A stretch of DNA of 64,000 nucleotides from Spirosoma oryzicola (GTDB taxonomy: Bacteria > Bacteroidota > Bacteroidia > Cytophagales > Spirosomataceae): positions 291,501 through 355,500 of the forward strand of contig NZ_CP089538.1 in the NCBI RefSeq assembly GCF_021233055.1, written 5' to 3'. Under the pieces are notes generated by a model. That model was given only the letters and a program-made list of their open reading frames with translations, was not told the DNA's origin and made no database searches. Of the stretch, positions 1 to 64,000 are shown one piece after another. The first letter of the stretch is position 1; each line of letters starts with the position of its first letter. The translations under genes were made by a program, and so were the position numbers.

Positions 1-823
1 ACTGGAAATCATTGGCGACATAAATGTCAGACCAGCCGTCTGCGTTTATGTCGTTGATCACGACGCCTAGTCCCCAGCCTTCGTGTAGTAAACCTGCCTG
101 CGCCGAAACATCGGTAAAATGCGGGACAGCCGGACCAGAGCCTACCTTGCTCGAAGAACCATCGTTGCGAAATAGCTTGTCCCGACTTTTGGCCGAGCCG
201 TCGTTGCGAGGGCCTATCACGTTGTTTCGGTTAAACGCTTCCAGCGCATTGGTCAGTAGAAAAACGTCAAGGTCACCATCGCGGTCGTAATCCAGGAAAG
301 TCGCCTGCGTCGAGTAGCTGGAGTCGGCTAATCCCGCTGTTTGTGCGGTTTCCCGAAAACGGGGATTGCCATTGGCGTCATTGCCCAGATTAAGAAACAG
401 CAGATTAGGAACGGCCCGGTCCCGATTGGGATGAACCGTCGAGACGTAAATATCCTGCCGACCGTCCTGGTTTATATCGGCCACGGCTACCCCCGTGCAC
501 CAGGATGTAGTGCCGACACCCGCTTGTTTCGTAATGTCTTCGAACTTAAAGTTTCCTTTGTTAAGATACAGCTTGCTCGACACCTGATTGCCCGCAAAAA
601 AGACATCGCTCAACCCGTCGCCGTTAAAATCGCCGACGCCAACGCCCCCGCCATTGTAGATGTATTCGAACTCCAGTACGTTCAACGAGTCACTTTCGGT
701 AATGGTATTGGCAAAATCGATACCCGTCTGATTGGCGTCTAAGCGCTCAAACCGGGGTGTTTGACGGGTGCAGCCAGCGAGTGTAACGACAAGTAAGAGA
801 GTTCGTGTGAGCAATGAGCGCAT
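1..823 (-). CDS. FG-GAP/VCBS repeat lipoprotein (3' end outside window)
   Basis: Reading from an ATG at 823, about 274 codons lie in the window and the frame runs off its left edge. The N-terminus is a short lipoprotein signal ending in a lipobox (LAGC at about residues 15-18), so the protein is probably a surface or periplasmic lipoprotein. The body holds repeated calcium-binding FG-GAP/VCBS motifs such as GDFNGDGLSDV and DINQDGRQDI, which build beta-propellers of the CRTAC1/ASPIC type. It lies 81 bases downstream of the SusD gene on the same strand and is probably co-transcribed, so it may help bind the SusCD substrate. The substrate cannot be told from the sequence. The family call is firm; the role is inference. 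Confidence 0.85.
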   Translation of the reverse strand, partial: MRSLLTRTLLLVVTLAGCTRQTPRFERLDANQTGIDFANTITESDSLNVLEFEYIYNGGGVGVGDFNGDGLSDVFFAGNQVSSKLYLNKGNFKFEDITKQAGVGTTSWCTGVAVADINQDGRQDIYVSTVHPNRDRAVPNLLFLNLGNDANGNPRFRETAQTAGLADSSYSTQATFLDYDRDGDLDVFLLTNALEAFNRNNVIGPRNDGSAKSRDKLFRNDGSSSKVGSGPAVPHFTDVSAQAGLLHEGWGLGVVINDINADGWSDIYVANDFQ

Positions 824-837
824 AGTCGACAGGCAAA

Positions 838-871
838 ATCCCCGGCATAGCAACGAAGGCCAGCCGGGGAT
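838..871 (-). terminator. Hairpin between the SusD and FG-GAP genes
   Basis: A 9-bp perfect inverted repeat (ATCCCCGGC at 838-846, GCCGGGGAT at 863-871) is followed, in the direction of minus-strand transcription, by a short TTTTG run. It could act as a weak terminator or attenuator that lowers expression of the FG-GAP gene relative to susCD, or as an mRNA-stabilising hairpin. The short U-tract argues against full termination. Confidence 0.5.
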
Positions 872-904
872 CGTATTGGATACTTTTATCTAGAGAAACA
901 ACGC

Positions 905-2440
905 TTAATAGCCCGGATTCTGATCTTTTTGCGAGAGCTTACTGTTGTTGTCCAACTCCTGTTGTGGAATCGGTAGCAACTCCTGCTTGCCTTTAGCGAA
1001 GTAAGAAATAGGCTCGGTTTTAAGCTTGTTCTGAGCCCGCCAACGCAAAAGGTCGCGGTTCCGGATTTGCTCACCGCCCTGTTCGACCCGCTTCTCGTGA
1101 ACAATCGCTCGGAACACTTCATCCTTGCTATTCACCGGGTAGTTTGTGGTCGGATAGGCGGGCATGGCTACGCTCTTACGCGCCCGAACCTGGTTAAGCA
1201 AGGCAATAGCGTTCGCTGTGCTACCCGTTTCGTTTTCGGCTTCAGCCATCATCAGCAGCACCTCCGCGTAACGGATAATTCGCATATTGATTCCTGACGT
1301 ATAGAACGTTTCGTTGTTTTTATACATCGCCGTGTACTTGCGCCAGCTTATCTTCTGCGCCGTTCCGTTGAAATTGGACGTGTTGCCCTGCACCTGCGAC
1401 TCCATCAGCGTATTAGCGCCGTTGTTATAGGTATCGCCAATGAAATAAAAATTGTATTTCAAGCGGGGGTCCGTTTTAGCATCGCCTTTAGCGGTGTTTT
1501 CAAATTCGCCGATCAGGCCATCGGATGGAATCAGGTTGCGCCAGCCAATGGCCGAGTACTCCTGGCTTCGCGTCATCGTTTCGTTAGCTCCGCCATCATT
1601 GCCGTCGCCATCCCAGTTGAAGTCGCCAATTTTAGAGAACCCAATTTCAAAAATAGATTCCGAATTAAATTCCGTCTCTTCAATGAAATTGTCGTTGTAC
1701 TCGTCGGTCAGCTTATACAAGCCTGAGCTAATGATCTGCTGAAGCTGGGTTTTTGCATTGGCATAATCGCCTTTTTGCATGTACACCCGGGCGAGCAGTG
1801 CCTGAGCCGCTCCCTTCGTTGCCCGACCGAGATCGGCTCCGCTAAAGCTAGCAGGAAGATCGGCCTGAATAGCCTGTAAGTCGGTGATGAGCAAATTATA
1901 GATCTCATCGACCGTTGCTCTTGCCTTCGTTCCGGAGGTACTCTCGACGTATTCGGTGTAAAGCGGAACCCCGCCCCAAAGCGTCACCAGATCGAAATAC
2001 GACAAGGCACGGAGAAATTTAGCCTCTGCAATGGCGCGCTTGGTTAATGTCGGATTATCCGTAACGGAGGTCCCTTTATTGATGACCACGTTGGCCCGGT
2101 GTACGGCCCGGTAAAGGCCATTCCAGACGGAGAAGGCAACGCCATTACCGGGGTTCTGAGCCCCAATCAGAATCTGGTTGCGGGGCGCTTCCAGCTGTCC
2201 ACCACCCGTTGCTACGTCGTCCGAGCGTAGATCATGGACAAAAAACCATTCACGGCCCGTCAAATTGGCGCTTTGCCAGATGGCGTAAACGGAATTGACA
2301 CCCTTGACGAGTTCGTCGGCGTTTTTAAAATAAGTTTCGGTTGTGAACTGGTTTGGATTGACTTTGTCGAGGTTGTCTGTACTACACCCAAAAAACAATC
2401 CAATCGCCACTATACCTGTAGTCCAGTATGTAGGTTTCAT
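905..2440 (-). CDS. SusD/RagB family nutrient-binding lipoprotein
   Basis: A protein of 511 residues with a lipoprotein signal (FFGC near residues 17-20), so it is likely anchored in the outer membrane facing outward. The N-terminal segment with DKVNPNQFTTETYF and the following helical repeats match the SusD-like fold, and the C-terminal part carries the family hallmark RYAEVLLMMAEAENE followed by LNQVRARK. SusD proteins form the lid over their SusC partner and capture glycans, peptides or other oligomers. The gene starts 23 bases after the susC stop, so the two are co-translated from one mRNA. Its length is typical for the family. No substrate can be assigned from sequence. Confidence 0.95.
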   Translation of the reverse strand: MKPTYWTTGIVAIGLFFGCSTDNLDKVNPNQFTTETYFKNADELVKGVNSVYAIWQSANLTGREWFFVHDLRSDDVATGGGQLEAPRNQILIGAQNPGNGVAFSVWNGLYRAVHRANVVINKGTSVTDNPTLTKRAIAEAKFLRALSYFDLVTLWGGVPLYTEYVESTSGTKARATVDEIYNLLITDLQAIQADLPASFSGADLGRATKGAAQALLARVYMQKGDYANAKTQLQQIISSGLYKLTDEYNDNFIEETEFNSESIFEIGFSKIGDFNWDGDGNDGGANETMTRSQEYSAIGWRNLIPSDGLIGEFENTAKGDAKTDPRLKYNFYFIGDTYNNGANTLMESQVQGNTSNFNGTAQKISWRKYTAMYKNNETFYTSGINMRIIRYAEVLLMMAEAENETGSTANAIALLNQVRARKSVAMPAYPTTNYPVNSKDEVFRAIVHEKRVEQGGEQIRNRDLLRWRAQNKLKTEPISYFAKGKQELLPIPQQELDNNSKLSQKDQNPGY

Positions 2441-2463
2441 AGTTGCTGCGTTTTTCTGTTCCG

Positions 2464-5400
2464 TTAAAAGCCAAGTTGTAAGCCGACCATAAAGGTGCGT
2501 GCCTGCGGAAACTGACCGTAATCGATACCGTTTGTTAATGTCGGGTTGGCGTTGCTGGTGCGTGATCCGACTTCTGGGTCGTAACCCGTGTACTTCGTAA
2601 ACGTCAGCAGATTCGTCGCTGCGACGTAAACCCGCGCCCGGCTGACCGTACCGCGTGAGAACGATTGCAAGGCTGCGGCTGGTATGGAATAGCCAAGGCT
2701 GAAATTCTTCAGGCGCAGGTACGAACCATCTTCGATAAAGCGGTCCGAGGTGCGGGAGTTCGCGTTCGGATCGCCGTCAACAGCGCGGGGAACGTCGGTG
2801 TTGGTGTTTGTTGGGGTCCAGGCCCGAAGTACATCGGTTCCGGCATTGAACAACCGCAGCATTCCTTGCTCAAGCACTTTTACACCGTTGTAGATTTTAT
2901 TGCCCTGAACTCCCTGGAAAAAGAGCGACGCATCGAAGCCCAGATAATTGGCGCTCAGGTTTAATCCATAAGTGAATTTCGGCAAAAAGCTACCCAGATT
3001 GATCCGGTCATTCGCGTCGATCACACCGTCGTTGTTGGCATCCACGAACCGAAGATCACCCGGCTTCGCGTTGGGTTGCGAAGGAGCCGTTCTAACCTCA
3101 TCCGCTGTCTGGAAAATACCCGCTACTTTCCAGCCGTAGAAATACTGAATTGGCTGACCCGCTTCGGTACGCGTAATGTCGAATCCACCGTAATCGGCGT
3201 TGGAGCCGTTGAGCAGCGGTGAAATCGTTGGTCCCAGACTTAGGACTTTGTTGCTTATGAAACTGATGTTACCCGACGCGTTGAACCGGAAAGCACCTTT
3301 GGTTTTGTTATAGCCCAGTTGTGCTTCGAAGCCGTTGTTTCGCATGCTACCCACGTTCACAATCGGTGATTGTGAATAGCCGATGGATGGCGCAATCGGT
3401 TGGTTCAGAATCAGTCCGTCCGTGTTGCGGCTGTACACCTCGGCTGATAAGGTAATGCTGTTGTTCAACAAGCCCAGATCCAATCCGAAGTTGCTCATCT
3501 TAGTCACCTCCCAGCGCAGGTCGGTGTTGCCCAGTCGGTCGAAATAAGATCCCTGCGCCCGGTTACCACCTAGAATCGAGTTGGTGTTCTGCGATACGGT
3601 TACCTGCCACGAGTAATCACCGATGCCGTTAAAGCCCATTGTGCCGTAGCTAGCCCGCACTTTTAACTCCGAAATGGTCGGTATATTTTTCATGAACGGT
3701 TCTTCGCTGATGCGCCATCCTGCCGAAACAGATGGGAAGTTGCCCCACTTGTTGCCCGGCGCAAACCGCGATGAACCATCCCGCCGGAACGACGCACCAA
3801 ACAGGTATTTACCAGCAAATTCGTAATTGAGTCGGCCCAGGTAAGAGATGAGTACGCTTTCAGAACGGGTTCCGCTCAAACCCACGCTGGTACTGATCAG
3901 GGCATTCAATTCGCGAATGTCGTTCGACGCTGCCTGCCCCGTACCATTAATATCGAGGAACCGGCTGCCTTGCCGTTCGGCGACAGCTACGGCGTTGATG
4001 CTATGCTTGCCAAATGTTTTTTCGTAGCTCAGCTGGTTCGAGATCAGTGGTGATACATACGTTGAGCGTTGGTCGGTCAAACTGGCCAGCGCCCGGGCGT
4101 TAAAGCTTTCATTATAGATCGGCAAGAAGGAATACGTCCGGGCGGTTACGTAGTCGATACCACCCCGTAGCCGGTAGGTCAGTCCTTCGATAAGCTTCAC
4201 GTCGATATAAGCGCTTCCCAGAAATTTCATCCGTTGGGTGTTGCTTTGATCCTGCAACGCGGCCCGAACCGGGTTCTGTGGGTCCGATGCATCGGACCCG
4301 TCGGGACCCCGGTATCCGCCCAGCAGATTCGGATCTTCAATCGGCATGTAAGGTGTCATCCGGATCATATTCTGCACCTGCGTCCGGCCACCAGCGCTTA
4401 CTTCATTCAGCTTGTCATCGTAGGAGATGGTCAGGTTCTGACCGAACGAAAAGCGCTTGCTGATGGTATGGTCGGAGTTGATGCGAAAATTGCCCCGTTT
4501 GTATCCCGTACCGATCATAATACCCTGCTGGTTGAAATAACCGACGGATGAGTAAAACCGTGACCGTTCATTACCACCCGATAGCTGAAGGCTATGTTGT
4601 GTAATCGGAGCACTGCGAAACACAGCTTTCTGCCAATCGGTATCCGTTTGCGCGTAAGTCTGCGTTGCACCGGTATAAATAGGCTGGTTCAGGTTCGCGA
4701 ATCGGGTAGGAATTGGCTGGCCCGCGTTTGTACGCAATGCCGTACCGTATTGGATGTACTCGTCGCGGTTGAGCAGGTCCAGTTCGCGCCAGGTACTCTG
4801 CGTACCTACGTAGCCATCGTAATTGACGTGTAGTTTTCCGTCAGCGGCTCCTTTTTTCGTTGTAACAATGATAACGCCGTTAGCGGCCCGCGATCCGTAG
4901 ATGGCTGCCGACGATGCGTCTTTCAGTACATCAACCGACTCGATATCGCGCGTGTCGAAATTGTTTAGATCACTGGTAGGAAATCCGTCAATGACATACA
5001 GCGGATTAGCTGCGTAGTTGATCGAGCCTATCCCCCGGATGCGGACAATGGGTGTTTCTCCCGGCGATCCGTTGGCTACCACCGTTACGCCTGGTACGCG
5101 GCCCTGAATTGCCTGCTCGACACTCGGCACGGGTAGCTGGGTAACTTCCTGCGCTGACACGGACGAAATCGCGCCCGTGACGGAAGCCCGCTTTTGCGTG
5201 CCGTAGCCAACGACGACAACTTCGCTGAGCGCTTTAACATCATCCTGTAGCGTTATGTTGACCCGGCTGCGGTTAGCTACCGCCACTTCCTGCGATGCAT
5301 AACCGACAAAGCTAAATACGAGTGTCGCATTGTTGGCTGCGTTCAGGGTGTACTCGCCATTGGCGTTCGTTGTCGTCCCCCGGCTAGTTCCTTTCACGAT

Positions 5401-5937
5401 GACACTGACCCCGGGTATTCCCTGTCCGTTTTTGTCGATGACCCGGCCACTGATGTCGGCCAGTGGTTGGCTCGATGTCATCGACCAGCCGCTACGCTCT
5501 AATCGTTCAAGGGTGCGGTCGGGCAGGTTCACGGGTGACGATGGCTGATCGACCTCAGCTGGACTCTCGATTTGTTTGATTTTGTTGAGAAACCGGTGAT
5601 TTTTCTCTTTCTCCCATACGATGGCGTAAAAGTTAGGCTGGACCTTGCGATACGTCAGCCCCTTATCCGTTAGTAGGTTAGTGAGTTCGGTTTCCAGATT
5701 TGGGCTTCGACGGCCCACCAGCTGAACTTTTGTGTCAACCAGATTGGTCGGATAGATAAACGAAACTCCGTAGTGCTGCTCTAATTCAGCCAGGGCGCTT
5801 CGGAGTGTAATAAAACGAGTATCAGTGCTTCTGCTCTGATACATAGCAAATCGGTCGCTGGAGGCCAGTAATTGGGCACGTACTGGCAAGATCCCGGCCA
5901 GCAACAACGATCCGAGGACAGTTAGTTGTTTATTCAT
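2464..5937 (-). CDS. SusC/RagA TonB-dependent transporter with N-terminal STN domain
   Basis: An outer-membrane TonB-dependent channel that pairs with SusD for active uptake. I start it at the ATG at 5937, which gives a signal peptide (MNKQLTVLGSLLLAGILP) and 1157 residues; the frame stays open 27 codons further up but that part lies inside fecR. Order of domains: signal peptide; STN domain at about 30-110; carboxypeptidase-like beta-sandwich at about 160-240 (ISGRVIDKNGQGIPGV); plug with SEVVVVGYGTQKR at about 245-365; then a large beta-barrel ending in an aromatic residue. The STN domain is the part that signals substrate occupancy to a FecR anti-sigma factor, and fecR is the next gene upstream. 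The start codon overlaps the fecR stop by 8 bases, suggesting translational coupling. Confidence 0.96.
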   Translation of the reverse strand: MNKQLTVLGSLLLAGILPVRAQLLASSDRFAMYQSRSTDTRFITLRSALAELEQHYGVSFIYPTNLVDTKVQLVGRRSPNLETELTNLLTDKGLTYRKVQPNFYAIVWEKEKNHRFLNKIKQIESPAEVDQPSSPVNLPDRTLERLERSGWSMTSSQPLADISGRVIDKNGQGIPGVSVIVKGTSRGTTTNANGEYTLNAANNATLVFSFVGYASQEVAVANRSRVNITLQDDVKALSEVVVVGYGTQKRASVTGAISSVSAQEVTQLPVPSVEQAIQGRVPGVTVVANGSPGETPIVRIRGIGSINYAANPLYVIDGFPTSDLNNFDTRDIESVDVLKDASSAAIYGSRAANGVIIVTTKKGAADGKLHVNYDGYVGTQSTWRELDLLNRDEYIQYGTALRTNAGQPIPTRFANLNQPIYTGATQTYAQTDTDWQKAVFRSAPITQHSLQLSGGNERSRFYSSVGYFNQQGIMIGTGYKRGNFRINSDHTISKRFSFGQNLTISYDDKLNEVSAGGRTQVQNMIRMTPYMPIEDPNLLGGYRGPDGSDASDPQNPVRAALQDQSNTQRMKFLGSAYIDVKLIEGLTYRLRGGIDYVTARTYSFLPIYNESFNARALASLTDQRSTYVSPLISNQLSYEKTFGKHSINAVAVAERQGSRFLDINGTGQAASNDIRELNALISTSVGLSGTRSESVLISYLGRLNYEFAGKYLFGASFRRDGSSRFAPGNKWGNFPSVSAGWRISEEPFMKNIPTISELKVRASYGTMGFNGIGDYSWQVTVSQNTNSILGGNRAQGSYFDRLGNTDLRWEVTKMSNFGLDLGLLNNSITLSAEVYSRNTDGLILNQPIAPSIGYSQSPIVNVGSMRNNGFEAQLGYNKTKGAFRFNASGNISFISNKVLSLGPTISPLLNGSNADYGGFDITRTEAGQPIQYFYGWKVAGIFQTADEVRTAPSQPNAKPGDLRFVDANNDGVIDANDRINLGSFLPKFTYGLNLSANYLGFDASLFFQGVQGNKIYNGVKVLEQGMLRLFNAGTDVLRAWTPTNTNTDVPRAVDGDPNANSRTSDRFIEDGSYLRLKNFSLGYSIPAAALQSFSRGTVSRARVYVAATNLLTFTKYTGYDPEVGSRTSNANPTLTNGIDYGQFPQARTFMVGLQLGF

Positions 5938-6946
5938 GTTGGGATAGGTTGGTTCGCTGAATAATAATCCGATTTTTTTGTTGAGTAATGCGCAGGTCGA
6001 ATACTGTTGATAATCCATTCAAAATGGTTTGCATCGACTGGTTAGGAATCGTTCCGGACAAGGTCTGACGCTGTAGGTCCGGATCGGCAATCAGTACCGT
6101 CGCTCCATAGGTGTCTTTGAGCATCTGGGCTACTTCCTGCAAGCTGGTTCCCTCGAACTTTAGCTTCCCCGTTTGCCAAGCCGATTGAGCCGCTGCGTCA
6201 ACCCGTTTGCGGTAATACTCCTTTGTTTTGACGTCCGTATAAATCAAGTCGCCCGGTTTCATGACCAGTTTATTCTGCCTGGGATTGCCTACATCGAGCT
6301 GAATTTTTCCGGTGTTTAGTACCACTTTTGCCCGGCTTTCGCGGGCTAGTACGTTGAATTGCGTACCGAGTACTTCAACGTTCAGCTTATTTGGTAGATG
6401 GACAATAAAGCGCTCGTGATTTGACTTATGGGTGACCTGAAAAAAGCCTTCGCCATTGAGCCAGACTTCGCGCGTTTGACCGCTTTTCCAGTGAGGTGCA
6501 TACCGTAGGCTACTGTTGCCATTAAGCGTTACAAGCGAACCATCTGATAGCGTAAAGCGAGTTGTTTTGCCGAACGCGGTTTGCTGGAACAAGTCAGCGG
6601 GATATAGTTGCCGGTAACCAAAGAAAGCAGCTGTTGCCAGTAGCAAAGAACCAACGAAAATCGCGGCCCATTGCATGGGTTGACGGAGCCAGTTTATTCG
6701 TCGGATTACCGGTCTATGCTCGGTCGAGGCAGCGGCCAATCGATGCCGAATTGTACTCAGCATCTGGTCCGCATCGGGTACCGGAATAGTGGGAGGGGCG
6801 TGCCAGTCCGCGTTGCTGAACTGATTGTTGAGCCGCCGAACCAGATAGGACTGCCCGGCCTCGGTGTCAAACCAGGCCAGCACCTGTTTCGCTTCGTCGG
6901 CCGTTACCCGATTGGCGAAATACTGCTCAAGTAGCGCTTCATTCAT
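5930..6946 (-). CDS. FecR-family anti-sigma factor
   Basis: An inner-membrane regulator of 338 residues that passes a signal from the STN domain of the neighbouring SusC to the ECF sigma factor upstream. I use the ATG at 6946 (MNEALLEQYFANRV), because the upstream extension begins with GTG and adds a non-conserved stretch. The cytoplasmic N-terminal part (about 1-90) is followed by one membrane helix near WAAIFVGSLLLATAAFFGYR. The periplasmic FecR domain includes TRFTLSDGSLVTLNGNSSLR and LNGEGFFQVTH, and a C-terminal STN-like segment ends the protein. It sits 79 bases after the sigma gene and overlaps susC by 8 bases. Family and partnership are well supported. Confidence 0.95.
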   Translation of the reverse strand: MNEALLEQYFANRVTADEAKQVLAWFDTEAGQSYLVRRLNNQFSNADWHAPPTIPVPDADQMLSTIRHRLAAASTEHRPVIRRINWLRQPMQWAAIFVGSLLLATAAFFGYRQLYPADLFQQTAFGKTTRFTLSDGSLVTLNGNSSLRYAPHWKSGQTREVWLNGEGFFQVTHKSNHERFIVHLPNKLNVEVLGTQFNVLARESRAKVVLNTGKIQLDVGNPRQNKLVMKPGDLIYTDVKTKEYYRKRVDAAAQSAWQTGKLKFEGTSLQEVAQMLKDTYGATVLIADPDLQRQTLSGTIPNQSMQTILNGLSTVFDLRITQQKNRIIIQRTNLSQHE

Positions 6947-7025
6947 GAGTATAGGAATGCCAGTATGCTTCCTATACACCACTCAAAGTGAAAAGTATTA
7001 TTAGAAACAGAAAAATATTTCTATT

Positions 7026-7610
7026 TTAATTGATAAAAACAGCCAGCCATGTGATCATAGCTTCAATTCCGGCGTGTTGTCGTAAATAATCGCGCAGAAA
7101 TCGGCAGGCGTGATAATACTGCACTTTGGCTGTGTTGCTAGAGATTTGCAGTTGAGAGGCTACTTCCTCGTTGGTCAGTCCTTTTTCGGAGCGTAGGATA
7201 AATACTTGTCGCCGTTGCGCCGAAAGTTGTCGTAAGCCCGCCAGCACTACCGATCCGTATTCGCTCAGCGTCAACGTCTCTTCCGTCGAAGTATCCACAT
7301 CGGGTCGGGTGGCCTGATGACTGAGATGCCGTAGAATAGCCCGTTTTTCGTCACGAATCGTATTAATCATTTGATGACGCATAGCTGTTGAGAGATAGTT
7401 TCTTACCGATTGAGAGGGATCTAAATGCTCCCGGTTTATCCATAATTTCAGGTAAACGTCCTGAAGTGCGTCTTTCGCCAGGGCCGGGTCTTTTACGTAC
7501 TGTATAGCTATACTGTATAGAAAATGGTAATATCGCCGAAACAAAGTTTCGAACGCAGCCTCGTCATGCTGTTTCAAGCGAAGCGTTAATTCCGTATCCG
7601 TCAGTTCCAT
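7026..7610 (-). CDS. FecI-type ECF RNA polymerase sigma factor
   Basis: A 194-residue sigma-70 family factor of the extracytoplasmic-function class. The start is the ATG at 7610 (MELTDTELTLRLKQHDEAAF); an upstream extension exists but is not like the family. Region 2 covers about 20-90, with the core-binding and -10 recognition part around DALQDVYLKLWINR. Region 4 (about 125-180) contains the helix-turn-helix GLTNEEVASQLQISSNTAKV. As first gene of the operon with fecR, susC and susD, it most likely activates the operon itself when FecR releases it. A TACATTTG promoter element lies about 65 bases upstream, which could give the basal transcription. Confidence 0.95.
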   Translation of the reverse strand: MELTDTELTLRLKQHDEAAFETLFRRYYHFLYSIAIQYVKDPALAKDALQDVYLKLWINREHLDPSQSVRNYLSTAMRHQMINTIRDEKRAILRHLSHQATRPDVDTSTEETLTLSEYGSVVLAGLRQLSAQRRQVFILRSEKGLTNEEVASQLQISSNTAKVQYYHACRFLRDYLRQHAGIEAMITWLAVFIN

Positions 7611-7674
7611 AGATTTTATGTAGGAGCAGTGCGAACGGTTACACGTAGAAGGAGCAGACAACGTGTTCTATTTA

Positions 7675-7682
7675 CAAATGTA
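7675..7682 (-). promoter_or_regulatory. Bacteroidetes-type -7 promoter element of the sigma/fecR/susCD operon
   Basis: On the minus strand this reads TACATTTG, an exact match to the TAnnTTTG consensus of the housekeeping sigma of Bacteroidetes. It lies 65 bases before the sigma start codon. No clear TTTG is seen in the -33 position. Confidence 0.5.
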
Positions 7683-7778
7683 ACAAGAATTGTCCCGACA
7701 GGAAAAGAATATTTTTTATTTGTTCAATCCAATAGTGATCTTGCAATACCATTTTTCCGCTTGGTCTATTAAATCTTC

Positions 7779-10205
7779 ATGCGCTATCTAAAGCCTATCT
7801 TAGTTTCAACAATTACCCTACTTTTTGTTTGGCTATTAAATCGTTCGTGGGGTAGCATTCCCGCTTTCGGACCATTACTAAGTCCCTTTGTTGGATTTTG
7901 GCAAAATGCGGAGTCTGTTTCCGGTACGGACGAAGAAATCAAGCTGGAAGGGACCAAAGCACCTGTTACCGTTGTCTATGATGACATGGCGGTTCCGCAC
8001 GTGTTCGCTCAGAATGACTACGACGTTTATTTCGCCCAAGGGTACGTTACGGCTCGTGATCGACTTTGGCAGATGGAATTTCAGACTCATGCCGCTTCGG
8101 GCCGATTAGCTGAAGTCGTGGGTGAGCGGGCTTTGCCGCTTGATCGCTTCAATCGGGAAATTGGTATGGTATACGGTGCCGAGCAGGCGTTGAAAGCCAT
8201 GATGAGCAATCCTGTATCGAAGCAGATTGTTGAAGCGTACACGGCTGGGGTTAACGCTTGGATTTCGACGCTCAAACCAGCTGATTACCCAATCGAATAC
8301 AAGTTACTTGGCTACTCGCCCGAACCCTGGTCGACCTTAAAATGTGCTTTACTACTCAAGGCCATGACCAGCACACTGGCCAGCGGAGCCGATGATCTGC
8401 AAATGAGCAATGTCAGAAAACTGTTCGGCTCGGCGGTTACGAGTGATCTTTTTCCGGATTATCCTGATCACGAGGACCCAATTATTCCCCCTGGTACTAA
8501 ATGGGACTTTAAACCGCTACCGGTCCCTAAAACACCCGATTCGTCAGGGGTAAACAATTCATTAGCGCTTAACTGGCCCGCTCACGATCCGGCCATTGGT
8601 AGCAATAACTGGGCGGTAGGATCACAGAAATCAGCTACCGGCTATCCGATTTTAGCGAATGATCCTCACCTGACGCTTAGCTTACCGTCTATCTGGTACC
8701 AGATTCAGCTCGTTTCGCCGACGATGAATGCCTGTGGCGTATCGTTGCCGGGATCGCCCGCCGTGATCATTGGCTTTAATAAAGACATCGCCTGGGGCGT
8801 AACGAACGTTGGTGCCGATGTGCTGGACTTTTACAAAATCCGTTTTCGGGATGCCAGCAAGCAGGAATATTTGCACGGTGGCACATGGAAACCGGTTCGG
8901 CAACGGCTCGAAGTCATCAAGGTGAAAGGTCAGGCCGATGTGATCGATACAGTCTATTACACGCATCATGGACCAATCGTGAATCAAAGTGATCAGAAAG
9001 GATTCCGCGCGAATATACCGTCGGGGTATGCCGCCCGCTGGATCGCTCACGAACCGACCAACGAAATTCAGTGCTATTACCTGCTTAACCGCGCGAAAAA
9101 TTACACGGATTATGTACAGTCACTGGCTTACTACGGTGCGCCGGCACAAAACTTTATTTTTGCCGATGTTCACAAAGACATTGCTATTTCGCCCAATGGT
9201 AAGTTTCCGCTGAAATGGAAAGAGCAGGGCAAATATTTGCTCGATGGTACCAATCCGGCTCACGACTGGCAGGGATGGATTCCTCCGGCCCAAAACCCCC
9301 GCGTACTAAATCCGCCAAGAGGCTTTGTCAGTTCGGCCAATCAGTCGTCAACCGATCCGAGTTATCCGTATTACATCAACTGGCAATTTGCTCCTGCGGA
9401 GCGTGGAATGCGCATCAACCAGCGGCTGACGGCTATGCAGCGCGTTACAACGGATAGCATGCGTCGTTTACAGAACGATGTGTATAACCTGCGGGCGTCG
9501 ATGGCCCTGCCTACGTTGCTGCCTTTGCTGGACATATCAGCGTTAAGCGGTGATTACGCCAAAGCGTTAGCCACGTTAAAAAGCTGGAATTATCAGAACG
9601 ACACCAGTTCCGTTGGCGCGACGATCTTCACGGAGTGGAACCGACAGTTAAGCGACGCCATCTGGAAGGACGAATTTGACCGGGGCGATACTTTGCTCAC
9701 GCGCTTCCCGAGCTTCGACCGGACGCTACGCATGATCCAGAAAGAGCCTAAATCACATTGGTTCGATAATGTGCATACGGCCGCCCGCGAAACGCTATCG
9801 GATGTGCTGACGAGTAGTTTCCGCTCTACCTGTGATACGCTTCAGAAAAAGCATGGTGCTATTGGTTCTTCCTGGTCCTGGGCGACTCATAAAGCTACGG
9901 CTATCCGGCATTTGGTACCCGGCTTGGACGCATTCAGCGTCTTAAACGTACAGACTGGGGGAGGGAGTGGTATTGTCAATGCAACTACGGAGCGCACGGG
10001 TCCTTCGTGGCGGATGGTTGTTGAATTAGGGCCAACCCCAAAAGCATACGGTATTTATCCGGGCGGTCAGTCAGGAAATCCGGGCAGTCCACTTTATCAG
10101 AACATGATCGAAACATGGCGTCGAGGACAGTTGACCGAGCTGGTCTACCTTCAATCGGCACAGGACAAAAATGCCCGGATTAAACGAAAGCTAACGCTTA
10201 AATAG
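7779..10205 (+). CDS. Penicillin acylase family protein (Ntn hydrolase)
   Basis: An 808-residue amidase of the penicillin/acyl-homoserine-lactone acylase family. The N-terminus is a signal or anchor helix (KPILVSTITLLFVWLLN), so it acts in the periplasm. The precursor is expected to cleave itself in front of the catalytic serine: here Ser275 opens GSNNWAVG, the usual start of the beta chain, followed by the substrate-pocket segment ANDPHLTLSLPSIWYQIQL. The alpha chain thus spans about 30-274. Family members hydrolyse amide bonds of beta-lactams, N-acyl homoserine lactones or other N-acyl compounds; which one applies is not visible here. It is divergent from the sigma/susCD operon and starts a short plus-strand run. 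Confidence 0.93.
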   Translation: MRYLKPILVSTITLLFVWLLNRSWGSIPAFGPLLSPFVGFWQNAESVSGTDEEIKLEGTKAPVTVVYDDMAVPHVFAQNDYDVYFAQGYVTARDRLWQMEFQTHAASGRLAEVVGERALPLDRFNREIGMVYGAEQALKAMMSNPVSKQIVEAYTAGVNAWISTLKPADYPIEYKLLGYSPEPWSTLKCALLLKAMTSTLASGADDLQMSNVRKLFGSAVTSDLFPDYPDHEDPIIPPGTKWDFKPLPVPKTPDSSGVNNSLALNWPAHDPAIGSNNWAVGSQKSATGYPILANDPHLTLSLPSIWYQIQLVSPTMNACGVSLPGSPAVIIGFNKDIAWGVTNVGADVLDFYKIRFRDASKQEYLHGGTWKPVRQRLEVIKVKGQADVIDTVYYTHHGPIVNQSDQKGFRANIPSGYAARWIAHEPTNEIQCYYLLNRAKNYTDYVQSLAYYGAPAQNFIFADVHKDIAISPNGKFPLKWKEQGKYLLDGTNPAHDWQGWIPPAQNPRVLNPPRGFVSSANQSSTDPSYPYYINWQFAPAERGMRINQRLTAMQRVTTDSMRRLQNDVYNLRASMALPTLLPLLDISALSGDYAKALATLKSWNYQNDTSSVGATIFTEWNRQLSDAIWKDEFDRGDTLLTRFPSFDRTLRMIQKEPKSHWFDNVHTAARETLSDVLTSSFRSTCDTLQKKHGAIGSSWSWATHKATAIRHLVPGLDAFSVLNVQTGGGSGIVNATTERTGPSWRMVVELGPTPKAYGIYPGGQSGNPGSPLYQNMIETWRRGQLTELVYLQSAQDKNARIKRKLTLK

Positions 10206-10266
10206 CCTTGTTGACAGGCACACTAAGTTCACATTCTTAACTCCCAGCGGTTCCCGTACTATTTTC

Positions 10267-10629
10267 ATGATTCAAATTCTGTTAATTGCGCTGCTTAGTT
10301 TGCTGGCTCAGCTCGTACTTCCCTGGTGGAGCCTGGCCATCATCGCCTTTTTGGTTTGCTTTTGGCGTAGCGAGCGAGCCGGACGAGCTTTCTTTTATGG
10401 TTTTGCGGGCGTCGCCCTGGTCTGGCTGGCCTATGCATTACTGATTCACCTGCGTACTGATGGTGTTTTTACGGGACGAATGAGCCAACTGATTTTTCGG
10501 ACAAACAACGCGGGCCTGCCACTGCTAGCCACAGCGCTTGTTGGCGGCTTAGTGGGTGGTCTGGCTGGACTTTCCGGTTTCTTTGTTCGACAAGTGACCG
10601 GAAATCAACCCGTAAAGCATACTTCGTAA
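10267..10629 (+). CDS. Small integral membrane protein, unknown function
   Basis: A 120-residue very hydrophobic protein with about four membrane helices: residues 1-30, 42-62 (FFYGFAGVALVWLAYALLIH) and 85-110 with the glycine-rich LVGGLVGGLAGLSGFF. I recognise no characterised family. It lies 61 bases after the penicillin acylase gene and just before the OmpH-like gene on the same strand, so it may be co-transcribed with the acylase. The ATG at 10267 is the only sensible start. Confidence 0.75.
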   Translation: MIQILLIALLSLLAQLVLPWWSLAIIAFLVCFWRSERAGRAFFYGFAGVALVWLAYALLIHLRTDGVFTGRMSQLIFRTNNAGLPLLATALVGGLVGGLAGLSGFFVRQVTGNQPVKHTS

Positions 10630-10642
10630 CTTGTAAAACCCC

Positions 10643-10650
10643 TACATTTG
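10643..10650 (+). promoter_or_regulatory. TAnnTTTG promoter element before the OmpH-like gene
   Basis: TACATTTG matches the -7 consensus of Bacteroidetes exactly and lies 35 bases before the GTG start at 10686, which would leave a leader of roughly 30 bases. A TTG lies too close to be the -33 box, so the element is supported by its -7 part only. Confidence 0.45.
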
Positions 10651-10685
10651 TAAGATAAACTTGCAACTAACCAATCCATTTTACT

Positions 10686-11291
10686 GTGAAGAATGCTTCA
10701 TTGATTCTAAATGTCGTCCTGACAATTGCCGTAGCTGTTCTGTATTACCTGCACTTTAAAGATCGTCAGCCCGAAACCACTTCGACGGCAGCCGTGCCTG
10801 CCGAAGCAAAAGGAAAAGCCATTGTATACGTGAATGTCGATTCGTTGCTGACTAAATATGAGTATTTCAAAGACACGCAGAAAGTGCTGGAAAGCAAACG
10901 TTTCCAATTAGAGAATGACCTGACTGCTAAAGGCCGTAATCTGCAAAACAAAGTAGCGTTCTTTCAGCAGCGGGCAGCTACTATGACCCAGGAGCAGGGC
11001 CGCGCTACAGAAGCGTCGCTTCAGAAAGAGCAACAGGACATCCTGGCTTATCGTGAGCGGGCCGCCCAAAACCTGGCTGTCGAAGAACAGAACAAAAACA
11101 AGGAATTGTACGACCAGATCTACGACTACCTGAAAAAAGAAAACGCGAAGAATAAATACGAGTTCGTGTTGGGTTATACCAAAGGCGGTGGAATCCTTTT
11201 CGCTGATCCATCAAGTGATCAAACCAGCCGTATACTGGCGGGATTAAACCAAGAATATAAGACGAAGCAGGATAAGCCAGCGAAAAAATAA
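10686..11291 (+). CDS. OmpH/Skp family periplasmic chaperone
   Basis: A 201-residue protein starting with GTG. An N-terminal helix (LILNVVLTIAVAVLYYLHF) serves as signal anchor. The conserved OmpH opening KAIVYVNVDSLLTKYEYF is at about 44-61, followed by a long charged coiled coil (about 65-150) rich in Gln, Lys and Glu, as in the tentacles of Skp. The C-terminal part has the usual FVLGYTKGGGILFAD. Skp-like proteins hold unfolded outer-membrane proteins in the periplasm, which suits a genome with large SusC barrels. A strong hairpin terminator follows, so it ends its transcription unit. Confidence 0.9.
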   Translation: MKNASLILNVVLTIAVAVLYYLHFKDRQPETTSTAAVPAEAKGKAIVYVNVDSLLTKYEYFKDTQKVLESKRFQLENDLTAKGRNLQNKVAFFQQRAATMTQEQGRATEASLQKEQQDILAYRERAAQNLAVEEQNKNKELYDQIYDYLKKENAKNKYEFVLGYTKGGGILFADPSSDQTSRILAGLNQEYKTKQDKPAKK

Positions 11292-11309
11292 GCAAGCATA
11301 GCTCGTTAC

Positions 11310-11354
11310 AAAGCGTCGGTTAACAGACTATTTGTTTGTCGACCGACGCTTTTT
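11310..11354 (+). terminator. Intrinsic terminator after the OmpH-like gene
   Basis: A perfect 11-bp stem (AAAGCGTCGGT at 11310-11320 and ACCGACGCTTT at 11342-11352) is followed by a T-run, 19 bases after the stop codon. Confidence 0.85.
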
Positions 11355-11533
11355 GTTCGTGAATAGGGTAGAAGAGGGCCTCGCAAAGACAATTTTCGTA
11401 CGCAAACAAACCTCTGTTCTGTTTCGTGTGTTCTTGACCTTACCGGGTTATTTTCGACCTGCTAGTAGTTGTTTATTTGGATTACTAAAGGCTAAAGCCT
11501 GCTTTTAGGCATCACAATTATATATAGTATTGC

Positions 11534-11995
11534 ATGGCCTCCGCTTCTATTGTTAAACAGGTTGATATTCGAAACCGCCGGGCGTCGTTTGAATATTCAT
11601 TCTTAGAAACCTACACCGCCGGTATCGTACTGACTGGTACAGAAATCAAGTCGGTACGGCAGGGGAAAGTGAACTTGCAGGACGCTTACTGTCTGATTCA
11701 TGGCGACGAATTATTTATTCGTCAGATGAATATCTCGCTCTACAGTGAAGGGACGCATTATAATCACGAGCCGTTACGGGACCGAAAACTGCTGTTGACC
11801 AAGCGGGAAATAAGGCGGCTGAACGAAAAGCTAAAGGATCAGGGACTTACGATTGTTCCCGTTCGGATGTTTACCAGCGAGCGTGGGTTCGCTAAAATTG
11901 AAATTGCGCTCGCCAAGGGTAAGAAACTGTACGATAAGCGCGATAGCATCAAAGAGCGCGATGTAACCCGAGAGATGCAACGAGAACGCTATTAA
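11534..11995 (+). CDS. smpB: SsrA-binding protein SmpB
   Basis: A 153-residue protein that binds tmRNA and brings it to stalled ribosomes for trans-translation. The family pattern is clear from end to end: NRRASFEYSFLETYTAGIVL, then LTGTEIKSVRQGKVNLQDAY near 33-52, LFIRQMNISLYSEG, and a basic tail with KGKKLYDKRDSIKERD that in this family enters the mRNA channel. Length is typical (about 150-160). The ATG at 11534 agrees with the usual start. It is followed 97 bases on by the HNH nuclease gene on the same strand. Confidence 0.97.
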   Translation: MASASIVKQVDIRNRRASFEYSFLETYTAGIVLTGTEIKSVRQGKVNLQDAYCLIHGDELFIRQMNISLYSEGTHYNHEPLRDRKLLLTKREIRRLNEKLKDQGLTIVPVRMFTSERGFAKIEIALAKGKKLYDKRDSIKERDVTREMQRERY

Positions 11996-12021
11996 GTTTA
12001 CGTTTCTGGGCATCTACTAAA

Positions 12022-12052
12022 TTTTCCACAACTCTTGTCGTTATGTGGATAA
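12022..12052 (+). other. Two DnaA-box-like 9-mers before the HNH gene
   Basis: TTTTCCACA (12022-12030) and TGTGGATAA (12044-12052, the exact reverse complement of TTATCCACA) lie between smpB and the HNH gene. A third near-match, TTTTCCACA, is at 12746-12754. They may be chance matches or DnaA control sites; there is no array large enough to claim an origin. Confidence 0.3.
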
Positions 12053-12092
12053 CTCTGTAACTTGCTACCGTACAGAGGCATCTAAACGCGAC

Positions 12093-12608
12093 ATGGGCAG
12101 GAAAGTATTAGTCTTAAATCAAGATTACAGTGCACTCAGCATCTGCTCCGTTCCAAAAGCATTTTTGCTGGTTTATTTAGACAAAGCCGAACTCATCGCC
12201 GAATCTGAGCAATTTATGCTACGAACCGTTTCGGCCGAGTTCCCGATGCCGTCGGTTATCCGGTTACATCGGTACGTTAGTCTGCCCTACAAAGGCGTTA
12301 TGCTTACTAGGCAGAATATTTTTAAGCGCGACGGCCACAATTGCCAATACTGCGGAACGACCGAAGACCTGACACTCGACCACGTTCTGCCCAAATCACG
12401 CGGTGGAAAAACAAGCTGGGACAATCTGGCTACCGCCTGCAAACGGTGTAACTCGCGAAAAGGCGATTATACCCCCGAAGAAGCAAACATGAAGCTTCGT
12501 CAAAAACCGTTCAAGCCCACTTTTTTAGTTTTCCTACGCGAATTTTCCGGGTCTCTTGAACAAAGCTGGATGCCCTTTTTGAGCAAAAAAGGAAAGGCTT
12601 TTCAGTAA
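12093..12608 (+). CDS. HNH endonuclease family protein
   Basis: A 171-residue protein starting at the ATG at 12093 (MGRKVLVLNQDYSAL); a GTG 48 bases upstream would add a poorly conserved extension. The C-terminal half carries a zinc-binding HNH domain: CQYCGTTEDLTLDHVLPKSR followed by NLATACKRCNSRKG, with two CxxC pairs and the DH/N catalytic pattern. The N-terminal half (SVPKAFLLVYLDKAELI) is shared by a chromosomal HNH family common in Bacteroidetes. These are not linked here to a mobile element or a restriction system, so a housekeeping role in DNA or RNA metabolism is more likely than defence. Its exact substrate is unknown. A very strong terminator follows. Confidence 0.9.
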   Translation: MGRKVLVLNQDYSALSICSVPKAFLLVYLDKAELIAESEQFMLRTVSAEFPMPSVIRLHRYVSLPYKGVMLTRQNIFKRDGHNCQYCGTTEDLTLDHVLPKSRGGKTSWDNLATACKRCNSRKGDYTPEEANMKLRQKPFKPTFLVFLREFSGSLEQSWMPFLSKKGKAFQ

Positions 12609-12622
12609 GATAACGATATACG

Positions 12623-12700
12623 AAGAAGAAGGAAACGGCCCGCCCTAAGTGTTCCGCGAAATGCGAACCTCTTGGGCGGGCCGTTTCCTTCTTCTTTTTT
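12623..12700 (+). terminator. Very long-stem terminator between the HNH gene and rpsA
   Basis: A perfect inverted repeat of about 23 bp: the left arm at 12623-12645 ends in GGCCCGCCC and the right arm at 12674-12696 begins GGGCGGGCC; a T-run continues to 12700. The 28-base loop can form a smaller stem of its own (GTT-CGC with GCG-AAC). It ends the smpB/HNH unit and insulates rpsA. Confidence 0.9.
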
Positions 12701-12764
12701 GCTTTTTCTTGCTCAATTTCAAAGAGTTTTACCTGCCGAGAAACTTTTTCCACAAAGCAATTGC

Positions 12765-12772
12765 TATCTTTG
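12765..12772 (+). promoter_or_regulatory. rpsA promoter, -7 element
   Basis: TATCTTTG followed by C is an exact TAnnTTTG match. A T-rich CTTTTT at 12744-12749 is near the -33 position. Transcription from here would start near 12778 and give an rpsA leader of about 90 bases that contains the pseudoknot at 12813-12854. Confidence 0.7.
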
Positions 12773-12812
12773 CAGTCCTTTTTTAAAGGTACCATTTTAT
12801 AAAACCAAAAGT

Positions 12813-12854
12813 CAGTCCGCCGTTGACCCACGGACTGATGTACCGAGTGGGTCA
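12813..12854 (+). promoter_or_regulatory. Candidate regulatory pseudoknot in the rpsA leader
   Basis: Two interlocked perfect 7-bp helices can form an H-type pseudoknot. Helix 1 pairs CAGTCCG (12813-12819) with CGGACTG (12831-12837). Helix 2 pairs TGACCCA (12824-12830) with TGGGTCA (12848-12854). Loop 1 is 4 bases, the helices abut with no spacer, and the last loop is 10 bases. The 3' strand of helix 2 runs directly into AGGA (12854-12857), a ribosome-binding-like site 11 bases before the rpsA ATG. Geometry and position fit autogenous control of S1 translation, which is known for rpsA in enterobacteria with a different structure. The base-pairing is seen; the function is inference. Confidence 0.6.
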
Positions 12855-12868
12855 GGAAAACTTTTTTT

Positions 12869-14653
12869 ATGAGCAAAACGCAGCAACGCGAACTGCCGGC
12901 ATTTGATTGGGACCGGGCAGACAACAAAGGATTCGGAAGTGGCTATTCGGATGCGGAGCGCAACCGGATGTTAGAACTGTACGACAATACCCTGTCGGAA
13001 GTTAAAGAAAAAGAAGTCGTTATGGGAACCGTCGTTGGGATCACAGACCGTGAGGTACTGCTCAACATCGGCTTCAAGTCGGACGGATTGGTTCCAGCTT
13101 CCGAATTCCGGGATATGCCGGACCTGAAGATGGGTGATGAAATTGAAGTTTACGTAGAAAATCAGGAAGACCCGAACGGCCAGCTGGTATTATCGCGTAA
13201 AAAAGCGAAAGTGATTACCGCATGGCAGAAAATCCAGAAGGCTCTGGACGAAGACCTCGTTATCGATGGCTTCGTGAAGCGCCGGACAAAGGGTGGTCTG
13301 ATCGTTGATATTTTCAGTATTGAAGCTTTCTTGCCAGGTTCGCAGATCGACGTGAAGCCGATTCGTGACTTCGACATCTTTGTCGGCAAGAAAATGGAGG
13401 TTAAAGTCGTGAAGATCAACTATGCAAACGATAACGTTGTCGTTTCGCACAAAGTACTGATCGAGAAAGACCTCGAAGCACAACGCGCTCAAATCCTGAA
13501 CAACCTCGAAAAAGGTCAGGTTCTGGAAGGCGTGATCAAAAACATGACCAACTTCGGTGTGTTCATCGATCTTGGTGGTGTCGATGGTCTGTTGCACATC
13601 ACGGATATCTCGTGGGGCCGCATCAGTCATCCATCCGAAGTACTGCACCTCGACCAGAAGGTCAACGTGGTTGTTCTGGATTTCGACGAGGACAAAAAGC
13701 GTATCTCGCTGGGCATGAAGCAACTTCAGGCTCATCCTTGGGATGCTCTGGAAGAAAACATCGAAGTAGGATCGAAAGTAAAAGGCAAGATCGTAAACGT
13801 AGCCGACTACGGTGCGTTCCTCGAAATCATGCCGGGTGTAGAAGGTCTGATCCACGTTTCAGAAATGTCGTGGTCGCAGCACCTGCGTAACCCACAGGAG
13901 TTCCTGAAAGTTGGTGACGAAGTAGAAGCTGTTGTGCTGACACTCGACCGCGCTGACCGCAAAATGTCGCTGGGTATCAAGCAACTGACCGAAGATCCTT
14001 GGACTCGTCCAGAACTTCGTACGAAGTATGCAATTGGCACCAAGCACAAAGGCGTGGTTCGTAACCTGACCAACTTCGGCTTGTTCCTCGAACTGGAAGA
14101 AGGCATTGATGGTCTGGTACACGTATCGGATCTGTCGTGGACGAAGAAAGTGAAACATCCTTCTGACTTCATCAAGGTTGGTGAAGAACTTGAAGTGATT
14201 GTTCTTGAACTGGACATCGAAAACCGTCGTCTGGCTCTGGGTCACAAGCAACTCGAAGAGAACCCATGGGATACGTTCGAAACCGTATTCGCCGTTGGTA
14301 CGATTCACCGGTGTACGATTATCAGCAAGAACGATAAGATGGCAACGCTCGAACTGCCTTACGGCATCGAAGGCTTCTCTTCATTGAAAAATCTTGCTAA
14401 AGAAGACGGTACATTTGCTGAAGTAGGCGAAACGCTTGATTTCAAAGTAACCGAATTCTCGAAAGACGAAAAGCGGATCATGCTGTCGCACACGAAATCG
14501 TGGCAGGAGAAGAATGAGCCAGTGAAAGAGCAAAAGCCTAAAGCTGCTGCTGCTAAACCAGCTTCTACTTCGAACCAGTCTGACCGTGGTGCAACCTTAG
14601 GAGACCTCGACGCGCTGGCGGCTCTGAAAGAGCAGCTAGAAGGTCGTAACTAG
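12869..14653 (+). CDS. rpsA: 30S ribosomal protein S1
   Basis: A 594-residue protein with six consecutive S1 (OB-fold) RNA-binding domains, from about residue 50 to 560. Clear repeats are KGQVLEGVIKNMTNFGVFID, VKGKIVNVADYGAFLEI and HKGVVRNLTNFGLFLELEEG, each followed by a VDGLLHITDISW- or IDGLVHVSDLSW-type strand and a KRISLGMKQL- or RRLALGHKQL-type ending. The tail is Lys/Ala/Ser-rich. S1 helps the 30S subunit bind mRNA and matters most where Shine-Dalgarno signals are weak, as in this phylum. The ATG at 12869 is preceded by AGGA at a suitable distance. The leader holds a promoter and a pseudoknot candidate, and a terminator follows at 14677. Confidence 0.98.
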   Translation: MSKTQQRELPAFDWDRADNKGFGSGYSDAERNRMLELYDNTLSEVKEKEVVMGTVVGITDREVLLNIGFKSDGLVPASEFRDMPDLKMGDEIEVYVENQEDPNGQLVLSRKKAKVITAWQKIQKALDEDLVIDGFVKRRTKGGLIVDIFSIEAFLPGSQIDVKPIRDFDIFVGKKMEVKVVKINYANDNVVVSHKVLIEKDLEAQRAQILNNLEKGQVLEGVIKNMTNFGVFIDLGGVDGLLHITDISWGRISHPSEVLHLDQKVNVVVLDFDEDKKRISLGMKQLQAHPWDALEENIEVGSKVKGKIVNVADYGAFLEIMPGVEGLIHVSEMSWSQHLRNPQEFLKVGDEVEAVVLTLDRADRKMSLGIKQLTEDPWTRPELRTKYAIGTKHKGVVRNLTNFGLFLELEEGIDGLVHVSDLSWTKKVKHPSDFIKVGEELEVIVLELDIENRRLALGHKQLEENPWDTFETVFAVGTIHRCTIISKNDKMATLELPYGIEGFSSLKNLAKEDGTFAEVGETLDFKVTEFSKDEKRIMLSHTKSWQEKNEPVKEQKPKAAAAKPASTSNQSDRGATLGDLDALAALKEQLEGRN

Positions 14654-14676
14654 TCTTCTCGTATAGATTTACGGTG

Positions 14677-14713
14677 AAAATCCTCTGGGCCGAAAGGTTC
14701 AGGGGATTTTTTT
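14677..14713 (+). terminator. Intrinsic terminator of rpsA
   Basis: The hairpin pairs AAATCCTCTGGGCC with GGTTCAGGGGATTT around a GAAA tetraloop, with minor mismatches, and ends in a run of Ts. Confidence 0.85.
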
Positions 14714-14745
14714 CAACACTCTTTTCAAAATAAGAGATAAAATCG

Positions 14746-14753
14746 TATGTTTG
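14746..14753 (+). promoter_or_regulatory. Promoter element of the tRNA-Cys gene
   Basis: TATGTTTG followed by CA matches TAnnTTTG exactly and lies 39 bases before the mature tRNA 5' end. A T-rich stretch (CTTTTC) lies near the -33 position. Confidence 0.65.
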
Positions 14754-14792
14754 CACTCCCGAATCCGGCATACAGATCAATTCGGGCTATAA

Positions 14793-14863
14793 GGTTCCGT
14801 GGCCGAGTGGCTAGGCAGAGGTCTGCAAAACCTCGTACAGCGGTTCGAATCCGCTCGGAACCT
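14793..14863 (+). tRNA. tRNA-Cys (GCA anticodon)
   Basis: A complete cloverleaf of 71 bases. The acceptor stem pairs GGTTCCG with CGGAACC, followed by T as discriminator base, which is usual for tRNA-Cys. The D arm is GCC/GGC. The anticodon arm is GAGGT-CTGCAAA-ACCTC, with GCA in the loop. The T arm is AGCGG-TTCGAAT-CCGCT. CCA is not encoded directly after the discriminator. The gene stands alone between rpsA and the histidine kinase, with its own promoter element and terminator. Confidence 0.96.
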
Positions 14864-14867
14864 CACC

Positions 14868-14903
14868 AAAAAAAGGCTAATCAATACTGGTTAGCCTTTT
14901 TTT
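14868..14903 (+). terminator. Intrinsic terminator of tRNA-Cys
   Basis: A-rich GGCTAA (14875-14880) pairs with TTAGCC (14891-14896), followed by seven Ts; the flanking A and T runs extend the stem. It lies 4 bases after the tRNA. Confidence 0.88.
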
Positions 14904-15058
14904 GTGGCCTTTGCTCAACAAAATGAGTTATAGCGTCAAGTCTTCTTTATCAACAGATCAATTATTTTACTGAGTATCTCAAATCATTCATACGATGGCG
15001 ATAGATTGCGGCTTTTTCTGCTATCTTAACTGATAGACGTTACGGATGTAATTCACTG

Positions 15059-17476
15059 ATGGGCAACTATAAAAACGTTGAGGAAGAGCTGGTCGCTTTA
15101 CGAGAAGAGCTTGATCGGGTAAGAAAACAGACGAGTGCAGCCCTAGAAGCGGTTGGCATTGGTCTGTGGACGATGTTTCCTCAACAAAACCGTGTCCTTT
15201 GGGACGAACAATGCCAGCGAATCTATAATTGGCCTCACGCGTCCGTCAGGCTGGATGAGTTTATGTCCCGAATCGATCCGCAGGATTTGATACGGATGCA
15301 GGCAATACTGGCGGAGCCGCCAAGTCGACAAACGGGTAAACCCACAACTATTGATTACCGAATCACCAGTCCGGTCGACGAGAAAGTTCGCTGGATTCGT
15401 ATTACAGGCCGGGTAACGATGCAGGCATCCGGAACAGCGGATTATTTTTCGGGCACGGCCCAAGACATTACTGACGAAAAACGCAGGGAAGCTACGCTAC
15501 AGACTGTCGAGCAGCGATTTCAAATGGCCTTCTCCAATGCTTCGGTCGGCGTGGTTATTCTGGATACGCACAGCAGAATACAGCTTATCAACAAAGCATT
15601 TGCTGACTTGGTAGGCTACGATCAGGAAGAGTTACACGATCAGCATTTTCAAGCAATCAGTCATCCAGACGATGTACAGGAAAATATTTTCTTAGCGCAG
15701 CAGCTGTTAGCGGAAGAAGCGAATTCGTATGTATTCAACAAACGTTACATTCGTAAAGACGGCTCTATTGTATGGGCTCAGGTGAGTTCAGCCTTAATTC
15801 GGGATCAGGATGGAAAACCCGATAGCTTCATTACGATTGTACAGGATATTACGACTGAGCTCCAGGCACAGGCAGAACAGAAAAAGCTACTCTCCTTATT
15901 ACAATCCAGCGAAGAAAGCCTGCGGGATGCCATTGAACTTGCGGAACTAAGCACCTTTGAGATAGATCCGGCTAAGGATGTACTCCTGCTTTCCGAACGG
16001 GCTAGAGATTGGCTGGGATTCTCGCACGATGAAAGAATTACCCTTACGCAAGTGCTTGATACGATGCGAGACCGCAATTCGGTCGAAGTGTCCTTGAATC
16101 AAGCTTTTTCTAAAGATGTAGGTACAACAACCGATATTGAGCTATGGGCCATTAACCGGCAAACAGGACAAGAACGGCTGTATCTGGCTCAGGGACGCGT
16201 GGTCAGACGAAGTCCGAACGATGCAGATCTAGTCATACGTGGTATTGCTAAAGACATAACAACCCAAAAACAGTACGCACGGGAGCTGGAGCAACAAGTG
16301 CAAGGGCGTACTCAGGCGCTTCAGCAAGCTACGGTACTTGTAGAGCAGCAAGCCGATCAACTCCGGTTCGTTACCGACAGCGCACTGACTGCTATTGCGC
16401 TTTACTCGATTGTTCGTGACGAAAAGACTGCAACCGTCATTGACCTGCGTTACGTGTTGATTAACCAGATGGCTTCACGCATGACGGGCATACCCGTAGA
16501 CCGCCTGATCGGTAAAACGATGTCAGAAGTGTTTCCTGGTATGAAAGGCAGCAAGGCTTGGCACCTTTATTTAGAATTAGCGGAAACCGGAACCCCGCTG
16601 CGTTATCACAATCATTACACGCAGGATGGCTACGATATCTGGTATCAGGTCCAGGGAGTCCGCCAAGGCGACTTTTTAGTCTTGTCATTTCTCGACATCA
16701 CCGAACTAAAGCAGACCCAACTTCAGCTTGAAGGACTAAACAAAGATCTCTTAACCGCAAACGATAACCTGCAACAGTTCGCATTTATCGCGTCACATGA
16801 TTTGCAGGAGCCACTGCGCAAGGTGCAACAGTTTGGCGACCTATTGAAAAACCAGTACAGTACTGAATTGGGCGATGGCGTAACATATCTTGAACGAATG
16901 CAACTCGCTGCCCAGCGGATGTCTATCCTGATTAAAGATCTCTTGACTTTTTCGCGGATTACGACCAAAACCCAAACCACTACAGAAATACCTTTGGAAC
17001 GGGTGATAAGCCGTGTAGTCGAAGACTTGGACATCGCTATTCAAGATGCTGATGCAACGGTACAGATCGATTCATTGCCAGTTATAAAAGGGGATGAGTC
17101 TCAGCTGCGACAACTCTTTCAGAACTTACTATCAAACTCTCTGAAGTTTCGCCGACCGGATGTAAAGCCGGATATCCATATAAGTGCGCAGCGCATAGCC
17201 GCATCTGATTTGCCGTCAACCATCAACATGATTCGGCAGTCAGCTAGCTATCAACTAATTAGTATTAGTGATAATGGAATTGGGTTTGATGAAAAATACC
17301 TTGATCGTATTTTTCAGGTTTTCCAGCGTCTGCACGGCAAAAATCAATATGATGGTACCGGCATAGGATTGGCTATTGTTCAAAAGGTAGTTTCCAACCA
17401 TGGGGGGACAATTACCGCTACGAGCCAACTCGGTCAGGGTAGCACGTTTCAAGTATTTCTGCCCTATGAATCTTGA
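15059..17476 (+). CDS. Multi-PAS sensor histidine kinase
   Basis: An 805-residue kinase without obvious membrane helices, so probably a soluble cytoplasmic sensor. After a short coiled coil there are about four PAS/PAC units: near 30-140, 150-275 (ending in DSFITIVQDIT), 285-405 (ending in IRGIAKDIT) and 430-550. A coiled coil (about 400-430) separates the last two. The dimerisation domain has the phosphorylated His580 in FIASHDLQEPLRKVQQF, a form seen in phytochrome-like kinases. The ATP-binding domain follows with NLLSNSLKFR, SDNGIGFDEKYLDRIFQVF and GTGIGLAIVQKVV. No receiver domain is fused and no response regulator gene is adjacent, so its partner is elsewhere. The signal is unknown. Confidence 0.95.
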   Translation: MGNYKNVEEELVALREELDRVRKQTSAALEAVGIGLWTMFPQQNRVLWDEQCQRIYNWPHASVRLDEFMSRIDPQDLIRMQAILAEPPSRQTGKPTTIDYRITSPVDEKVRWIRITGRVTMQASGTADYFSGTAQDITDEKRREATLQTVEQRFQMAFSNASVGVVILDTHSRIQLINKAFADLVGYDQEELHDQHFQAISHPDDVQENIFLAQQLLAEEANSYVFNKRYIRKDGSIVWAQVSSALIRDQDGKPDSFITIVQDITTELQAQAEQKKLLSLLQSSEESLRDAIELAELSTFEIDPAKDVLLLSERARDWLGFSHDERITLTQVLDTMRDRNSVEVSLNQAFSKDVGTTTDIELWAINRQTGQERLYLAQGRVVRRSPNDADLVIRGIAKDITTQKQYARELEQQVQGRTQALQQATVLVEQQADQLRFVTDSALTAIALYSIVRDEKTATVIDLRYVLINQMASRMTGIPVDRLIGKTMSEVFPGMKGSKAWHLYLELAETGTPLRYHNHYTQDGYDIWYQVQGVRQGDFLVLSFLDITELKQTQLQLEGLNKDLLTANDNLQQFAFIASHDLQEPLRKVQQFGDLLKNQYSTELGDGVTYLERMQLAAQRMSILIKDLLTFSRITTKTQTTTEIPLERVISRVVEDLDIAIQDADATVQIDSLPVIKGDESQLRQLFQNLLSNSLKFRRPDVKPDIHISAQRIAASDLPSTINMIRQSASYQLISISDNGIGFDEKYLDRIFQVFQRLHGKNQYDGTGIGLAIVQKVVSNHGGTITATSQLGQGSTFQVFLPYES

Positions 17477-17829
17477 AATTCAGTATTGAGAACAGGCTGA
17501 ACGAATAGCGAAGATGTGGGCGAATAATCTGACCGCTATGCTCGTCTTTAGCTAGCTAAGTTTATCCTCTTCCGATGAAAACAGCAGTTGGCTAATAGTC
17601 AATAAGTTATTTTCAACAAATAAAGACCGCCCATGTTTACAACTTACTCGAGCGGTTTAAATAATCCTTGTAGTCTTTCTGACTGACATTCTTGAAAGAA
17701 TTGTGAAATAGCTTTTTTGCCGAATAGCTCGTTTGATTATTTGCCCAAATCGCCAATGGGCAGTACGATCCTTCTTAATTAGAAACAATATAAATAAAAT
17801 TGAGAATGCAAAATAACTAAACGTCTGCT
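17477..17829 (+). other. Non-coding gap before the respiratory operon
   Basis: About 350 AT-rich bases with no convincing gene. A 62-codon minus-strand frame at 17657-17845 has no family resemblance and no start signal. A loose inverted repeat (ACCGC near 17627 and GCGGT near 17653) is too weak to call a terminator. No tRNA-like or riboswitch-like fold was seen by eye. Confidence 0.5.
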
Positions 17830-17861
17830 TTTGCCTATACAGCATTCGTGTAGTACTTTTG
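17830..17861 (+). promoter_or_regulatory. Promoter of the ACIII/oxidase operon
   Basis: TTTG at 17830-17833 and TACTTTTG at 17854-17861 match both boxes of the Bacteroidetes consensus (TTTG, about 20 bases, TAnnTTTG). Transcription would start near 17868. That puts the GTG at 17859 upstream of the mRNA and leaves an in-frame ATG further down, preferably 17922, as the actA start. Confidence 0.75.
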
Positions 17862-17921
17862 TGGACCTATGAAAGGTCAGTGGTGATTATGTTGATCAAC
17901 TTAATGAATAGATGTCTAACA

Positions 17922-19220
17922 ATGAGTCGTTTGTCTAAGTTTTGCGGGGCTATGGCCCTGTCACTGGCGCTGTTATTTAACGGCGGTCAGCTAAAGGCGC
18001 AGGACTCATCTGCAACTGCGGGCGGTGGTGCGGCTGCGGCTGCACCTGCTTCTGGGGGTGGTGGTGATGCTGAAAAAGGAAAAAGTCTGTTTACTAACAA
18101 CTGTGCACAGTGCCACGCAGTAACAGATGAGAAAGTAGTTGGCCCGGGCTTAAAAGGTATTGAAGAGCGGGCTCCAAGCAAAGATTGGCTTCACAAATGG
18201 ATACGTAATTCATCCGCTGTGATTGCATCTGGTGATGCGTATGCTAACCAAGTATTCAACGCCAATGGTAAAGTACAGATGTCGAGCTTCCCCAATTTGT
18301 CGGATGCTGACATCGATGGAATTCTAGCTTATATTGACCAAGCTAATAAACCTGCAACAGCGGGACCTACAAGCACACCAGGTAACGCAAACACAGCAGG
18401 CGTAAGTCAGCCGGGTGGAGCAACCGCTGGTAGTCCTTCTGAGCTGTTTACAGTAGTACTTGTTGCTTTACTTGTAGTGATGTTGCTCGTTCTGGGCGTC
18501 CTGCTGGTAATCGTAACGATCCTGTCGAAAGCCGTAACGCCGGTAACTGTCGATGGAACACAAACTACTTCATCATTTGGACAGCGTTTGAAAGACGGTT
18601 TGTCTAGCGCTTTCAATAACTCGACACTTCGCTCGATTGTAATCTGGTTGTTTATCTTGGTTGCTACGAAAGAAACATTCGATGGCGCTTACAGCATCGG
18701 TATTCAACAAGGTTACGCACCTAAGCAGCCAATCGCTTATTCGCACAAGCTGCATGCAGGTCAGTACAAGATCGATTGTAACTACTGTCACACAGGGGTT
18801 AATAAGGGTAAGAGCGCTACGATTCCGTCGGCTAATATCTGTATGAACTGCCACGGCGTCATCAAGAAAGAGTCTCCGGAAATTCAAAAGATCTACACAG
18901 CTATTGAACAGAATCGTCCTATCGAATGGATTCGGGTTCATAACCTGCCTGATCTGGCTTACTTCAACCATGCTCAACACGTAAACGTCGGTAACGTACA
19001 GTGCCAGACCTGCCACGGTGAGATTGAAAAAATGGAAGTAGTTGAGCAGCGTTCGTCGCTGACGATGGGCTGGTGTATTGACTGCCACCGCAAGACGGAA
19101 GTTAATACGAAAGACAATGCTTACTACGATAAGTTAGTCGCTCTCCACCGGAAAGAAAGCAAAGAGCCGCTCAAAGTGGCTAATATCGGCGGTCTAGAAT
19201 GTTCTAAATGCCATTATTAA
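17922..19220 (+). CDS. actA: Alternative complex III subunit ActA, multiheme cytochrome c
   Basis: A 432-residue cytochrome c of the quinol-oxidising alternative complex III. I start at the ATG at 17922, giving a signal peptide (MSRLSKFCGAMALSLALLF); ATGs at 17889 and 17904 are also in frame. A mono-heme domain (CAQCH) comes first at about 50-145, then a Ser/Thr/Gly linker, a membrane helix (LFTVVLVALLVVMLLVLGVL), a second hydrophobic segment, and a C-terminal multiheme part with CNYCH, CMNCH, CQTCH, CIDCH and CSKCH. That makes six CxxCH sites, whereas ActA is described as pentaheme in Rhodothermus. The extra N-terminal domain could carry electrons to the oxidase. It heads the act/cox operon. 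Confidence 0.93.
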   Translation: MSRLSKFCGAMALSLALLFNGGQLKAQDSSATAGGGAAAAAPASGGGGDAEKGKSLFTNNCAQCHAVTDEKVVGPGLKGIEERAPSKDWLHKWIRNSSAVIASGDAYANQVFNANGKVQMSSFPNLSDADIDGILAYIDQANKPATAGPTSTPGNANTAGVSQPGGATAGSPSELFTVVLVALLVVMLLVLGVLLVIVTILSKAVTPVTVDGTQTTSSFGQRLKDGLSSAFNNSTLRSIVIWLFILVATKETFDGAYSIGIQQGYAPKQPIAYSHKLHAGQYKIDCNYCHTGVNKGKSATIPSANICMNCHGVIKKESPEIQKIYTAIEQNRPIEWIRVHNLPDLAYFNHAQHVNVGNVQCQTCHGEIEKMEVVEQRSSLTMGWCIDCHRKTEVNTKDNAYYDKLVALHRKESKEPLKVANIGGLECSKCHY

Positions 19221-19237
19221 TCCACTGAGCCGTATAG

Positions 19238-19259
19238 ACCTGACCGTAATACGTCAGGT
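19238..19259 (+). repeat. Hairpin between actA and actB
   Basis: ACCTGAC (19238-19244) and GTCAGGT (19253-19259) form a 7-bp stem, closely followed by the palindrome ACCGGCCGGT. There is no strong T-run, so it is more likely an mRNA processing or stability element than a terminator. Confidence 0.5.
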
Positions 19260-19306
19260 TTGACCGGCCGGTTCAACCAACAGGTATCTTACCGATTACA
19301 ACACGC

Positions 19307-22300
19307 ATGGAAGAGAATACGACCAAACGGTATTGGAAAGGGGTTGAAGAATTACGCAACGACGCAACGTTTGTAAAAAACGCTAACAGCGAGTTTGCTA
19401 ATCCTGATCCGCAAGACTCGCCGAGTGACTTGGAAGGTCTGCTCGGTGGTTCAAACACCCAGCGCCGTGATTTCCTGAAAGTAATGGGCTTTGGCATGGC
19501 AGCCGTGACTTTGGCAGCCTGCGAAACCCCAGTTCATAAAGCAATTCCGTACATCAACAAACCGGAATTTACATTTCCTTCTATTTCAGACTACTACGCA
19601 TCAACGTATACCGAAGGCGGTGATTACGCTGCCGTTTTAGTTGAAACACGCGAAGGTCGGCCTATCAAAATTGAAGGTAACCCGCTGTCCAGCATTTCGA
19701 AAGGTGGTACCACCGCTCGGGTTCAGGCATCGGTTTTGTCACTGTATGATATTGATAAGCTGAAAGGTCCAAAGCGGGGTGAGTCAGATATTGACTGGGC
19801 TACAGCAGACCGGGAGATTGTCACTCAGCTGAATTCGGTTGCGTCTCGTGGAGGTGCCATCCGGATTGTTACATCAACGATTCTTAGCCCGGCAACCAAA
19901 GCTGTCGTAGCTGATTTCGTTGCCAAATACCCAACGGCACGTCACATTATGTACGATGCCAACTCAGCATTTGGTATTACGCAGGCTAACCAGGCTTCGT
20001 TTGGTAAGGCTGTTATTCCTTCCTACGATTTTGGCAAAGCGCAAACAATCGTTAGTGTTGGTGCTGACTTCCTTGGTACGTGGATTGCTCCGCTAGAATA
20101 TGCTCGTCCGTACGCAACGGGACGGAAAATCGGTGCTGTCGGTGGTGGTAAGAAAACCATGTCGCGGCACTATCAGTTCGAAACCGGACTGTCGATGACA
20201 GGTGCTAACGCTGATTACCGTACCGCCATCAAGCCATCGCAGGAAGGTCTGGTTGTCGCAGCGCTGTATAACAAAGTAGCGGCTAAACTAGGCGGATCAG
20301 CGATCAGTACGCCAGCTGTTACTGTTGCTAATCTTGACAAAGCTGCCAACGATCTGGCCCGTTCACGTGGACGCGCACTGGTTGTATCAGGTTCTAACGA
20401 TCCAAATGTTCAGATCGTTGTGAATGCCCTGAACAATCTGCTGGGTAGCTACGGAACAACAATCGATATCAATACGCCGGTTAATTACCGTCAGGGTAAT
20501 GACCAGCAGATGAATGCTTTTATCGACGAAGTTAAAGGAGGTCGCGTAGGAGCAGTACTTATTTTTGGTGCTAACCCGGTATACGATCATCCTCGTGGTG
20601 CTGAATTAGGTGAAGCGTTGCCTAAAGTTGCCTTATCCGTGTCATTTGCGGATCGGGCTGACGAAACGGCTTCGTTGGCAAAATACATTGCGCCAGCTCC
20701 TCATTATCTGGAGTGCTGGAATGATGCTGAGCCAAAACAGGGTTTCTACAGTCTGATGCAGCCTGCCATCACCAACATTTATAAAACTCGCCAATTTCAA
20801 TCGAGTCTTTTGACGTGGGCTGGCAAACCAGGTGATTTTCAGACGTATTTAAAAAACTACTGGCGGGCGAACCGCTACCCACAAGCGTCTGGCTTCAGCT
20901 CTTTTGATTCGTTCTGGATCAAGAGCTTACACGACGGTGTATTCGAGCCTAATAAAGGTGCAGCAGTAGCAGGTGGAGCTTCTTTTGCTGGCAACGTAGC
21001 ACAAGCTGCTGCCGGAATTGCTCAGCGTTACAGACCAACAACAGGCATGGAGCTAGCGCTCTATGAGAAAGTAAGCGTTGGTACAGGTGCAATGGCTAAT
21101 AACCCCTGGTTACAGGAAATGCCGGATCCTGTTACAAAGGCTTGCTGGGATAACTACGCATCGCTATCGCAGAAGACAGCCAACGATATGGGCCTTGCTC
21201 AGAACGACCTGGTAACGGTAAGCGTTGGTGGTAAGTCGATAGAGTTGCCTGTTCTTGTTCAACCTGGCCAGGCAGACAACACAGTTTCTGTGGCCGTCGG
21301 TTATGGTCGTGAGAAAGCTGGTAAGTCGGCAAATGGTGTCGGTAAAAACGCGTTTCCGTTTGTTACGCTAGCCGGTGGCTATGTAACGTATGCTGCTTTC
21401 GACGCAAAAGTTGACAAGGCTGGTGGATCGCACGAAATAGCGCAGACGCAGACGCACGAGACCGTGATGGGTCGTAAAGCTGTTCTTCAGGAAGCGATAC
21501 TCGCTGATTACCAGAAGAACCCGATGGCGGGCCGGTATGAGCCAAGAGTAGCGACATCGGAAGGGCCAAAAGCGCCAACTGATATTACGCTATGGAATGG
21601 TTACGGAAAGCCAAACCATTCATGGGGTATGGTTATTGACCTGAACTCATGCATCGGCTGTAACGCGTGCGTAATCGGTTGCCAATCCGAAAACAACGTT
21701 GCTGTTGTTGGTCGTCAGGAAGTTATCAACCGTCGTGAAATGCACTGGATTCGGATTGACCGTTACTACAGTAGCGACGCCGATCCAGAAGACGTTAGAG
21801 AGTTAGAAGTTGCATCAGCTAACCCTGAAGTAACGTTCCAGCCAATGCTGTGTCAGCATTGCAGCAACGCTCCCTGCGAAACGGTATGCCCAGTGTTGGC
21901 TACTACCCACAGCACGGAAGGTCTTAACCAAATGACCTATAACCGTTGTGTAGGTACACGTTATTGCGCAAACAACTGTCCTTATAAAGTACGCCGGTTC
22001 AACTGGTTTAAGTACTTCGATAACGATAACTTTGATTACAACTTCAATAATGACCTTGGTAAAATGGTCATTAACCCGGACGTAACGGTTCGTTCACGCG
22101 GTGTAATCGAAAAATGTTCATTCTGCGTACAACGTATTCAGGAAGGTAAACTGACTGCCAAGAAAGAACGTCGCCGGCCAATGCCTGACGAAATTCAGAC
22201 AGCTTGTGCACAAGCCTGCCCAACGAATGCGATTATTTTCGGAGATATGAACAATCCGGAGAGTACGATTTCTAAAACACTGGAAACCGAACGGCAAGGT

Positions 22301-22417
22301 CGTGCTTTCCACGTGCTCGAAGAGATTAACGTAAGACCGCAGATTTCGTACCTTACGAAAATCCGGAACAAAGACGAAGAGCCTAAACAAAAAGCTCGTC
22401 AGGAATCAGAGGCATAA
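19307..22417 (+). CDS. actB: Alternative complex III subunit ActB, iron-sulfur protein
   Basis: A 1036-residue fusion typical of ActB. The N-terminus carries a twin-arginine motif (RRDFLKVMGFGMAAVTLAAC, about 52-71) rather than a classical signal. The middle (about 75-720) is a molybdopterin-oxidoreductase-like region that in ACIII lacks the cofactor. The C-terminal ferredoxin-like part (about 765-990) holds the cysteine sets CIGCNACVIGC, CQHCSNAPCETVCP, CVGTRYCANNCP, CSFCVQRI and CAQACPTNAI, which bind three [4Fe-4S] and one [3Fe-4S] cluster in this family. It passes electrons from the quinol site in ActC to the hemes of ActA and ActE. It is the second gene of the operon. Confidence 0.96.
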   Translation: MEENTTKRYWKGVEELRNDATFVKNANSEFANPDPQDSPSDLEGLLGGSNTQRRDFLKVMGFGMAAVTLAACETPVHKAIPYINKPEFTFPSISDYYASTYTEGGDYAAVLVETREGRPIKIEGNPLSSISKGGTTARVQASVLSLYDIDKLKGPKRGESDIDWATADREIVTQLNSVASRGGAIRIVTSTILSPATKAVVADFVAKYPTARHIMYDANSAFGITQANQASFGKAVIPSYDFGKAQTIVSVGADFLGTWIAPLEYARPYATGRKIGAVGGGKKTMSRHYQFETGLSMTGANADYRTAIKPSQEGLVVAALYNKVAAKLGGSAISTPAVTVANLDKAANDLARSRGRALVVSGSNDPNVQIVVNALNNLLGSYGTTIDINTPVNYRQGNDQQMNAFIDEVKGGRVGAVLIFGANPVYDHPRGAELGEALPKVALSVSFADRADETASLAKYIAPAPHYLECWNDAEPKQGFYSLMQPAITNIYKTRQFQSSLLTWAGKPGDFQTYLKNYWRANRYPQASGFSSFDSFWIKSLHDGVFEPNKGAAVAGGASFAGNVAQAAAGIAQRYRPTTGMELALYEKVSVGTGAMANNPWLQEMPDPVTKACWDNYASLSQKTANDMGLAQNDLVTVSVGGKSIELPVLVQPGQADNTVSVAVGYGREKAGKSANGVGKNAFPFVTLAGGYVTYAAFDAKVDKAGGSHEIAQTQTHETVMGRKAVLQEAILADYQKNPMAGRYEPRVATSEGPKAPTDITLWNGYGKPNHSWGMVIDLNSCIGCNACVIGCQSENNVAVVGRQEVINRREMHWIRIDRYYSSDADPEDVRELEVASANPEVTFQPMLCQHCSNAPCETVCPVLATTHSTEGLNQMTYNRCVGTRYCANNCPYKVRRFNWFKYFDNDNFDYNFNNDLGKMVINPDVTVRSRGVIEKCSFCVQRIQEGKLTAKKERRRPMPDEIQTACAQACPTNAIIFGDMNNPESTISKTLETERQGRAFHVLEEINVRPQISYLTKIRNKDEEPKQKARQESEA

Positions 22418-22499
22418 TGTAACTTACAATTTACGGCCTGTAACTCATGATTTTAAACATCAAGAGAACACAAACTGTAAATCGTACATCGTAAATCGA
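22418..22499 (+). repeat. Heptad-periodic inverted repeat between actB and actC
   Basis: The right arm is four 7-mers in register (AAACTGT, AAATCGT, ACATCGT, AAATCGA at 22472-22499), ending 19 bases before the actC ATG. The left arm (about 22419-22446) has degenerate complementary 7-mers such as ACAATTT followed by ACGG. The same layout recurs before actD and actF. Function unknown. Confidence 0.55.
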
Positions 22500-22518
22500 A
22501 AATAAAAAAAGTAAGTAT

Positions 22519-23949
22519 ATGTCGCATGTAACATCAGCCGTAAGAACTCCTCTGGTCACCGGTGGTAAGACCTACGCCGACGTGACGGAGGATATCAGCA
22601 GACAGGTTGAGGGAAGCCCCACCCGCGAGTGGACGATTGCCTTTACCATCTCGGTGGTTGTGCTACTCTACGGAACCGCCTGCGTGTTCTGGACCTGGTG
22701 GGAGGGCCTTGGTGTATGGGGCTTGAATAAAACAGTCGGTTGGGCATGGGACATTACCAACTTCGTGTGGTGGGTTGGTATCGGTCACGCCGGAACGCTG
22801 ATCTCTGCGATCTTACTACTGTTCCGTCAAAAATGGCGGACGGCTGTAAACCGCGCGGCTGAAGCGATGACCATTTTCGCCGTTATTTGCGCAGCTACGT
22901 TCATTCTGATGCACATGGGTCGGCCTTGGCTCGCTTACTGGGCATTACCGCTGCCAAATACATTCGGGTCGTTGTGGGTAAACTTCAAATCTCCACTTGT
23001 ATGGGACGTATTTGCTATTAGCACATACTTCACTGTATCGCTGGTTTTCTGGTACATGGGCTTACTGCCTGACCTAGCTACCATCCGCGACCGGGCTCGC
23101 AGCAAAGTATCTCGTTATATTTATGGTGCATTCTCGCTAGGTTGGAACGGTTCCGCTAAAACGTGGGCTCGTTATGAATACATGAGCTTGATCCTGGCTG
23201 GTCTGTCTACTCCACTTGTATTGTCTGTACACACCATCGTATCATTTGACTTTGCTACGTCGGTGATTCCAGGATGGCATACAACAATCTTCCCTCCTTA
23301 CTTCGTAGCTGGTGCTATCTTCTCCGGATTTGCCATGGTGCAAAACCTTGTGTTAATCATCCGGGTCGTATTTAAATTGGAAGATTACATTACGCTTGAG
23401 CACATTGAGTCGATGAACAAAGTCATTACGCTAACAGGTTCTATTGTGGGCGTGGCTTACCTGACAGAGTTCTTTATCGCTTGGTATTCTGGAGTTGAAT
23501 TTGAAAGTTACGCGTTTATCAACCGTGCCACAGGTCCTTACTGGTGGGCTTACTGGGCGATGATGACCTGTAACGTAATCACTCCACAGCTTTTCTGGTC
23601 ACGGGCTATCCGTCGGAGCATCGTTTGGACATTTACGTTGTCAGTTGTGGTAAACATTGGTATGTGGTTCGAGCGGTTCGTAATTATCGTTACCTCGCTG
23701 CACCGTGATTACCTGCCATCGAGCTGGGCTATGTTCCATCCAACCTTGTTCGATATCAGCGATTACATCTTCTCATTCGGTTTGTTCTTTACGTTGTTCT
23801 TATTGTTCTCCAAGTTCCTACCCGTAGTGAACATGGCCGAAGTAAAGACCGTAATCAAATCGTCGTCGGAAAGACTGCCAGTGTCTGTCTCTGGCGTTGC
23901 TAAAGGGGAGCGCGTTGCGAATCCAACATTCAATAAAGACGTAGAGTAA
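22519..23949 (+). CDS. actC: Alternative complex III subunit ActC, NrfD-like membrane protein
   Basis: A 476-residue integral membrane protein of the NrfD/PsrC family with about ten helices; the first is [20 protein letters not shown]. The loop with [20 protein letters not shown] and the segment [18 protein letters not shown] are hallmarks of the quinol-binding ActC. It gives the periplasmic-side quinol oxidation site and contacts the iron-sulfur part of ActB. Generic pipelines may call it a hydrogenase subunit, but the neighbours decide for ACIII. The start ATG at 22519 sits 19 bases after a heptad-repeat element. Confidence 0.95.
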
Positions 23950-23975
23950 ACTAGTTCGAGCTGGGTAACCGGGCG

Positions 23976-24035
23976 GCTTGATGGTTGTGGTTAACGCTGC
24001 AACCATCAAGCTACAAACCTCAAACATTAATCACT
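23976..24035 (+). repeat. Heptad-periodic inverted repeat between actC and actD
   Basis: A perfect 12-bp stem pairs GCTTGATGGTTG (23976-23987) with CAACCATCAAGC (24000-24011). The right side continues as five 7-mers in register, AACCATC, AAGCTAC, AAACCTC, AAACATT and AATCACT (24001-24035), each with AA at positions 1-2 and C at position 4. It ends 4 bases before the actD ATG. Confidence 0.6.
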
Positions 24036-24039
24036 GATC

Positions 24040-24573
24040 ATGTCAGACGTAATTGGTAACGGTAAATTTTTGGTAGGCATCTACGATGATGATGATGTTG
24101 TACTGACAGCCGTTAAAGATGTTAAAAAAGCGGGTGTACGTATTCATGAAGTGTATTCACCATTCCCAATTCACGGATTGGACGTTGCGCTTGGACACCC
24201 ACGGTCACGGCTAGGAATTGCCGCTTTTCTATTTGCTCTGTCGGGTACAACTACTGCTCTTTTATTGACCGCTTATACCGAAGGTTTCGACTGGCCAATG
24301 ATCGTTGGTGGTAAAGATTCGTATTCCCCGGTCATCTATGTACCGATTATATTTGAATTAACGGTATTGTTCTGTGCCTTGGGCATGGTTGCTACCTTTC
24401 TTGTATCAAACGGTCTTGGGCCTACGGTTAAACCCTTAATGTATGACCTGAGAACTACTGATAATAAGTTTGCAATGGCTATTGACCTAAGCAAAAACAA
24501 TATTGGCGAAGGTGATATAGAGCAAATTCTGAGAAAATCAGGAGCTGCTGAAGTTAACATTAAGCAGTTCTAA
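24040..24573 (+). CDS. actD: Alternative complex III subunit ActD (DUF3341)
   Basis: A 177-residue protein with a soluble N-terminal part (about 1-60, including GIYDDDDVVLTAVKDVKKAG and IHEVYSPFPIHGLD), two membrane helices (near 65-85 and 100-125) and a C-terminal cytoplasmic tail. This arrangement defines ActD of alternative complex III, a structural subunit without cofactors. It lies between actC and actE, and actE starts 8 bases after its stop. Confidence 0.93.
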   Translation: MSDVIGNGKFLVGIYDDDDVVLTAVKDVKKAGVRIHEVYSPFPIHGLDVALGHPRSRLGIAAFLFALSGTTTALLLTAYTEGFDWPMIVGGKDSYSPVIYVPIIFELTVLFCALGMVATFLVSNGLGPTVKPLMYDLRTTDNKFAMAIDLSKNNIGEGDIEQILRKSGAAEVNIKQF

Positions 24574-24581
24574 CGGTCCGC

Positions 24582-25196
24582 ATGAGAATGATAACGAAAC
24601 ATATAAGCATAACTGCACTGGCTATCGTTGGGCTACTGTTTGCTGGAACATCCTGCAAGCGGAGCCATGATAGTACCGGTCTTGAATTTGCTCCGAACAT
24701 GTACGATGCTGTTGGCTATGAACCTTATCGTCAGATTCGGCCAAACACCATAAACGTTCGGGAAAATGGTCTGAACATGCGTCTCCCAGCTCGGGGAACG
24801 GTTTCAAGGCCAAATTACCATACTACGTTTGATGGAGATAGTGCATCAACTGATTTGATGATTTACAACATCCCAGCCGATAGTATCTCTATTGCTGAGC
24901 GTACGTTGATAAACCCAATCCCTCAAACCGAAAAGTCGCTAGCTGATGGTCAGCTAATGTACACTCGGTATTGCTCACATTGCCACGGTGCAACGGGCAA
25001 GGGCGATGGACCTGTCGGTAAAGAGTATAAAGGGGTACCTAACTACTCTACCGATGCTTATAAAACAATGAATGATGGACACATCTTTCATGTGATTACG
25101 CATGGTAAAGGGCGTATGTGGCCGCATGGCTCTCAAATTACCCCTGAAGATCGGTGGAAGATTGTTCAGTACGTACACAAATTGCAACAAGGATAA
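24582..25196 (+). CDS. actE: Alternative complex III subunit ActE, mono-heme cytochrome c lipoprotein
   Basis: A 204-residue cytochrome c with a lipoprotein signal (LLFAGTSCKR, Cys near residue 26), so it is probably membrane-tethered. The single heme site is CSHCH at about 130, followed by GATGKGDGPVG; a distal methionine ligand is likely in the GRMWPHGSQI region near 185. ActE is the periplasmic electron-exit cytochrome of ACIII. It follows actD by 8 bases, which suggests translational coupling. Confidence 0.94.
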   Translation: MRMITKHISITALAIVGLLFAGTSCKRSHDSTGLEFAPNMYDAVGYEPYRQIRPNTINVRENGLNMRLPARGTVSRPNYHTTFDGDSASTDLMIYNIPADSISIAERTLINPIPQTEKSLADGQLMYTRYCSHCHGATGKGDGPVGKEYKGVPNYSTDAYKTMNDGHIFHVITHGKGRMWPHGSQITPEDRWKIVQYVHKLQQG

Positions 25197-25203
25197 ATTT
25201 GAG

Positions 25204-25281
25204 TATTAGCTTTTGGTTTTCGGTTGTTTGATTGGACAGCCATTGAACTGAAAGCTAATAACCGAAAACTGAAAACTATTA
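25204..25281 (+). repeat. Heptad-periodic inverted repeat between actE and actF
   Basis: The left arm has TATTAGC, TTTTGGT and TTTCGGT (25204-25224) in 7-base register. The right arm has ACTGAAA, GCTAATA, ACCGAAA, ACTGAAA and ACTATTA (25247-25281). GCTAATA and ACCGAAA are exact reverse complements of left-arm units, but in an order that does not nest into one simple hairpin. It ends 3 bases before the actF ATG. Confidence 0.6.
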
Positions 25282-25284
25282 AGA

Positions 25285-26595
25285 ATGGCATCGGCTCACG
25301 CAATACCGTCGCTAGACGAAGAATTTGAATTTACTGCGGAATCCAAGCGTCGACTACTTATTGGCATCGGAGCCGGAGTTGCGTTGGTCGCAATTGGCGC
25401 GTACTTACTGGCATCGGGTGCTGGTTCCCATGGACATCATGAAGTTGCTCATGCGGCCGGTGTACACGAAGGTGCAGAATCAGGACATCACGCCTATAAA
25501 TGGACGAATCGGCTTTGGGCAAACGTCTGGCTGAATGCTGTCTATTTTGCTGGAGCTTCCGTGATCGGGATGTTCTTTATTTCCTACAACTATCTGGCTC
25601 AGGCTGGCTGGTCATCTGCCTTTAAACGTGTTCCAGAAGCACTGCCTGCTTTTCTACCTTTTACAGGTATAGCTATTCTTCTTGTCTTCTTTGTTGCTGG
25701 CCATGATTTGTTCCACTGGACCAATCCTGCATTGTATGACAAGAGCAGTCCAGAATACGATCCGATAATCAGTGGCAAACACGGCTTTCTTAATACGCCA
25801 TTTTACCTAATCCGTATCGTCCTGTATTTCGCGCTATGGTATGTGCTATGGCGTATGATCCGCAAGTATTCTTTAGACGAAGATCTAAACGGTGGTACTG
25901 AATACTACGATAAGAGCATTCGGTTAGGTACAGCTTTCCTCGTGGTTTTTGGCGTAACATCGTCAACCTCGGCCTGGGATTTTGTTATGTCTATCGATAC
26001 TCACTGGTTTAGTACCATGTTTGGTTGGTATACACTGGCTAGCTGGCACGTTACAGGTTTAGCTATTATTACGCTGACTGTTGTAAACCTAAAGGAAAGG
26101 GGCTATCTGAAGATAGTAAATGAAAGCCATCTTCAGGATCTAGGTAAATTCATGTTTGCGTTCAGCATTTTCTGGACCTATGTGTGGTTCGCTCAGTTCA
26201 TGCTTTACTATTACGCTAACATTCCAGAGGAAACAATTTACTACCGCGAGCGCTTCAGTGGATTTGGGGGTATTTATAAAGCACCATTTTTTATAAATAT
26301 ACTTCTAAACTTTGTCTTTCCATTTCTCGTTCTAATGACAAGAGATTCCAAGCGGACATATATCTTTCTTAAGATAGCTGCTTGGGGTATTATAATCGGT
26401 CATTATTTCGATTTCTATACCAATATTATGCCAGGGACGGTAGGCGAGCACGGTGGTTTTGGACCGATTGAATTCGGTATGATTCTGATTTTTGCCTGTG
26501 GGTTCATGTGGTCTATTTCTTCACAGCTTACAAAAGCTAATTTGATTCCAAAGAATCATCCAATGCTAGAGGAAGCCATACACCATGACATCTAA
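25285..26595 (+). CDS. actF: Alternative complex III subunit ActF, NrfD-like membrane protein
   Basis: A 436-residue membrane protein with about ten helices, a paralogue of ActC that packs against it in the complex. Features include an N-terminal helix (LLIGIGAGVALVAIGAYLLA), a His-rich periplasmic loop (SHGHHEVAHAAGVHEGAE), FVAGHDLFHWTNPALYD near 135-150, and a conserved STSAWDFVMSIDTHWFSTMF segment near 230. In this family the protein is annotated as quinol:cytochrome c oxidoreductase. It is the last act gene; oxidase subunit II starts 19 bases later, as expected for an ACIII-oxidase supercomplex. Confidence 0.94.
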   Translation: MASAHAIPSLDEEFEFTAESKRRLLIGIGAGVALVAIGAYLLASGAGSHGHHEVAHAAGVHEGAESGHHAYKWTNRLWANVWLNAVYFAGASVIGMFFISYNYLAQAGWSSAFKRVPEALPAFLPFTGIAILLVFFVAGHDLFHWTNPALYDKSSPEYDPIISGKHGFLNTPFYLIRIVLYFALWYVLWRMIRKYSLDEDLNGGTEYYDKSIRLGTAFLVVFGVTSSTSAWDFVMSIDTHWFSTMFGWYTLASWHVTGLAIITLTVVNLKERGYLKIVNESHLQDLGKFMFAFSIFWTYVWFAQFMLYYYANIPEETIYYRERFSGFGGIYKAPFFINILLNFVFPFLVLMTRDSKRTYIFLKIAAWGIIIGHYFDFYTNIMPGTVGEHGGFGPIEFGMILIFACGFMWSISSQLTKANLIPKNHPMLEEAIHHDI

Positions 26596-26614
26596 TCAAT
26601 AATCCGCTTACAAC

Positions 26615-27736
26615 ATGGTTTACATAGTTGCTATATTATCGGTTATCTTTCTAGGAATGGCTGCATTGGTCGTTTCTCGGATTGCAACCGTTGTAAAGAA
26701 TGCAAATGGTCCCGTTGAGGAAGGTCGCATAGGGACGAGTAACCGTATCAACGGTGCCTTGTTCATGATCTTCTTCATTCTTGGAATAATTGGCGTGGTA
26801 TGGTCTTTCCTATATGCCAAGCAATTCTTCTTGCCAGAGGCTTCCTCTCCGCACGGTCGTCGTACCGATTTCTTGTTCTGGTTGTCGATGGGAATCATCA
26901 TGGTTGCTTTTGTTATTACAAACGCGCTGTTGTTTTTATTCTCATGGATGTATCAACACAAAGAAGGTCGTAGAGCGGCTTATTATCCAGAAAACCACAA
27001 GCTGGAGTTAATCTGGACCGTGGTGCCAGCAATCGTGATGGCTATTCTGGTTTTCACCGGCTGGCGCGCATGGCGTGATATCATGTCTGAAGCTCCAGCA
27101 GATGCTCAGGTTTTTGAGATCGTTGGAAAACAGTTCAACTGGATCGTTCGCTATCCAGGTGTTGATGACAACAAGCTTGGTTCTTACAACTATAAGCTTA
27201 TTGACAACAACAACGAGACAGGGATTGATTATTCAGATGAATCGTCGTTTGATGACTTTGTATCAACTTCTGAATTGCATATTCCAGCGGGCAAACCTGT
27301 TTTGTTGAAAATCCGTGCTCGTGATGTGTTGCACAGCGTATTCATTCCTCATCTTCGGGTGAAAATGGATGCTGTACCAGGTATGCCAACTCGTTTCTGG
27401 TTCGTTGCTGATAAGACAACCGACGAAATGCGGAACATTACCGGCAACCAGGACTTCGGTTATGAAATCGCTTGTACAGAAGTATGCGGTCAGGGACACT
27501 TCTCAATGCGTATTCGTTTAATTGTTGAGGATGAAGCGTCGTGGCAAGCATGGTGCAAAGAGCAAAAGCCACTCTTGAGTTCTACTCCGGATCTGGCAGC
27601 GCGGATTCCTGCCAATCTGAAAGCGAAAGCAGCGAAGTACTTGCCTGCTGATGGTGCTGCTGCCCCGTCGGACAGTTCAACAGCCTCAACGAAACAGGGC
27701 GGTGGTCTGTCAGTAGCCAGTGCTACGATTCGTTAA
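26615..27736 (+). CDS. coxB: Cytochrome c oxidase subunit II
   Basis: A 373-residue subunit with an N-terminal helix (VAILSVIFLGMAALVV) and two more helices (about 48-70 and 90-115) before the soluble cupredoxin domain. The dinuclear CuA site is complete: Cys287, Cys291, His295 and Met298 in CTEVCGQGHFSM, with the upstream ligand His in VLHSVFIPH. The tail after about 345 is Ala/Ser/Thr-rich with no heme motif, so no cytochrome c is fused. It accepts electrons from a cytochrome c domain, perhaps directly from ACIII encoded upstream. Confidence 0.96.
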   Translation: MVYIVAILSVIFLGMAALVVSRIATVVKNANGPVEEGRIGTSNRINGALFMIFFILGIIGVVWSFLYAKQFFLPEASSPHGRRTDFLFWLSMGIIMVAFVITNALLFLFSWMYQHKEGRRAAYYPENHKLELIWTVVPAIVMAILVFTGWRAWRDIMSEAPADAQVFEIVGKQFNWIVRYPGVDDNKLGSYNYKLIDNNNETGIDYSDESSFDDFVSTSELHIPAGKPVLLKIRARDVLHSVFIPHLRVKMDAVPGMPTRFWFVADKTTDEMRNITGNQDFGYEIACTEVCGQGHFSMRIRLIVEDEASWQAWCKEQKPLLSSTPDLAARIPANLKAKAAKYLPADGAAAPSDSSTASTKQGGGLSVASATIR

Positions 27737-27765
27737 TCTAAAAAAACTTTAATAAACCAAATACA

Positions 27766-29649
27766 ATGGCGACTGTTCCAGCTAACCCGGCAACCGTAGC
27801 TCATGCAATTGAGCATGATCACCACGAGCCGCAGAGTTTTTGGCAGACATACATTTTTTCGGAAGATCACAAAACAATTGCCAAGCAATACCTGATTTCT
27901 GGGATTCTTTGGTCAATTATTGGGATTAGTTTATCAGTTATGTTCCGGCTTCAGTTAGGTTTTCCTAACATGAAGTTAGAGTTTCTGCGTCCAATCTTAG
28001 GTGGCTGGATCAATGAAGCTGGTAAGCTTGACCAAGACTTTTACTTGGCTTTGGTGACCATGCACGGTACCATCATGGTATTTTTCGTGCTAACAGCTGG
28101 TTTGAGCGGAACATTCTCAAACTTTCTGATACCGCTTCAAGTTGGTGCTCGCGATATGGCATCAGGATTTTTGAACATGTTATCATTCTGGTTCTTCTTC
28201 TTGGCCGGAGTGTTCATGTTCTGTTCGTTGTTCTTGGAGACGGGACCTGCTGCTGGTGGTTGGGTTGTGTATCCTCCTCTTAGCGCGCTGCCCCAAGCAC
28301 ACAAAGGTTCGGAGCTCGGAATGACGCTTTGGTTAATTGCAATGGCGCTGTTTATTGTATCTCAATTATTAGGAGGTATCAACTACATCACAACCGTAAT
28401 CAACCTGCGGACGCGCGGTATGTCGTTTAGCAAACTACCGCTGACAATCTGGGCGTTCTTTCTGACAGCTGTTTTAGGTCTGATCTCATTCCCTGTTCTT
28501 TTATCAGCGGCTCTGCTTCTGATCTTTGACCGGAGTTTTGGAACGAGTTTCTATTTGTCAGAGATTTATATTAAAGGAGAAGCGCTTCCGAACGTAGGTG
28601 GTAGCCCGATCCTGTTCCAACACTTGTTTTGGTTCTTAGGACACCCCGAAGTATACATTGTCTTACTTCCTGCTTTGGGAATGACCTCAGAGATCATTGC
28701 AACAAACGCACGTAAGCCAATTTTTGGTTATCGCGCTATGATTGCGTCCATGATGGGTATTGCTTTCCTTGCGTTCATCGTATGGGCACACCATATGTTC
28801 GTATCGGGGATGAACCCATTCCTTGGGTCGGTGTTCATGTTCCTTACTCTGATTATTGCTGTACCATCAGCGGTAAAAGCGTTTAACTACATTACGACTC
28901 TCTGGCGCGGTAACATTCGGTTTACCCCGGCTATGTTGTTCTCGATCGGTCTTGTATCGTTCTTTATTTCGGGTGGTTTGACCGGCCTTATCTTGGGTAA
29001 CTCTGCCCTTGATATCCAGTTGCACGATACGTACTTCGTAGTAGCTCACTTCCACCTTGTGATGGGTGCAGCTTCTGCCTTTGGCTTATTAGCTGGGGTA
29101 TATCACTGGTTCCCAAAAATGTTTGGCCGTATGATGAATGAGAAGCTTGGTTATATCCACTTCTGGCTTACATTCATTGGTATCTATCTAGTGTTCTTCC
29201 CAATGCACTATATCGGTATCGCGGGTTTCCCACGTCGGTATTATGCATTTACGAGCTACGACTTCACGAAAAACATTTTCGCTGATATGAATAGCTTTAT
29301 CAGTATCGCAGCTATTTTCACCTTCACGGCTCAGTGGGTATTCGTTTATAATTTTGTGTATAGCATTTTCAAAGGTAGAAAAGCGACACAAAACCCATGG
29401 AAGTCAAATACATTGGAGTGGACTACGCCGATCATTCCAGGTCATGGTAACTGGCCAGGTGAAATCCCCGCAGTTTACCGGTGGCCGTATGATTACAGCA
29501 AACCAGGAGCTAAGGATGATTTCATTCCACAAAACGTGCCCTATTCACAAACTCCGGAGTCCAACCTACCTCACGAAAATGAGCTGATCAGTTTGGAAAG
29601 AGAGATTGAGGCACAGAATATGAATGATCAATTCAAGCAACCTCATTAA
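27766..29649 (+). CDS. coxA: Cytochrome c oxidase subunit I, A-family
   Basis: A 627-residue catalytic subunit with at least twelve helices. The active-site segment is GHPEVYIVLLPALG, with His293 (CuB ligand), Glu295 (D-channel gate) and Tyr297 (cross-linked to His), which places it in the A1 type of heme-copper oxidases. Further CuB histidines are in VWAHHMFVSG, and heme-ligand histidines in HDTYFVVAHFHLVMG. It reduces oxygen to water and pumps protons. The next gene, heme A synthase, begins inside its last 26 bases, so supply of heme A is coupled to synthesis of the enzyme. Confidence 0.97.
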   Translation: MATVPANPATVAHAIEHDHHEPQSFWQTYIFSEDHKTIAKQYLISGILWSIIGISLSVMFRLQLGFPNMKLEFLRPILGGWINEAGKLDQDFYLALVTMHGTIMVFFVLTAGLSGTFSNFLIPLQVGARDMASGFLNMLSFWFFFLAGVFMFCSLFLETGPAAGGWVVYPPLSALPQAHKGSELGMTLWLIAMALFIVSQLLGGINYITTVINLRTRGMSFSKLPLTIWAFFLTAVLGLISFPVLLSAALLLIFDRSFGTSFYLSEIYIKGEALPNVGGSPILFQHLFWFLGHPEVYIVLLPALGMTSEIIATNARKPIFGYRAMIASMMGIAFLAFIVWAHHMFVSGMNPFLGSVFMFLTLIIAVPSAVKAFNYITTLWRGNIRFTPAMLFSIGLVSFFISGGLTGLILGNSALDIQLHDTYFVVAHFHLVMGAASAFGLLAGVYHWFPKMFGRMMNEKLGYIHFWLTFIGIYLVFFPMHYIGIAGFPRRYYAFTSYDFTKNIFADMNSFISIAAIFTFTAQWVFVYNFVYSIFKGRKATQNPWKSNTLEWTTPIIPGHGNWPGEIPAVYRWPYDYSKPGAKDDFIPQNVPYSQTPESNLPHENELISLEREIEAQNMNDQFKQPH

Positions 29650-30643
29650 CAAAAAAGAACAGCGATTCCAGAGTCTGGTGCTTTTAACAATACTAATCGT
29701 CTACCTAGTTGTGTTAGCTGGTGGTATTGTTAGAGGAACAGGTTCTGGAATGGGCTGTCCTGACTGGCCTAAATGCTTCGGACGTTGGATTCCTCCTACA
29801 GAAGCGTCTCAATTACCTTCTAATTACCAAGCCATTTACGGAGCAAAGCTGAAGGGCGAAATTGAGTTCAATGCTGTAAAAACATGGATTGAATATGTAA
29901 ACAGGTTGCTGGGCGTATTATCCGGCTTCTTTGTTTTTGCTACGTTAATTACTTCATTTCAATACTGGCGGAAAGACAAAGCGATTGTCATTGGTAGTAT
30001 CGCTGCTTTTCTGCTGATAGGGGCAAATGGCTGGCTTGGTTCACGAGTGGTTGCAACGGAGTTAGCACAATACCTAATTTCCTTTCACTTACTACTAGCG
30101 ATTTTAGTTGTTCTATCGTTACTCTTTGTCTTCGTTCGCGCAAATCCAGAGCAAGTGAAGTCAATGACGAATGGCCGCAAGGAAAGCCGTGTTGCCTGGC
30201 TTTTGCTACTTACCTTGTTTTTGACATTAGGGCAACTCTTACTCGGTACTACTGTTCGGGAGACGCTTGATGAAGCCATAAAACGTCTCGGTTACGGCCA
30301 ACGGGACAGCTGGATTGACAATTTAGATTGGCGATTTTACGTCCACCGTTCGTTTTCATTAGTGATTCTGGCCTTCCATGTAGCGGTAATTTATCAGCTG
30401 CGAAAGCTTGGTAAGAACGGATGGATATCGGCAATCGCCACTTGGTTGATAGTCATGGTGTTCATAGAAATACTAACGGGCGTTATAATGGCGTATATGG
30501 CTGTGCCAGCCGCAGCTCAACCCATTCATTTATTGTTAGCGATCATAATAATAGGTTTGCAATTTGTAGCTTGGTTAATGTGCATGCCGAGGATAGGACT
30601 TGCGCAAAAGTCAGCTCAGCCGATCTATGAATTAAAAATATAG
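29624..30643 (+). CDS. ctaA: Heme A synthase (COX15/CtaA family)
   Basis: A 339-residue membrane enzyme with about eight helices that oxidises heme O to heme A for the oxidase. The conserved opening is LVVLAGGIVRGTGSGMGCPD followed by WPKCFGRWIPP. Conserved histidines lie in LISFHLLLAI, FYVHRSFSLV, LAFHVAVI and AQPIHLLLA. Its ATG overlaps the end of coxA by 26 bases. The form without the Cys-pair loop of Bacillus CtaA and with a long first loop fits the COX15 type. The base composition here is more AT-rich than in the flanking regions. Confidence 0.95.
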   Translation: MINSSNLINKKEQRFQSLVLLTILIVYLVVLAGGIVRGTGSGMGCPDWPKCFGRWIPPTEASQLPSNYQAIYGAKLKGEIEFNAVKTWIEYVNRLLGVLSGFFVFATLITSFQYWRKDKAIVIGSIAAFLLIGANGWLGSRVVATELAQYLISFHLLLAILVVLSLLFVFVRANPEQVKSMTNGRKESRVAWLLLLTLFLTLGQLLLGTTVRETLDEAIKRLGYGQRDSWIDNLDWRFYVHRSFSLVILAFHVAVIYQLRKLGKNGWISAIATWLIVMVFIEILTGVIMAYMAVPAAAQPIHLLLAIIIIGLQFVAWLMCMPRIGLAQKSAQPIYELKI

Positions 30644-30644
30644 T

Positions 30645-31523
30645 ATGGAAAAAACGATTGCTGTAAACGGCGTCAATGCGAAAGCTAAAGCGTATATAGA
30701 GTTAATAAAACTAAAGCTTACACTAGCTGTAGTTTTTTCTGGCGTGTTTGGTTATTGTTTAGCTGTTGATCAAGTAATTTGGTGGAAAGTTGGGGTCTTG
30801 GCAATTGCTTCTATTGCAATAACCGGAGCTGCAAATATTATTAACCAGATTATTGAAAAAGATTCCGACAAGGTAATGAAGCGAACAGCCGTCAGACCAT
30901 TACCAACTGGTCGGCTGTCGGTGAATGAAGCGGCTATATTTGCATTCATACTATTCAGCGTTGGATGTTATTTATTCGTCGAAGTTTTTAATATCAGAGC
31001 TGCGGCATTAGCTGTACTATCGTTGCTCTTATACGGCTTTGTCTACACGCCACTTAAGCGGAAAGGTCAGATCGCTGTGTTCATTGGTGCTTTACCTGGG
31101 GCCTTCCCACCGATGATCGGTTGGGTAGCAGCCACAAATCATTACGGGTGGGCTCCTGGTATCTTATTCGCTATTCAGTTTTTCTGGCAGTTTCCCCATT
31201 TCTGGGCGATTGGCTGGCTAGCGTTTGATGAATACAAAAAAGCAGGAATTCAAATGATGCCGGGTAGCGGTAAAAACGCAGACACTGCCTTTCGTATCAT
31301 GATCTATACTTTGTTCTTAGTGCCCATAGGTTGGTTGCCCTACTTACTCGGTATGACAGGCATAAATTCCGCATTGGTCGCTATGATTGGCGGAATCTTG
31401 TTCCTAGCACAAACGTTTCACTTAATGAGGACTTGTACCGATAAAGCGGCTTTACAAATGATGTTTGGCTCTTTATTGTACTTACCTGTTGTACAGATAG
31501 TTTACCTGTTAGACAAAGTTTAA
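30645..31523 (+). CDS. ctaB: Protoheme IX farnesyltransferase (heme O synthase)
   Basis: A 292-residue UbiA-family prenyltransferase with about nine helices that adds a farnesyl group to heme B. The first Asp-rich motif region reads NIINQIIEKDSDKVMKRTAV near 65-84 with RPLPTGRLS after it, and the second is FFWQFPHFWAIGWLAFDEYK near 170-190. It starts one base after the ctaA stop, so heme O and heme A synthases are made together. Length is typical (about 290-300). Confidence 0.96.
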   Translation: MEKTIAVNGVNAKAKAYIELIKLKLTLAVVFSGVFGYCLAVDQVIWWKVGVLAIASIAITGAANIINQIIEKDSDKVMKRTAVRPLPTGRLSVNEAAIFAFILFSVGCYLFVEVFNIRAAALAVLSLLLYGFVYTPLKRKGQIAVFIGALPGAFPPMIGWVAATNHYGWAPGILFAIQFFWQFPHFWAIGWLAFDEYKKAGIQMMPGSGKNADTAFRIMIYTLFLVPIGWLPYLLGMTGINSALVAMIGGILFLAQTFHLMRTCTDKAALQMMFGSLLYLPVVQIVYLLDKV

Positions 31524-31529
31524 GGAACC

Positions 31530-32120
31530 ATGAGTGATTTTGTGAACGAACTTGCTGTGATTGAAGAGCCGGAAGAGACGCTCTCGATGAATCCTAAAAA
31601 GTTTATTCTTTGGTTGTTCATCGTTAGTATTATTATGCTCTTTGCCGCAATGACCAGTGCTTATCTGGTACGCCGGGCAGAAGGGAACTGGTTAGAGTAT
31701 GACATACCTGCCGTTTTCTCCTACAGCTCGATTGTACTGGTAGCGAGTAGCCTGACAATGCATTGGGCGTATCTTGCTGCAAAAAAAGATAACTTCGGCG
31801 GTCTGAAAATAGCGATAACTATTACTTTTGCACTTGGAATGGCATTTTTATACATGCAATTCCAAGGCTGGGTTGATCTGGTTAAACAGAATGTGTTTTT
31901 TGTGGGAAACCCCGCTGGCTCTTTTATGTATGTATTTACAGGGCTACACGCGTTTCACCTGATTTCGGGCTTAGCGGTGTTGGTGTTCGCGCTAATTGCT
32001 GCTTTTAAGCTTAGAATTCACGCTAAAAGTTTGAATCAACTAGAAATTGCTGCTACATACTGGCATTTTTTAGACATTTTGTGGTTGTATTTGTTTTTCT
32101 TTTTAGTCTATTTTCATTGA
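31530..32120 (+). CDS. Heme-copper oxidase subunit III, short paralogue
   Basis: A 196-residue membrane protein with five helices of the subunit III family. The signature FTGLHAFHLISGLAVLVFAL near 125-150 and YWHFLDILWLYLFFFLVYF at the C-terminus are the two conserved blocks. It lacks the first two helices of the seven-helix form. It is directly followed, after 15 bases, by a longer subunit III, so the operon encodes two such subunits. The start codon has GGAA just upstream (TAAGGAACCATG), one of the better ribosome binding sites of the region. Confidence 0.92.
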   Translation: MSDFVNELAVIEEPEETLSMNPKKFILWLFIVSIIMLFAAMTSAYLVRRAEGNWLEYDIPAVFSYSSIVLVASSLTMHWAYLAAKKDNFGGLKIAITITFALGMAFLYMQFQGWVDLVKQNVFFVGNPAGSFMYVFTGLHAFHLISGLAVLVFALIAAFKLRIHAKSLNQLEIAATYWHFLDILWLYLFFFLVYFH

Positions 32121-32135
32121 TAATCTTTTAGACGC

Positions 32136-32933
32136 ATGGCGGCTAGTGTAACGACCGATACCCTGACAACCGACTCGGATCAAGTGTTCGACAAGAAAAC
32201 CTGGATGGGGGGTGTCGAGCCAATGAAGGCGAGCTACGGCAAGCTGATGATGTGGTTCTTCCTGATTTCTGACACGTTTACGTTCTCAGCTTTGCTGGTA
32301 ACTTACGGTCTGATCCGGTATAGCTATCCAGCTTGGGACCCAGCTATTTATGGAGAGGTGTTCAAATTCTCGAACCTCTATTGGCCAACGCCTGAAAAGG
32401 TTTACAACGCAGTGCCGTTTTTGCATGGTGTCGATATGCCCCTGATTTTCGTGGGTATTATGACGTTCATTCTTATTTTCAGTAGCGTAACGATGGTACT
32501 AGCTGTTGAGGCTGGTCACCGGATGGACCGCGCTGATGTTGAGAAATACATGCTCTGGACTATTCTTGGTGGTTTTACCTTTTTGGGAAGCCAGGCTTGG
32601 GAATGGACGCACTTTATTCATGGAACGGAAACGGGTACAACCATTACAGAAATTGTGAATGGGCAAACTATCCAACGCACAATTTTTGGTGCTAACCTAG
32701 TCGAGAACCAGTATGGACCACCAGCTTTCGCTGACTTGTTCTTCTTCATTACCGGTTTTCACGGAACGCACGTACTTAGTGGTGTTATTCTAAACATCTT
32801 GATCTTCTATCGGGCTGCAACTGGCTTATACGACCGTCGTGGCCATTACGAAATGGTCGAGAAAGTCGGTCTGTACTGGCACTTTGTCGATCTTGTTTGG
32901 GTATTCGTATTCACCTTCTTTTACCTGGTTTAA
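32136..32933 (+). CDS. coxC: Cytochrome c oxidase subunit III
   Basis: A 265-residue subunit III with about six helices. Conserved blocks are FFLISDTFTFSALLVTYGLI near 42-61, TFLGSQAWEWTHFIHG near 148, FFITGFHGTHVLSGVILNIL near 200-220 and YWHFVDLVWVFVFTFFYL at the end. Subunit III stabilises the catalytic subunit and may guide oxygen. It is the larger of two tandem subunit III genes and is followed 12 bases on by subunit IV. Confidence 0.94.
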   Translation: MAASVTTDTLTTDSDQVFDKKTWMGGVEPMKASYGKLMMWFFLISDTFTFSALLVTYGLIRYSYPAWDPAIYGEVFKFSNLYWPTPEKVYNAVPFLHGVDMPLIFVGIMTFILIFSSVTMVLAVEAGHRMDRADVEKYMLWTILGGFTFLGSQAWEWTHFIHGTETGTTITEIVNGQTIQRTIFGANLVENQYGPPAFADLFFFITGFHGTHVLSGVILNILIFYRAATGLYDRRGHYEMVEKVGLYWHFVDLVWVFVFTFFYLV

Positions 32934-32945
32934 CCATCTTTTACC

Positions 32946-33269
32946 ATGTCTGATCATACACACGGAACCCACGAAGTTGGAGAAATACCACCAGCGCAAA
33001 CAGGTGTTATTTGGCGGACCTTCTGGATTCTACTTGCCATCACTGCTCTAGAATTTACGTTGGCTTACTTCATGAAAGCTGGCGGCTTTAGAACGTCGAT
33101 TTTCGTTATCATGACGTTAGTCAAAGCGTTTTACATTGTAGGTGAATTTATGCACCTTAAGCATGAAGTAAAAAGCCTTATCTGGGCAATCGTGCTTCCC
33201 GTAATTTTTGTCGTCTGGTTGTTAGTTGCATTATTGAACGAAGGCGGTTCAATTTTCGAACTTCGATAA
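32946..33269 (+). CDS. coxD: Cytochrome c oxidase subunit IV family protein
   Basis: A 107-residue small membrane subunit with three helices after a His-rich N-terminus (MSDHTHGTHEVGEIPPAQTG). The segment FVIMTLVKAFYIVGEFMHL near 53-71 is typical of bacterial subunit IV of the COX4_pro type. It sits in the usual place after subunit III and has only 3 bases to the SCO gene. Confidence 0.9.
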   Translation: MSDHTHGTHEVGEIPPAQTGVIWRTFWILLAITALEFTLAYFMKAGGFRTSIFVIMTLVKAFYIVGEFMHLKHEVKSLIWAIVLPVIFVVWLLVALLNEGGSIFELR

Positions 33270-33272
33270 ATT

Positions 33273-33983
33273 ATGACGGCCAATCGAAAAGCCGGGATCC
33301 TGCTCGCTACGCTGCTGGTCCCGGCTTTGCTGTATCTATTCCTACGGTTCGGTACCGAAAATCATTACGTTTTGCCTCGTTATTTGCCTAAAATTGATTC
33401 GGCAAAAGGAGAGCCTCTAATGGGTAAGGTAACGTTGGCAGATGGCCAGCAGGTTACTGACACGCTATACAATCATATCCCCCCGTTCAGGCTAATCGAT
33501 CAGGACGGTAAAGTAGTCGACCAATCCATTGTAAAAGGAAAAATTTACGTTGCTGACTTTTTCTTTACGCGATGCGGGACAATATGCCCTAGAATGTCGT
33601 CACAACTTACCCGCGTGCAGGATATCTTTCGCGAAAATCCAAACATTGTCTTTTTATCCCACTCAGTTGATCCGGAACACGACCGCCCTGAGCAGCTGAA
33701 AGCCTACGCCAAAAAGTACGAAGCGATACCTGGGAAGTGGTATTTCCTGACGGGAAGTAAAGAGGAAATCTATGACTTGGCGATGCATGGGTATTACTTA
33801 CCGGCAGTTGATAAGGGTGTCACCGAAGGGAAACCTGACGAAACTTTTATTCATAGCCAAAAGTTGGTATTAGTAGATAAGGAAGGCATTGTCAGGGGTT
33901 TTTACGATGGGACGGACAAGGAAGACGTTGATCGGCTAGTGCTCGAAATTCGTGTCCTTCTGGATATCTACGACAAAGAATAA
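33273..33983 (+). CDS. SCO1/SenC family copper chaperone
   Basis: A 236-residue thioredoxin-fold protein with an N-terminal signal anchor (ILLATLLVPALLYLFLRFG). The copper-binding CxxxC is present in FFTRCGTICPRMSSQL near 107-111, and the distant conserved histidine lies in FIHSQKLVLVD near 195. SCO proteins load copper into the CuA site of subunit II. The gene is embedded in the oxidase operon, which supports this role. Confidence 0.94.
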   Translation: MTANRKAGILLATLLVPALLYLFLRFGTENHYVLPRYLPKIDSAKGEPLMGKVTLADGQQVTDTLYNHIPPFRLIDQDGKVVDQSIVKGKIYVADFFFTRCGTICPRMSSQLTRVQDIFRENPNIVFLSHSVDPEHDRPEQLKAYAKKYEAIPGKWYFLTGSKEEIYDLAMHGYYLPAVDKGVTEGKPDETFIHSQKLVLVDKEGIVRGFYDGTDKEDVDRLVLEIRVLLDIYDKE

Positions 33984-33995
33984 TTCTCCGTTATT

Positions 33996-34538
33996 ATGGA
34001 AACATTGCAACCGGCTCGGGAGCAAAAAGCCAACCGGGTTATCAATATTTTATCGATAGCTATTCCCGTTGCTGTAGCCATTCTGTTGGGTATTCGCCAA
34101 AAGGTTGACTTAGGCGGGTGGACGACGTACCTGCCCCACATAAATGCCGTAATCAATTCGCTAACCGCCGTGCTTTTATTGATGGGGCTTTATTTCATTC
34201 GGCAACAGAATGTTGAGGCTCATAAGCGTACGATGTTAGCCGCTTTTACGCTGGGTTCACTTTTCTTGGTGAGCTATGTTCTTTACCACTTAACGAATAA
34301 TTCGACGCCTTTCGGTGGTCAAGGATGGGTACGTCCGGTTTATTACTTTCTGCTGATTTCGCATATCGTACTGTCTGTCGTTGTGGTCTGGTTTGTGCTG
34401 CGGGCTGTGTATTTTGCTTTAAGCGGCCAGATACAGAAGCATAAACAAACCGTGAAATATGCTTTCCCAATCTGGTTATACGTTAGTATTACGGGCGTTG
34501 TTGTTTATCTACTGATTAAACCGTATTACGTCCATTAG
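33996..34538 (+). CDS. DUF420 membrane protein
   Basis: A 180-residue membrane protein with about five helices (for example INILSIAIPVAVAILLGI and the His-containing LLISHIVLSVVVVWFVLRAV). It belongs to the DUF420 family, usually found beside oxidase and SCO genes and thought to help assembly, though not biochemically defined as far as I know. It starts 12 bases after the SCO gene and is clearly part of the operon. Confidence 0.88.
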   Translation: METLQPAREQKANRVINILSIAIPVAVAILLGIRQKVDLGGWTTYLPHINAVINSLTAVLLLMGLYFIRQQNVEAHKRTMLAAFTLGSLFLVSYVLYHLTNNSTPFGGQGWVRPVYYFLLISHIVLSVVVVWFVLRAVYFALSGQIQKHKQTVKYAFPIWLYVSITGVVVYLLIKPYYVH

Positions 34539-34550
34539 CTCAAAAAAATT

Positions 34551-34832
34551 ATGAGAAGTTGGAAAGTGTGGTTACTACTAGTTGTATTCGTATCAGTAAC
34601 CCCCGACTTAATGGCCCAATGTGCCATGTGTCGTGGAACGGTTGAAAGTACGGTTAGTAATGGGCGTAGTGTTGTAGCTTCGGAGCTGAACTTCGGTATC
34701 CTCTACCTACTAGTGGTCCCTTATTTGATTGTCAGTGCCATAGGATACCTATGGTACAGAAATAGCAAGCGTGAGCATGAAAGACGTCTCGAAATTACAG
34801 GCCGCGTTAAGCGGGCTTTGTCCCAGATGTAG
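34551..34832 (+). CDS. Small CxxC membrane protein in the oxidase operon
   Basis: A 93-residue protein: signal peptide (LLLVVFVSVTPDLMAQ), then CAMC at about 24-27 in the mature N-terminus, one membrane helix (LLVVPYLIVSAIGYLWY) and a basic cytoplasmic tail. The CxxC directly after the signal peptide would face the periplasm and could bind copper or act in thiol exchange. I know no characterised family. Its place between DUF420 and DUF983 suggests a part in oxidase assembly; this is inference. Its last 56 bases overlap the next gene in another frame. Confidence 0.75.
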   Translation: MRSWKVWLLLVVFVSVTPDLMAQCAMCRGTVESTVSNGRSVVASELNFGILYLLVVPYLIVSAIGYLWYRNSKREHERRLEITGRVKRALSQM

Positions 34833-35154
34833 GAAAGGTAAAATTTTTAAAAAGCCTTTTTACTCGCCAAAAGGGTTCGATGAAATGTATGAGCATTGTC
34901 CCCACTGTGGATTGCGCTACGAAGTCGAACCAGGCTATTTCATTGGGGCCATGTACGTGAGCTATGCCATATCTGGTGGAGTAGCACTGGTGATTGGCTT
35001 CATGCTTTTTTATTTAGGAGGTGATCCTGATGGATGGGTATATGCCGCCGTTGTAGCGCCCGTCATGCTCTTGATTGCACCGGTAAATTTTCGAATATCA
35101 CGCGTTATCTGGCTACACTACGTAGCCGGTATAAAATACGTAAAGGGGCTGTAA
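34777..35154 (+). CDS. DUF983 family protein
   Basis: A 125-residue protein with two zinc-ribbon-like Cys pairs at the N-terminus (LCPRCRKGKIF and HCPHCGLRYEVEPGYF) followed by two membrane helices, the standard DUF983 layout. The start is taken at the ATG at 34777, inside the previous gene, because no start codon lies between it and the first Cys pair; the overlap is 56 bases. DUF983 genes are frequent near oxidase genes but have no established function known to me. The stop codon lies in the loop of the operon terminator. Confidence 0.85.
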   Translation: MKDVSKLQAALSGLCPRCRKGKIFKKPFYSPKGFDEMYEHCPHCGLRYEVEPGYFIGAMYVSYAISGGVALVIGFMLFYLGGDPDGWVYAAVVAPVMLLIAPVNFRISRVIWLHYVAGIKYVKGL

Positions 35155-35166
35155 TGCCCCTTTTTT
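35142..35166 (+). terminator. Terminator of the act/cox operon
   Basis: GGGGC (35145-35149) pairs with GCCCC (35156-35160), extended by AAA/TTT and followed by six Ts. The loop contains the TAA stop of the DUF983 gene, so translation and the hairpin overlap. Confidence 0.85.
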
Positions 35167-35290
35167 GTTGGCTACTACTGACAAAAGATTAATTGCGCCT
35201 TTGCTGATCAGCAAAATTTTTTAACAATTTTTAGGACGTATGCAACCAATGCCCTAGTATCGTGCATCTTGTCGATGAACCTAAACTAGT

Positions 35291-35902
35291 ATGCTTCGAC
35301 TTATACCGTTTTTTACGACCGAATCGCAGATGATTGCTGCGTTGAAGCGGGGCGAAAGCCGCGCTCACAAGGTAGTCTATGAACGGTTTGCGGGTAAAAT
35401 GCTGGCGGTATGCGTTCGTTATTGTGCAAATCGGGCAGATGCGGAGGAAGTGATGCTGGACGGTTTTATGCGCGTTTTCGAAAAAATAAATCAGTTTAGG
35501 GAAGATGGTAGTTTTGAAGGGTGGGTCCGGCGAATCATGGTGACTGAGTCGCTTATGTTTCTTCGCAGAACAAAACAGCTTCGGCAGGAAGTACCCATTG
35601 AAGACATAACTGTCGAACCGGATTACGAGTGGGCGGATGCGGCTGTCAATGAAAACGATCTGTTACGCTTGGTAAATCAGTTATCCGAAGGATACCGGAC
35701 TGTGTTCAATTTATACGCCGTTGAAGGATATAGCCATGCTGAAATAGCCGAGATGTTGGGCATCTCGGAAGGGACGTCTAAGTCGCAGCTAAGTCGTGCC
35801 CGGACGTTGTTGCAAATGAGTTTGAAAAAACTGGAACAGGAACCGGGACGCCGGAACCAGAGCGAACATTATGAAAAAACATACCGAAAGACTTCCGATT
35901 GA
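35291..35902 (+). CDS. ECF-type RNA polymerase sigma factor
   Basis: A 203-residue sigma-70 family factor. Region 2 spans about 20-95 (AHKVVYERFAGKMLAVCVRY, DAEEVMLDGFMRVFEKINQF). Region 4 (about 120-190) has GYRTVFNLYAVEGYSHAEIA and the recognition helix MLGISEGTSKSQLSRAR. Unlike the sigma at 7.0-7.6 kb it is not next to fecR or susC. The next gene begins 32 bases before its end and encodes a single-pass membrane protein, a likely anti-sigma factor. The target regulon is unknown; the outer-membrane protein third in the row is a candidate. Confidence 0.93.
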   Translation: MLRLIPFFTTESQMIAALKRGESRAHKVVYERFAGKMLAVCVRYCANRADAEEVMLDGFMRVFEKINQFREDGSFEGWVRRIMVTESLMFLRRTKQLRQEVPIEDITVEPDYEWADAAVNENDLLRLVNQLSEGYRTVFNLYAVEGYSHAEIAEMLGISEGTSKSQLSRARTLLQMSLKKLEQEPGRRNQSEHYEKTYRKTSD

Positions 35903-36794
35903 TGACCTGTTTGCCCGAAAGCTGGGTAACATGTCATTGCCGCCGAGCTCTGATGGTTTTGAGCGGCTACAGGCACGTTTGGGGCAGACAACCAAAAAAC
36001 CAAAAGTTGTCCTCTGGCGAAATCCCGATAGCTACCGCTACATGGCTGCTGCCGCCTGTTTACTACTGGTATGCCTGTTTGGGTGGTTGTACTGGCCGTC
36101 TGGCGATCCGGCTCAAATAGACCGTAACTCAGTAGCTAGTAATAAGCGTATTGAAAAGCACAAGCTGGAGCAGCCGTCCTCAACACGTATGGGTGCTTCT
36201 CAGGAGTCGAGGCAAGCAGAAAAGGCCGACAATCCCGTTATAGACGAAACTGCGGCTACGGACCAACTCGCTCAAGCTTCGTCATCGACGAAAGGTCGTA
36301 AAGGCATAAGAAACGATAATAGGGGAGTAAATGCAGCTAACGCCCCCGTTGGGTTAACTCGTAAATTAACGGGTGGATCTGTTGTTGCACAAACGACCCC
36401 TGGCAAGCCTAGTGATAAGATCGACTCTGAGCGGTTAGCAACAAATTCGGCTGCGTCATCACAGCCAACTTCGTCTGATCAACCAGTTGTTGCCGCTGTG
36501 AAGCCAGCGCCGGCCACTGAGCGCGTTTTGATTGTCACCATTGCTGAGCCTGAAGCACTGGTTGCGGCTCGTCAGGCTGCCAAAACGGCAATCGAAGAAA
36601 AGACAGCACTAGCTGCAAACGATAAATCCGAGAAGGAAAACAAATCTCCGAATATCTGGCAACAGGTAAAGCGATTCAAACAGGGCGACGTTTTTGCCCG
36701 TGGCGACAAAGATGATAGCGAGAGCGGCTTACTGGGAAAAGCCTATAGCGGGATAAAACACAGTTTCGAAAAAGATAAAGCAGTAAAGCAATGA
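35871..36794 (+). CDS. Probable membrane anti-sigma factor
   Basis: A 307-residue protein with a cytoplasmic N-terminal segment (about 1-58, DDLFARKLGNMSLPPSSDGF), one membrane helix (MAAAACLLLVCLFGWLYW, about 59-77) and a long Ser/Ala/Lys-rich, low-complexity periplasmic part. There is no FecR domain and no zinc-binding HxxxCxxC motif. Its 32-base overlap with the sigma gene and its topology are the only grounds for the anti-sigma call. The long linker may span the periplasm toward the outer-membrane protein encoded next. Confidence 0.7.
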   Translation: MKKHTERLPIDDLFARKLGNMSLPPSSDGFERLQARLGQTTKKPKVVLWRNPDSYRYMAAAACLLLVCLFGWLYWPSGDPAQIDRNSVASNKRIEKHKLEQPSSTRMGASQESRQAEKADNPVIDETAATDQLAQASSSTKGRKGIRNDNRGVNAANAPVGLTRKLTGGSVVAQTTPGKPSDKIDSERLATNSAASSQPTSSDQPVVAAVKPAPATERVLIVTIAEPEALVAARQAAKTAIEEKTALAANDKSEKENKSPNIWQQVKRFKQGDVFARGDKDDSESGLLGKAYSGIKHSFEKDKAVKQ

Positions 36795-37804
36795 GAAGTA
36801 TGCTGAGCTTAGGTGCTCTCCTGGCAATTTTAGTACTTCCGGTATGTGTCGTTTATGCATCTCCGGCGCATACCGCTGACTCGCTGGTTATCCGATTTGC
36901 GAATCGGACCCGACTCGTCATTTACGCCCCTGATAAAGCCGGAATACAAGCGTTGTCGAACTACGATTTAAACAAGATCGTGCGGGAGATGAGCATGAAA
37001 CTTGATTCGGTGCCGGGTGGAGAAACCGCTATTTCGCGGGATGGTGGTCGCTACTTAAAAGATACTGTACTCGTTGTTACAAAGAAGAAAGACGGTGTAA
37101 CGATTGTTATCAGCGGTAAGAGCGATTCAACCCGATCCGACTCAGCAAAAAACCTTCGGGATTATAAGCGGTCGAGCGTGCGAAGGGGTATAAACTCATG
37201 GTCGAGAAGCATCGATTTTCAGATTGGCCTCAACACGTTCATCAGTCAATCTACGCTCGCAGCTTACCCAAGCGACGTGTATTCTTTAAAGCCGATTGGA
37301 TCGCGTTATTTTGCCGTAGCATTCTCGCAGCGTCCGACCCTCATCAATGGAAAACGGGCGAAGCTGAGCCTGTATTACGCGCTGGAAGGCTCCTGGAACA
37401 ACTATATGTTTGACAATAACGTCGTAGCTACCAAAGGCCCCTCGCAGCTGGAATTTGTCCAGTACCCAGAGCAACTCAAGAAAAGTAAACTAACGACTTT
37501 TGCGTTACAATTGCCGGTCGTGCCCCGTATAAGCTTTTATAATAGTTCAGGCCGCAAGGTGTTTCATCTGGGTCTAGGCGGTTTTATTGGTTATCGACTC
37601 GATAGTTACACGAAAATCAAGCGACTGAACAACGACAAAGAGCACGAACACGCTAACTTTTACCTCAACAATTTTCGATACGGTCTGGTGGGACATATTG
37701 GTATCGTACGGACCAGTTTGTTCGTCAAATACGATCTGAATCCGGTGTTTCAGGAAGGAAAAGGGCCCGACGTGCGTACACTTAGCTTTGGTATATCTTT
37801 TTAA
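36791..37804 (+). CDS. Outer-membrane beta-barrel-like protein
   Basis: A 337-residue secreted protein with a signal peptide (LGALLAILVLPVCVVYASPA). A soluble N-terminal region (about 25-115) is followed by strands with alternating pattern from about 140 to the end, and the chain ends in LSFGISF with a terminal Phe, typical for proteins inserted by the Bam machinery. The start overlaps the previous stop by 4 bases (ATGA). No named family is recognised. Together with the sigma and membrane anti-sigma genes it forms a compact three-gene unit, perhaps sensing or remodelling the envelope. Confidence 0.75.
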   Translation: MRSMLSLGALLAILVLPVCVVYASPAHTADSLVIRFANRTRLVIYAPDKAGIQALSNYDLNKIVREMSMKLDSVPGGETAISRDGGRYLKDTVLVVTKKKDGVTIVISGKSDSTRSDSAKNLRDYKRSSVRRGINSWSRSIDFQIGLNTFISQSTLAAYPSDVYSLKPIGSRYFAVAFSQRPTLINGKRAKLSLYYALEGSWNNYMFDNNVVATKGPSQLEFVQYPEQLKKSKLTTFALQLPVVPRISFYNSSGRKVFHLGLGGFIGYRLDSYTKIKRLNNDKEHEHANFYLNNFRYGLVGHIGIVRTSLFVKYDLNPVFQEGKGPDVRTLSFGISF

Positions 37805-38628
37805 TGAGTCAGGAAACCGTTTCAATAATCGGCTGCGGCTGGATAGGGCTACCACTAGCCGAACGTTTGGTTAAAACAGGCTACACCGTCAAAGGAAGTA
37901 CCACATCGGCTGAAAAGATAAGCGTATTGCGTCAGAAAGGTATCGAAGCGCATTTGTTAGCATTAAATCCTGAGCCACAGGGTAACCTATCGGCTTTGCT
38001 GCAAGCCGATACGCTTATCGTTGACATTCCACCTAAAGCGGGTAAACTGGGCGATGAGCATCATCCGGCGCAAATAGATCATTTGGTAGAAGCTATCCGA
38101 CAATCCACACTAAAGCACGTCATTTACGTCAGTTCAACGTCTATCTACCCTGAACTAAATCGAGTCGTGGTTGAAACGGATGTCGTTGAGCCAGCGCAGT
38201 CAGCCGCGTCCGCACTGGTAAAGGCTGAACAGTCGATACAAAACCTCCAATCAGGACAAGCGGTAACGATTCTACGCTGCGGTGGCCTGCTGGGATACGA
38301 TCGAATACCCGGTAGATACGTTGCTGGAAAAACGGTAAATACGGGTGCTGTTCCAGTTAATTACCTACACCGTGATGATGCCGTTGGTATTCTAGAAACT
38401 TTAATTCGGCAAAAGATTCGTGGCGTTTATAATGCTGTTGCACCGAAGCATCCCAACCGGGAAGCCATCTACCGTAAAAATTGCGAGGAGTTCGGCTTCG
38501 AGCAACCCACATTTGTTAAGCCCGAATCGCCGGTAGCCTATAAAGTTATTAGCCCAGACAAGTTGCTGGAAGCTACACAGTATAACTTCCAGTATCCCGA
38601 TCCGTTGCAGTTTTTTTATCAGCTATGA
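37804..38628 (+). CDS. NAD(P)-binding epimerase/dehydratase-like protein
   Basis: A 274-residue Rossmann-fold protein with the nucleotide-binding motif IIGCGWIGLPLAERL at the N-terminus. The segments HVIYVSSTSIYPELN and YLHRDDAVGILETLI match the extended SDR family of the YeeZ type. The usual catalytic YxxxK is not evident, so it may be an atypical or reductase-like member. Its ATG overlaps the previous stop by one base (TAATG), and its 3' end overlaps the convergent glycosyltransferase by 6 bases. Confidence 0.85.
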   Translation: MSQETVSIIGCGWIGLPLAERLVKTGYTVKGSTTSAEKISVLRQKGIEAHLLALNPEPQGNLSALLQADTLIVDIPPKAGKLGDEHHPAQIDHLVEAIRQSTLKHVIYVSSTSIYPELNRVVVETDVVEPAQSAASALVKAEQSIQNLQSGQAVTILRCGGLLGYDRIPGRYVAGKTVNTGAVPVNYLHRDDAVGILETLIRQKIRGVYNAVAPKHPNREAIYRKNCEEFGFEQPTFVKPESPVAYKVISPDKLLEATQYNFQYPDPLQFFYQL

Positions 38629-39768
38629 ACGTAAGATGTGGCGCATGCGCGTCCAGAAGAAGCCACCCGATGGTTTACTTTTAGGCATAATGGCCCGGTT
38701 CAAAGCCGCTAGGAATAAAAAATAACCCTGTGCGTGCCAGGCTCGGAAACGTTCGCTTACTGTTGAATCGTAGTTGGGAATCGCCTTCAACAGCTGTTCT
38801 AAGTCGAAGTGACTGGCCGCAACGCCAACCCCAGCGCGCTGCCCATCGATCGCGTTGCAGGCTTGTTCGAAGTGATTGGGCTGAGGAATCATAAGGGCGG
38901 GTTTGCCCAGATACGCGGCTTCGCATACCGATTCAAATCCGGCGGTAGTTATGACCGCTTTGCAACGTGCCATAAATTCCAGAAACCGCTTACCGTCAAT
39001 TGCGTGGTAAGTTAGTGTTTCATCGATTACTTGATCGGGGGCCGTTACGCCCGAATGAAAGCCATCCATTCGAACCGTCGGATGCTGCAAATGAGCTTTC
39101 ATCAATTCGCTTCTCAGTCCTGGCTGCGTAACATACGCTAGTAGAAAGTCTCCATCTGTTGGCTTCAGATCGGTCAGCTCCTGACGGAGAAGCGGAGGAA
39201 CAACCCGTACACGCTGGCCCGGTTCATCCGCTTGCTTATCGAATGATAGAGCCAGTAGTTCCTGGGCACCGAAACAGGTTAATCTGGTGTTGATTTTAAA
39301 CGCTTGCCGGTAAAACCATTGCCCTTTAGGTCGTTGAAAATTTGAGTGGAAAGCAAAGTATTGATGGGCAATACAAATCATCGGTACGGATGGTCGGAAA
39401 AGAGCATAGGTAAGACCACCCAGCATCTCATAGAAGTTGACAACCACGTCCGGGCGCTGCGTTTCTATTGTGTCGCGTACCTGTTGCAAGCTCTGCCAGA
39501 AAGGACGCATGGAGCGAATCGCTTGTACGGTAGTTTTAAACGGTTCAAGCGAATTGTTGCCCGCATTGTAAACCAACCCTGGACTAAATAATGGCGTGAT
39601 CGGTGCTGTGAATTTTTCGCTAAAGAACGCTGGAACTCCTCGTTCAGCGGTTACACCCACCAGCGCGCCAATAACATCATGGCCCGCCGTTTTCAGAATT
39701 TGTGCTAATGATAAAGCCTGCGTCAAATGGCCTCGTCCTTCACCCTGTACTAAAAATAAAACACGCAT
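38623..39768 (-). CDS. Glycosyltransferase of the GT28-like/MurG superfamily
   Basis: A 381-residue protein with a two-Rossmann (GT-B) layout. The N-terminus LFLVQGEGRGHLTQALSLAQ is the glycine-rich acceptor-side loop of MurG-like enzymes, and the C-terminal donor-site block is KAVITTAGFESVCEAAYLGK followed by PALMIPQPNHFEQ. It resembles uncharacterised proteins of Bacteroidetes predicted to build cell-envelope glycolipids. The LpxH-like gene lies just upstream on the same strand, with a 26-base gap, which suggests a lipid-linked acceptor. The acceptor and sugar donor are unknown. Confidence 0.85.
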   Translation of the reverse strand: MRVLFLVQGEGRGHLTQALSLAQILKTAGHDVIGALVGVTAERGVPAFFSEKFTAPITPLFSPGLVYNAGNNSLEPFKTTVQAIRSMRPFWQSLQQVRDTIETQRPDVVVNFYEMLGGLTYALFRPSVPMICIAHQYFAFHSNFQRPKGQWFYRQAFKINTRLTCFGAQELLALSFDKQADEPGQRVRVVPPLLRQELTDLKPTDGDFLLAYVTQPGLRSELMKAHLQHPTVRMDGFHSGVTAPDQVIDETLTYHAIDGKRFLEFMARCKAVITTAGFESVCEAAYLGKPALMIPQPNHFEQACNAIDGQRAGVGVAASHFDLEQLLKAIPNYDSTVSERFRAWHAQGYFLFLAALNRAIMPKSKPSGGFFWTRMRHILRS

Positions 39769-39794
39769 GATTATGGAGTTAAGAGCGCTGATGC

Positions 39795-40592
39795 TTATTG
39801 ATGAGTCAGTTCGTGCGTTATAGCAGCGGCTTCTGCCTCGTCTTCGTCTTCGGATGTATAGTAAAGCAGGTTCCAGTTGCCATCGTGATCTTCCACAAGC
39901 GCGCTAAGCGATTCGACCCAATCGCCGGAATTCATGTAGATGATACCGTCAAAATTGTGAATGGCTGGCTTGTGAATATGGCCGCAGATAATGCCGTCGC
40001 AGTGGCGAGCGCGTGCCAGTTCGGTCAATTTCTGTTCGTAATCAGAAATGTAGTTGACCGCCTGTTTGATACGCTGCTTAATCTGTTGTGAGAGCGAATA
40101 ATAAGGTAGTCCCCGCCAGGCTCGATATTGATTGTAAAACTTATTCATCCAAAGCAGAAATGTATATCCCAGATCGCCCAGATAGGCAAGCCACTTCATT
40201 TGCGAGGTGATTGAATCGAAGACATCGCCGTGGGTGATGTAAAACTTTTTATCGCCCGAGGCTAGTGTATAGTCTTTGCGGATCGAAAAGTTTTTACCCA
40301 CTTTGAGCGGCATAATCTGATCTAAAAAGTCATCGTGATTACCCCGTAGGTAAATGACTTTGGTATCGTAGTGAACGATTTGCTTTAAAACCGTTTTAAA
40401 AAAGGCAGTGTGTTTTTTCTTCCAGGTGCCGTACTGTTTCAGTTGCCAGCCATCAATGATGTCGCCGTTGAGGATGAGTTTCTGACAAGAGTAATTTCGC
40501 AAAAACTCGGTGGCCTCTCTGGCTTTTGAGCCCTCTGTACCAAGATGAATGTCAGAGAGTACAATTGTGCGGAACTGTGTACTTGATTTCAT
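39795..40592 (-). CDS. LpxH-like metallophosphoesterase
   Basis: A 265-residue calcineurin-type phosphoesterase of the UDP-2,3-diacylglucosamine pyrophosphatase group. All metal-site motifs are present: LSDIHLG, LNGDIIDGW, LRGNHDDF, ITHGDVFD and ICGHIHKPA. It probably cleaves UDP-diacylglucosamine to lipid X in lipid A synthesis, but the branch differs from the classical LpxH and could act on another substrate. It is transcribed with the glycosyltransferase. Its start codon lies inside a perfect 12-bp hairpin with a GGAGGG in the loop, an unusual arrangement. Confidence 0.9.
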   Translation of the reverse strand: MKSSTQFRTIVLSDIHLGTEGSKAREATEFLRNYSCQKLILNGDIIDGWQLKQYGTWKKKHTAFFKTVLKQIVHYDTKVIYLRGNHDDFLDQIMPLKVGKNFSIRKDYTLASGDKKFYITHGDVFDSITSQMKWLAYLGDLGYTFLLWMNKFYNQYRAWRGLPYYSLSQQIKQRIKQAVNYISDYEQKLTELARARHCDGIICGHIHKPAIHNFDGIIYMNSGDWVESLSALVEDHDGNWNLLYYTSEDEDEAEAAAITHELTHQ

Positions 40593-40632
40593 AGACGAAT
40601 TTACCCTCCGTCTATGAAATAGAATTTACCCT
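40586..40632 (-). promoter_or_regulatory. Start-codon hairpin and direct repeats before the LpxH-like gene
   Basis: In the minus-strand mRNA, ATTTCATAGACG (40620-40609) pairs perfectly with CGTCTATGAAAT (40597-40586), which contains the start codon. The 11-base loop, with the last G of the left arm, gives GGAGGG, a Shine-Dalgarno-like site rare in this phylum. On the plus strand GAATTTACCCT occurs twice (40597-40607 and 40622-40632). It may control translation, or be an operator shared with the divergent gene at 40705. Confidence 0.55.
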
Positions 40633-40704
40633 ATTGTTACCAAATTGCCAACTATAATGAACTCGTAAAGTCTTTATTCACATTGACTTAACACAACACG
40701 ATAA

Positions 40705-41337
40705 ATGGAGAATCCAGTGCTAATTTTTGGGGCAGGTAGCCTCGGTCTGACCGTTTTAGATTTATTTCAGCGCAATAATGTCGTTGTTTACGGCCTGCTG
40801 GACGATAACAAGGAGCTTCACGGAAAAGAGTATGGAGACATATCCGTACTAGGCGAAACCGATGACGACGGGTTCCTGAAACTCATCGGGCAGAAATGCG
40901 AAGCCTTTGTTGCCATTAGTGATGGGCGCGTTCGGAAGCGATTGGTAAAAATGCTTAATGAACGACGGAAGGTACAGCCCGTCAATGCTATTCACGATAC
41001 GGCAATCGTGTCAGCAACGGCTACGATTGGGCATGGTAATCTGATTGCCGCCCGAGTCGTAATCAACCCATTTGCGGAGGTGGGCCAGCATTGTATTATT
41101 CAGTCGGGAGTCGTCATTGAAAGTCAGGCCAAGCTAGGTGATTACGTGCAGGTAGGAACCGGCAGTATGATCAACAGTGGCGTGACGGTAGGAGAAGGAG
41201 CCTTTATCGGTAGCGGAGCAACGGTTGTTGCTGGGGTGACAATCGGCAAAAATGCCCGCATTGGAGCGGGTTCGGTAGTCATAGAGAGCGTCGACGCGGG
41301 TGCAACAGTATTTGGTAACCCGGCCAAAGCTTTGTAA
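40705..41337 (+). CDS. NeuD/PglD-family sugar O-acyltransferase
   Basis: A 210-residue enzyme. The N-terminal Rossmann-like part (about 1-90; VLIFGAGSLGLTVLDLF) binds the sugar nucleotide, and the C-terminal left-handed beta-helix (about 95-205) shows hexapeptide repeats such as IGHGNLIAARVVINPFAEVG and VGEGAFIGSGATVVAGVTIG. Such enzymes acetylate UDP-sugars or sialic acids during surface polysaccharide synthesis. It is divergent from the LpxH-like gene and convergent with the GDP-fucose synthase gene, in a small envelope-sugar cluster. Confidence 0.9.
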   Translation: MENPVLIFGAGSLGLTVLDLFQRNNVVVYGLLDDNKELHGKEYGDISVLGETDDDGFLKLIGQKCEAFVAISDGRVRKRLVKMLNERRKVQPVNAIHDTAIVSATATIGHGNLIAARVVINPFAEVGQHCIIQSGVVIESQAKLGDYVQVGTGSMINSGVTVGEGAFIGSGATVVAGVTIGKNARIGAGSVVIESVDAGATVFGNPAKAL

Positions 41338-41347
41338 TGGTTGCTGG

Positions 41348-41384
41348 TTTTACGTCTGCCAGCCAACGAGTGGCAGACGTAAAA
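41348..41384. repeat. 14-bp inverted repeat between convergent genes
   Basis: TTTTACGTCTGCCA (41348-41361) and TGGCAGACGTAAAA (41371-41384) are perfect arms with a 9-base loop between the convergent neuD-like and fcl genes. No U-tract follows on either strand, so it is not a textbook terminator, though it may stop or protect both messages. Confidence 0.6.
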
Positions 41385-41395
41385 CTAATTAACAT

Positions 41396-42337
41396 CTATT
41401 CAACGTACAGTACTTCGTTCGCCAGAAAATCCTGGTAAGTACGTTCGATACCTTCGCGAAGTTCGGTTGAGTGTTTCCAGCCCATCGAATGCAGCCGCGA
41501 AACATCCATCAGTTTGCGCGGAGTACCATCGGGCTTGTCGGTATTCCAGTGAAGTTCGCCTTCATAGCCAACGGTCTCCTTAACGAGTTCAGCCAGTTCA
41601 CGAATGGTCACGTCTTCGCCGGTACCGACGTTGACAAACAATTCGTCGTTGTAATGTTCCATCAGATAGAAGCACGCGTCGGCGAGGTCGTCGGCGTGTA
41701 GAAACTCCCGTCTTGGCGAGCCAGTGCCCCAAAGTTCAACCGTAGGCTGATCGTTGATCTTCGCTTCGTGAAACTTACGGATCATCGCTGGTAGCACGTG
41801 CGAGCCTTGCAGGTCGTAGTTGTCGTTCGGACCATACAGATTCGTAGGCATTGCGGAGATGAAATTTGCCCCGTATTGGCTTCTGTACGCTTCACAAAGT
41901 TTAATGCCGGTTATCTTAGCGATAGCGTAAGGTTCATTCGTTGGCTCCAGAAAACCACTCAGCAGATATTCTTCTTTGAGCGGCTGCGGAGCCATTTTTG
42001 GGTAGATGCATGATGAACCGAGGAACAATAACTTTTTAACGCCTGTTTCATAAGCGCTATGAATAATATTCGATTCGATCAGTAAGTTATCATACAGAAA
42101 CTCAGCCCGATAAATATTATTAGCCATGATACCACCTACCTTAGCCGCTGCCAGAAACACGTAGTCCGGTTTTTCTTCGGCAAAGAAAGTAGCTACCGCT
42201 GCTTGATTTCTTAAATCCAATTCAGATGAGGTGCGGACAAGTATGTTTTCGTACCCTTCGGCATGTAACTTGCGAACAAGAGCTGAACCGACCATTCCTC
42301 GGTGTCCGGCAACGTAAATGCGAGCCTGTTTTTCCAC
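41396..42337 (-). CDS. fcl: GDP-L-fucose synthase
   Basis: A 313-residue epimerase/reductase of the extended SDR family that converts GDP-4-keto-6-deoxymannose to GDP-L-fucose. The NADP-binding motif is [16 protein letters not shown], the catalytic serine lies in [16 protein letters not shown], and Tyr/Lys in [17 protein letters not shown]. The block [20 protein letters not shown] is diagnostic for GDP-fucose synthases. A gmd gene is not in the window. The product feeds fucosylated surface glycans. Confidence 0.96.
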
Positions 42338-42449
42338 GATCTTTGTTTATATAAATGCCGGATAGTCCGGTAATGGATTGACAAAATAATAGTATATAGT
42401 GAAGCGTTGCAAACTTAACAAACTTAAGACATCAATCGTTACTCAAATC

Positions 42450-43481
42450 ATGTTTGCACATTCGGTTAAACATCTTGTTCTCCTTGTCTTTTTTGTTGGA
42501 TCGGGAACAGTATTTGCGCAAACGCAAGTAACACAACCCGCTTCACTGACAACAGCTTCGAAACCGGTGTTGGCTCCTTCCGGAGCGCCTGCTTCGCCTT
42601 TTTCTTCGGTTTCATCCGCGCTTGGTCTTCCCTCAATGTCTTCTTTGAAAGAAAAGAAAGACGAGTATATTTCCGACTTGAAAAAGAGCAAAGATGCGCT
42701 TGTATCCGATGTGATGCCGGACCTTGGTCTAAAGATAAAACATTTAAAGAAGGCTAAATCCGATAACAAAGACAAGAAGAAGGCGGCAAAAAATGAGTAT
42801 GAGGGCTTAACAATGATAAAAGCCTATACCAAGATGGGTAGCGGAGACCGGACAATTGTTGAGGAGTTCCATATATTAAAAGACAACGATGCCGCAAAAC
42901 CACTACCTTTTGTTCGGGATGTGTATCGTTATTATCAGCGGAGTGGTCGAGTGACCAGCTCAATCATAAAAGACGAGGGTACCGGCTTATTATTACATGG
43001 GCCTTACAAACGGTATCAGAATGGTGATTTGGTTGAAGAAGGATTTTACTACGCCGGTATGAAAGACGGGCGCTGGGAAAAGTACGATTCACATTTTATA
43101 CTTACTGACAAGAGCCGTTGGGCGAAGGGGGTGCCGGCTGAATCGAGGCTGACCTACCACGACTCGACGCACCGAAAAATTAAAGAGATTATACCCATCG
43201 AGTACGGCAAGGTAAAAGGCACGTACATGGCCTTTCACGAAAATGGACTGCTGGCCGAAGAAGGGAAATACGACAATGGCGTAAAAGTAGGACGCTGGAC
43301 GGAGTTTTATCCTGTTAACCCAAGTGGCCGGCGGATGCGAAAAAAACTCACGCAGTATGCCAGCGATCAGTGGGATACCGACTTCGAACCGTTCGTGATC
43401 AGTGAGTGGGACGAAAAAGGAAAAATCACCTTCGAGCGGGCAAAAGAAAAAGTTATTCAGGAAGAGGAAACGGAAAACTAA
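42450..43481 (+). CDS. Secreted MORN-like (YwqK-type) repeat protein
   Basis: A 343-residue protein from the ATG at 42450, which gives a clean signal peptide (SVKHLVLLVFFVGSGTVFAQ); a GTG 51 bases upstream is less likely. Residues about 50-110 are charged and low in complexity. The C-terminal half contains toxin-antitoxin-like YwqK/MORN repeats such as HGPYKRYQNGDLVEEGFYYA, GMKDGRWEKYD and ENGLLAEEGKYDNGVKVGRW. Despite the antitoxin label of some relatives, there is no toxin partner here and the protein is exported. Function unknown. Confidence 0.8.
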   Translation: MFAHSVKHLVLLVFFVGSGTVFAQTQVTQPASLTTASKPVLAPSGAPASPFSSVSSALGLPSMSSLKEKKDEYISDLKKSKDALVSDVMPDLGLKIKHLKKAKSDNKDKKKAAKNEYEGLTMIKAYTKMGSGDRTIVEEFHILKDNDAAKPLPFVRDVYRYYQRSGRVTSSIIKDEGTGLLLHGPYKRYQNGDLVEEGFYYAGMKDGRWEKYDSHFILTDKSRWAKGVPAESRLTYHDSTHRKIKEIIPIEYGKVKGTYMAFHENGLLAEEGKYDNGVKVGRWTEFYPVNPSGRRMRKKLTQYASDQWDTDFEPFVISEWDEKGKITFERAKEKVIQEEETEN

Positions 43482-43498
43482 TCAACCCTGTAAGCATG

Positions 43499-43526
43499 AA
43501 ATGCTGGCTTTTAGCCAGCATTTTTT
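43499..43526 (+). terminator. Terminator after the MORN-like gene
   Basis: ATGCTGGC (43501-43508) pairs with GCCAGCAT (43514-43521), followed by Ts, 20 bases after the stop. It reaches the 3' end of the convergent TPR gene. Confidence 0.8.
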
Positions 43527-44328
43527 ATTTAAACTTTCCGGTCGGATCGGGTCGTTTAGCGAGCAGATCGTTCAGGTAAGCGAGGTCCAGAACCGAAAGG
43601 TCGAGACTGTAGGCCTGATGAAATAATTCCCAGGCTTTGTCATAATCGGCCTTCAGGTAATTGACCAGCGATAATTTCTGGTAAGCACCGGCATTTTCCG
43701 GACTGATAGCGAGCGAGCGTTGTAAATGTTGCTCTGCTTCGAGAAGGTCGTCCTGAACGGCTTTTATCTGAAAGTGCTTTATCTGAAGCGTAGCCAGATC
43801 TGTCATCAAAACGGCATTGCTGTCCGTTACGGCTAACCCCTTCTTGAGCATCCGAATAGCGTCGGGAAGGTTCTCTTTCTGATAACAGACTACGCCTAAA
43901 CCCCAGTAGGCGTCTGCATTTTTGGCGTCAAGCAGCCAGGCCAGATTAAAGCGATGGGCCGCTGTGTCCAGTTGGCCGCTCTGAATGTAATCCCAGCCGC
44001 GTGCTGCAAAGAACTCGCTGGCTTCGGGGCGGCTGGCGAAATTTCGGTCGCAGTCGTTTAGAAAATGAATCTCCTCGTCAATCTGAGCCGCCGTTTTTGT
44101 CCGCTCACCAAAAAGGGGGAGCGTGTTAACGTCCATCGACGATTGCGGAGTGGTATCCGTACTCGTCGATTCCAGCTGTTTTGTCTGCCGTTCTGTAGCG
44201 GTTGTCGTGTTGCTTACGGTCTGAACGGAGTTAGGCCGCGCCGACGTTATAAGCCGTTTGGGTTGTGCCAACGATAACATGGGCATCATCACCAAACTCC
44301 ACTGCACCAGATTCATCCGGACGTTCAT
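43525..44328 (-). CDS. Secreted TPR-repeat protein
   Basis: A 267-residue protein with a signal peptide (MNLVQWSLVMMPMLSLAQ, with four residues in front if the first ATG is used). After a Thr/Ser-rich linker, residues about 110-260 form four to five tetratricopeptide repeats, for example AHRFNLAWLLDAKNADAYWG, LGVVCYQKENLPDAIRMLKK and YQKLSLVNYLKADYDKAWEL. TPRs mediate protein contacts; the partner is unknown. It is convergent with the MORN-like gene. Confidence 0.8.
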   Translation of the reverse strand: MNVRMNLVQWSLVMMPMLSLAQPKRLITSARPNSVQTVSNTTTATERQTKQLESTSTDTTPQSSMDVNTLPLFGERTKTAAQIDEEIHFLNDCDRNFASRPEASEFFAARGWDYIQSGQLDTAAHRFNLAWLLDAKNADAYWGLGVVCYQKENLPDAIRMLKKGLAVTDSNAVLMTDLATLQIKHFQIKAVQDDLLEAEQHLQRSLAISPENAGAYQKLSLVNYLKADYDKAWELFHQAYSLDLSVLDLAYLNDLLAKRPDPTGKFK

Positions 44329-44397
44329 ACTGACTAATACACGGCTGTTATTATCGTAAAACGAATGGGCAATCCAAGTTAGTACATAGTTTTGGTA

Positions 44398-45813
44398 CTA
44401 CCGACGGCCTCCTCGTGTACCTGTACGTTTTGCACTACCTGATGTTCCACCAGATTTGCGGGCTGAGCTGCCAGAACGAGGTCCTGCGGCCTGCGATGCG
44501 GCTTTTTTCGAGCTGCCAAGCTTTGCTTTTGCTTTTAGACGCTCCTTGCCCGCCGGGGTATTTTTTACCTTTTTTTCGTGAAAGGCACCCAAAAAAGTTG
44601 GATCTTCCTTTCGGCGCTGCTCGTCAATCTGGCGCAGCATATCCTGCTGCTCATCGAAAGGTGTTTCCGTGACCTCAACCAACTCGGGCAATGGCTGACG
44701 AGGAATAGTCATACGAATGATTTTCTCAATCTTCTGAACGTGATAGTCCTCAGCAATTGTCATGAACGTAATGGCCTCACCCATCTTGTTGGCCCGGCCT
44801 GTCCGGCCAATCCGGTGCACGTAATCTTCGTAAATAAGCGGTACGTCAAAATTAATGACGTGACTGACTTCGGCTACATCGATACCCCGCGCAGCAACGT
44901 CTGTTGCGACCAGTACCTGGATGTTTCCTTCCTTGAAAGCATCCATCGCATTGATACGCGTATTTTGTCCTTTGTTTGCGTGAATGACCCGAATCTTTTC
45001 CGACTCAACAACTTTACGAGCCAGAAACTTGTAAATGTTCTCTGCTGTAGCTTTTGATCGGGCGAAGATGATAACCCGCTGAAATGCATCCTTACTGATC
45101 AAATAATCCAGCAAATTAATCTTGGTGCGGAAATTCGGAACTTCGTACAGCACCTGACTGACCATCTCGGCGGTAGATGCCTGGGGTGTTACCTCAATTT
45201 TAATAGGAGCTTCCAGAAATTCACCGGAAAGCCGCTCAACGCGTCCGCCGAACGTAGCCGAAAACAGCAGATTCTGGCGTTTGTTGGGAATAACCTCCAG
45301 AATGGAACGAATCTGAGGCATGAATCCCATGTCCATCATCTTGTCGGCTTCGTCCAGAATCATCGTCCGGATGTCCTTCGTAACAATCTCCCCCATTCGG
45401 TAAAGATCCATGAAGCGACCCGGCGTTGCTACTAGCAGATCAACACCTTTCTGTAACGTCTCGATTTGCGTTTTAGGCCCTAGTCCACCGTAAAGCGCCA
45501 AGTGGCGGAGATCAGTGTATTTTCCGAGCTGGCTCACGGCTTCGTTGATCTGCATGACCAGTTCACGCGTGGGAGCCAGAATAAGCGCCCGTGGGTTGGA
45601 GCCCTGCGCGTATTTTATCTTCATAAGCAGGGGCAGCAAATAAGCCGCTGTCTTACCGGTTCCCGTCTGCGCTATACCGAGTACGTCGTGGTTCCCTAGG
45701 CTCAGCGGAATGGTTTTCTGCTGAATAGGGGTTGGTTCGGTGTAGCCAAGATCGGCGATGGCATTGAGCAACTGTCGGTTAAGCTCAAACTGCTCGAACG
45801 ATGTAATTTCCAT
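44398..45813 (-). CDS. DEAD-box RNA helicase (RhlE-like)
   Basis: A 471-residue ATP-dependent RNA helicase. All motifs are present in order: Q motif (GYTEPTPIQQKTIP), motif I (AQTGTGKT), Ia (PTRELVMQ), II (DEAD in MILDEADKMMDMGF), III (SAT), V (ATDVAARGIDV) and VI (HRIGRTGR). After about residue 380 there is a basic, Gly/Ser/Lys/Arg-rich tail typical of RhlE-type enzymes that unwind structured RNA in ribosome assembly, decay or cold growth. The start ATG at 45813 is the natural one. Confidence 0.95.
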   Translation of the reverse strand: MEITSFEQFELNRQLLNAIADLGYTEPTPIQQKTIPLSLGNHDVLGIAQTGTGKTAAYLLPLLMKIKYAQGSNPRALILAPTRELVMQINEAVSQLGKYTDLRHLALYGGLGPKTQIETLQKGVDLLVATPGRFMDLYRMGEIVTKDIRTMILDEADKMMDMGFMPQIRSILEVIPNKRQNLLFSATFGGRVERLSGEFLEAPIKIEVTPQASTAEMVSQVLYEVPNFRTKINLLDYLISKDAFQRVIIFARSKATAENIYKFLARKVVESEKIRVIHANKGQNTRINAMDAFKEGNIQVLVATDVAARGIDVAEVSHVINFDVPLIYEDYVHRIGRTGRANKMGEAITFMTIAEDYHVQKIEKIIRMTIPRQPLPELVEVTETPFDEQQDMLRQIDEQRRKEDPTFLGAFHEKKVKNTPAGKERLKAKAKLGSSKKAASQAAGPRSGSSARKSGGTSGSAKRTGTRGGRR

Positions 45814-45841
45814 GGGTAAATCAAATGAGTTAGAACGAGCG

Positions 45842-46723
45842 CTAAAATTGATTTAACACGCGCTCCACACCGCTAACATAACCAGAACCAAACAGATTCA
45901 CGTGAACAAGTAGCGGATAAAGATTATAAATCGCGACGCGTTCGTTGAAGTTCTCCTCGAGCGGAAAAGCTTCGTCGTAAGCGTCATAAAACCGTTGGGC
46001 AAAACCGCCGAACAGCTTCGTGAAAGCCAGCTCAGCTTCCCGAAAGCCGTAATACGTTGCTGGATCAATCAACGCAGGTTGCCCACCTTCGGTAACCATA
46101 ACATTGCCCGACCATAAATCGCCGTGAAGCAGGGCCGGACGCTCGTTGGGTAATAAGTCGGGCAAGCGGGCCTGCAACCGAAACAACGCGTCATAAGCTT
46201 GCTTGGGCAGTAATCCTTTGTACAAGGCCATACCCGCCTGAGGAAGGAGACGCTGCTCAAAAAAGAAATCGCTACCACTGGCCGTCAACGTATTTGCCTG
46301 CGGTAAGGAGCCGATGTAATTGCTGAAACTTAAGCCAAATTTGGGTTGTGTGTGAGAATGCAAGACGGCTAGTGCCTGGCCCAGCGCTTCCCAGTATTTT
46401 TTGTCAGGAGTTCCGGGATCAATATAATCCAGAATCAGGTACGACTTGTCGAGTTCCTGCCCAAAACCGACAACCTGCGGAATGTGCAACGCATCCGTCT
46501 GACGAAGCAAATCAAGACCACGTGCTTCAGTTTCAAACATATCCTTGCGGTCTGCATGGTTCCACTTGATGAAAAATACACCTTCCGACGAAAATACCTG
46601 AGCCGCTGTGTTGATATCACCCCCGGACAGAAACTGCGTTTCAATTACATCTACGGGTTGACCCAATGCCGAGAATAGAATGCTCTCAAAAAATGAAAAT
46701 TGTTCGTCACCCCAGAAATTCAT
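45842..46723 (-). CDS. Fructosamine kinase family protein
   Basis: A 293-residue kinase of the aminoglycoside-phosphotransferase fold. The catalytic block LLHGDLWSGNVMV near 200-212 and the metal-binding LIDPATYYGFREAELAF near 220-236 are diagnostic for fructosamine/ribulosamine 3-kinases, which phosphorylate sugars bound to protein lysines so that the adducts fall off. The first part carries VFFIKWNHADRKDMFETEA with the ATP-site lysine. It lies 29 bases upstream of the helicase gene on the same strand; a functional link is not obvious. Confidence 0.93.
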   Translation of the reverse strand: MNFWGDEQFSFFESILFSALGQPVDVIETQFLSGGDINTAAQVFSSEGVFFIKWNHADRKDMFETEARGLDLLRQTDALHIPQVVGFGQELDKSYLILDYIDPGTPDKKYWEALGQALAVLHSHTQPKFGLSFSNYIGSLPQANTLTASGSDFFFEQRLLPQAGMALYKGLLPKQAYDALFRLQARLPDLLPNERPALLHGDLWSGNVMVTEGGQPALIDPATYYGFREAELAFTKLFGGFAQRFYDAYDEAFPLEENFNERVAIYNLYPLLVHVNLFGSGYVSGVERVLNQF

Positions 46724-46741
46724 GCGTTATTCGCGTAACGA

Positions 46742-46749
46742 TAGATTTG
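46742..46749 (+). promoter_or_regulatory. Promoter element before anmK
   Basis: TAGATTTG matches TAnnTTTG exactly and lies 63 bases before the anmK ATG, which gives a leader of about 55 bases. No clear -33 box is seen. Confidence 0.45.
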
Positions 46750-46811
46750 CCGTCGAACTCCGCACCGTAAAGTGGTGGTATCTAACGCAAACTATCTGAT
46801 CAATAGCTTTT

Positions 46812-48014
46812 ATGAATCAGCAAATTCAACACCTGTACGATATTGCCCGAAAGCCCGAACGGCGCATCATTGGTCTTATGTCGGGTACGTCACTCGATGG
46901 ACTTGATATCGCACTTTGTCGCATCACAGGTAGCGGATCAACAACGGCTGTTGTGCTTGAGCAATTTGCCACCGTACCCTACGACGACGACTTTAAAGCG
47001 GAGATTCGCACCATTTTTGCCAACCGTGACATCGACTTTGAACGGCTCTGCCTCTTAAATCCGTACATTGGCCGACTGCACGGTCAACTAATTCTCGACT
47101 GTCTGCGTACCTGGGCAATTGAACCCAGCGAGATAGATGTTGTTGCCAGTCATGGTCAAACGGTTTACCATGCTCCCAAAAGCCAGCACCGCCATGATAA
47201 GTTCCCCAACGCCACGCTTCAGATTGGTGATGGCGACCATATTGCCGCGCTAACGGGCATAATTACCCTCAGCGATTTTCGACAAAAACATATTGCTCTT
47301 GGGGGCGAAGGTGCACCGTTGGCTGTTTATGGCGATTATTTTATGTTTTCCGAAGCGGGCCAAAACCGAATCCTGCTCAACATGGGCGGTATTGCCAATT
47401 TTACGTACCTGCCAGCCGACGGTGATGCCAGCAAGGTGTTTACAACCGATACCGGACCGGGCAATACACTGCTTGACGCCTACGCCCGGCGATTGCTCAA
47501 TCAACCTTATGACGCCGATGGCCGGTTAGCAGCTAGTGGTCAGGTGAATGAGTTACTACTCGATGCGCTGAAAACGAACCCTTTCTTTAACGCTCCTTTT
47601 CCAAAAACAACCGGGCCGGAGGTGTTCAATGTGCCCTATGTTGAGGAGGCTCAGCAGCGGAGTCGCACCCGCGATCTGCCAGCAGCGGACCTGATGGCAA
47701 CGCTGGTTCAGTTTAGCGCCGATACCATTGCCCATGCCATCAGGCGTGTCATCAACGAAGCCGAAACGAGCAATCCGCACGTTTACATGAGCGGAGGAGG
47801 GATGCATAATCCGGTCCTGACAGGAGCCATTCAGAAATTACTACCGGACTGTGCTTTTGGGGTTACGAACGACCTTGGTATCAATGGTGATGCTAAAGAA
47901 GCGGTATTGTTTGCGGTACTGGCCAACGAGAGTCTCGCGGGCGGGACCACCTCTTTCGGGAATCGGCAAGGCGTTCCAACCGTTTCGATGGGTAAGGTGA
48001 GCTTTCCGAAGTGA
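46812..48014 (+). CDS. anmK: Anhydro-N-acetylmuramic acid kinase
   Basis: A 400-residue kinase that opens and phosphorylates 1,6-anhydro-MurNAc released during peptidoglycan turnover. The family start is RIIGLMSGTSLDGLDIALCR; further hallmarks are VASHGQTVYHAPKSQ, LNMGGIANFTYLP with the following TDTGPGNTLLDAY, and VYMSGGGMHNPVLTG near the C-terminus. Length is typical (about 370-400). It lies divergent from the fructosamine kinase gene. The recycled product would be MurNAc-6-phosphate; MurQ is not in the window. Confidence 0.96.
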   Translation: MNQQIQHLYDIARKPERRIIGLMSGTSLDGLDIALCRITGSGSTTAVVLEQFATVPYDDDFKAEIRTIFANRDIDFERLCLLNPYIGRLHGQLILDCLRTWAIEPSEIDVVASHGQTVYHAPKSQHRHDKFPNATLQIGDGDHIAALTGIITLSDFRQKHIALGGEGAPLAVYGDYFMFSEAGQNRILLNMGGIANFTYLPADGDASKVFTTDTGPGNTLLDAYARRLLNQPYDADGRLAASGQVNELLLDALKTNPFFNAPFPKTTGPEVFNVPYVEEAQQRSRTRDLPAADLMATLVQFSADTIAHAIRRVINEAETSNPHVYMSGGGMHNPVLTGAIQKLLPDCAFGVTNDLGINGDAKEAVLFAVLANESLAGGTTSFGNRQGVPTVSMGKVSFPK

Positions 48015-48031
48015 CCCATCCATACCAATAA

Positions 48032-48077
48032 AATTCCTCGGAACGACATTAAGTTAGCAATGTCATTCCGAGGAATT
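48032..48077. repeat. 19-bp palindromic element between anmK and mogA
   Basis: AATTCCTCGGAACGACATT (48032-48050) and AATGTCATTCCGAGGAATT (48059-48077) form long arms with one mismatch and an 8-base loop. Read on the minus strand it is followed by TTTTATT, so it could end the mogA message. The GTCATTCCGAGG core resembles dispersed REP-like palindromes of Bacteroidetes, from memory; no second copy is seen in this window. Confidence 0.6.
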
Positions 48078-48098
48078 CTTGAGGACAAAAAAGGGTAG

Positions 48099-48623
48099 CT
48101 AACTTTTTGGGCGGAAGACTTTCATTACCGTCTCATCCGTCGTTAGAAAAGGGCCGTTGATCAGGTCAATGCAATACGGTATGGCTGGAAATACGACGGA
48201 TAAACACTGACCAATAGCGGTCGGTTTGCCCGGTAGGTTCAGGATAAGCGTTTGATTACGAATGCCCGCTGTCTGCCGCGATAAGATTGCCGTAGGAACG
48301 TATTTAAGGCTTTCCTGACGCATTAATTCACCAAAACCGGGAAGCATTTTCTGACAAACCGCTTCGGTCGCTTCGGGTGTTACATCGCGAAGAGCAGGTC
48401 CCGTACCGCCAGTCGTAACAACCAGACAGCAGCCTTCTGTGTCGGCCAGTTCGATCATTGTTGCTTCTAGTTGGTCCTGTTCATCAGGAATGACGCGGTA
48501 AACGGGTTCCCATTCACAAGTCAGCCATTCGGTCAGCAGTTTCACAACCGCCTTACCGGGAATATCTTCGTAAACACCTGCACTAGCCCGGTCGGATACG
48601 TTGATGATACCAATCTTAATCAT
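48099..48623 (-). CDS. mogA: Molybdopterin adenylyltransferase MogA-like
   Basis: A 174-residue MoCF-domain protein. IGIINVSDRASAGVYEDIPG at the N-terminus, CLVVTTGGTGPALRDVTPEA near 76-95 and LILNLPGKPTAIGQCL near 128-143 are the conserved blocks of the MogA/MoaB family. MogA activates molybdopterin by adenylation before molybdenum insertion. No other cofactor genes are adjacent. It is the last gene of a minus-strand run after glycogen synthase, with 54 bases between. Confidence 0.92.
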   Translation of the reverse strand: MIKIGIINVSDRASAGVYEDIPGKAVVKLLTEWLTCEWEPVYRVIPDEQDQLEATMIELADTEGCCLVVTTGGTGPALRDVTPEATEAVCQKMLPGFGELMRQESLKYVPTAILSRQTAGIRNQTLILNLPGKPTAIGQCLSVVFPAIPYCIDLINGPFLTTDETVMKVFRPKS

Positions 48624-48677
48624 GGATGCGAATAAAGTGCCGCTGTCGGCAAGCGTAAATGATAGTGCCTACAACGA

Positions 48678-50552
48678 TTAGGGTTTCTTCCGTTTTAAAG
48701 CCAGATCGTGCGCCGTGTCATAATAGGAGCGAAGGTTACTCCAGTCGAACACTTCGGCGATGCTTTCGACGCGGTTACGCTGAGCAATCCGATCCCGCTG
48801 CGCCATCCGCACGAAGCGGAACAACACGTTGGCAAGCTGATCGGCGGCTTCGTTGAAGTTCTGCGTACGCCGGTTAATCACATAAATACCCCGGTTTTCG
48901 TAGTCCCGCATGATCTGCATGATGAAATCACCAAAACCCGACTGGTCGCTCGTAACGGTTGGAATACCACGCACAACGCATTCGAGCGGTGTATAACCCC
49001 ACGGTTCGTAATAACTCGGAAACACGCCAAGGTGACAACCGCGCACAAACTGGCTATAATCCAGACCAAATAAAGGGTTGGTTGACGCGATGAAGTCGGG
49101 GTGGTAAACGATTTTAACCCGGTCGTATTCGTTGTTGACCAGATTAGCCCGCTCAATAAACCGCGTCATGTCATCTTCCTGTACCAGATTATGCGTGACA
49201 AACGGCGGGAGGTGCTTGGTCTTCCAGCTTTGCACGGTACGCCGTAACCGAAGGCGCCAGTATTCATCAACAAATTTGTTGAGATCGGGCAGCATGTTGT
49301 CGGTGTTCGACGCAGCCGCCAGAAACAAGCGTTCGCCAACCTGTTTTTCGATGCTTTCGCACGTTTCTTGAATTTCGTCGAGCAGGGCGCGCGAGTGTAA
49401 AACCTCAGGATTGATGGAGGTGTACGGCTGTTTGGTCACCATAAACATAACCACCGTCATATCCATGTTGGCTTCCCGCATCCGGTAGTTGAGCCGGGCC
49501 AGCGCTTCGAGCGTCAGATCATACCCTTTGTTTGAAAATTCAAAACGGCCCGACGTAAAGAAATAAAGCGTTTTTTCCAGATCGAATGAGTAGCTCTGGA
49601 AGAAATGGCCCATGACGAACTCATGAATTTTGTCTTTGTACCGGACGTGCAAATTCTGGAACTCGTGCGTGGCCGCAAAACGCGTTATGTTTAATCCATT
49701 CGGCAGAATCAAATCGGGGTTTCGACCCAGGAAAACCTCGCACTCCCGAGCGGTTACGTCACTAACCGTCGTAAAGACGTGCGCTTGCTGAGCGGCCAAT
49801 CGCTCGATGGTTGCCTGCGTGTCGATGCCGTAGTGCAGCGCTTCCCGTTTCCAGTCGAAGAAAGGAAGCTTGCCGTAAAAACCCGCTTCGTTCTGGGCCA
49901 GATAACGACCGAGCATTGTCGCGTGGGTAGTAAAAACCGTTGCCACTTTGACATTGTCCCGGCGCAGATCAGGCAGACCGGTACTCGCCATCCATTCGTG
50001 AAAATGAGCGACGAAATCCACCCGGCGCGCATGATCTTCGGCTAGCAGCGTAATGAACACCCGGACCATTTCGCCAAAAGCAATGGTTTGGTTCACTAGA
50101 TCTTCTACGTTGAGGGTCGAAAGCTGATGGTTTTGCCAAAGCTGCCCTTTGATGTAGTTTAGCTGCTCAACGCTGATGCTGGACACATCGAAGAGAACAA
50201 CCCGGGGGCGACCAGTTACCAGCCAGTAACCGTATTCGACGTTGAAGCCCAGCTGCCGCATTTTACGGACAGTCTGACCAATCTCGGTCTCATCAGAGTC
50301 TATAATCGGCTCAAATTCGGCGGCTGCCCGTTGGGCAAAATACGGTCCGAGTGCAACATAGTTATCATCCCATTTTTCGACCATCGCCGGTACTTTTGAC
50401 CGGATGACCGTGTAAATACCGCCGACCTGGTTACAAACCTCCCAGGCTATTTCCAGCAGCAACTTCCGCTTTGATGTTGAGAATACCGATTCCAAATTAG
50501 CTGTAGTTTTGGCGTATTGTGATTCGTACAGATTACGTGTTTGGCACTGCAA
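48678..50552 (-). CDS. Glycogen synthase, GT3 (eukaryote-like) family
   Basis: A protein of up to 624 residues of the GT3 family, the animal/fungal type of glycogen synthase, rather than the bacterial GlgA (GT5). Hallmarks are LLLEIAWEVCNQVGGIYTVI followed by RSKVPAM, HFHEWMASTGL, FTTHATMLGRYLA and, near the C-terminus, GVFPSYYEPWGYTPLECVVR. It uses a nucleotide-glucose donor to extend glycogen. The frame has no ATG or GTG before the conserved core: it opens with TTG at 50552, directly after a TGA, and the next option is TTG at 50495. The start is therefore uncertain. It follows the asparaginase gene by 33 bases. Confidence 0.92.
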   Translation of the reverse strand: MQCQTRNLYESQYAKTTANLESVFSTSKRKLLLEIAWEVCNQVGGIYTVIRSKVPAMVEKWDDNYVALGPYFAQRAAAEFEPIIDSDETEIGQTVRKMRQLGFNVEYGYWLVTGRPRVVLFDVSSISVEQLNYIKGQLWQNHQLSTLNVEDLVNQTIAFGEMVRVFITLLAEDHARRVDFVAHFHEWMASTGLPDLRRDNVKVATVFTTHATMLGRYLAQNEAGFYGKLPFFDWKREALHYGIDTQATIERLAAQQAHVFTTVSDVTARECEVFLGRNPDLILPNGLNITRFAATHEFQNLHVRYKDKIHEFVMGHFFQSYSFDLEKTLYFFTSGRFEFSNKGYDLTLEALARLNYRMREANMDMTVVMFMVTKQPYTSINPEVLHSRALLDEIQETCESIEKQVGERLFLAAASNTDNMLPDLNKFVDEYWRLRLRRTVQSWKTKHLPPFVTHNLVQEDDMTRFIERANLVNNEYDRVKIVYHPDFIASTNPLFGLDYSQFVRGCHLGVFPSYYEPWGYTPLECVVRGIPTVTSDQSGFGDFIMQIMRDYENRGIYVINRRTQNFNEAADQLANVLFRFVRMAQRDRIAQRNRVESIAEVFDWSNLRSYYDTAHDLALKRKKP

Positions 50553-50585
50553 TCAAATACTATAAACAATAATAGACAAAGTTGT

Positions 50586-51551
50586 TTATTTCAAATATGA
50601 CGGCGCGTCAATAACCTTTGTCTGCTTATCCTGAGTTATTGTATAGTTAAAGCCAGGTTGGATACTAAATGCACCTGTTTCTCCTTTTTTGTTAACAGCC
50701 ACGAAGCCTACTTGAATGTCTTTGTAGTCTTGTTTCTTCACAATTCGCAGCGCGGCTTCTTCACAAGCTTGCTGAGGTGTTCGGCCTTGTCGCATCAGTT
50801 CAACAACTAGAAAAGAACCGCAGGTCCGCATTACCAATTCGCCAAGACCCGTCGCGCACGCACCACCGATCTCATTATCAACGAATAAGCCCGCGCCGAT
50901 AATCGGTGAATCGCCCACCCGGCCATTCATTTTGTACGCTAACCCACTCGTCGTACAGGCCCCTGAGATGTTACCCTGAGCGTCGATGGAGAGCATGCCT
51001 ATCGTATCGTGACGCTCAATATTGGCAATCGGTTTATATTTTGCTGTTTTTAACCACTCGCGCCATTCTTTTTCGGCTTTTGCGGTTAATAAATTTTCTT
51101 TTTTAAAACCTTGCGAGAGCGCAAATCGATAAGCACCTTCACCCGCCAGCATAACGTGCGGTGTTTTCTCCATGACCGCCCGGGCTACCGAAATCGGGTG
51201 CATGATATGCTCCAGGAAGACAACCGAACCGGCGTTGCCTTTCTCGTCCATGATGCAGGCATCGAGCGTTACGCGCCCGTCGCGGTCGGGACGCCCCCCG
51301 TAGCCAACGCTCATATCCTCAGGATCGGCTTCCGGAATACGAACCCCCGCTTCTACGGCGTCGAGGGCACTTCCGCCCCGATCGAGAGCGGCTTGGGCAG
51401 CGGCATTTGCCTTGGGTTGCTTCCAGGTCGAGATAACCAGGGGGCCACCTGCCGGAGCTTCATTCGGTGTTGGTGAAACGGTTTTAAACGAGAGGGTTGG
51501 AAAGAGGCCAGCCAACGAGCTAACGGACAAGAAACGGCGTCGATTTATCAT
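50586..51551 (-). CDS. N4-(beta-N-acetylglucosaminyl)-L-asparaginase (aspartylglucosaminidase)
   Basis: A 321-residue Ntn hydrolase from the ATG at 51551; this start gives a twin-arginine-like signal (NRRRFLSVSSLAGLF), whereas the longer frame adds 13 unlikely residues. The precursor should self-cleave before Thr183 in ERHDTIGML, the nucleophile of the family. Other blocks are DAVEAGVRIPEADPED, VGYGGRPDRDG and GRVGDSPIIGAGLFVDNEIG. It removes GlcNAc from asparagine of degraded glycoproteins, so an exported scavenging enzyme is likely. It heads the run asparaginase, glycogen synthase, mogA. Confidence 0.93.
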   Translation of the reverse strand: MINRRRFLSVSSLAGLFPTLSFKTVSPTPNEAPAGGPLVISTWKQPKANAAAQAALDRGGSALDAVEAGVRIPEADPEDMSVGYGGRPDRDGRVTLDACIMDEKGNAGSVVFLEHIMHPISVARAVMEKTPHVMLAGEGAYRFALSQGFKKENLLTAKAEKEWREWLKTAKYKPIANIERHDTIGMLSIDAQGNISGACTTSGLAYKMNGRVGDSPIIGAGLFVDNEIGGACATGLGELVMRTCGSFLVVELMRQGRTPQQACEEAALRIVKKQDYKDIQVGFVAVNKKGETGAFSIQPGFNYTITQDKQTKVIDAPSYLK

Positions 51552-51631
51552 AATAAGGCTACTTGTGGCCCAAAATAAAGGAATAAACAATTGGCATTTA
51601 CTACTTTTAGACGATTTCTTACCAACGAACT

Positions 51632-52474
51632 ATGGAAGATCCCCGGAAGCATATTCTGCTGATGGATGGGCCTGATAACAAAGGTCTGATTTATCACGTA
51701 ACAGGCGTTCTGTTTCGCCACAACCTGAACATCATTCATAATGACGAGTATGTTAGCCCGTCTGGACAGTTCTTCATGCGAACCGAATTCGAAGGAACGT
51801 TCGACAACGACGCATTATTGACCGAGCTAAAGACAACGTTACCTGATCCTGGGATTACGTTTCGGCTGAATCCCAAGCGCAAAAAGAATATCGTTGTTCT
51901 CGTCACTAAAGAACACCACTGCTTGGGCGAACTACTCATACGGTATGCTTTTGATGAACTGGATGCCGACATTTTAGCCGTAATAAGCAATTATAACAGC
52001 CTGCAACCGCTGGTAAGCAAATTTGGTATTCCGTTTCACTACGTCTCTCACGAAAATAGAACTCGCGAAGAGCACGAGCAGGCCATTCTACGAACATTGG
52101 CCATCTACGAACCTGAATACCTTGTACTGGCCAAATACATGCGGGTGCTGACACCGGGATTTGTCGATCTGTTCCCAAACCGAATTGTCAATATCCATCA
52201 TTCATTCCTGCCCGCTTTTATCGGAGCCAATCCGTACCGGCAAGCCTACGAGCGAGGGGTGAAAATTATTGGAGCCACGGCTCATTTTGTGAACAATAAT
52301 CTGGACGAAGGGCCGATTATTGCGCAAAATGTAAAAGATGTGGACCACCGTCACACGGCTGCCGATATGGCTACCGAAGGAAAAGACATCGAAAAGATTG
52401 TGCTATCGCAGGCACTAAAGCTGGTGTTCAACGACCGGGTCTTTATCGCAGGAAATCGGGCTATCGTTTTGTAA
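51632..52474 (+). CDS. purU: Formyltetrahydrofolate deformylase
   Basis: A 280-residue hydrolase that releases formate from 10-formyl-THF and balances the one-carbon pool. An N-terminal ACT domain (about 6-85; ILLMDGPDNKGLIYHVTGVL) is followed by the formyltransferase-like domain. The catalytic Asn, His and Asp lie in RIVNIHHSFLPAFIGANPY and HFVNNNLDEGPIIAQ. Length is typical. It is divergent from the asparaginase gene, with 80 bases between the starts. Confidence 0.95.
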   Translation: MEDPRKHILLMDGPDNKGLIYHVTGVLFRHNLNIIHNDEYVSPSGQFFMRTEFEGTFDNDALLTELKTTLPDPGITFRLNPKRKKNIVVLVTKEHHCLGELLIRYAFDELDADILAVISNYNSLQPLVSKFGIPFHYVSHENRTREEHEQAILRTLAIYEPEYLVLAKYMRVLTPGFVDLFPNRIVNIHHSFLPAFIGANPYRQAYERGVKIIGATAHFVNNNLDEGPIIAQNVKDVDHRHTAADMATEGKDIEKIVLSQALKLVFNDRVFIAGNRAIVL

Positions 52475-52649
52475 ACCAAAGGGGCGTAGCGGGGGCTAGG
52501 TCGCTGTTATTTTGCCTCATTAAACAAATCAAGCTACGTTTAACGGCGTTAGTAGGCGAAAAGCACACTTTTTTGTATCAGGAATATGGTATATTTCGGA
52601 CCTAAAAAATACTATTAACATAACATAGCTTTCCTGTACCCGCTCTATC

Positions 52650-54314
52650 ATGCAAAAACTTCAGGCGTTAGACTACACAGTCTTTTTCGTTTACTTCATT
52701 ATCGTCAGTGCCTATGGCTACTGGATTTACAAAAAAAAGCACGCTGAAAACATATCTACCACCGATTTCTTCCTGGCCGAAGGGTCACTGACTTGGTGGG
52801 CTATTGGTTCTTCGCTGATCGCGTCCAATATCTCAGCGGAACAATTCATTGGTGCTTCGGGCGACGGATTTGCGATGGGACTGGCCATTGCTACCTACGA
52901 ATGGATGGCCGCGGCTACGCTGATTGTAGTAGCCGTTTTTTTTATGCCTATTTACCTCAAGAACCGCATCTTCACGATGCCGCAGTTCCTGACCCAACGG
53001 TACAACAATACCGTTGCGATGATCATGGCTATCTTCTGGCTGTTCCTGTATGTCCTTGTTAACCTAACCTCGATCCTCTTCCTGGGTGCATTAGCCGTTT
53101 CAACCATTTCGGGTCTGAACTTTACGGCTTGTATGATCGGACTAGCCGTTTTTGCCGTCATCATCACACTGGGGGGAATGAAAGTAATCGGCTATACCGA
53201 CGTAATTCAGGTATTTTTCCTGATTCTGGGTGGCTTGGCAACTACGTATCTGGCGATTAACCTGGTTTCAACGCAAAGTGGGACAGAAGGGGTTATGAAC
53301 GGATTCAATCAGATGCTGACTCAATCGGCGGACCACTTCCATATGATTTTTGAGAAAGACAACCCGCATTATTCATCCCTGCCTGGACTGACGGTGCTGA
53401 TTGGCGGTATGTGGATTGTAAACCTGAACTACTGGGGTTGTAACCAGTACATTACGCAACGGGCGCTGGGCGCTGATCTGAAAACGGCTCGCGAAGGTAT
53501 TCTTTTTGCCGCCTTTCTGAAATTGTTGATGCCAATTATTGTGGTCTTACCGGGTATTGCGGCCTATACGTTGTACCAGAAAGGACTGTTTCAACAGGAG
53601 ATGCTCGACGCAACGGGTGAAATCAATAAAGACCATGCGTATCCGGTGTTGCTTAACCTATTACCAGCCGGTTTGAAAGGGCTTTCCTTCGCGGCACTAA
53701 CGGCTGCGGTCGTAGCGTCACTGGCCGGTAAAGCCAACTCGATTTCAACCATTTTCACGCTTGATATTTTCAAAAAATACATTTCTCCCGACGCCAGTGA
53801 AAAGCGGCTGGTACAAGTTGGCCGTATCACCATTTGGGTATCGATGGTCATGGCTATTCTTATTTCGCCATTCATGGGTATCGATAAAAAAGGTGGTTTT
53901 CAGTTCATTCAGGAAATGACTGGTCTGGTTTCGCCGGGGGTTTTTGCTGCCTTCCTGCTTGGTTTCTTCTGGAAAAAGACGAATTCGCAAGGTGCCCTGT
54001 TTGCCATTGTCGGCGGCTTTTTGCTCTCCCTCTTTTTCAAATACGTACTTCCTGATATCGTGAACCTGGAATTCCTGGCTCCGATAGGCTTTGCCGTTCA
54101 GAATGCAAACGGTGTTTACACGATTCCGTTCCTCGACACGATGGGGCTTGTGTTCCTTATCTGCGTTGCGGTTATGATCGTTATGGGGCTAATGAAGCCC
54201 GGTTCGAAAGGGCTGGAAATTGATGCCAGTATGTTTAAAGTGGCACCTACCTTTGCAATAGGTGCCGGGGTAATTCTGGTATTGGTTACTATCCTTTACG
54301 CGACTTTCTGGTAA
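52650..54314 (+). CDS. Sodium/solute symporter of the SSS family (SGLT-like)
   Basis: A 554-residue transporter with about 14 helices. The first helix (DYTVFFVYFIIVSAYGYWIY) and the sodium-site block SLIASNISAEQFIGASGDGF near 52-71 are typical; AALTAAVVASLAGKANSIST near 350 is another SSS hallmark. The closest known types are sodium/sugar (SGLT-like) carriers. Substrate is not decided by neighbours: purU is upstream and cutC is convergent, with only 3 bases between the stop codons. Confidence 0.93.
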   Translation: MQKLQALDYTVFFVYFIIVSAYGYWIYKKKHAENISTTDFFLAEGSLTWWAIGSSLIASNISAEQFIGASGDGFAMGLAIATYEWMAAATLIVVAVFFMPIYLKNRIFTMPQFLTQRYNNTVAMIMAIFWLFLYVLVNLTSILFLGALAVSTISGLNFTACMIGLAVFAVIITLGGMKVIGYTDVIQVFFLILGGLATTYLAINLVSTQSGTEGVMNGFNQMLTQSADHFHMIFEKDNPHYSSLPGLTVLIGGMWIVNLNYWGCNQYITQRALGADLKTAREGILFAAFLKLLMPIIVVLPGIAAYTLYQKGLFQQEMLDATGEINKDHAYPVLLNLLPAGLKGLSFAALTAAVVASLAGKANSISTIFTLDIFKKYISPDASEKRLVQVGRITIWVSMVMAILISPFMGIDKKGGFQFIQEMTGLVSPGVFAAFLLGFFWKKTNSQGALFAIVGGFLLSLFFKYVLPDIVNLEFLAPIGFAVQNANGVYTIPFLDTMGLVFLICVAVMIVMGLMKPGSKGLEIDASMFKVAPTFAIGAGVILVLVTILYATFW

Positions 54315-54317
54315 GGA

Positions 54318-55049
54318 TCACCCCTTAACCTGATCAATCACGCTTTGAATGGCGTCGGCGCTGGCTTCGATACGTTCGTATTCGCCCAGTACAGCCGACG
54401 CCATTTGTATGTTTGGCCGACGATAAACCATGGGACTGGGTTGATTGCTTTTCCCGCTGAGGTGTAACGCGTCGAGACCAATTTGCGTGAACAGGTTCGC
54501 GTTGCGCCCGGAAACGCCGACGCCCGCCATTATTTCGATGCGTCCGGCGGCCTGCTCGGTTAGTTGACGAAGAACGGATAATCCCTCTTCGGCGGAAGGG
54601 TGCTGACCCGATGTCAGAATGCGGATAGCACCCGTACGGATGACGGCTTCCAGCGCTTCTGCCGGATCGCGGCTCACGTCGAAAGCGCGGTGGAAAGCAA
54701 CCGGCATTGGGTGGGCCAGGGCTACCAATTCTTTGGTCCTCTCTTCGTCGATAGTTCCGTCAGCTTGCAGGATGCCCAATACAACGCCGTCGGCTCCTAA
54801 TGACTTAGCAACGGCAATGTCGGCGCGCATAACCTCAAGTTCGGTATCGGAATACAGGAAGTCGCCCCCGCGTGGCCGGATCATGACAAATAGCTGGATA
54901 GACAGATGCTGACGAGCCAGTTGAATCAGTCCAGCACTTGGTGTGGTACCGCCTTCGCTCAGACCTCCACAAAGTTCGATCCGGTCGGCTCCGGCTTGTT
55001 GCGCCGTCAGGCACGATTCAAAAGAGTAAGCACAAACTTCGATGCGCAT
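54318..55049 (-). CDS. cutC: CutC family protein
   Basis: A 243-residue TIM-barrel protein. The conserved N-terminus IEVCAYSFESCLTAQQAGAD and ELCGGLSEGGTTPSAGLI, then FVMIRPRGGDFLYS, MPVAFHRAFDVSRDP and ILTSGQHPSAEEG define the CutC family. It is named for copper homeostasis, but the biochemical role is debated; copper binding by two cysteines is described for human CutC. No other copper-export genes are adjacent. Confidence 0.93.
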   Translation of the reverse strand: MRIEVCAYSFESCLTAQQAGADRIELCGGLSEGGTTPSAGLIQLARQHLSIQLFVMIRPRGGDFLYSDTELEVMRADIAVAKSLGADGVVLGILQADGTIDEERTKELVALAHPMPVAFHRAFDVSRDPAEALEAVIRTGAIRILTSGQHPSAEEGLSVLRQLTEQAAGRIEIMAGVGVSGRNANLFTQIGLDALHLSGKSNQPSPMVYRRPNIQMASAVLGEYERIEASADAIQSVIDQVKG

Positions 55050-55276
55050 TGCAGATGAAATTAAAATTTAGAGAAGTGATGGCCGAGGCAAGAAATTATC
55101 GTCAAAATGATGGTATAGGTCCGAAAGTGTGTATTTTAACTGAAAATTATTGCTCAGCCTATATTTAGGACGAGATCCAAACAAAAGTAATGAATGGCTG
55201 TTATTGGCCTAAATCCCCTGCTAAATGCGCTTGCAAACATTTTTGCCGAAAAGCGTTTGGATATTAACTGTTTTTT

Positions 55277-55284
55277 TACTTTTG
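55277..55284 (+). promoter_or_regulatory. Promoter of the DUF2795 gene
   Basis: TACTTTTG followed by C matches TAnnTTTG exactly; a TTTG at 55256-55259 is near the -33 position, 17 bases upstream. The expected leader is about 35 bases. Confidence 0.65.
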
Positions 55285-55325
55285 CACCCTCATTGAAAAA
55301 GTAGTCATTAAATACTGAAGACACT

Positions 55326-55547
55326 ATGTACTGGACTCTCGAACTCGCATCCTACCTGGAAGATGCTCCTTGGCCTGCCACCAAAGATGAACTGATTGAC
55401 TATTCCATCCGCTCCGGCGCACCCCTGGAAGTTGTAGAAAATTTGCAGGAATTGGAAGACGACGGTCAGCCTTACGAAAGCATCGAAGAAATCTGGCCGG
55501 ATTACCCGACCAAAGACGATTTCTTTTTCAACGAAGACGAGTACTGA
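55326..55547 (+). CDS. DUF2795 family small acidic protein
   Basis: A 73-residue acidic protein (MYWTLELASYLEDAPWPATK at the start, FFFNEDEY at the end). The pattern YLEDAPWPATKDELIDYSIR followed by APLEVVENLQELEDD matches DUF2795, a short helical domain frequent in Bacteroidetes. It has its own consensus promoter and a strong terminator, so it is a one-gene unit probably expressed at a high level. No function is established that I know of. Confidence 0.88.
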   Translation: MYWTLELASYLEDAPWPATKDELIDYSIRSGAPLEVVENLQELEDDGQPYESIEEIWPDYPTKDDFFFNEDEY

Positions 55548-55570
55548 GTAATCCGAATAGTCTTCAACCC

Positions 55571-55607
55571 AAAAAGGCGTAACCTATCTATAAGGTTACG
55601 CCTTTTT
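55571..55607. terminator. Bidirectional terminator between DUF2795 and carotenoid hydroxylase genes
   Basis: AAAAAGGCGTAACCT (55571-55585) and AGGTTACGCCTTTTT (55593-55607) form a perfect 15-bp stem with A and T ends, so it can work on both strands. It lies between the convergent genes. Confidence 0.88.
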
Positions 55608-55650
55608 GGTACATATGAATTAGTTATTACTTCGAAGCGCCGGTTGAGCG

Positions 55651-56127
55651 TTACTTTTCCTTGACGGTTGCCGGCGAGGACTTTACAGAACGATCGTACT
55701 TCTTAGGAGCGTACAAAAAGCCAAATGCTTCAGCGCCCTCTTTTGTGTGGACTTTATGGTGAATGTAGTGCGCGCGCATGATGCGTTGCATGTATCGACC
55801 GCTCGTATCAATTTTCATCTTTACACGACGATGTACAATGATGTCGTGAAACACAAAGTAAAAGAAGCCGTATAGCGTTACGCCCGCACCAATCCAGGCA
55901 AGATAGCTTAACTCAGGTACTTCTACACCGACAACGATAAGGATGATGGCTGTCAGGCTGAAAACTACTGCGAACAGGTCGTTGATCTCAAAAAAGCCTT
56001 TATGATGGTTATGGTGATCGCGGTGCCAACTCCACAAAAAACCATGCATAACGTACTTGTGAGTGAACCATGCAACACCTTCCATAAAGAGAAAAGTCCC
56101 TAGTACTAAGGCAACGTTTAGCAGCAT
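55651..56127 (-). CDS. crtZ: Beta-carotene hydroxylase CrtZ-like (fatty acid hydroxylase superfamily)
   Basis: A 158-residue membrane di-iron enzyme with about four helices. All His clusters are present: HKYVMH, HRDHHNHH, FHDIIVHRR and HYIHHKVH, spaced as in CrtZ. Such enzymes hydroxylate the beta-ionone rings of carotenoids toward zeaxanthin, fitting a yellow to orange pigmented bacterium. Other carotenoid genes are not in the window, so the substrate is inferred from the family. Confidence 0.9.
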   Translation of the reverse strand: MLLNVALVLGTFLFMEGVAWFTHKYVMHGFLWSWHRDHHNHHKGFFEINDLFAVVFSLTAIILIVVGVEVPELSYLAWIGAGVTLYGFFYFVFHDIIVHRRVKMKIDTSGRYMQRIMRAHYIHHKVHTKEGAEAFGFLYAPKKYDRSVKSSPATVKEK

Positions 56128-56285
56128 TTTTGTGTTATTTAGTTAATATAAAGGTAATTGAGCGGGGCAATTACTTCTGTAGTTAGCTCACCAATTATTA
56201 GTCAGTAACGGTTTGTTCAGCGGAAAAGTTGGCTTGACCAGAATGACTTTTAAACGAAAAATAGGGATATATAACCGATACTTGC

Positions 56286-57002
56286 ATGTTTGAAGAAAAG
56301 CCGTATCTTTATCCCGATTCAGTGCTCAACCAGATGAACCCATCGGTTATGGACTATCAGGCACTTAAGAACCTGGTTAGACGGGGAGAGGGTAGCAATT
56401 TAGAGTTTAAACTGAAAACGAATCATCCCGAGAAAATCATCCGGGGTGTAGTCGCTTTCGCGAATTCAAATGGCGGCATCATGCTGATCGGCATCGGTGA
56501 CGACAAAAAAATTGTGGGACTCAAATACGCCGATGAGGACGAATACCTGCTCGTCCGGGCTATCAACAAGTATTGCTTCCCGCGTATCAGCTACACCATC
56601 GAACGAGTGCAACTTTACGACGAACGTGAAGTACTCGTTATCCGGGTGCCCCCCAGCCCCACCCGCCCGCATTACATCATTCCGGACCTCAACGAACCCG
56701 AAAATAAAAAGGCTTACGTTCGCGTAGCCGATAAGTCGGTTCAGGCCAGCCGCGAAGTGCGCGAAATTCTCAAAGGAGAACAAGCCGCCCGCGACATTCG
56801 ATTTTCGTACGGTGAGAAGGAAAAGAAGCTCATGCAGCACCTCGGCGAACACAACAGCATTACGGTTGATCTGTTTGCGTCAATCGCCGGTATTTCAAGA
56901 CGTATCGCATCTCGAACGCTTGTTTTGTTAGTTCTCGCCAATGTGCTCGAAATACATCCTAGCGACATAGTCGATCAATACACGACCCGACAGGTTAGTT
57001 AA
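56286..57002 (+). CDS. AlbA_2 (Schlafen-type) domain protein with C-terminal HTH
   Basis: A 238-residue protein. The AlbA_2/Schlafen-type domain lies at about 25-150: GEGSNLEFKLKTNHPEKIIR, AFANSNGGIMLIGIGDD and EVLVIRVPPSPTRPHYI. The C-terminal part (about 170-235) looks like a winged-helix module (MQHLGEHNSITVDLFASIAG). Such proteins may bind nucleic acid and act as regulators; some relatives are found in defence loci, but nothing else here suggests defence. It is a single gene, convergent with the biotin operon. Confidence 0.82.
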   Translation: MFEEKPYLYPDSVLNQMNPSVMDYQALKNLVRRGEGSNLEFKLKTNHPEKIIRGVVAFANSNGGIMLIGIGDDKKIVGLKYADEDEYLLVRAINKYCFPRISYTIERVQLYDEREVLVIRVPPSPTRPHYIIPDLNEPENKKAYVRVADKSVQASREVREILKGEQAARDIRFSYGEKEKKLMQHLGEHNSITVDLFASIAGISRRIASRTLVLLVLANVLEIHPSDIVDQYTTRQVS

Positions 57003-57010
57003 CAGTATTT

Positions 57011-57082
57011 AGAAAAAAGCGTAGAAGCGAAGAAGCATACGCCGTATCTTAAAGATACGGCGTATGCTTCTTCGCTTCTACG
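57011..57082 (-). terminator. 31-bp perfect hairpin terminator of the biotin operon
   Basis: The arms at 57020-57050 and 57052-57082 are perfectly complementary over 31 bp around one unpaired base, ending at the stem base in CGTAGAAGCG and CGCTTCTACG. On the minus strand the stem is followed by CTTTTTTCT, so it terminates bioF-bioD-bioA. No T-run follows on the plus strand. Confidence 0.88.
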
Positions 57083-57087
57083 GGGGG

Positions 57088-58389
57088 CTACGAAAGGCTG
57101 GTCAGTAGTTCCTCTATCTGCGCATAGGTATACGCTAGCTGCTCGTCGGTAGTGCAGTAAGGTGGCATCAGGTAAAGCACGTTGCCCAACGGACGCATGA
57201 GTACTCCCCGTTCCAGCAGGAAGTGGTAAGCGCGGTCGCGGATGCTGTTGAAGTAGGAAGTTTGTTCGCCCACTTGCAAATCGAACGCAAGCAATGTTCC
57301 CCGCTGGCGGACATTGGCAACGGTCGAATAAGTCCGTAAGCGTTGGCTGAACGCAGCATGATGCGCATCAATCCGCTCAATACTGGCCTGTGTTTCGTCC
57401 AGCAGCAGCAAATCCATGCTGGCCAGAGCAGCCGCACAAGCTACCGGATTAGCCGTAAAGGAGTGCCCGTGAAAAAGCGTCTTGCTTTTATCGCTCGACA
57501 GAAAAGCGTCGTAGATAGCCTGGGTGCATGTCGTTACGCCCAGTGCCATTGTGCCGCCGGTCAACCCTTTTGATAAGCACATCAAATCCGGTTTCTCCGG
57601 TACATAATCGCTGGCAAATCGCTTCCCCGTCCGGCCAAAGCCTGTCATCACTTCATCGGCGATGATGAGCGTACCGTTTTGCCGTGCCAATGCGTATAAT
57701 TCGTTCAGGACAGCTGGCTCGTACATGATCATACCCCCGGAACCTTGTACCAGCGGCTCCACAATAAAAGCGGCCACCTCGTCGGTGAACAACTGCTTTG
57801 CTTGCTGAAGAACGGCTTCTTCCTGTCCAGCGACGGGCGCGGGTAGATACTCTACATCGAACAGGAACGGGAAAAACGGAGCCGTAAACGCACTTCGGCC
57901 CCCTACAGCCATCGCGCCGAAGGTATCACCGTGGTAAGCGTTGTCCAGCGCTACGACTTTATAACGCGGTCTACCGAGGTTGTGCCAGTACTGAAATGCC
58001 ATTTTCAAGGCTACCTCAACGGCCGTCGATCCGTTGTCTGAATAAAAAACTTTCGACTGGTTCTGAGGCAGTATCGCCAGCACTCGTTCGGCTAGTTCGA
58101 CGGCGGGCTCATGCGTAAAATCGGCGAAAATAACGTGTTCCAAGCGCTGCAACTGTTCCGAGACGCGTTGGGCAATGTGAGGATGCGCGTGACCGTGCAG
58201 ATTGACCCACCAGGAGGCAATCATGTCGAGGTATTCGCGACCATCAGCACCGTATAGTATCGATCCGCTACCTCTTACAATTGGAGTGGGGGGCAAAGCC
58301 GTCTGCATCTGCGTAAACGGGTGCCAGATTACCGCTTTATCGCGTTCTGATAAGTTCGGCAAATTGGTCGGCGTAGTGTCGGATAACAT
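57088..58389 (-). CDS. bioA: Adenosylmethionine-8-amino-7-oxononanoate aminotransferase
   Basis: A 433-residue PLP-dependent aminotransferase that makes 7,8-diaminopelargonic acid. IWHPFTQMQTALPPTPIVRG near the start and SWWVNLHGHAHPHIAQ are BioA hallmarks. ADEVMTGFGRTGKRFASDYV carries the PLP-contact Asp, and the Schiff-base lysine lies in MCLSKGLTGGTMALG. It is the third gene of the operon; its start overlaps the end of bioD by 53 bases in another frame, longer than usual. A 31-bp terminator follows. Confidence 0.96.
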   Translation of the reverse strand: MLSDTTPTNLPNLSERDKAVIWHPFTQMQTALPPTPIVRGSGSILYGADGREYLDMIASWWVNLHGHAHPHIAQRVSEQLQRLEHVIFADFTHEPAVELAERVLAILPQNQSKVFYSDNGSTAVEVALKMAFQYWHNLGRPRYKVVALDNAYHGDTFGAMAVGGRSAFTAPFFPFLFDVEYLPAPVAGQEEAVLQQAKQLFTDEVAAFIVEPLVQGSGGMIMYEPAVLNELYALARQNGTLIIADEVMTGFGRTGKRFASDYVPEKPDLMCLSKGLTGGTMALGVTTCTQAIYDAFLSSDKSKTLFHGHSFTANPVACAAALASMDLLLLDETQASIERIDAHHAAFSQRLRTYSTVANVRQRGTLLAFDLQVGEQTSYFNSIRDRAYHFLLERGVLMRPLGNVLYLMPPYCTTDEQLAYTYAQIEELLTSLS

Positions 58390-58978
58390 CCTTTGTGAGC
58401 GTATCTTCCTGCCCGATTCGACCGAGACAGGGTATATTGGTGTAACTAAGAATAAATGATTCGGAACTGGTAACCGTTGGGCCGTTGAAAATGATCCCTA
58501 AGATTGGAATGTTGCGGCTCCGGCAGGCATCGACTGACAACAGCGTATGATTGATACTCCCCAGATAGTTGCGGGAAACCAGTATAACGGGTAGCCCCCA
58601 CCGTTGTACCAGATCAATGTTCAACTCGCGTTCATTAAGCGGAACCATCAAACCACCGGCTAGCTCAACAACCAGTGCGTTGCTGGTTTGCGGCAAAACA
58701 ATGTTGTCGAGACTGATGTGAACCCCATCAATGTCGGCGGCTGCGTGGGGTGACAACGGTTCGGTAAGCCGGTACGCTTCCGGGTGAAACTGTGTTCCTG
58801 AGTTACTGATCAACCGTCGGACGGCTTCGGTATCGGAGTCTTCCAGCGCACCGGACTGAATGGGTTTCCAGTAATCGGCCTGCAACGCTTCGACCAGTAT
58901 CGTCGAAACGATTGTTTTTCCGATTTCGGTGCCGATACCAGCAACGATAAATTGGGTTGGAAAAGAATGGGTATTCAT
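58337..58978 (-). CDS. bioD: Dethiobiotin synthetase
   Basis: A 213-residue ATP-dependent carboxylase that closes the ureido ring of dethiobiotin. The P-loop is GIGTEIGKTIVSTIL near residues 14-28, followed by YWKPIQSGALEDSDTEAVRR; a later block is VVELAGGLMVPLNERELNID. It overlaps bioF by 4 bases (ATGA type) and bioA by 53, so the three are translationally linked. Length is typical. Confidence 0.95.
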   Translation of the reverse strand: MNTHSFPTQFIVAGIGTEIGKTIVSTILVEALQADYWKPIQSGALEDSDTEAVRRLISNSGTQFHPEAYRLTEPLSPHAAADIDGVHISLDNIVLPQTSNALVVELAGGLMVPLNERELNIDLVQRWGLPVILVSRNYLGSINHTLLSVDACRSRNIPILGIIFNGPTVTSSESFILSYTNIPCLGRIGQEDTLTKDVIRHYADQFAELIRTR

Positions 58979-60153
58979 AAACGTACTGTATGCGTAAGGG
59001 CTGTTTGTAAAACGGCAATCAGCCAGTCGATCTCGTCGAACGAATTAAAGAGGTGGATACAAATGCGCAAGCGTTCCTGGCCGCTCGGAACCGTTGGACT
59101 GAGAATCGCTCGTACGTCGAAACCCGCCCGTTGTGCTTCCTCGGCCACCTGCCGGGCCTGCTCATTGCCCGGTACAATCAAACACTGAATGGGAGATTGA
59201 CTGGCCGTCCAGTTCGTTTCGGGTAATAAGCTTGCCGCCTGTTGCCGGAAATAACTGATTCGGTTGTGCAATTGCTGACGGCCTTCCCCCAAAATGGATA
59301 CGTGTTGATGGGCACACCGAATAGCCAGTAGGCTATGGGGCGGGAGCGCCGTGGTATAGATGAACGGTCGGGCGAAATTAATCAGGTAATCACGCAGAAC
59401 CGCCGGACCGACAACCACTGCTCCGTGAACGCCCAAGGCTTTTCCAAACGTGTGAACGCGGGCCAGTACCTGATCCGTTAATCCTAGAGCGGCTACTAAT
59501 CCTTCACCATTGGGACCGTAAACGCCCGTTGCGTGGGCTTCGTCAACCAGCAGTGCCGCACCGTATCGCTCACACAAATCGACCAGTTCGGCCAGGGGAG
59601 CCTGATCGCCATCCATCGAATAAATCGATTCGACTGCAACAAATACCTGTCCCGATTGACCGTCGCCTGTTGCCTGCTGAAGTTTCGATTGGAGATCATA
59701 CAGGTCGTTGTGCCGAAAACGCAGACGGTGGGCATAGCTAAGCCGTGCCCCGTCGATCATGCTGGCATGAATTAGTTCGTCTGTTATCAGGGTGTCGCCC
59801 GCTTGCGGCAGGCAAGCCAGCAAACCGAGGTTAGCGTCGTAGCCAGAGTTAAAAATCAGGGATGATTCGGTCTGATAAAATTGAGCCAACTCCTGCTCGA
59901 CGTGATCGGCCAGCGCCGTCTGTCCAGCCAGTAGACGAGAACCCGTAGCTCCATTCTGCGTACCGGTGTTCAAACTTTCCGCTTCCTGAATATGGGCTTT
60001 GAGTGCGGCCGAACGGGCAAACCCCAGATAGTCGTTTGAGCAAAAATCGGTGAGGTGATCAGCCGTACGCAACTGGCGCAATAGCCCGGACTGGCGTCGG
60101 TTTACCAGCCGTTCGGCGAGTTTATCAGCGATTGAGAGATTTTGTTCAATCAT
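58975..60153 (-). CDS. bioF: 8-amino-7-oxononanoate synthase
   Basis: A 392-residue PLP enzyme joining pimeloyl thioester and alanine. Conserved blocks are DFCSNDYLGFARS near 42-54, LVDEAHATGVYGPNGEG near 200-216 and the PLP lysine in VHTFGKALGVHGAVVVG near 232-248. It is the first gene of the bio operon. A TACCTTTG element ends only 5 bases before the ATG at 60153, so the message may be leaderless or nearly so. bioB and bioC/bioH are not in the window. Confidence 0.95.
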   Translation of the reverse strand: MIEQNLSIADKLAERLVNRRQSGLLRQLRTADHLTDFCSNDYLGFARSAALKAHIQEAESLNTGTQNGATGSRLLAGQTALADHVEQELAQFYQTESSLIFNSGYDANLGLLACLPQAGDTLITDELIHASMIDGARLSYAHRLRFRHNDLYDLQSKLQQATGDGQSGQVFVAVESIYSMDGDQAPLAELVDLCERYGAALLVDEAHATGVYGPNGEGLVAALGLTDQVLARVHTFGKALGVHGAVVVGPAVLRDYLINFARPFIYTTALPPHSLLAIRCAHQHVSILGEGRQQLHNRISYFRQQAASLLPETNWTASQSPIQCLIVPGNEQARQVAEEAQRAGFDVRAILSPTVPSGQERLRICIHLFNSFDEIDWLIAVLQTALTHTVRL

Positions 60154-60157
60154 AGCA

Positions 60158-60165
60158 CAAAGGTA
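60158..60165 (-). promoter_or_regulatory. Promoter element abutting the bioF start codon
   Basis: On the minus strand this reads TACCTTTG, an exact TAnnTTTG match, 4 bases before the ATG. If used, the transcript starts at or close to the start codon. No convincing -33 box is seen. Confidence 0.45.
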
Positions 60166-60229
60166 AAACAGGCGGCTCTACCGTTGTCTTTTTAATTTGC
60201 TTCTTATGAAAATGTTAATAAGATAGTAG

Positions 60230-60254
60230 TTATCCACATTCAGAATGTGGATAA
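60230..60254. other. Inverted pair of perfect DnaA-box sequences
   Basis: TTATCCACA (60230-60238) and TGTGGATAA (60246-60254) are both exact DnaA-box 9-mers in opposite orientation, within a 12-bp palindrome (GTTATCCACATT, spacer CAG, AATGTGGATAAC). It lies in the gap of about 180 bases upstream of bioF. It could bind DnaA, be an operator of the bio operon, or be a hairpin, since TTTTG follows on the plus strand. Confidence 0.55.
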
Positions 60255-60332
60255 CTTTTGTAGTGTGTTACTAAGTTTTGGCAAAATCTTTTCTAGATAT
60301 ACGATTAGTTAACCATTTAAGAGGTTTGTTTC

Positions 60333-61367
60333 CTACTCGTCAATGCGCAAAACGAGCTTTCCGAATTGCTTACCGTCGTTCATTCTACGCATAGCCTGCT
60401 CTGCATCAACCAATGGAAAAATTTCGTCAATAACGGGGACCAGCTGTTTTGCGGTTACGAAAGAAAGCATATCGGAAAATTCTAATTCGGTACCCATCGT
60501 AGTGCCCGCGATGTTCAGCTGCTTGAAAAAAACTTTGGCCGGGACAACATCGGTGATAAGTCCCGTTGTGCCGCCATAAAAAACAATGCGCCCACCGGGG
60601 GCGGCTACGTCAATCAATCGGGCAAAGCCGGGGCCTCCTGCACTATCGATGATCACGTCAAAATAGCCCCGCGCTGAACGGCTTTGCGTTTGGGACATAA
60701 GCGTTTTAGCCCAGTCCGGCTCCCGATAATTGACACCCCCGGCTGCCCCTAGTGCCTTGGCGAGTTCCAGTTTCTGGGATGATCCCGACGTTACCCAGAC
60801 CTCGGCACCTGCTCCTAGTGCGAACTGTAACGCCAACAAAGCGACTCCTCCGCCAATGCCGGTGATAAGCACTTTTTCGGGCTGACTGCTTGCTTTCTTA
60901 TGAAGCCCCGCTCGGGTCATAAGCGCTCGCCAGGCGGTCAGACCCGCCAGTGGAAGTGCGGCTGCTTGTTCGAAAGATAGGTGACCCGGTTTTGGGAAAA
61001 TGTACTCGGCATCTACGGCTACGTACTCCGCAAACGTACCATTGGCAGGCATCCCCAGGATCTGAAAGTCAGGCCCGTAAAAATTGGGATCATCTCCCCA
61101 GTTCATGGCGCAGTTAATAACGACTTCCTGGCCGAGCCAGCTTACGTCAACACCTTCACCTACCGTATCAACGATTCCCGCACCGTCAGAACCTAAAATG
61201 ACGGGAAGTTTGATGCTTGGATACAGACCTTGCTGGATAAAGAGGTCGCGGTGGTTTAGTGCCGCAGCTTTAAGGTGAACAAGCACCTGACCGGGTCCGG
61301 CAACGGGCTTTGGCAGATCGATGTACTGAATGGGCTGGTGTATGGCCGACAGATAGATAGCTTTCAT
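60333..61367 (-). CDS. Zinc-type alcohol dehydrogenase-like / quinone oxidoreductase
   Basis: A 344-residue medium-chain dehydrogenase/reductase from the ATG at 61367 (MKAIYLSAIHQPIQYIDLPK). The GroES-like part holds LNHRDLFIQQGLYPSIKLPV and GSDGAGIVDTVGEGVD; the nucleotide-binding part has VLITGIGGGVALLALQFALG. The structural four-cysteine zinc loop of classical ADHs is absent, so it is nearer to NADPH:quinone oxidoreductases. Substrate unknown. It lies upstream of the biotin operon on the same strand but is separated by about 180 bases. Confidence 0.9.
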   Translation of the reverse strand: MKAIYLSAIHQPIQYIDLPKPVAGPGQVLVHLKAAALNHRDLFIQQGLYPSIKLPVILGSDGAGIVDTVGEGVDVSWLGQEVVINCAMNWGDDPNFYGPDFQILGMPANGTFAEYVAVDAEYIFPKPGHLSFEQAAALPLAGLTAWRALMTRAGLHKKASSQPEKVLITGIGGGVALLALQFALGAGAEVWVTSGSSQKLELAKALGAAGGVNYREPDWAKTLMSQTQSRSARGYFDVIIDSAGGPGFARLIDVAAPGGRIVFYGGTTGLITDVVPAKVFFKQLNIAGTTMGTELEFSDMLSFVTAKQLVPVIDEIFPLVDAEQAMRRMNDGKQFGKLVLRIDE

Positions 61368-61429
61368 GAGTTGTTTACGGATCAGGGAGCGATTACGCAA
61401 ATAAGTGCGGGTTCGGTGTTATCTGAACG

Positions 61430-61437
61430 TATCTTTG
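61430..61437 (+). promoter_or_regulatory. Promoter element before ybeY
   Basis: TATCTTTG is an exact TAnnTTTG match 42 bases before the ybeY ATG, in the gap between divergent genes. Confidence 0.6.
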
Positions 61438-61478
61438 TACCTCCAACGGATGCGTAAAATTCATCCTACAATCAGATT

Positions 61479-61892
61479 ATGATTCGGTTTTTCAACGAAG
61501 ACGTTCCGTACAAACTTCCTCAGAAACAGGCTACCCGCCAGTGGTTAAAACAGCAGGCTGAGCGCGAGGGTTACGCTGTGGGCGATTTAAATTATATTTT
61601 TTGCTCCGATGACTACGTGCTGCAAGTCAATCGGGATTACCTCGAACACGATTATTATACGGACATTATCACGTTTGATCAAAGCGAGGAGGAAGGAAAA
61701 ATAGAAGGGGATATTTTTGTCAGCGTTGACCGGGTGGCCGATAATGCGGCACAACTGGGTGTACCTTCGGAGCAGGAAATGCGTCGGGTGCTGGCGCACG
61801 GTCTGCTTCACCTGTGCGGCTACGGCGACAAAACAGGGGAAGAGGAAGCGCAGATGCGCGCAAAAGAAGAAGAATGGCTCCGCAATGCCTAA
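61479..61892 (+). CDS. ybeY: Endoribonuclease YbeY
   Basis: A 137-residue UPF0054 protein needed for 16S rRNA 3'-end maturation and ribosome quality control. The central strand block is LNYIFCSDDYVLQVNRDYLE, then HDYYTDIITFDQSE and EGDIFVSVDRV. The metal site normally reads HxxxHxxGxDH. Here it is HGLLHLCGYGDKTGEEE, so two histidines are kept but the third position is not His, a variant I recall as usual in Bacteroidetes. Length is typical. Confidence 0.94.
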   Translation: MIRFFNEDVPYKLPQKQATRQWLKQQAEREGYAVGDLNYIFCSDDYVLQVNRDYLEHDYYTDIITFDQSEEEGKIEGDIFVSVDRVADNAAQLGVPSEQEMRRVLAHGLLHLCGYGDKTGEEEAQMRAKEEEWLRNA

Positions 61893-61939
61893 GGGCCTTG
61901 TTTACTGATTCACAGACGTAAAGTACCGGTTCGGTTGAG

Positions 61940-62716
61940 TTACCCAGCTGTCATGCCCCCGTCCATCTGGATGGCCTGACCGGTACAAAAAACGTTTTCG
62001 TCGGAACACAGCCAGAGGATGGCCTGCGCTATATCGTCTGGATGTCCTAACCGGCCTACGGGGATCACCCGGCGCATTCGTTCTTCCATGTTGGGCGCCA
62101 TCGTGAGCAAATGATCCACCATAGCCGAGTGGGTGTATACCGGGCAGACGGCGTTAATCCGAATATTTCTTTGCGCGTATTCCAAAGCGGCTGTTTTGGT
62201 CAGGCCAATAACCGCGTGTTTCGATGCGCTATACGGCGCTCCCATTGGCATTCCCCGAACACCGGCTACGCTGGATACATTGACAATTTTGCCCCGGTCG
62301 CTATGCCCATTTTCGGGTTGCTTGAGCATTTGCCGGATCTGGGCTTGCATTCCGTGGAAAACGCCACCCACATTGACGGCCATTATTTCGTTAAAATCGT
62401 CGGGTGTCTGATCCAGTAGCCGGGCAAATCGGCCGCCAATACCTGCGTTGTTGACGGCTATGTCTAACCGGCCATACGCTTCGACTGTCTGCTGAATAGC
62501 TGTATCAATTTGGCTGGGGTTGGCAACGTCGCACGTAACGGACAAAGCTTCGCGACCGCTCTCCCGAATAAGTGCTACAGTTTCCTGACCACTGGTTTCG
62601 TTTACTTCGGCCACGACAATACGGGCGCCTGCTTTTGCGAAGGCCAGAGCCGTTGCCCGACCGATACCAGAGCCTGCTCCTGTAATAAATGCTACTTGAT
62701 TGGTAAAATCTAACAT
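61940..62716 (-). CDS. Short-chain dehydrogenase/reductase (classical SDR)
   Basis: A 258-residue NAD(P)-dependent oxidoreductase with cofactor motif FITGAGSGIGRATALAF, NNAG (VNNAGIGGRF), the catalytic Ser in NVSSVAGVRGM and YxxxK (YSASKHAVIGLTKTAALEYA). It is like glucose-1-dehydrogenase/3-oxoacyl-reductase members. Substrate cannot be told. Convergent with ybeY and divergent from the CPBP-like gene. Confidence 0.93.
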   Translation of the reverse strand: MLDFTNQVAFITGAGSGIGRATALAFAKAGARIVVAEVNETSGQETVALIRESGREALSVTCDVANPSQIDTAIQQTVEAYGRLDIAVNNAGIGGRFARLLDQTPDDFNEIMAVNVGGVFHGMQAQIRQMLKQPENGHSDRGKIVNVSSVAGVRGMPMGAPYSASKHAVIGLTKTAALEYAQRNIRINAVCPVYTHSAMVDHLLTMAPNMEERMRRVIPVGRLGHPDDIAQAILWLCSDENVFCTGQAIQMDGGMTAG

Positions 62717-62811
62717 ATATTGCTGAACGATGAAGTCGAAAGACGAGCCGAAAATAAGGTTATTTTGTAGTCCATTCGTAGAAAGTCAACCAATTTTGCC
62801 GTTCCTATCCC

Positions 62812-63747
62812 GTGAAAACGCTCTGGCGCGACCTGCGCGATCATCTTCGTATTGACTTTCGACCTGATCTCTATGCGGCTACGGCAATCTGGGCGGCACT
62901 ACTGCTTACAGTCAATTACTACATCGATCTCGAAGATTCGTACATCGACACGTTTCAGGGCGATCCGCGCTGGCCAGTATTGTACTTTGCCTTGTACGCG
63001 ACAACGTATTATGTCAGCGTCTGGCTCTGGACTTATTTTCATCACCGATCCGACATCTGGCGAAACCGGGAGTTTTGGCTTCGCAGTCTCTGGGCGCTTG
63101 TCTTTTACTCGCTTTATTCCGGCTTCTACGCGCATACCGAATGGAGCCGTCAACTGTTTGGCGGACAGATTTTCGTGTATGCCTACTACTGCCTGCACAA
63201 TCTACAGTCGGTGCTGACCATTGTGTTACCGTTGTACGTGTTTTACAAGCTGGTCGACCGAAACCCGAGCAGTTTTTACGGGATGGCCCCGAAGCGAAAG
63301 GGATTGGCGTTGTACGTGATCTTACTGGGGCTAATGATTCCGCTTATCACGCTGGCGTCGTTTCAGCCGGACTTTCTGGAATCGTACCCGACCTATCGCG
63401 ATACTAACGCCAATGAATTTCTAGGCATACCAGAATGGGTCACCGTACTGATTTACGAACTCTGCTACGGCTGGGATTTTATCCCCACTGAATTGTTGTT
63501 TCGCGGCTTTCTGGTTATTGGCATGAGTCGGGTACTGGGCCGGGGAGCTGTATTGCCCATGATTGTTTGGTATTGCGCCATTCATTTTGGCCGTCCGCTG
63601 GGCGAAGCCGTTTCTTCCCTGTTCGGTGGGTATCTGTTGGGCGTTCTCGCCTTAAGTACCCGAAGTATCTGGGGCGGGTTGCTTATTCACATCGGTATTG
63701 CCTGGGGAATGGAACTAGCCGCATTTTTACAGCGGTCCAGTCATTGA
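62812..63747 (+). CDS. CPBP-type intramembrane protease-like protein
   Basis: A 311-residue membrane protein with about eight helices, starting with GTG at 62812. The C-terminal third matches the CPBP (Rce1/Abi-like) family: FIPTELLFRGFLVIGMSRVL near 225-244, where the first Glu of the usual EExxxR is replaced by Thr; then WYCAIHFGRPLGEAVSSLFG, and a last conserved His in LLIHIGIAWGMEL. It may be a protease for prenylated or membrane proteins, or an inactive relative. No bacteriocin or other partner genes are near. Confidence 0.82.
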   Translation: MKTLWRDLRDHLRIDFRPDLYAATAIWAALLLTVNYYIDLEDSYIDTFQGDPRWPVLYFALYATTYYVSVWLWTYFHHRSDIWRNREFWLRSLWALVFYSLYSGFYAHTEWSRQLFGGQIFVYAYYCLHNLQSVLTIVLPLYVFYKLVDRNPSSFYGMAPKRKGLALYVILLGLMIPLITLASFQPDFLESYPTYRDTNANEFLGIPEWVTVLIYELCYGWDFIPTELLFRGFLVIGMSRVLGRGAVLPMIVWYCAIHFGRPLGEAVSSLFGGYLLGVLALSTRSIWGGLLIHIGIAWGMELAAFLQRSSH

Positions 63748-63770
63748 GGCAGTGGTCATGCCGGAGAAAA

Positions 63771-64000
63771 TTACCCCAGCATGACCAGCTCTTTCAATTC
63801 ATTATCGCTCAAATCACCAAGCCAGGTTTCGCCCGTCTGAATACTCAGGTCGGCCAGTTCGCGCTTGGACCGGATCATCGCGTCGATTTTTTCTTCCAGC
63901 GTCCCCTGGTTCATCAGGCGGTAAACCAGCACGTTTTTCGTTTGGCCAATCCGGAACGCCCGGTCGGTGGCCTGTGCTTCCACCGCTGGATTCCACCATA
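63771..64000 (-). CDS. SNF2-family helicase, C-terminal end (gene continues beyond window)
   Basis: Only the last 76 codons or so are present. The frame enters from the right edge with [20 protein letters not shown], the motif VI region of SNF2/RapA-type ATPases, followed by [19 protein letters not shown] and a short tail ending in KELVMLG. Bacterial SNF2 proteins act on RNA polymerase or DNA-bound proteins. The rest of the protein, including motifs I-V and any zinc-finger (SWIM) domain, lies outside the window. Confidence 0.9.

Follow-up and report, generated by a model that had tools for sequence, protein, structure and literature searches.

A conserved H-type pseudoknot leader before rpsA in Spirosoma and its order, a candidate operator for ribosomal protein S1

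Ribosomal protein S1 from E. coli is described as an autogenous repressor, which competes with 30S-bound S1 at an initiation region without a canonical SD sequence (PMC10931766). In SELEX, S1 binds an H-type pseudoknot with nanomolar affinity, and it also binds the pseudoknots in tmRNA, the preQ1 riboswitch and rpsO (PMC7708055). When bound to the 30S subunit, S1 melts the rpsO pseudoknot (PMC3858243), and the SELEX ligands of S1 carry ACA in their loops (PMC3879156).

Bacteroidia ribosomes are reported not to recognize SD sequences, and addition of S1 in F. johnsoniae gives twice the yield on one mRNA without SD (PMC9976891). A further study gives 1% SD for Spirosoma aureum and names Bacteroidota classes as the main members of an SD-scarce group with an intact anti-SD (PMC10783764). 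The control of S1 in Bacteroidota has no description in the literature that we searched. Here, we report a cis-acting RNA leader of rpsA in a window of 64,000 nucleotides from Spirosoma oryzicola, the window being the whole stretch of DNA that was analysed. The leader consists of an A-rich box followed by an H-type pseudoknot, whose second helix stops some 10 nt short of the start codon.

The open reading frame behind the leader encodes a full-length S1 (NF004953, E 5.8e-274; PF00575 in six stretches). Upstream of the leader lies a TAnnTTTG box, which we take to be the Bacteroidetes promoter box; as a raw count without a shuffle null, it recurs 160 to 45 nt before the ATG in 77 of 79 leaders. 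From this box the mRNA of rpsA is inferred to start near 12780, and the knot would therefore belong to a leader that is rpsA's own and about 90 nt long. Further upstream, an HNH endonuclease-domain gene (PF14279/PF01844) occupies positions 12093-12608 of the window. Between this gene and rpsA, a nearly perfect and very long inverted repeat with a T run at its end (12622-12697) folds at -56.1 kcal/mol (z -11) and is probably a terminator isolating rpsA; the terminator scan listed nothing at this position, probably because its loop limit is 8. A tRNA-Cys gene follows just 3' of rpsA (14793-14864), and a tRNA gene was also found past the end of rpsA in 11 of 20 relatives' loci scanned. The elements of the leader are collected in Table 1.

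Table 1. Position of rpsA and of its leader elements in the window.
Feature	Position	Strand	Remark or basis
Promoter -7-like box TATCTTTG (TAnnTTTG)	12765..12772	+	Motif match
A-rich single-stranded 5' box TAAAACCAAAA	12800..12810	+	Just 5' of P1
P1 5' strand CAGTCCG	12813..12819	+	Extendable outward to 12811; read directly; covariation
Loop 1 CCGT, 4 nt	12820..12823	+	Read directly
P2 5' strand TGACCCA	12824..12830	+	Read directly; covariation
P1 3' strand CGGACTG	12831..12837	+	Extendable to 12839; read directly; covariation
Last loop (loop 3) ATGTACCGAG, 10 nt	12838..12847	+	Read directly
P2 3' strand TGGGTCA	12848..12854	+	14 nt before ATG
AGGA	12854-12857	+	11 nt upstream of ATG 12869
rpsA, 30S ribosomal protein S1, 594 aa, six S1-domain stretches	12869..14653	+	NF004953, PF00575

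With its two helices interlocked in crossing order, the rpsA leader of the window is predicted to form an H-type pseudoknot. The sequence-only reading had described two perfect 7-bp helices with a 4-base loop, no spacer (0 nt between P1 and P2) and a 10-base last loop, and all of these coordinates were confirmed. P1 could be extended outward by the pairs U12812-A12838 and G12811-U12839, and the border between P1 and P2 is shiftable by one base; our own pseudoknot scorer, which adds a small loop-length term to the stacking sum of both helices, favoured a version with 8 + 9 bp. By this score the 75-nt leader of the window reaches -32.3 at best, compared with a mean of -8.6 for dinucleotide shuffles (sd 4.8, minimum -22.0). 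None of 400 such shuffles matches it, which bears out the earlier claim that the interlocked pairs are unlikely to have arisen by chance. Nested folding is unremarkable for the 46-nt element (z -0.98) and for the 91-nt leader (z -1.38), because the nested folding programme cannot draw knots.

Relatives were taken from the best 80 rpsA loci of a longer list, which extends from Spirosoma to Algoriphagus, Pontibacter and Roseivirga; 78 of them were used, L029 and L065 having too little upstream DNA. Among these best 80 loci the closest S1 proteins belong to three Spirosoma records (92-95% identity), and two MAGs labelled Spirosoma fluviale have an S1 identity of 74%. The leader sequence is poorly conserved, with a mean column identity of 37% in alignment A1, a plain MAFFT alignment of the window leader and the 78 others that was made without structure. 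A knot score of -20 or better is found in 60 of the 79 leaders (window included) versus 4 of 541 control segments, each 75 nt long and taken from these loci; where several in-frame ATGs were available the one with the best knot was taken, a choice that favours the knot slightly and was given to the shuffles of the order sample described below, not to the 541 controls. Among the 74 leaders scoring -15 or lower there are 57 distinct P1 sequences and 45 distinct P2 sequences. Their median dimensions are 7 bp for P1, 3 nt for loop 1 (L1), 6 bp for P2, 2 nt for the spacer and 9 nt for loop 3 (L3). Loops need a certain length to cross the grooves of a pseudoknot, and loops 1 and 3 are long enough for this. 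The lengths of P1 and L3 are correlated with r -0.41, but the two are mechanically dependent quantities, and their relation was dropped as a geometric check because it carries no information. P2 ends at a median distance of 10 nt from the AUG (range 5-15 in the 74 leaders), and GTA stands within or at the start of the last loop in 45 of the 74.

Comparison with shuffled sequences gave a similar picture within the order. Ninety leaders were fed to the knot scorer; four had no knot under its limits, and 68 of the 86 scored were reached by none of 60 shuffles each. An even sample of the order comprised 59 genomes, of which 56 have rpsA; with G300, G304 and G310 omitted, 53 leaders were scored. 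Of these, 39 were reached by at most 4 of 100 shuffles, 30 of them by none, and the remaining 14 were not beyond chance. By eye, two of these 14 (L285 and L300) carry a knot with a 4-nt spacer, which is outside the limits of the scorer, and in a third (L297) the inner helix has seemingly turned into a nested hairpin; the other 11 were reached by 8 to 100 of 100 shuffles. The sequence-only reading had pointed to the loss of one helix in close relatives as evidence against the element. Both helices are kept in the closest relatives, some of which have a single P1 mismatch or a P1 bulge (L003, L072, L271/L272). As a separate observation, the last loop is about 18 and 31 nt long in L067 and L069 (the latter from Aquirufa antheringensis), with P1 and P2 kept.

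Covariation, which had been proposed as the check on the two helices, is present in both. Every pair of columns in A1 was scanned for stems with three or more pairs that vary and are mostly paired; the result was P1 and P2 and no other stem. In A2 and A3, which are smaller, further short stems appeared as well, and on A5 at a lower threshold there were five stems, of which P1 and P2 were the longest. Paired cells in A1 amount to 74.0% versus 60.0% after shuffling, cells changed on both sides to 206 versus 82.9, and the covariation score to 0.443 versus 0.223 (0 of 500 shuffles in each case); slides by 1-3 columns score 0.066-0.203. The number of pairs with any two-sided change in A1 shows no excess (14 versus 13.6 shuffled). 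RNAalifold on A1 drew P1 only, with six pairs that all have both-side changes, because this program cannot draw knots.

A stricter, self-written null was phylogeny-aware, in that substitutions were re-placed along the tree. Under this null, two P1 pairs in A1 have E < 0.025, and of 1653 pairs the four that rank highest all belong to P1 or P2. Alignment A5 was fitted to P1 only and drew on 92 sources: the window, 74 named loci (all 78 except L069, L075, L076 and L078) and, from the 25 order loci L272-L296, a further 17. Of these sources 81 matched the model at E <= 1, so that the rows of A5 are the well-scoring ones. Five P1 pairs in A5 reach E <= 0.01. No single P2 pair is significant under the phylogeny-aware null, the best having E 1.5 in A1 and 0.77 in A5, and two A5 pairs outside both helices (E 0.23 and 0.41) outrank the latter. 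Taken as a whole helix, P2 on A5 has 60 both-side cells versus 28.7 shuffled and a score of 0.344 versus 0.239 (0 of 500 each); the numbers of pairs and of pair types, which are two of the five measures, show no excess over shuffles. Slid controls of P2 on A5 score up to 0.251, and a slide by +1 keeps 56 both-side cells versus 60 in register; the 3' register of P2 slips in alignments that do not model it.

A register-free swap test, in which the P1 loop of each species was matched to the stretch downstream of it, taken either from the same species or from a different one, gave -11.17 for own versus -7.26 (sd 0.29) for swapped P2 partners in 81 leaders, with 0 of 10,000 permutations reaching the own value; the result was again 0 of 10,000 for 43 thinned species. 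The corresponding test for P1, with fixed windows on the 79 leaders of A1, gave -11.97 versus -6.64 (0 of 10,000). These data point to two conserved, covarying helices; that both form simultaneously does not follow from covariation. P1 and P2 might instead be alternative hairpins of a switch that never exist together, and covariation of each helix alone is compatible with such an arrangement. The best nested fold of the 46 nt in the window is in fact the P2 hairpin, extended by CGG/CCG, at -16.3 kcal/mol, but leaders such as L072 and those of Dyadobacter lack this inner extension. P1 and P2 share no base, and the median loop lengths fit an H-type knot, so that we regard the alternative hairpins as very improbable.

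The element appears to be dedicated to rpsA. R1, a covariance model of P1 plus sequence, recovers the window leader with E 0.0016 from the 7.3-Mb genome to which it belongs, and the next match there (L256, E 9.2) was rejected as chance-level and not at rpsA. Across the 59 order genomes R1 has 16 matches at E <= 0.1, one per genome and none in the other 43; all 16 lie directly before an rpsA frame (tblastn), some of them being identical or close to sequences inside the model (for example G076 and L050). The 43 genomes without a match do not count as lacking the element, because R1, with its 8 pairs, is weak; many of these genomes carry the knot by the shuffle test of the order sample. Further weak copies are possible, since only the best first-look candidates were scored (150 in the own genome and 90 per genome otherwise). 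Together these results show a conserved, covarying structure before a ribosomal protein gene and its link to rpsA, a link that fits any rpsA-specific regulator.

The sequence-only reading had proposed a compact pseudoknot acting as S1 operator and a new RNA, unless it matched a catalogued leader motif. At the window leader there is no Rfam 15 match at gathering score, and a listing to E 10 gave two chance-level matches (E 2 and 6, 11-12 bits against cut-offs of 41-45). At the leaders in 40 relatives' loci there was likewise none at gathering score, tRNAs being the sole matches in these loci. The covarying, rpsA-linked knot without an Rfam match thus upholds that proposal in part, and the ribosome binding site that went with it does not stand, as described below. 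Since some riboswitches are compact H-type knots before a start codon, another protein or a small molecule might recognize the knot. The low column identity of the leader is unlike a small-molecule pocket, no Rfam family matches at gathering score and the knot is found at rpsA, all of which make a riboswitch-like element improbable.

The AGGA that touches P2 was placed correctly by the sequence-only reading, 11 bases before the ATG, but its interpretation as a ribosome binding site is not supported. An SD-like word occurs in the last 22 nt of 19 of the 79 leaders, and AGGA, which the window itself has, was rejected as an SD sequence because it is unconserved; the report that Bacteroidia ribosomes do not recognize SD (PMC9976891) argues in the same direction. 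A U run follows the knot in the window, and could suggest that the element acts on mRNA stability or transcription, as a 5' protective structure or an attenuator, rather than on translation. A run of at least six T in the last 18 nt is present in 4 of the 79 leaders, on which ground the attenuator reading was rejected, and the distance between knot and AUG is kept narrow; an effect on stability or transcription is hardly probable at all.

The likeliest reading, somewhat more probable than not judging from the sequence comparisons and from the RNAs that S1 is described to bind, is that S1 itself is the ligand and represses its own rpsA. Free S1 in excess of 30S subunits would bind the A-rich box and the pseudoknot, so that the initiation region would stay closed and less rpsA would be translated. 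When S1 is scarce, 30S-bound S1 would melt the knot and initiation would go ahead. The competition logic would be the same as for E. coli rpsA, with another RNA and with ribosomes not reading an SD sequence. The A-rich box TAAAACCAAAA is a possible S1 contact. A loose A-rich word within 14 nt 5' of P1 occurs in 62 of 74 leaders, the word having been picked after viewing the list and the count having no null; a 9-base pattern, found in 17 of 78 leaders versus a letter-shuffle mean of 1.6, was dropped as too strict. The absence of ACA from both loops of the window, CCGT and ATGTACCGAG, counts against S1 as the ligand.

The main rival explanation is that the knot is an S1-dependent docking or standby element, which raises or times rpsA initiation without feedback repression. 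The 5' pseudoknot of tisB is needed for binding of S1 and the 30S subunit and for standby (PMC7708055), and the rpsO knot docks on the 30S platform and then unfolds (PMC3858243). The narrow spacing between the end of P2 and the AUG would suit such a role, but a stable knot over a landing site without a conserved SD is expected to hinder initiation. In addition, leaders of ribosomal protein genes are usually feedback operators. We therefore consider standby without repression unlikely, though it is the most serious of the alternatives.

Similar leaders occur in the wider phylum. From 198 phylum and 99 class genomes, some of them shared, rpsA was found in 196 and 98, and part of their leaders was examined. 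Family f16 belongs to another class; a compact knot is present in 13 of its 14 leaders, and in these knots P1 varies and P2 (UCUCUC/GAGAGG) is near-invariant. Similar knots are present in f14, f19 and f27, and f11, f20 and f22 are mostly without one. An 18-row alignment of f16, f14 and f27 has 18 both-side cells versus 7.5 shuffled and a score of 0.240 versus 0.133 (0 of 500 each); the changes lie in P1, and P2 is 95% paired without covariation. In alignment A4 the leader L181 was cut at a wrong start. Leaders of the other class in which the UCUCUC/GAGAGG knot is followed by AAGGA are L159, L168-L170 and L172-L185.

Within the window's class, outside its order, a second conserved type of rpsA leader was observed among L097-L127 and L205-L253, in which a hairpin (for example UUCUGU/ACAGAA) is directly followed by UACAA. 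This word stands 8-45 nt before the AUG in 46 of 91 ATG-bearing leaders (of 102 in all), versus 10.1 on average and 21 at most after letter shuffling. The 46 leaders come from 19 of 45 families, and 18 of these leaders from one family. The hairpin 5' of UACAA gave -9.95 for own versus -6.51 for swapped partners in 46 leaders (0 of 10,000), and 0 of 10,000 with one leader per family (19 leaders), in a test without families f4 and f5, both of which are included in the count of 46 of 91. No Rfam match at gathering score was found for UACAA-type leaders in the loci tested. We call this group Flavobacteria-like, a label that is a guess for the f-numbered families. In several of its leaders (hairpin then ATACAA) loop-to-tail pairing is convincing by eye; a second helix that would make a knot was rejected in this group, the swap test giving -4.57 for own versus -4.33 for swapped partners in 43 leaders (813 of 5000 permutations). 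Other families of the class have short leaders without visible structure, and several lineages lack such a knot. Among the class leaders inspected, L198, L203 and L204 lie at contig ends and do not start at the gene.

Provisionally, the rpsA pseudoknot leader is unreported, a statement that covers main texts: no rpsA leader of Bacteroidota was found in the open literature searched, including the main texts of PMC2864571, PMC8040213, PMC8632094 and PMC6429828. Tentatively, Bacteroidota may control S1 through an old family of rpsA leaders, with an S1-binding H-type knot in the window's order and in one further class or more, a hairpin-UACAA element in the Flavobacteria-like group, and S1 competing with 30S-bound S1. 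S1 is considered most important where initiation does without SD pairing. If the proposal holds, SD-independent initiation in Bacteroidota would lean on a protein that senses itself through its free level, and the leader would be a natural case of S1 recognizing a pseudoknot in its own mRNA, an interaction described so far, in the literature consulted, for SELEX ligands and other RNAs. The knot of the window's order would then be the natural counterpart of the SELEX knots. It would add an RNA family without an Rfam 15 match, and as a dedicated, strongly covarying leader it is a directly testable candidate operator.

Compared with known systems, the closest is the gamma-proteobacterial rpsA leader of E. 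coli, which belongs to the same gene and has a structured initiation region, with AU-rich single strands contacted by S1 and no canonical SD (PMC10931766). The leaders described here share the lack of a canonical SD as a family. They come from another phylum and are a different RNA, a compact H-type knot, and repression by S1 is shown in E. coli whereas we infer it here. The SELEX ligands of S1 (Ringquist 1995, cited in PMC7708055 and PMC3879156) are H-type knots as well, S1 being the proposed ligand here; they are artificial and carry ACA in their loops, unlike the window leader. The tisB standby pseudoknot of E. coli is likewise an S1- and 30S-binding knot in a 5' UTR (PMC7708055), but it is located close to the 5' end of its mRNA, which encodes a toxin, at a long distance upstream of the RBS, and is activating. 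Finally, the E. coli rpsO operator also places a pseudoknot at the ribosome binding site of a ribosomal protein gene (PMC3858243); its ligand is S15, whereas the knot of the window lies upstream of the AUG of a gene that encodes S1.
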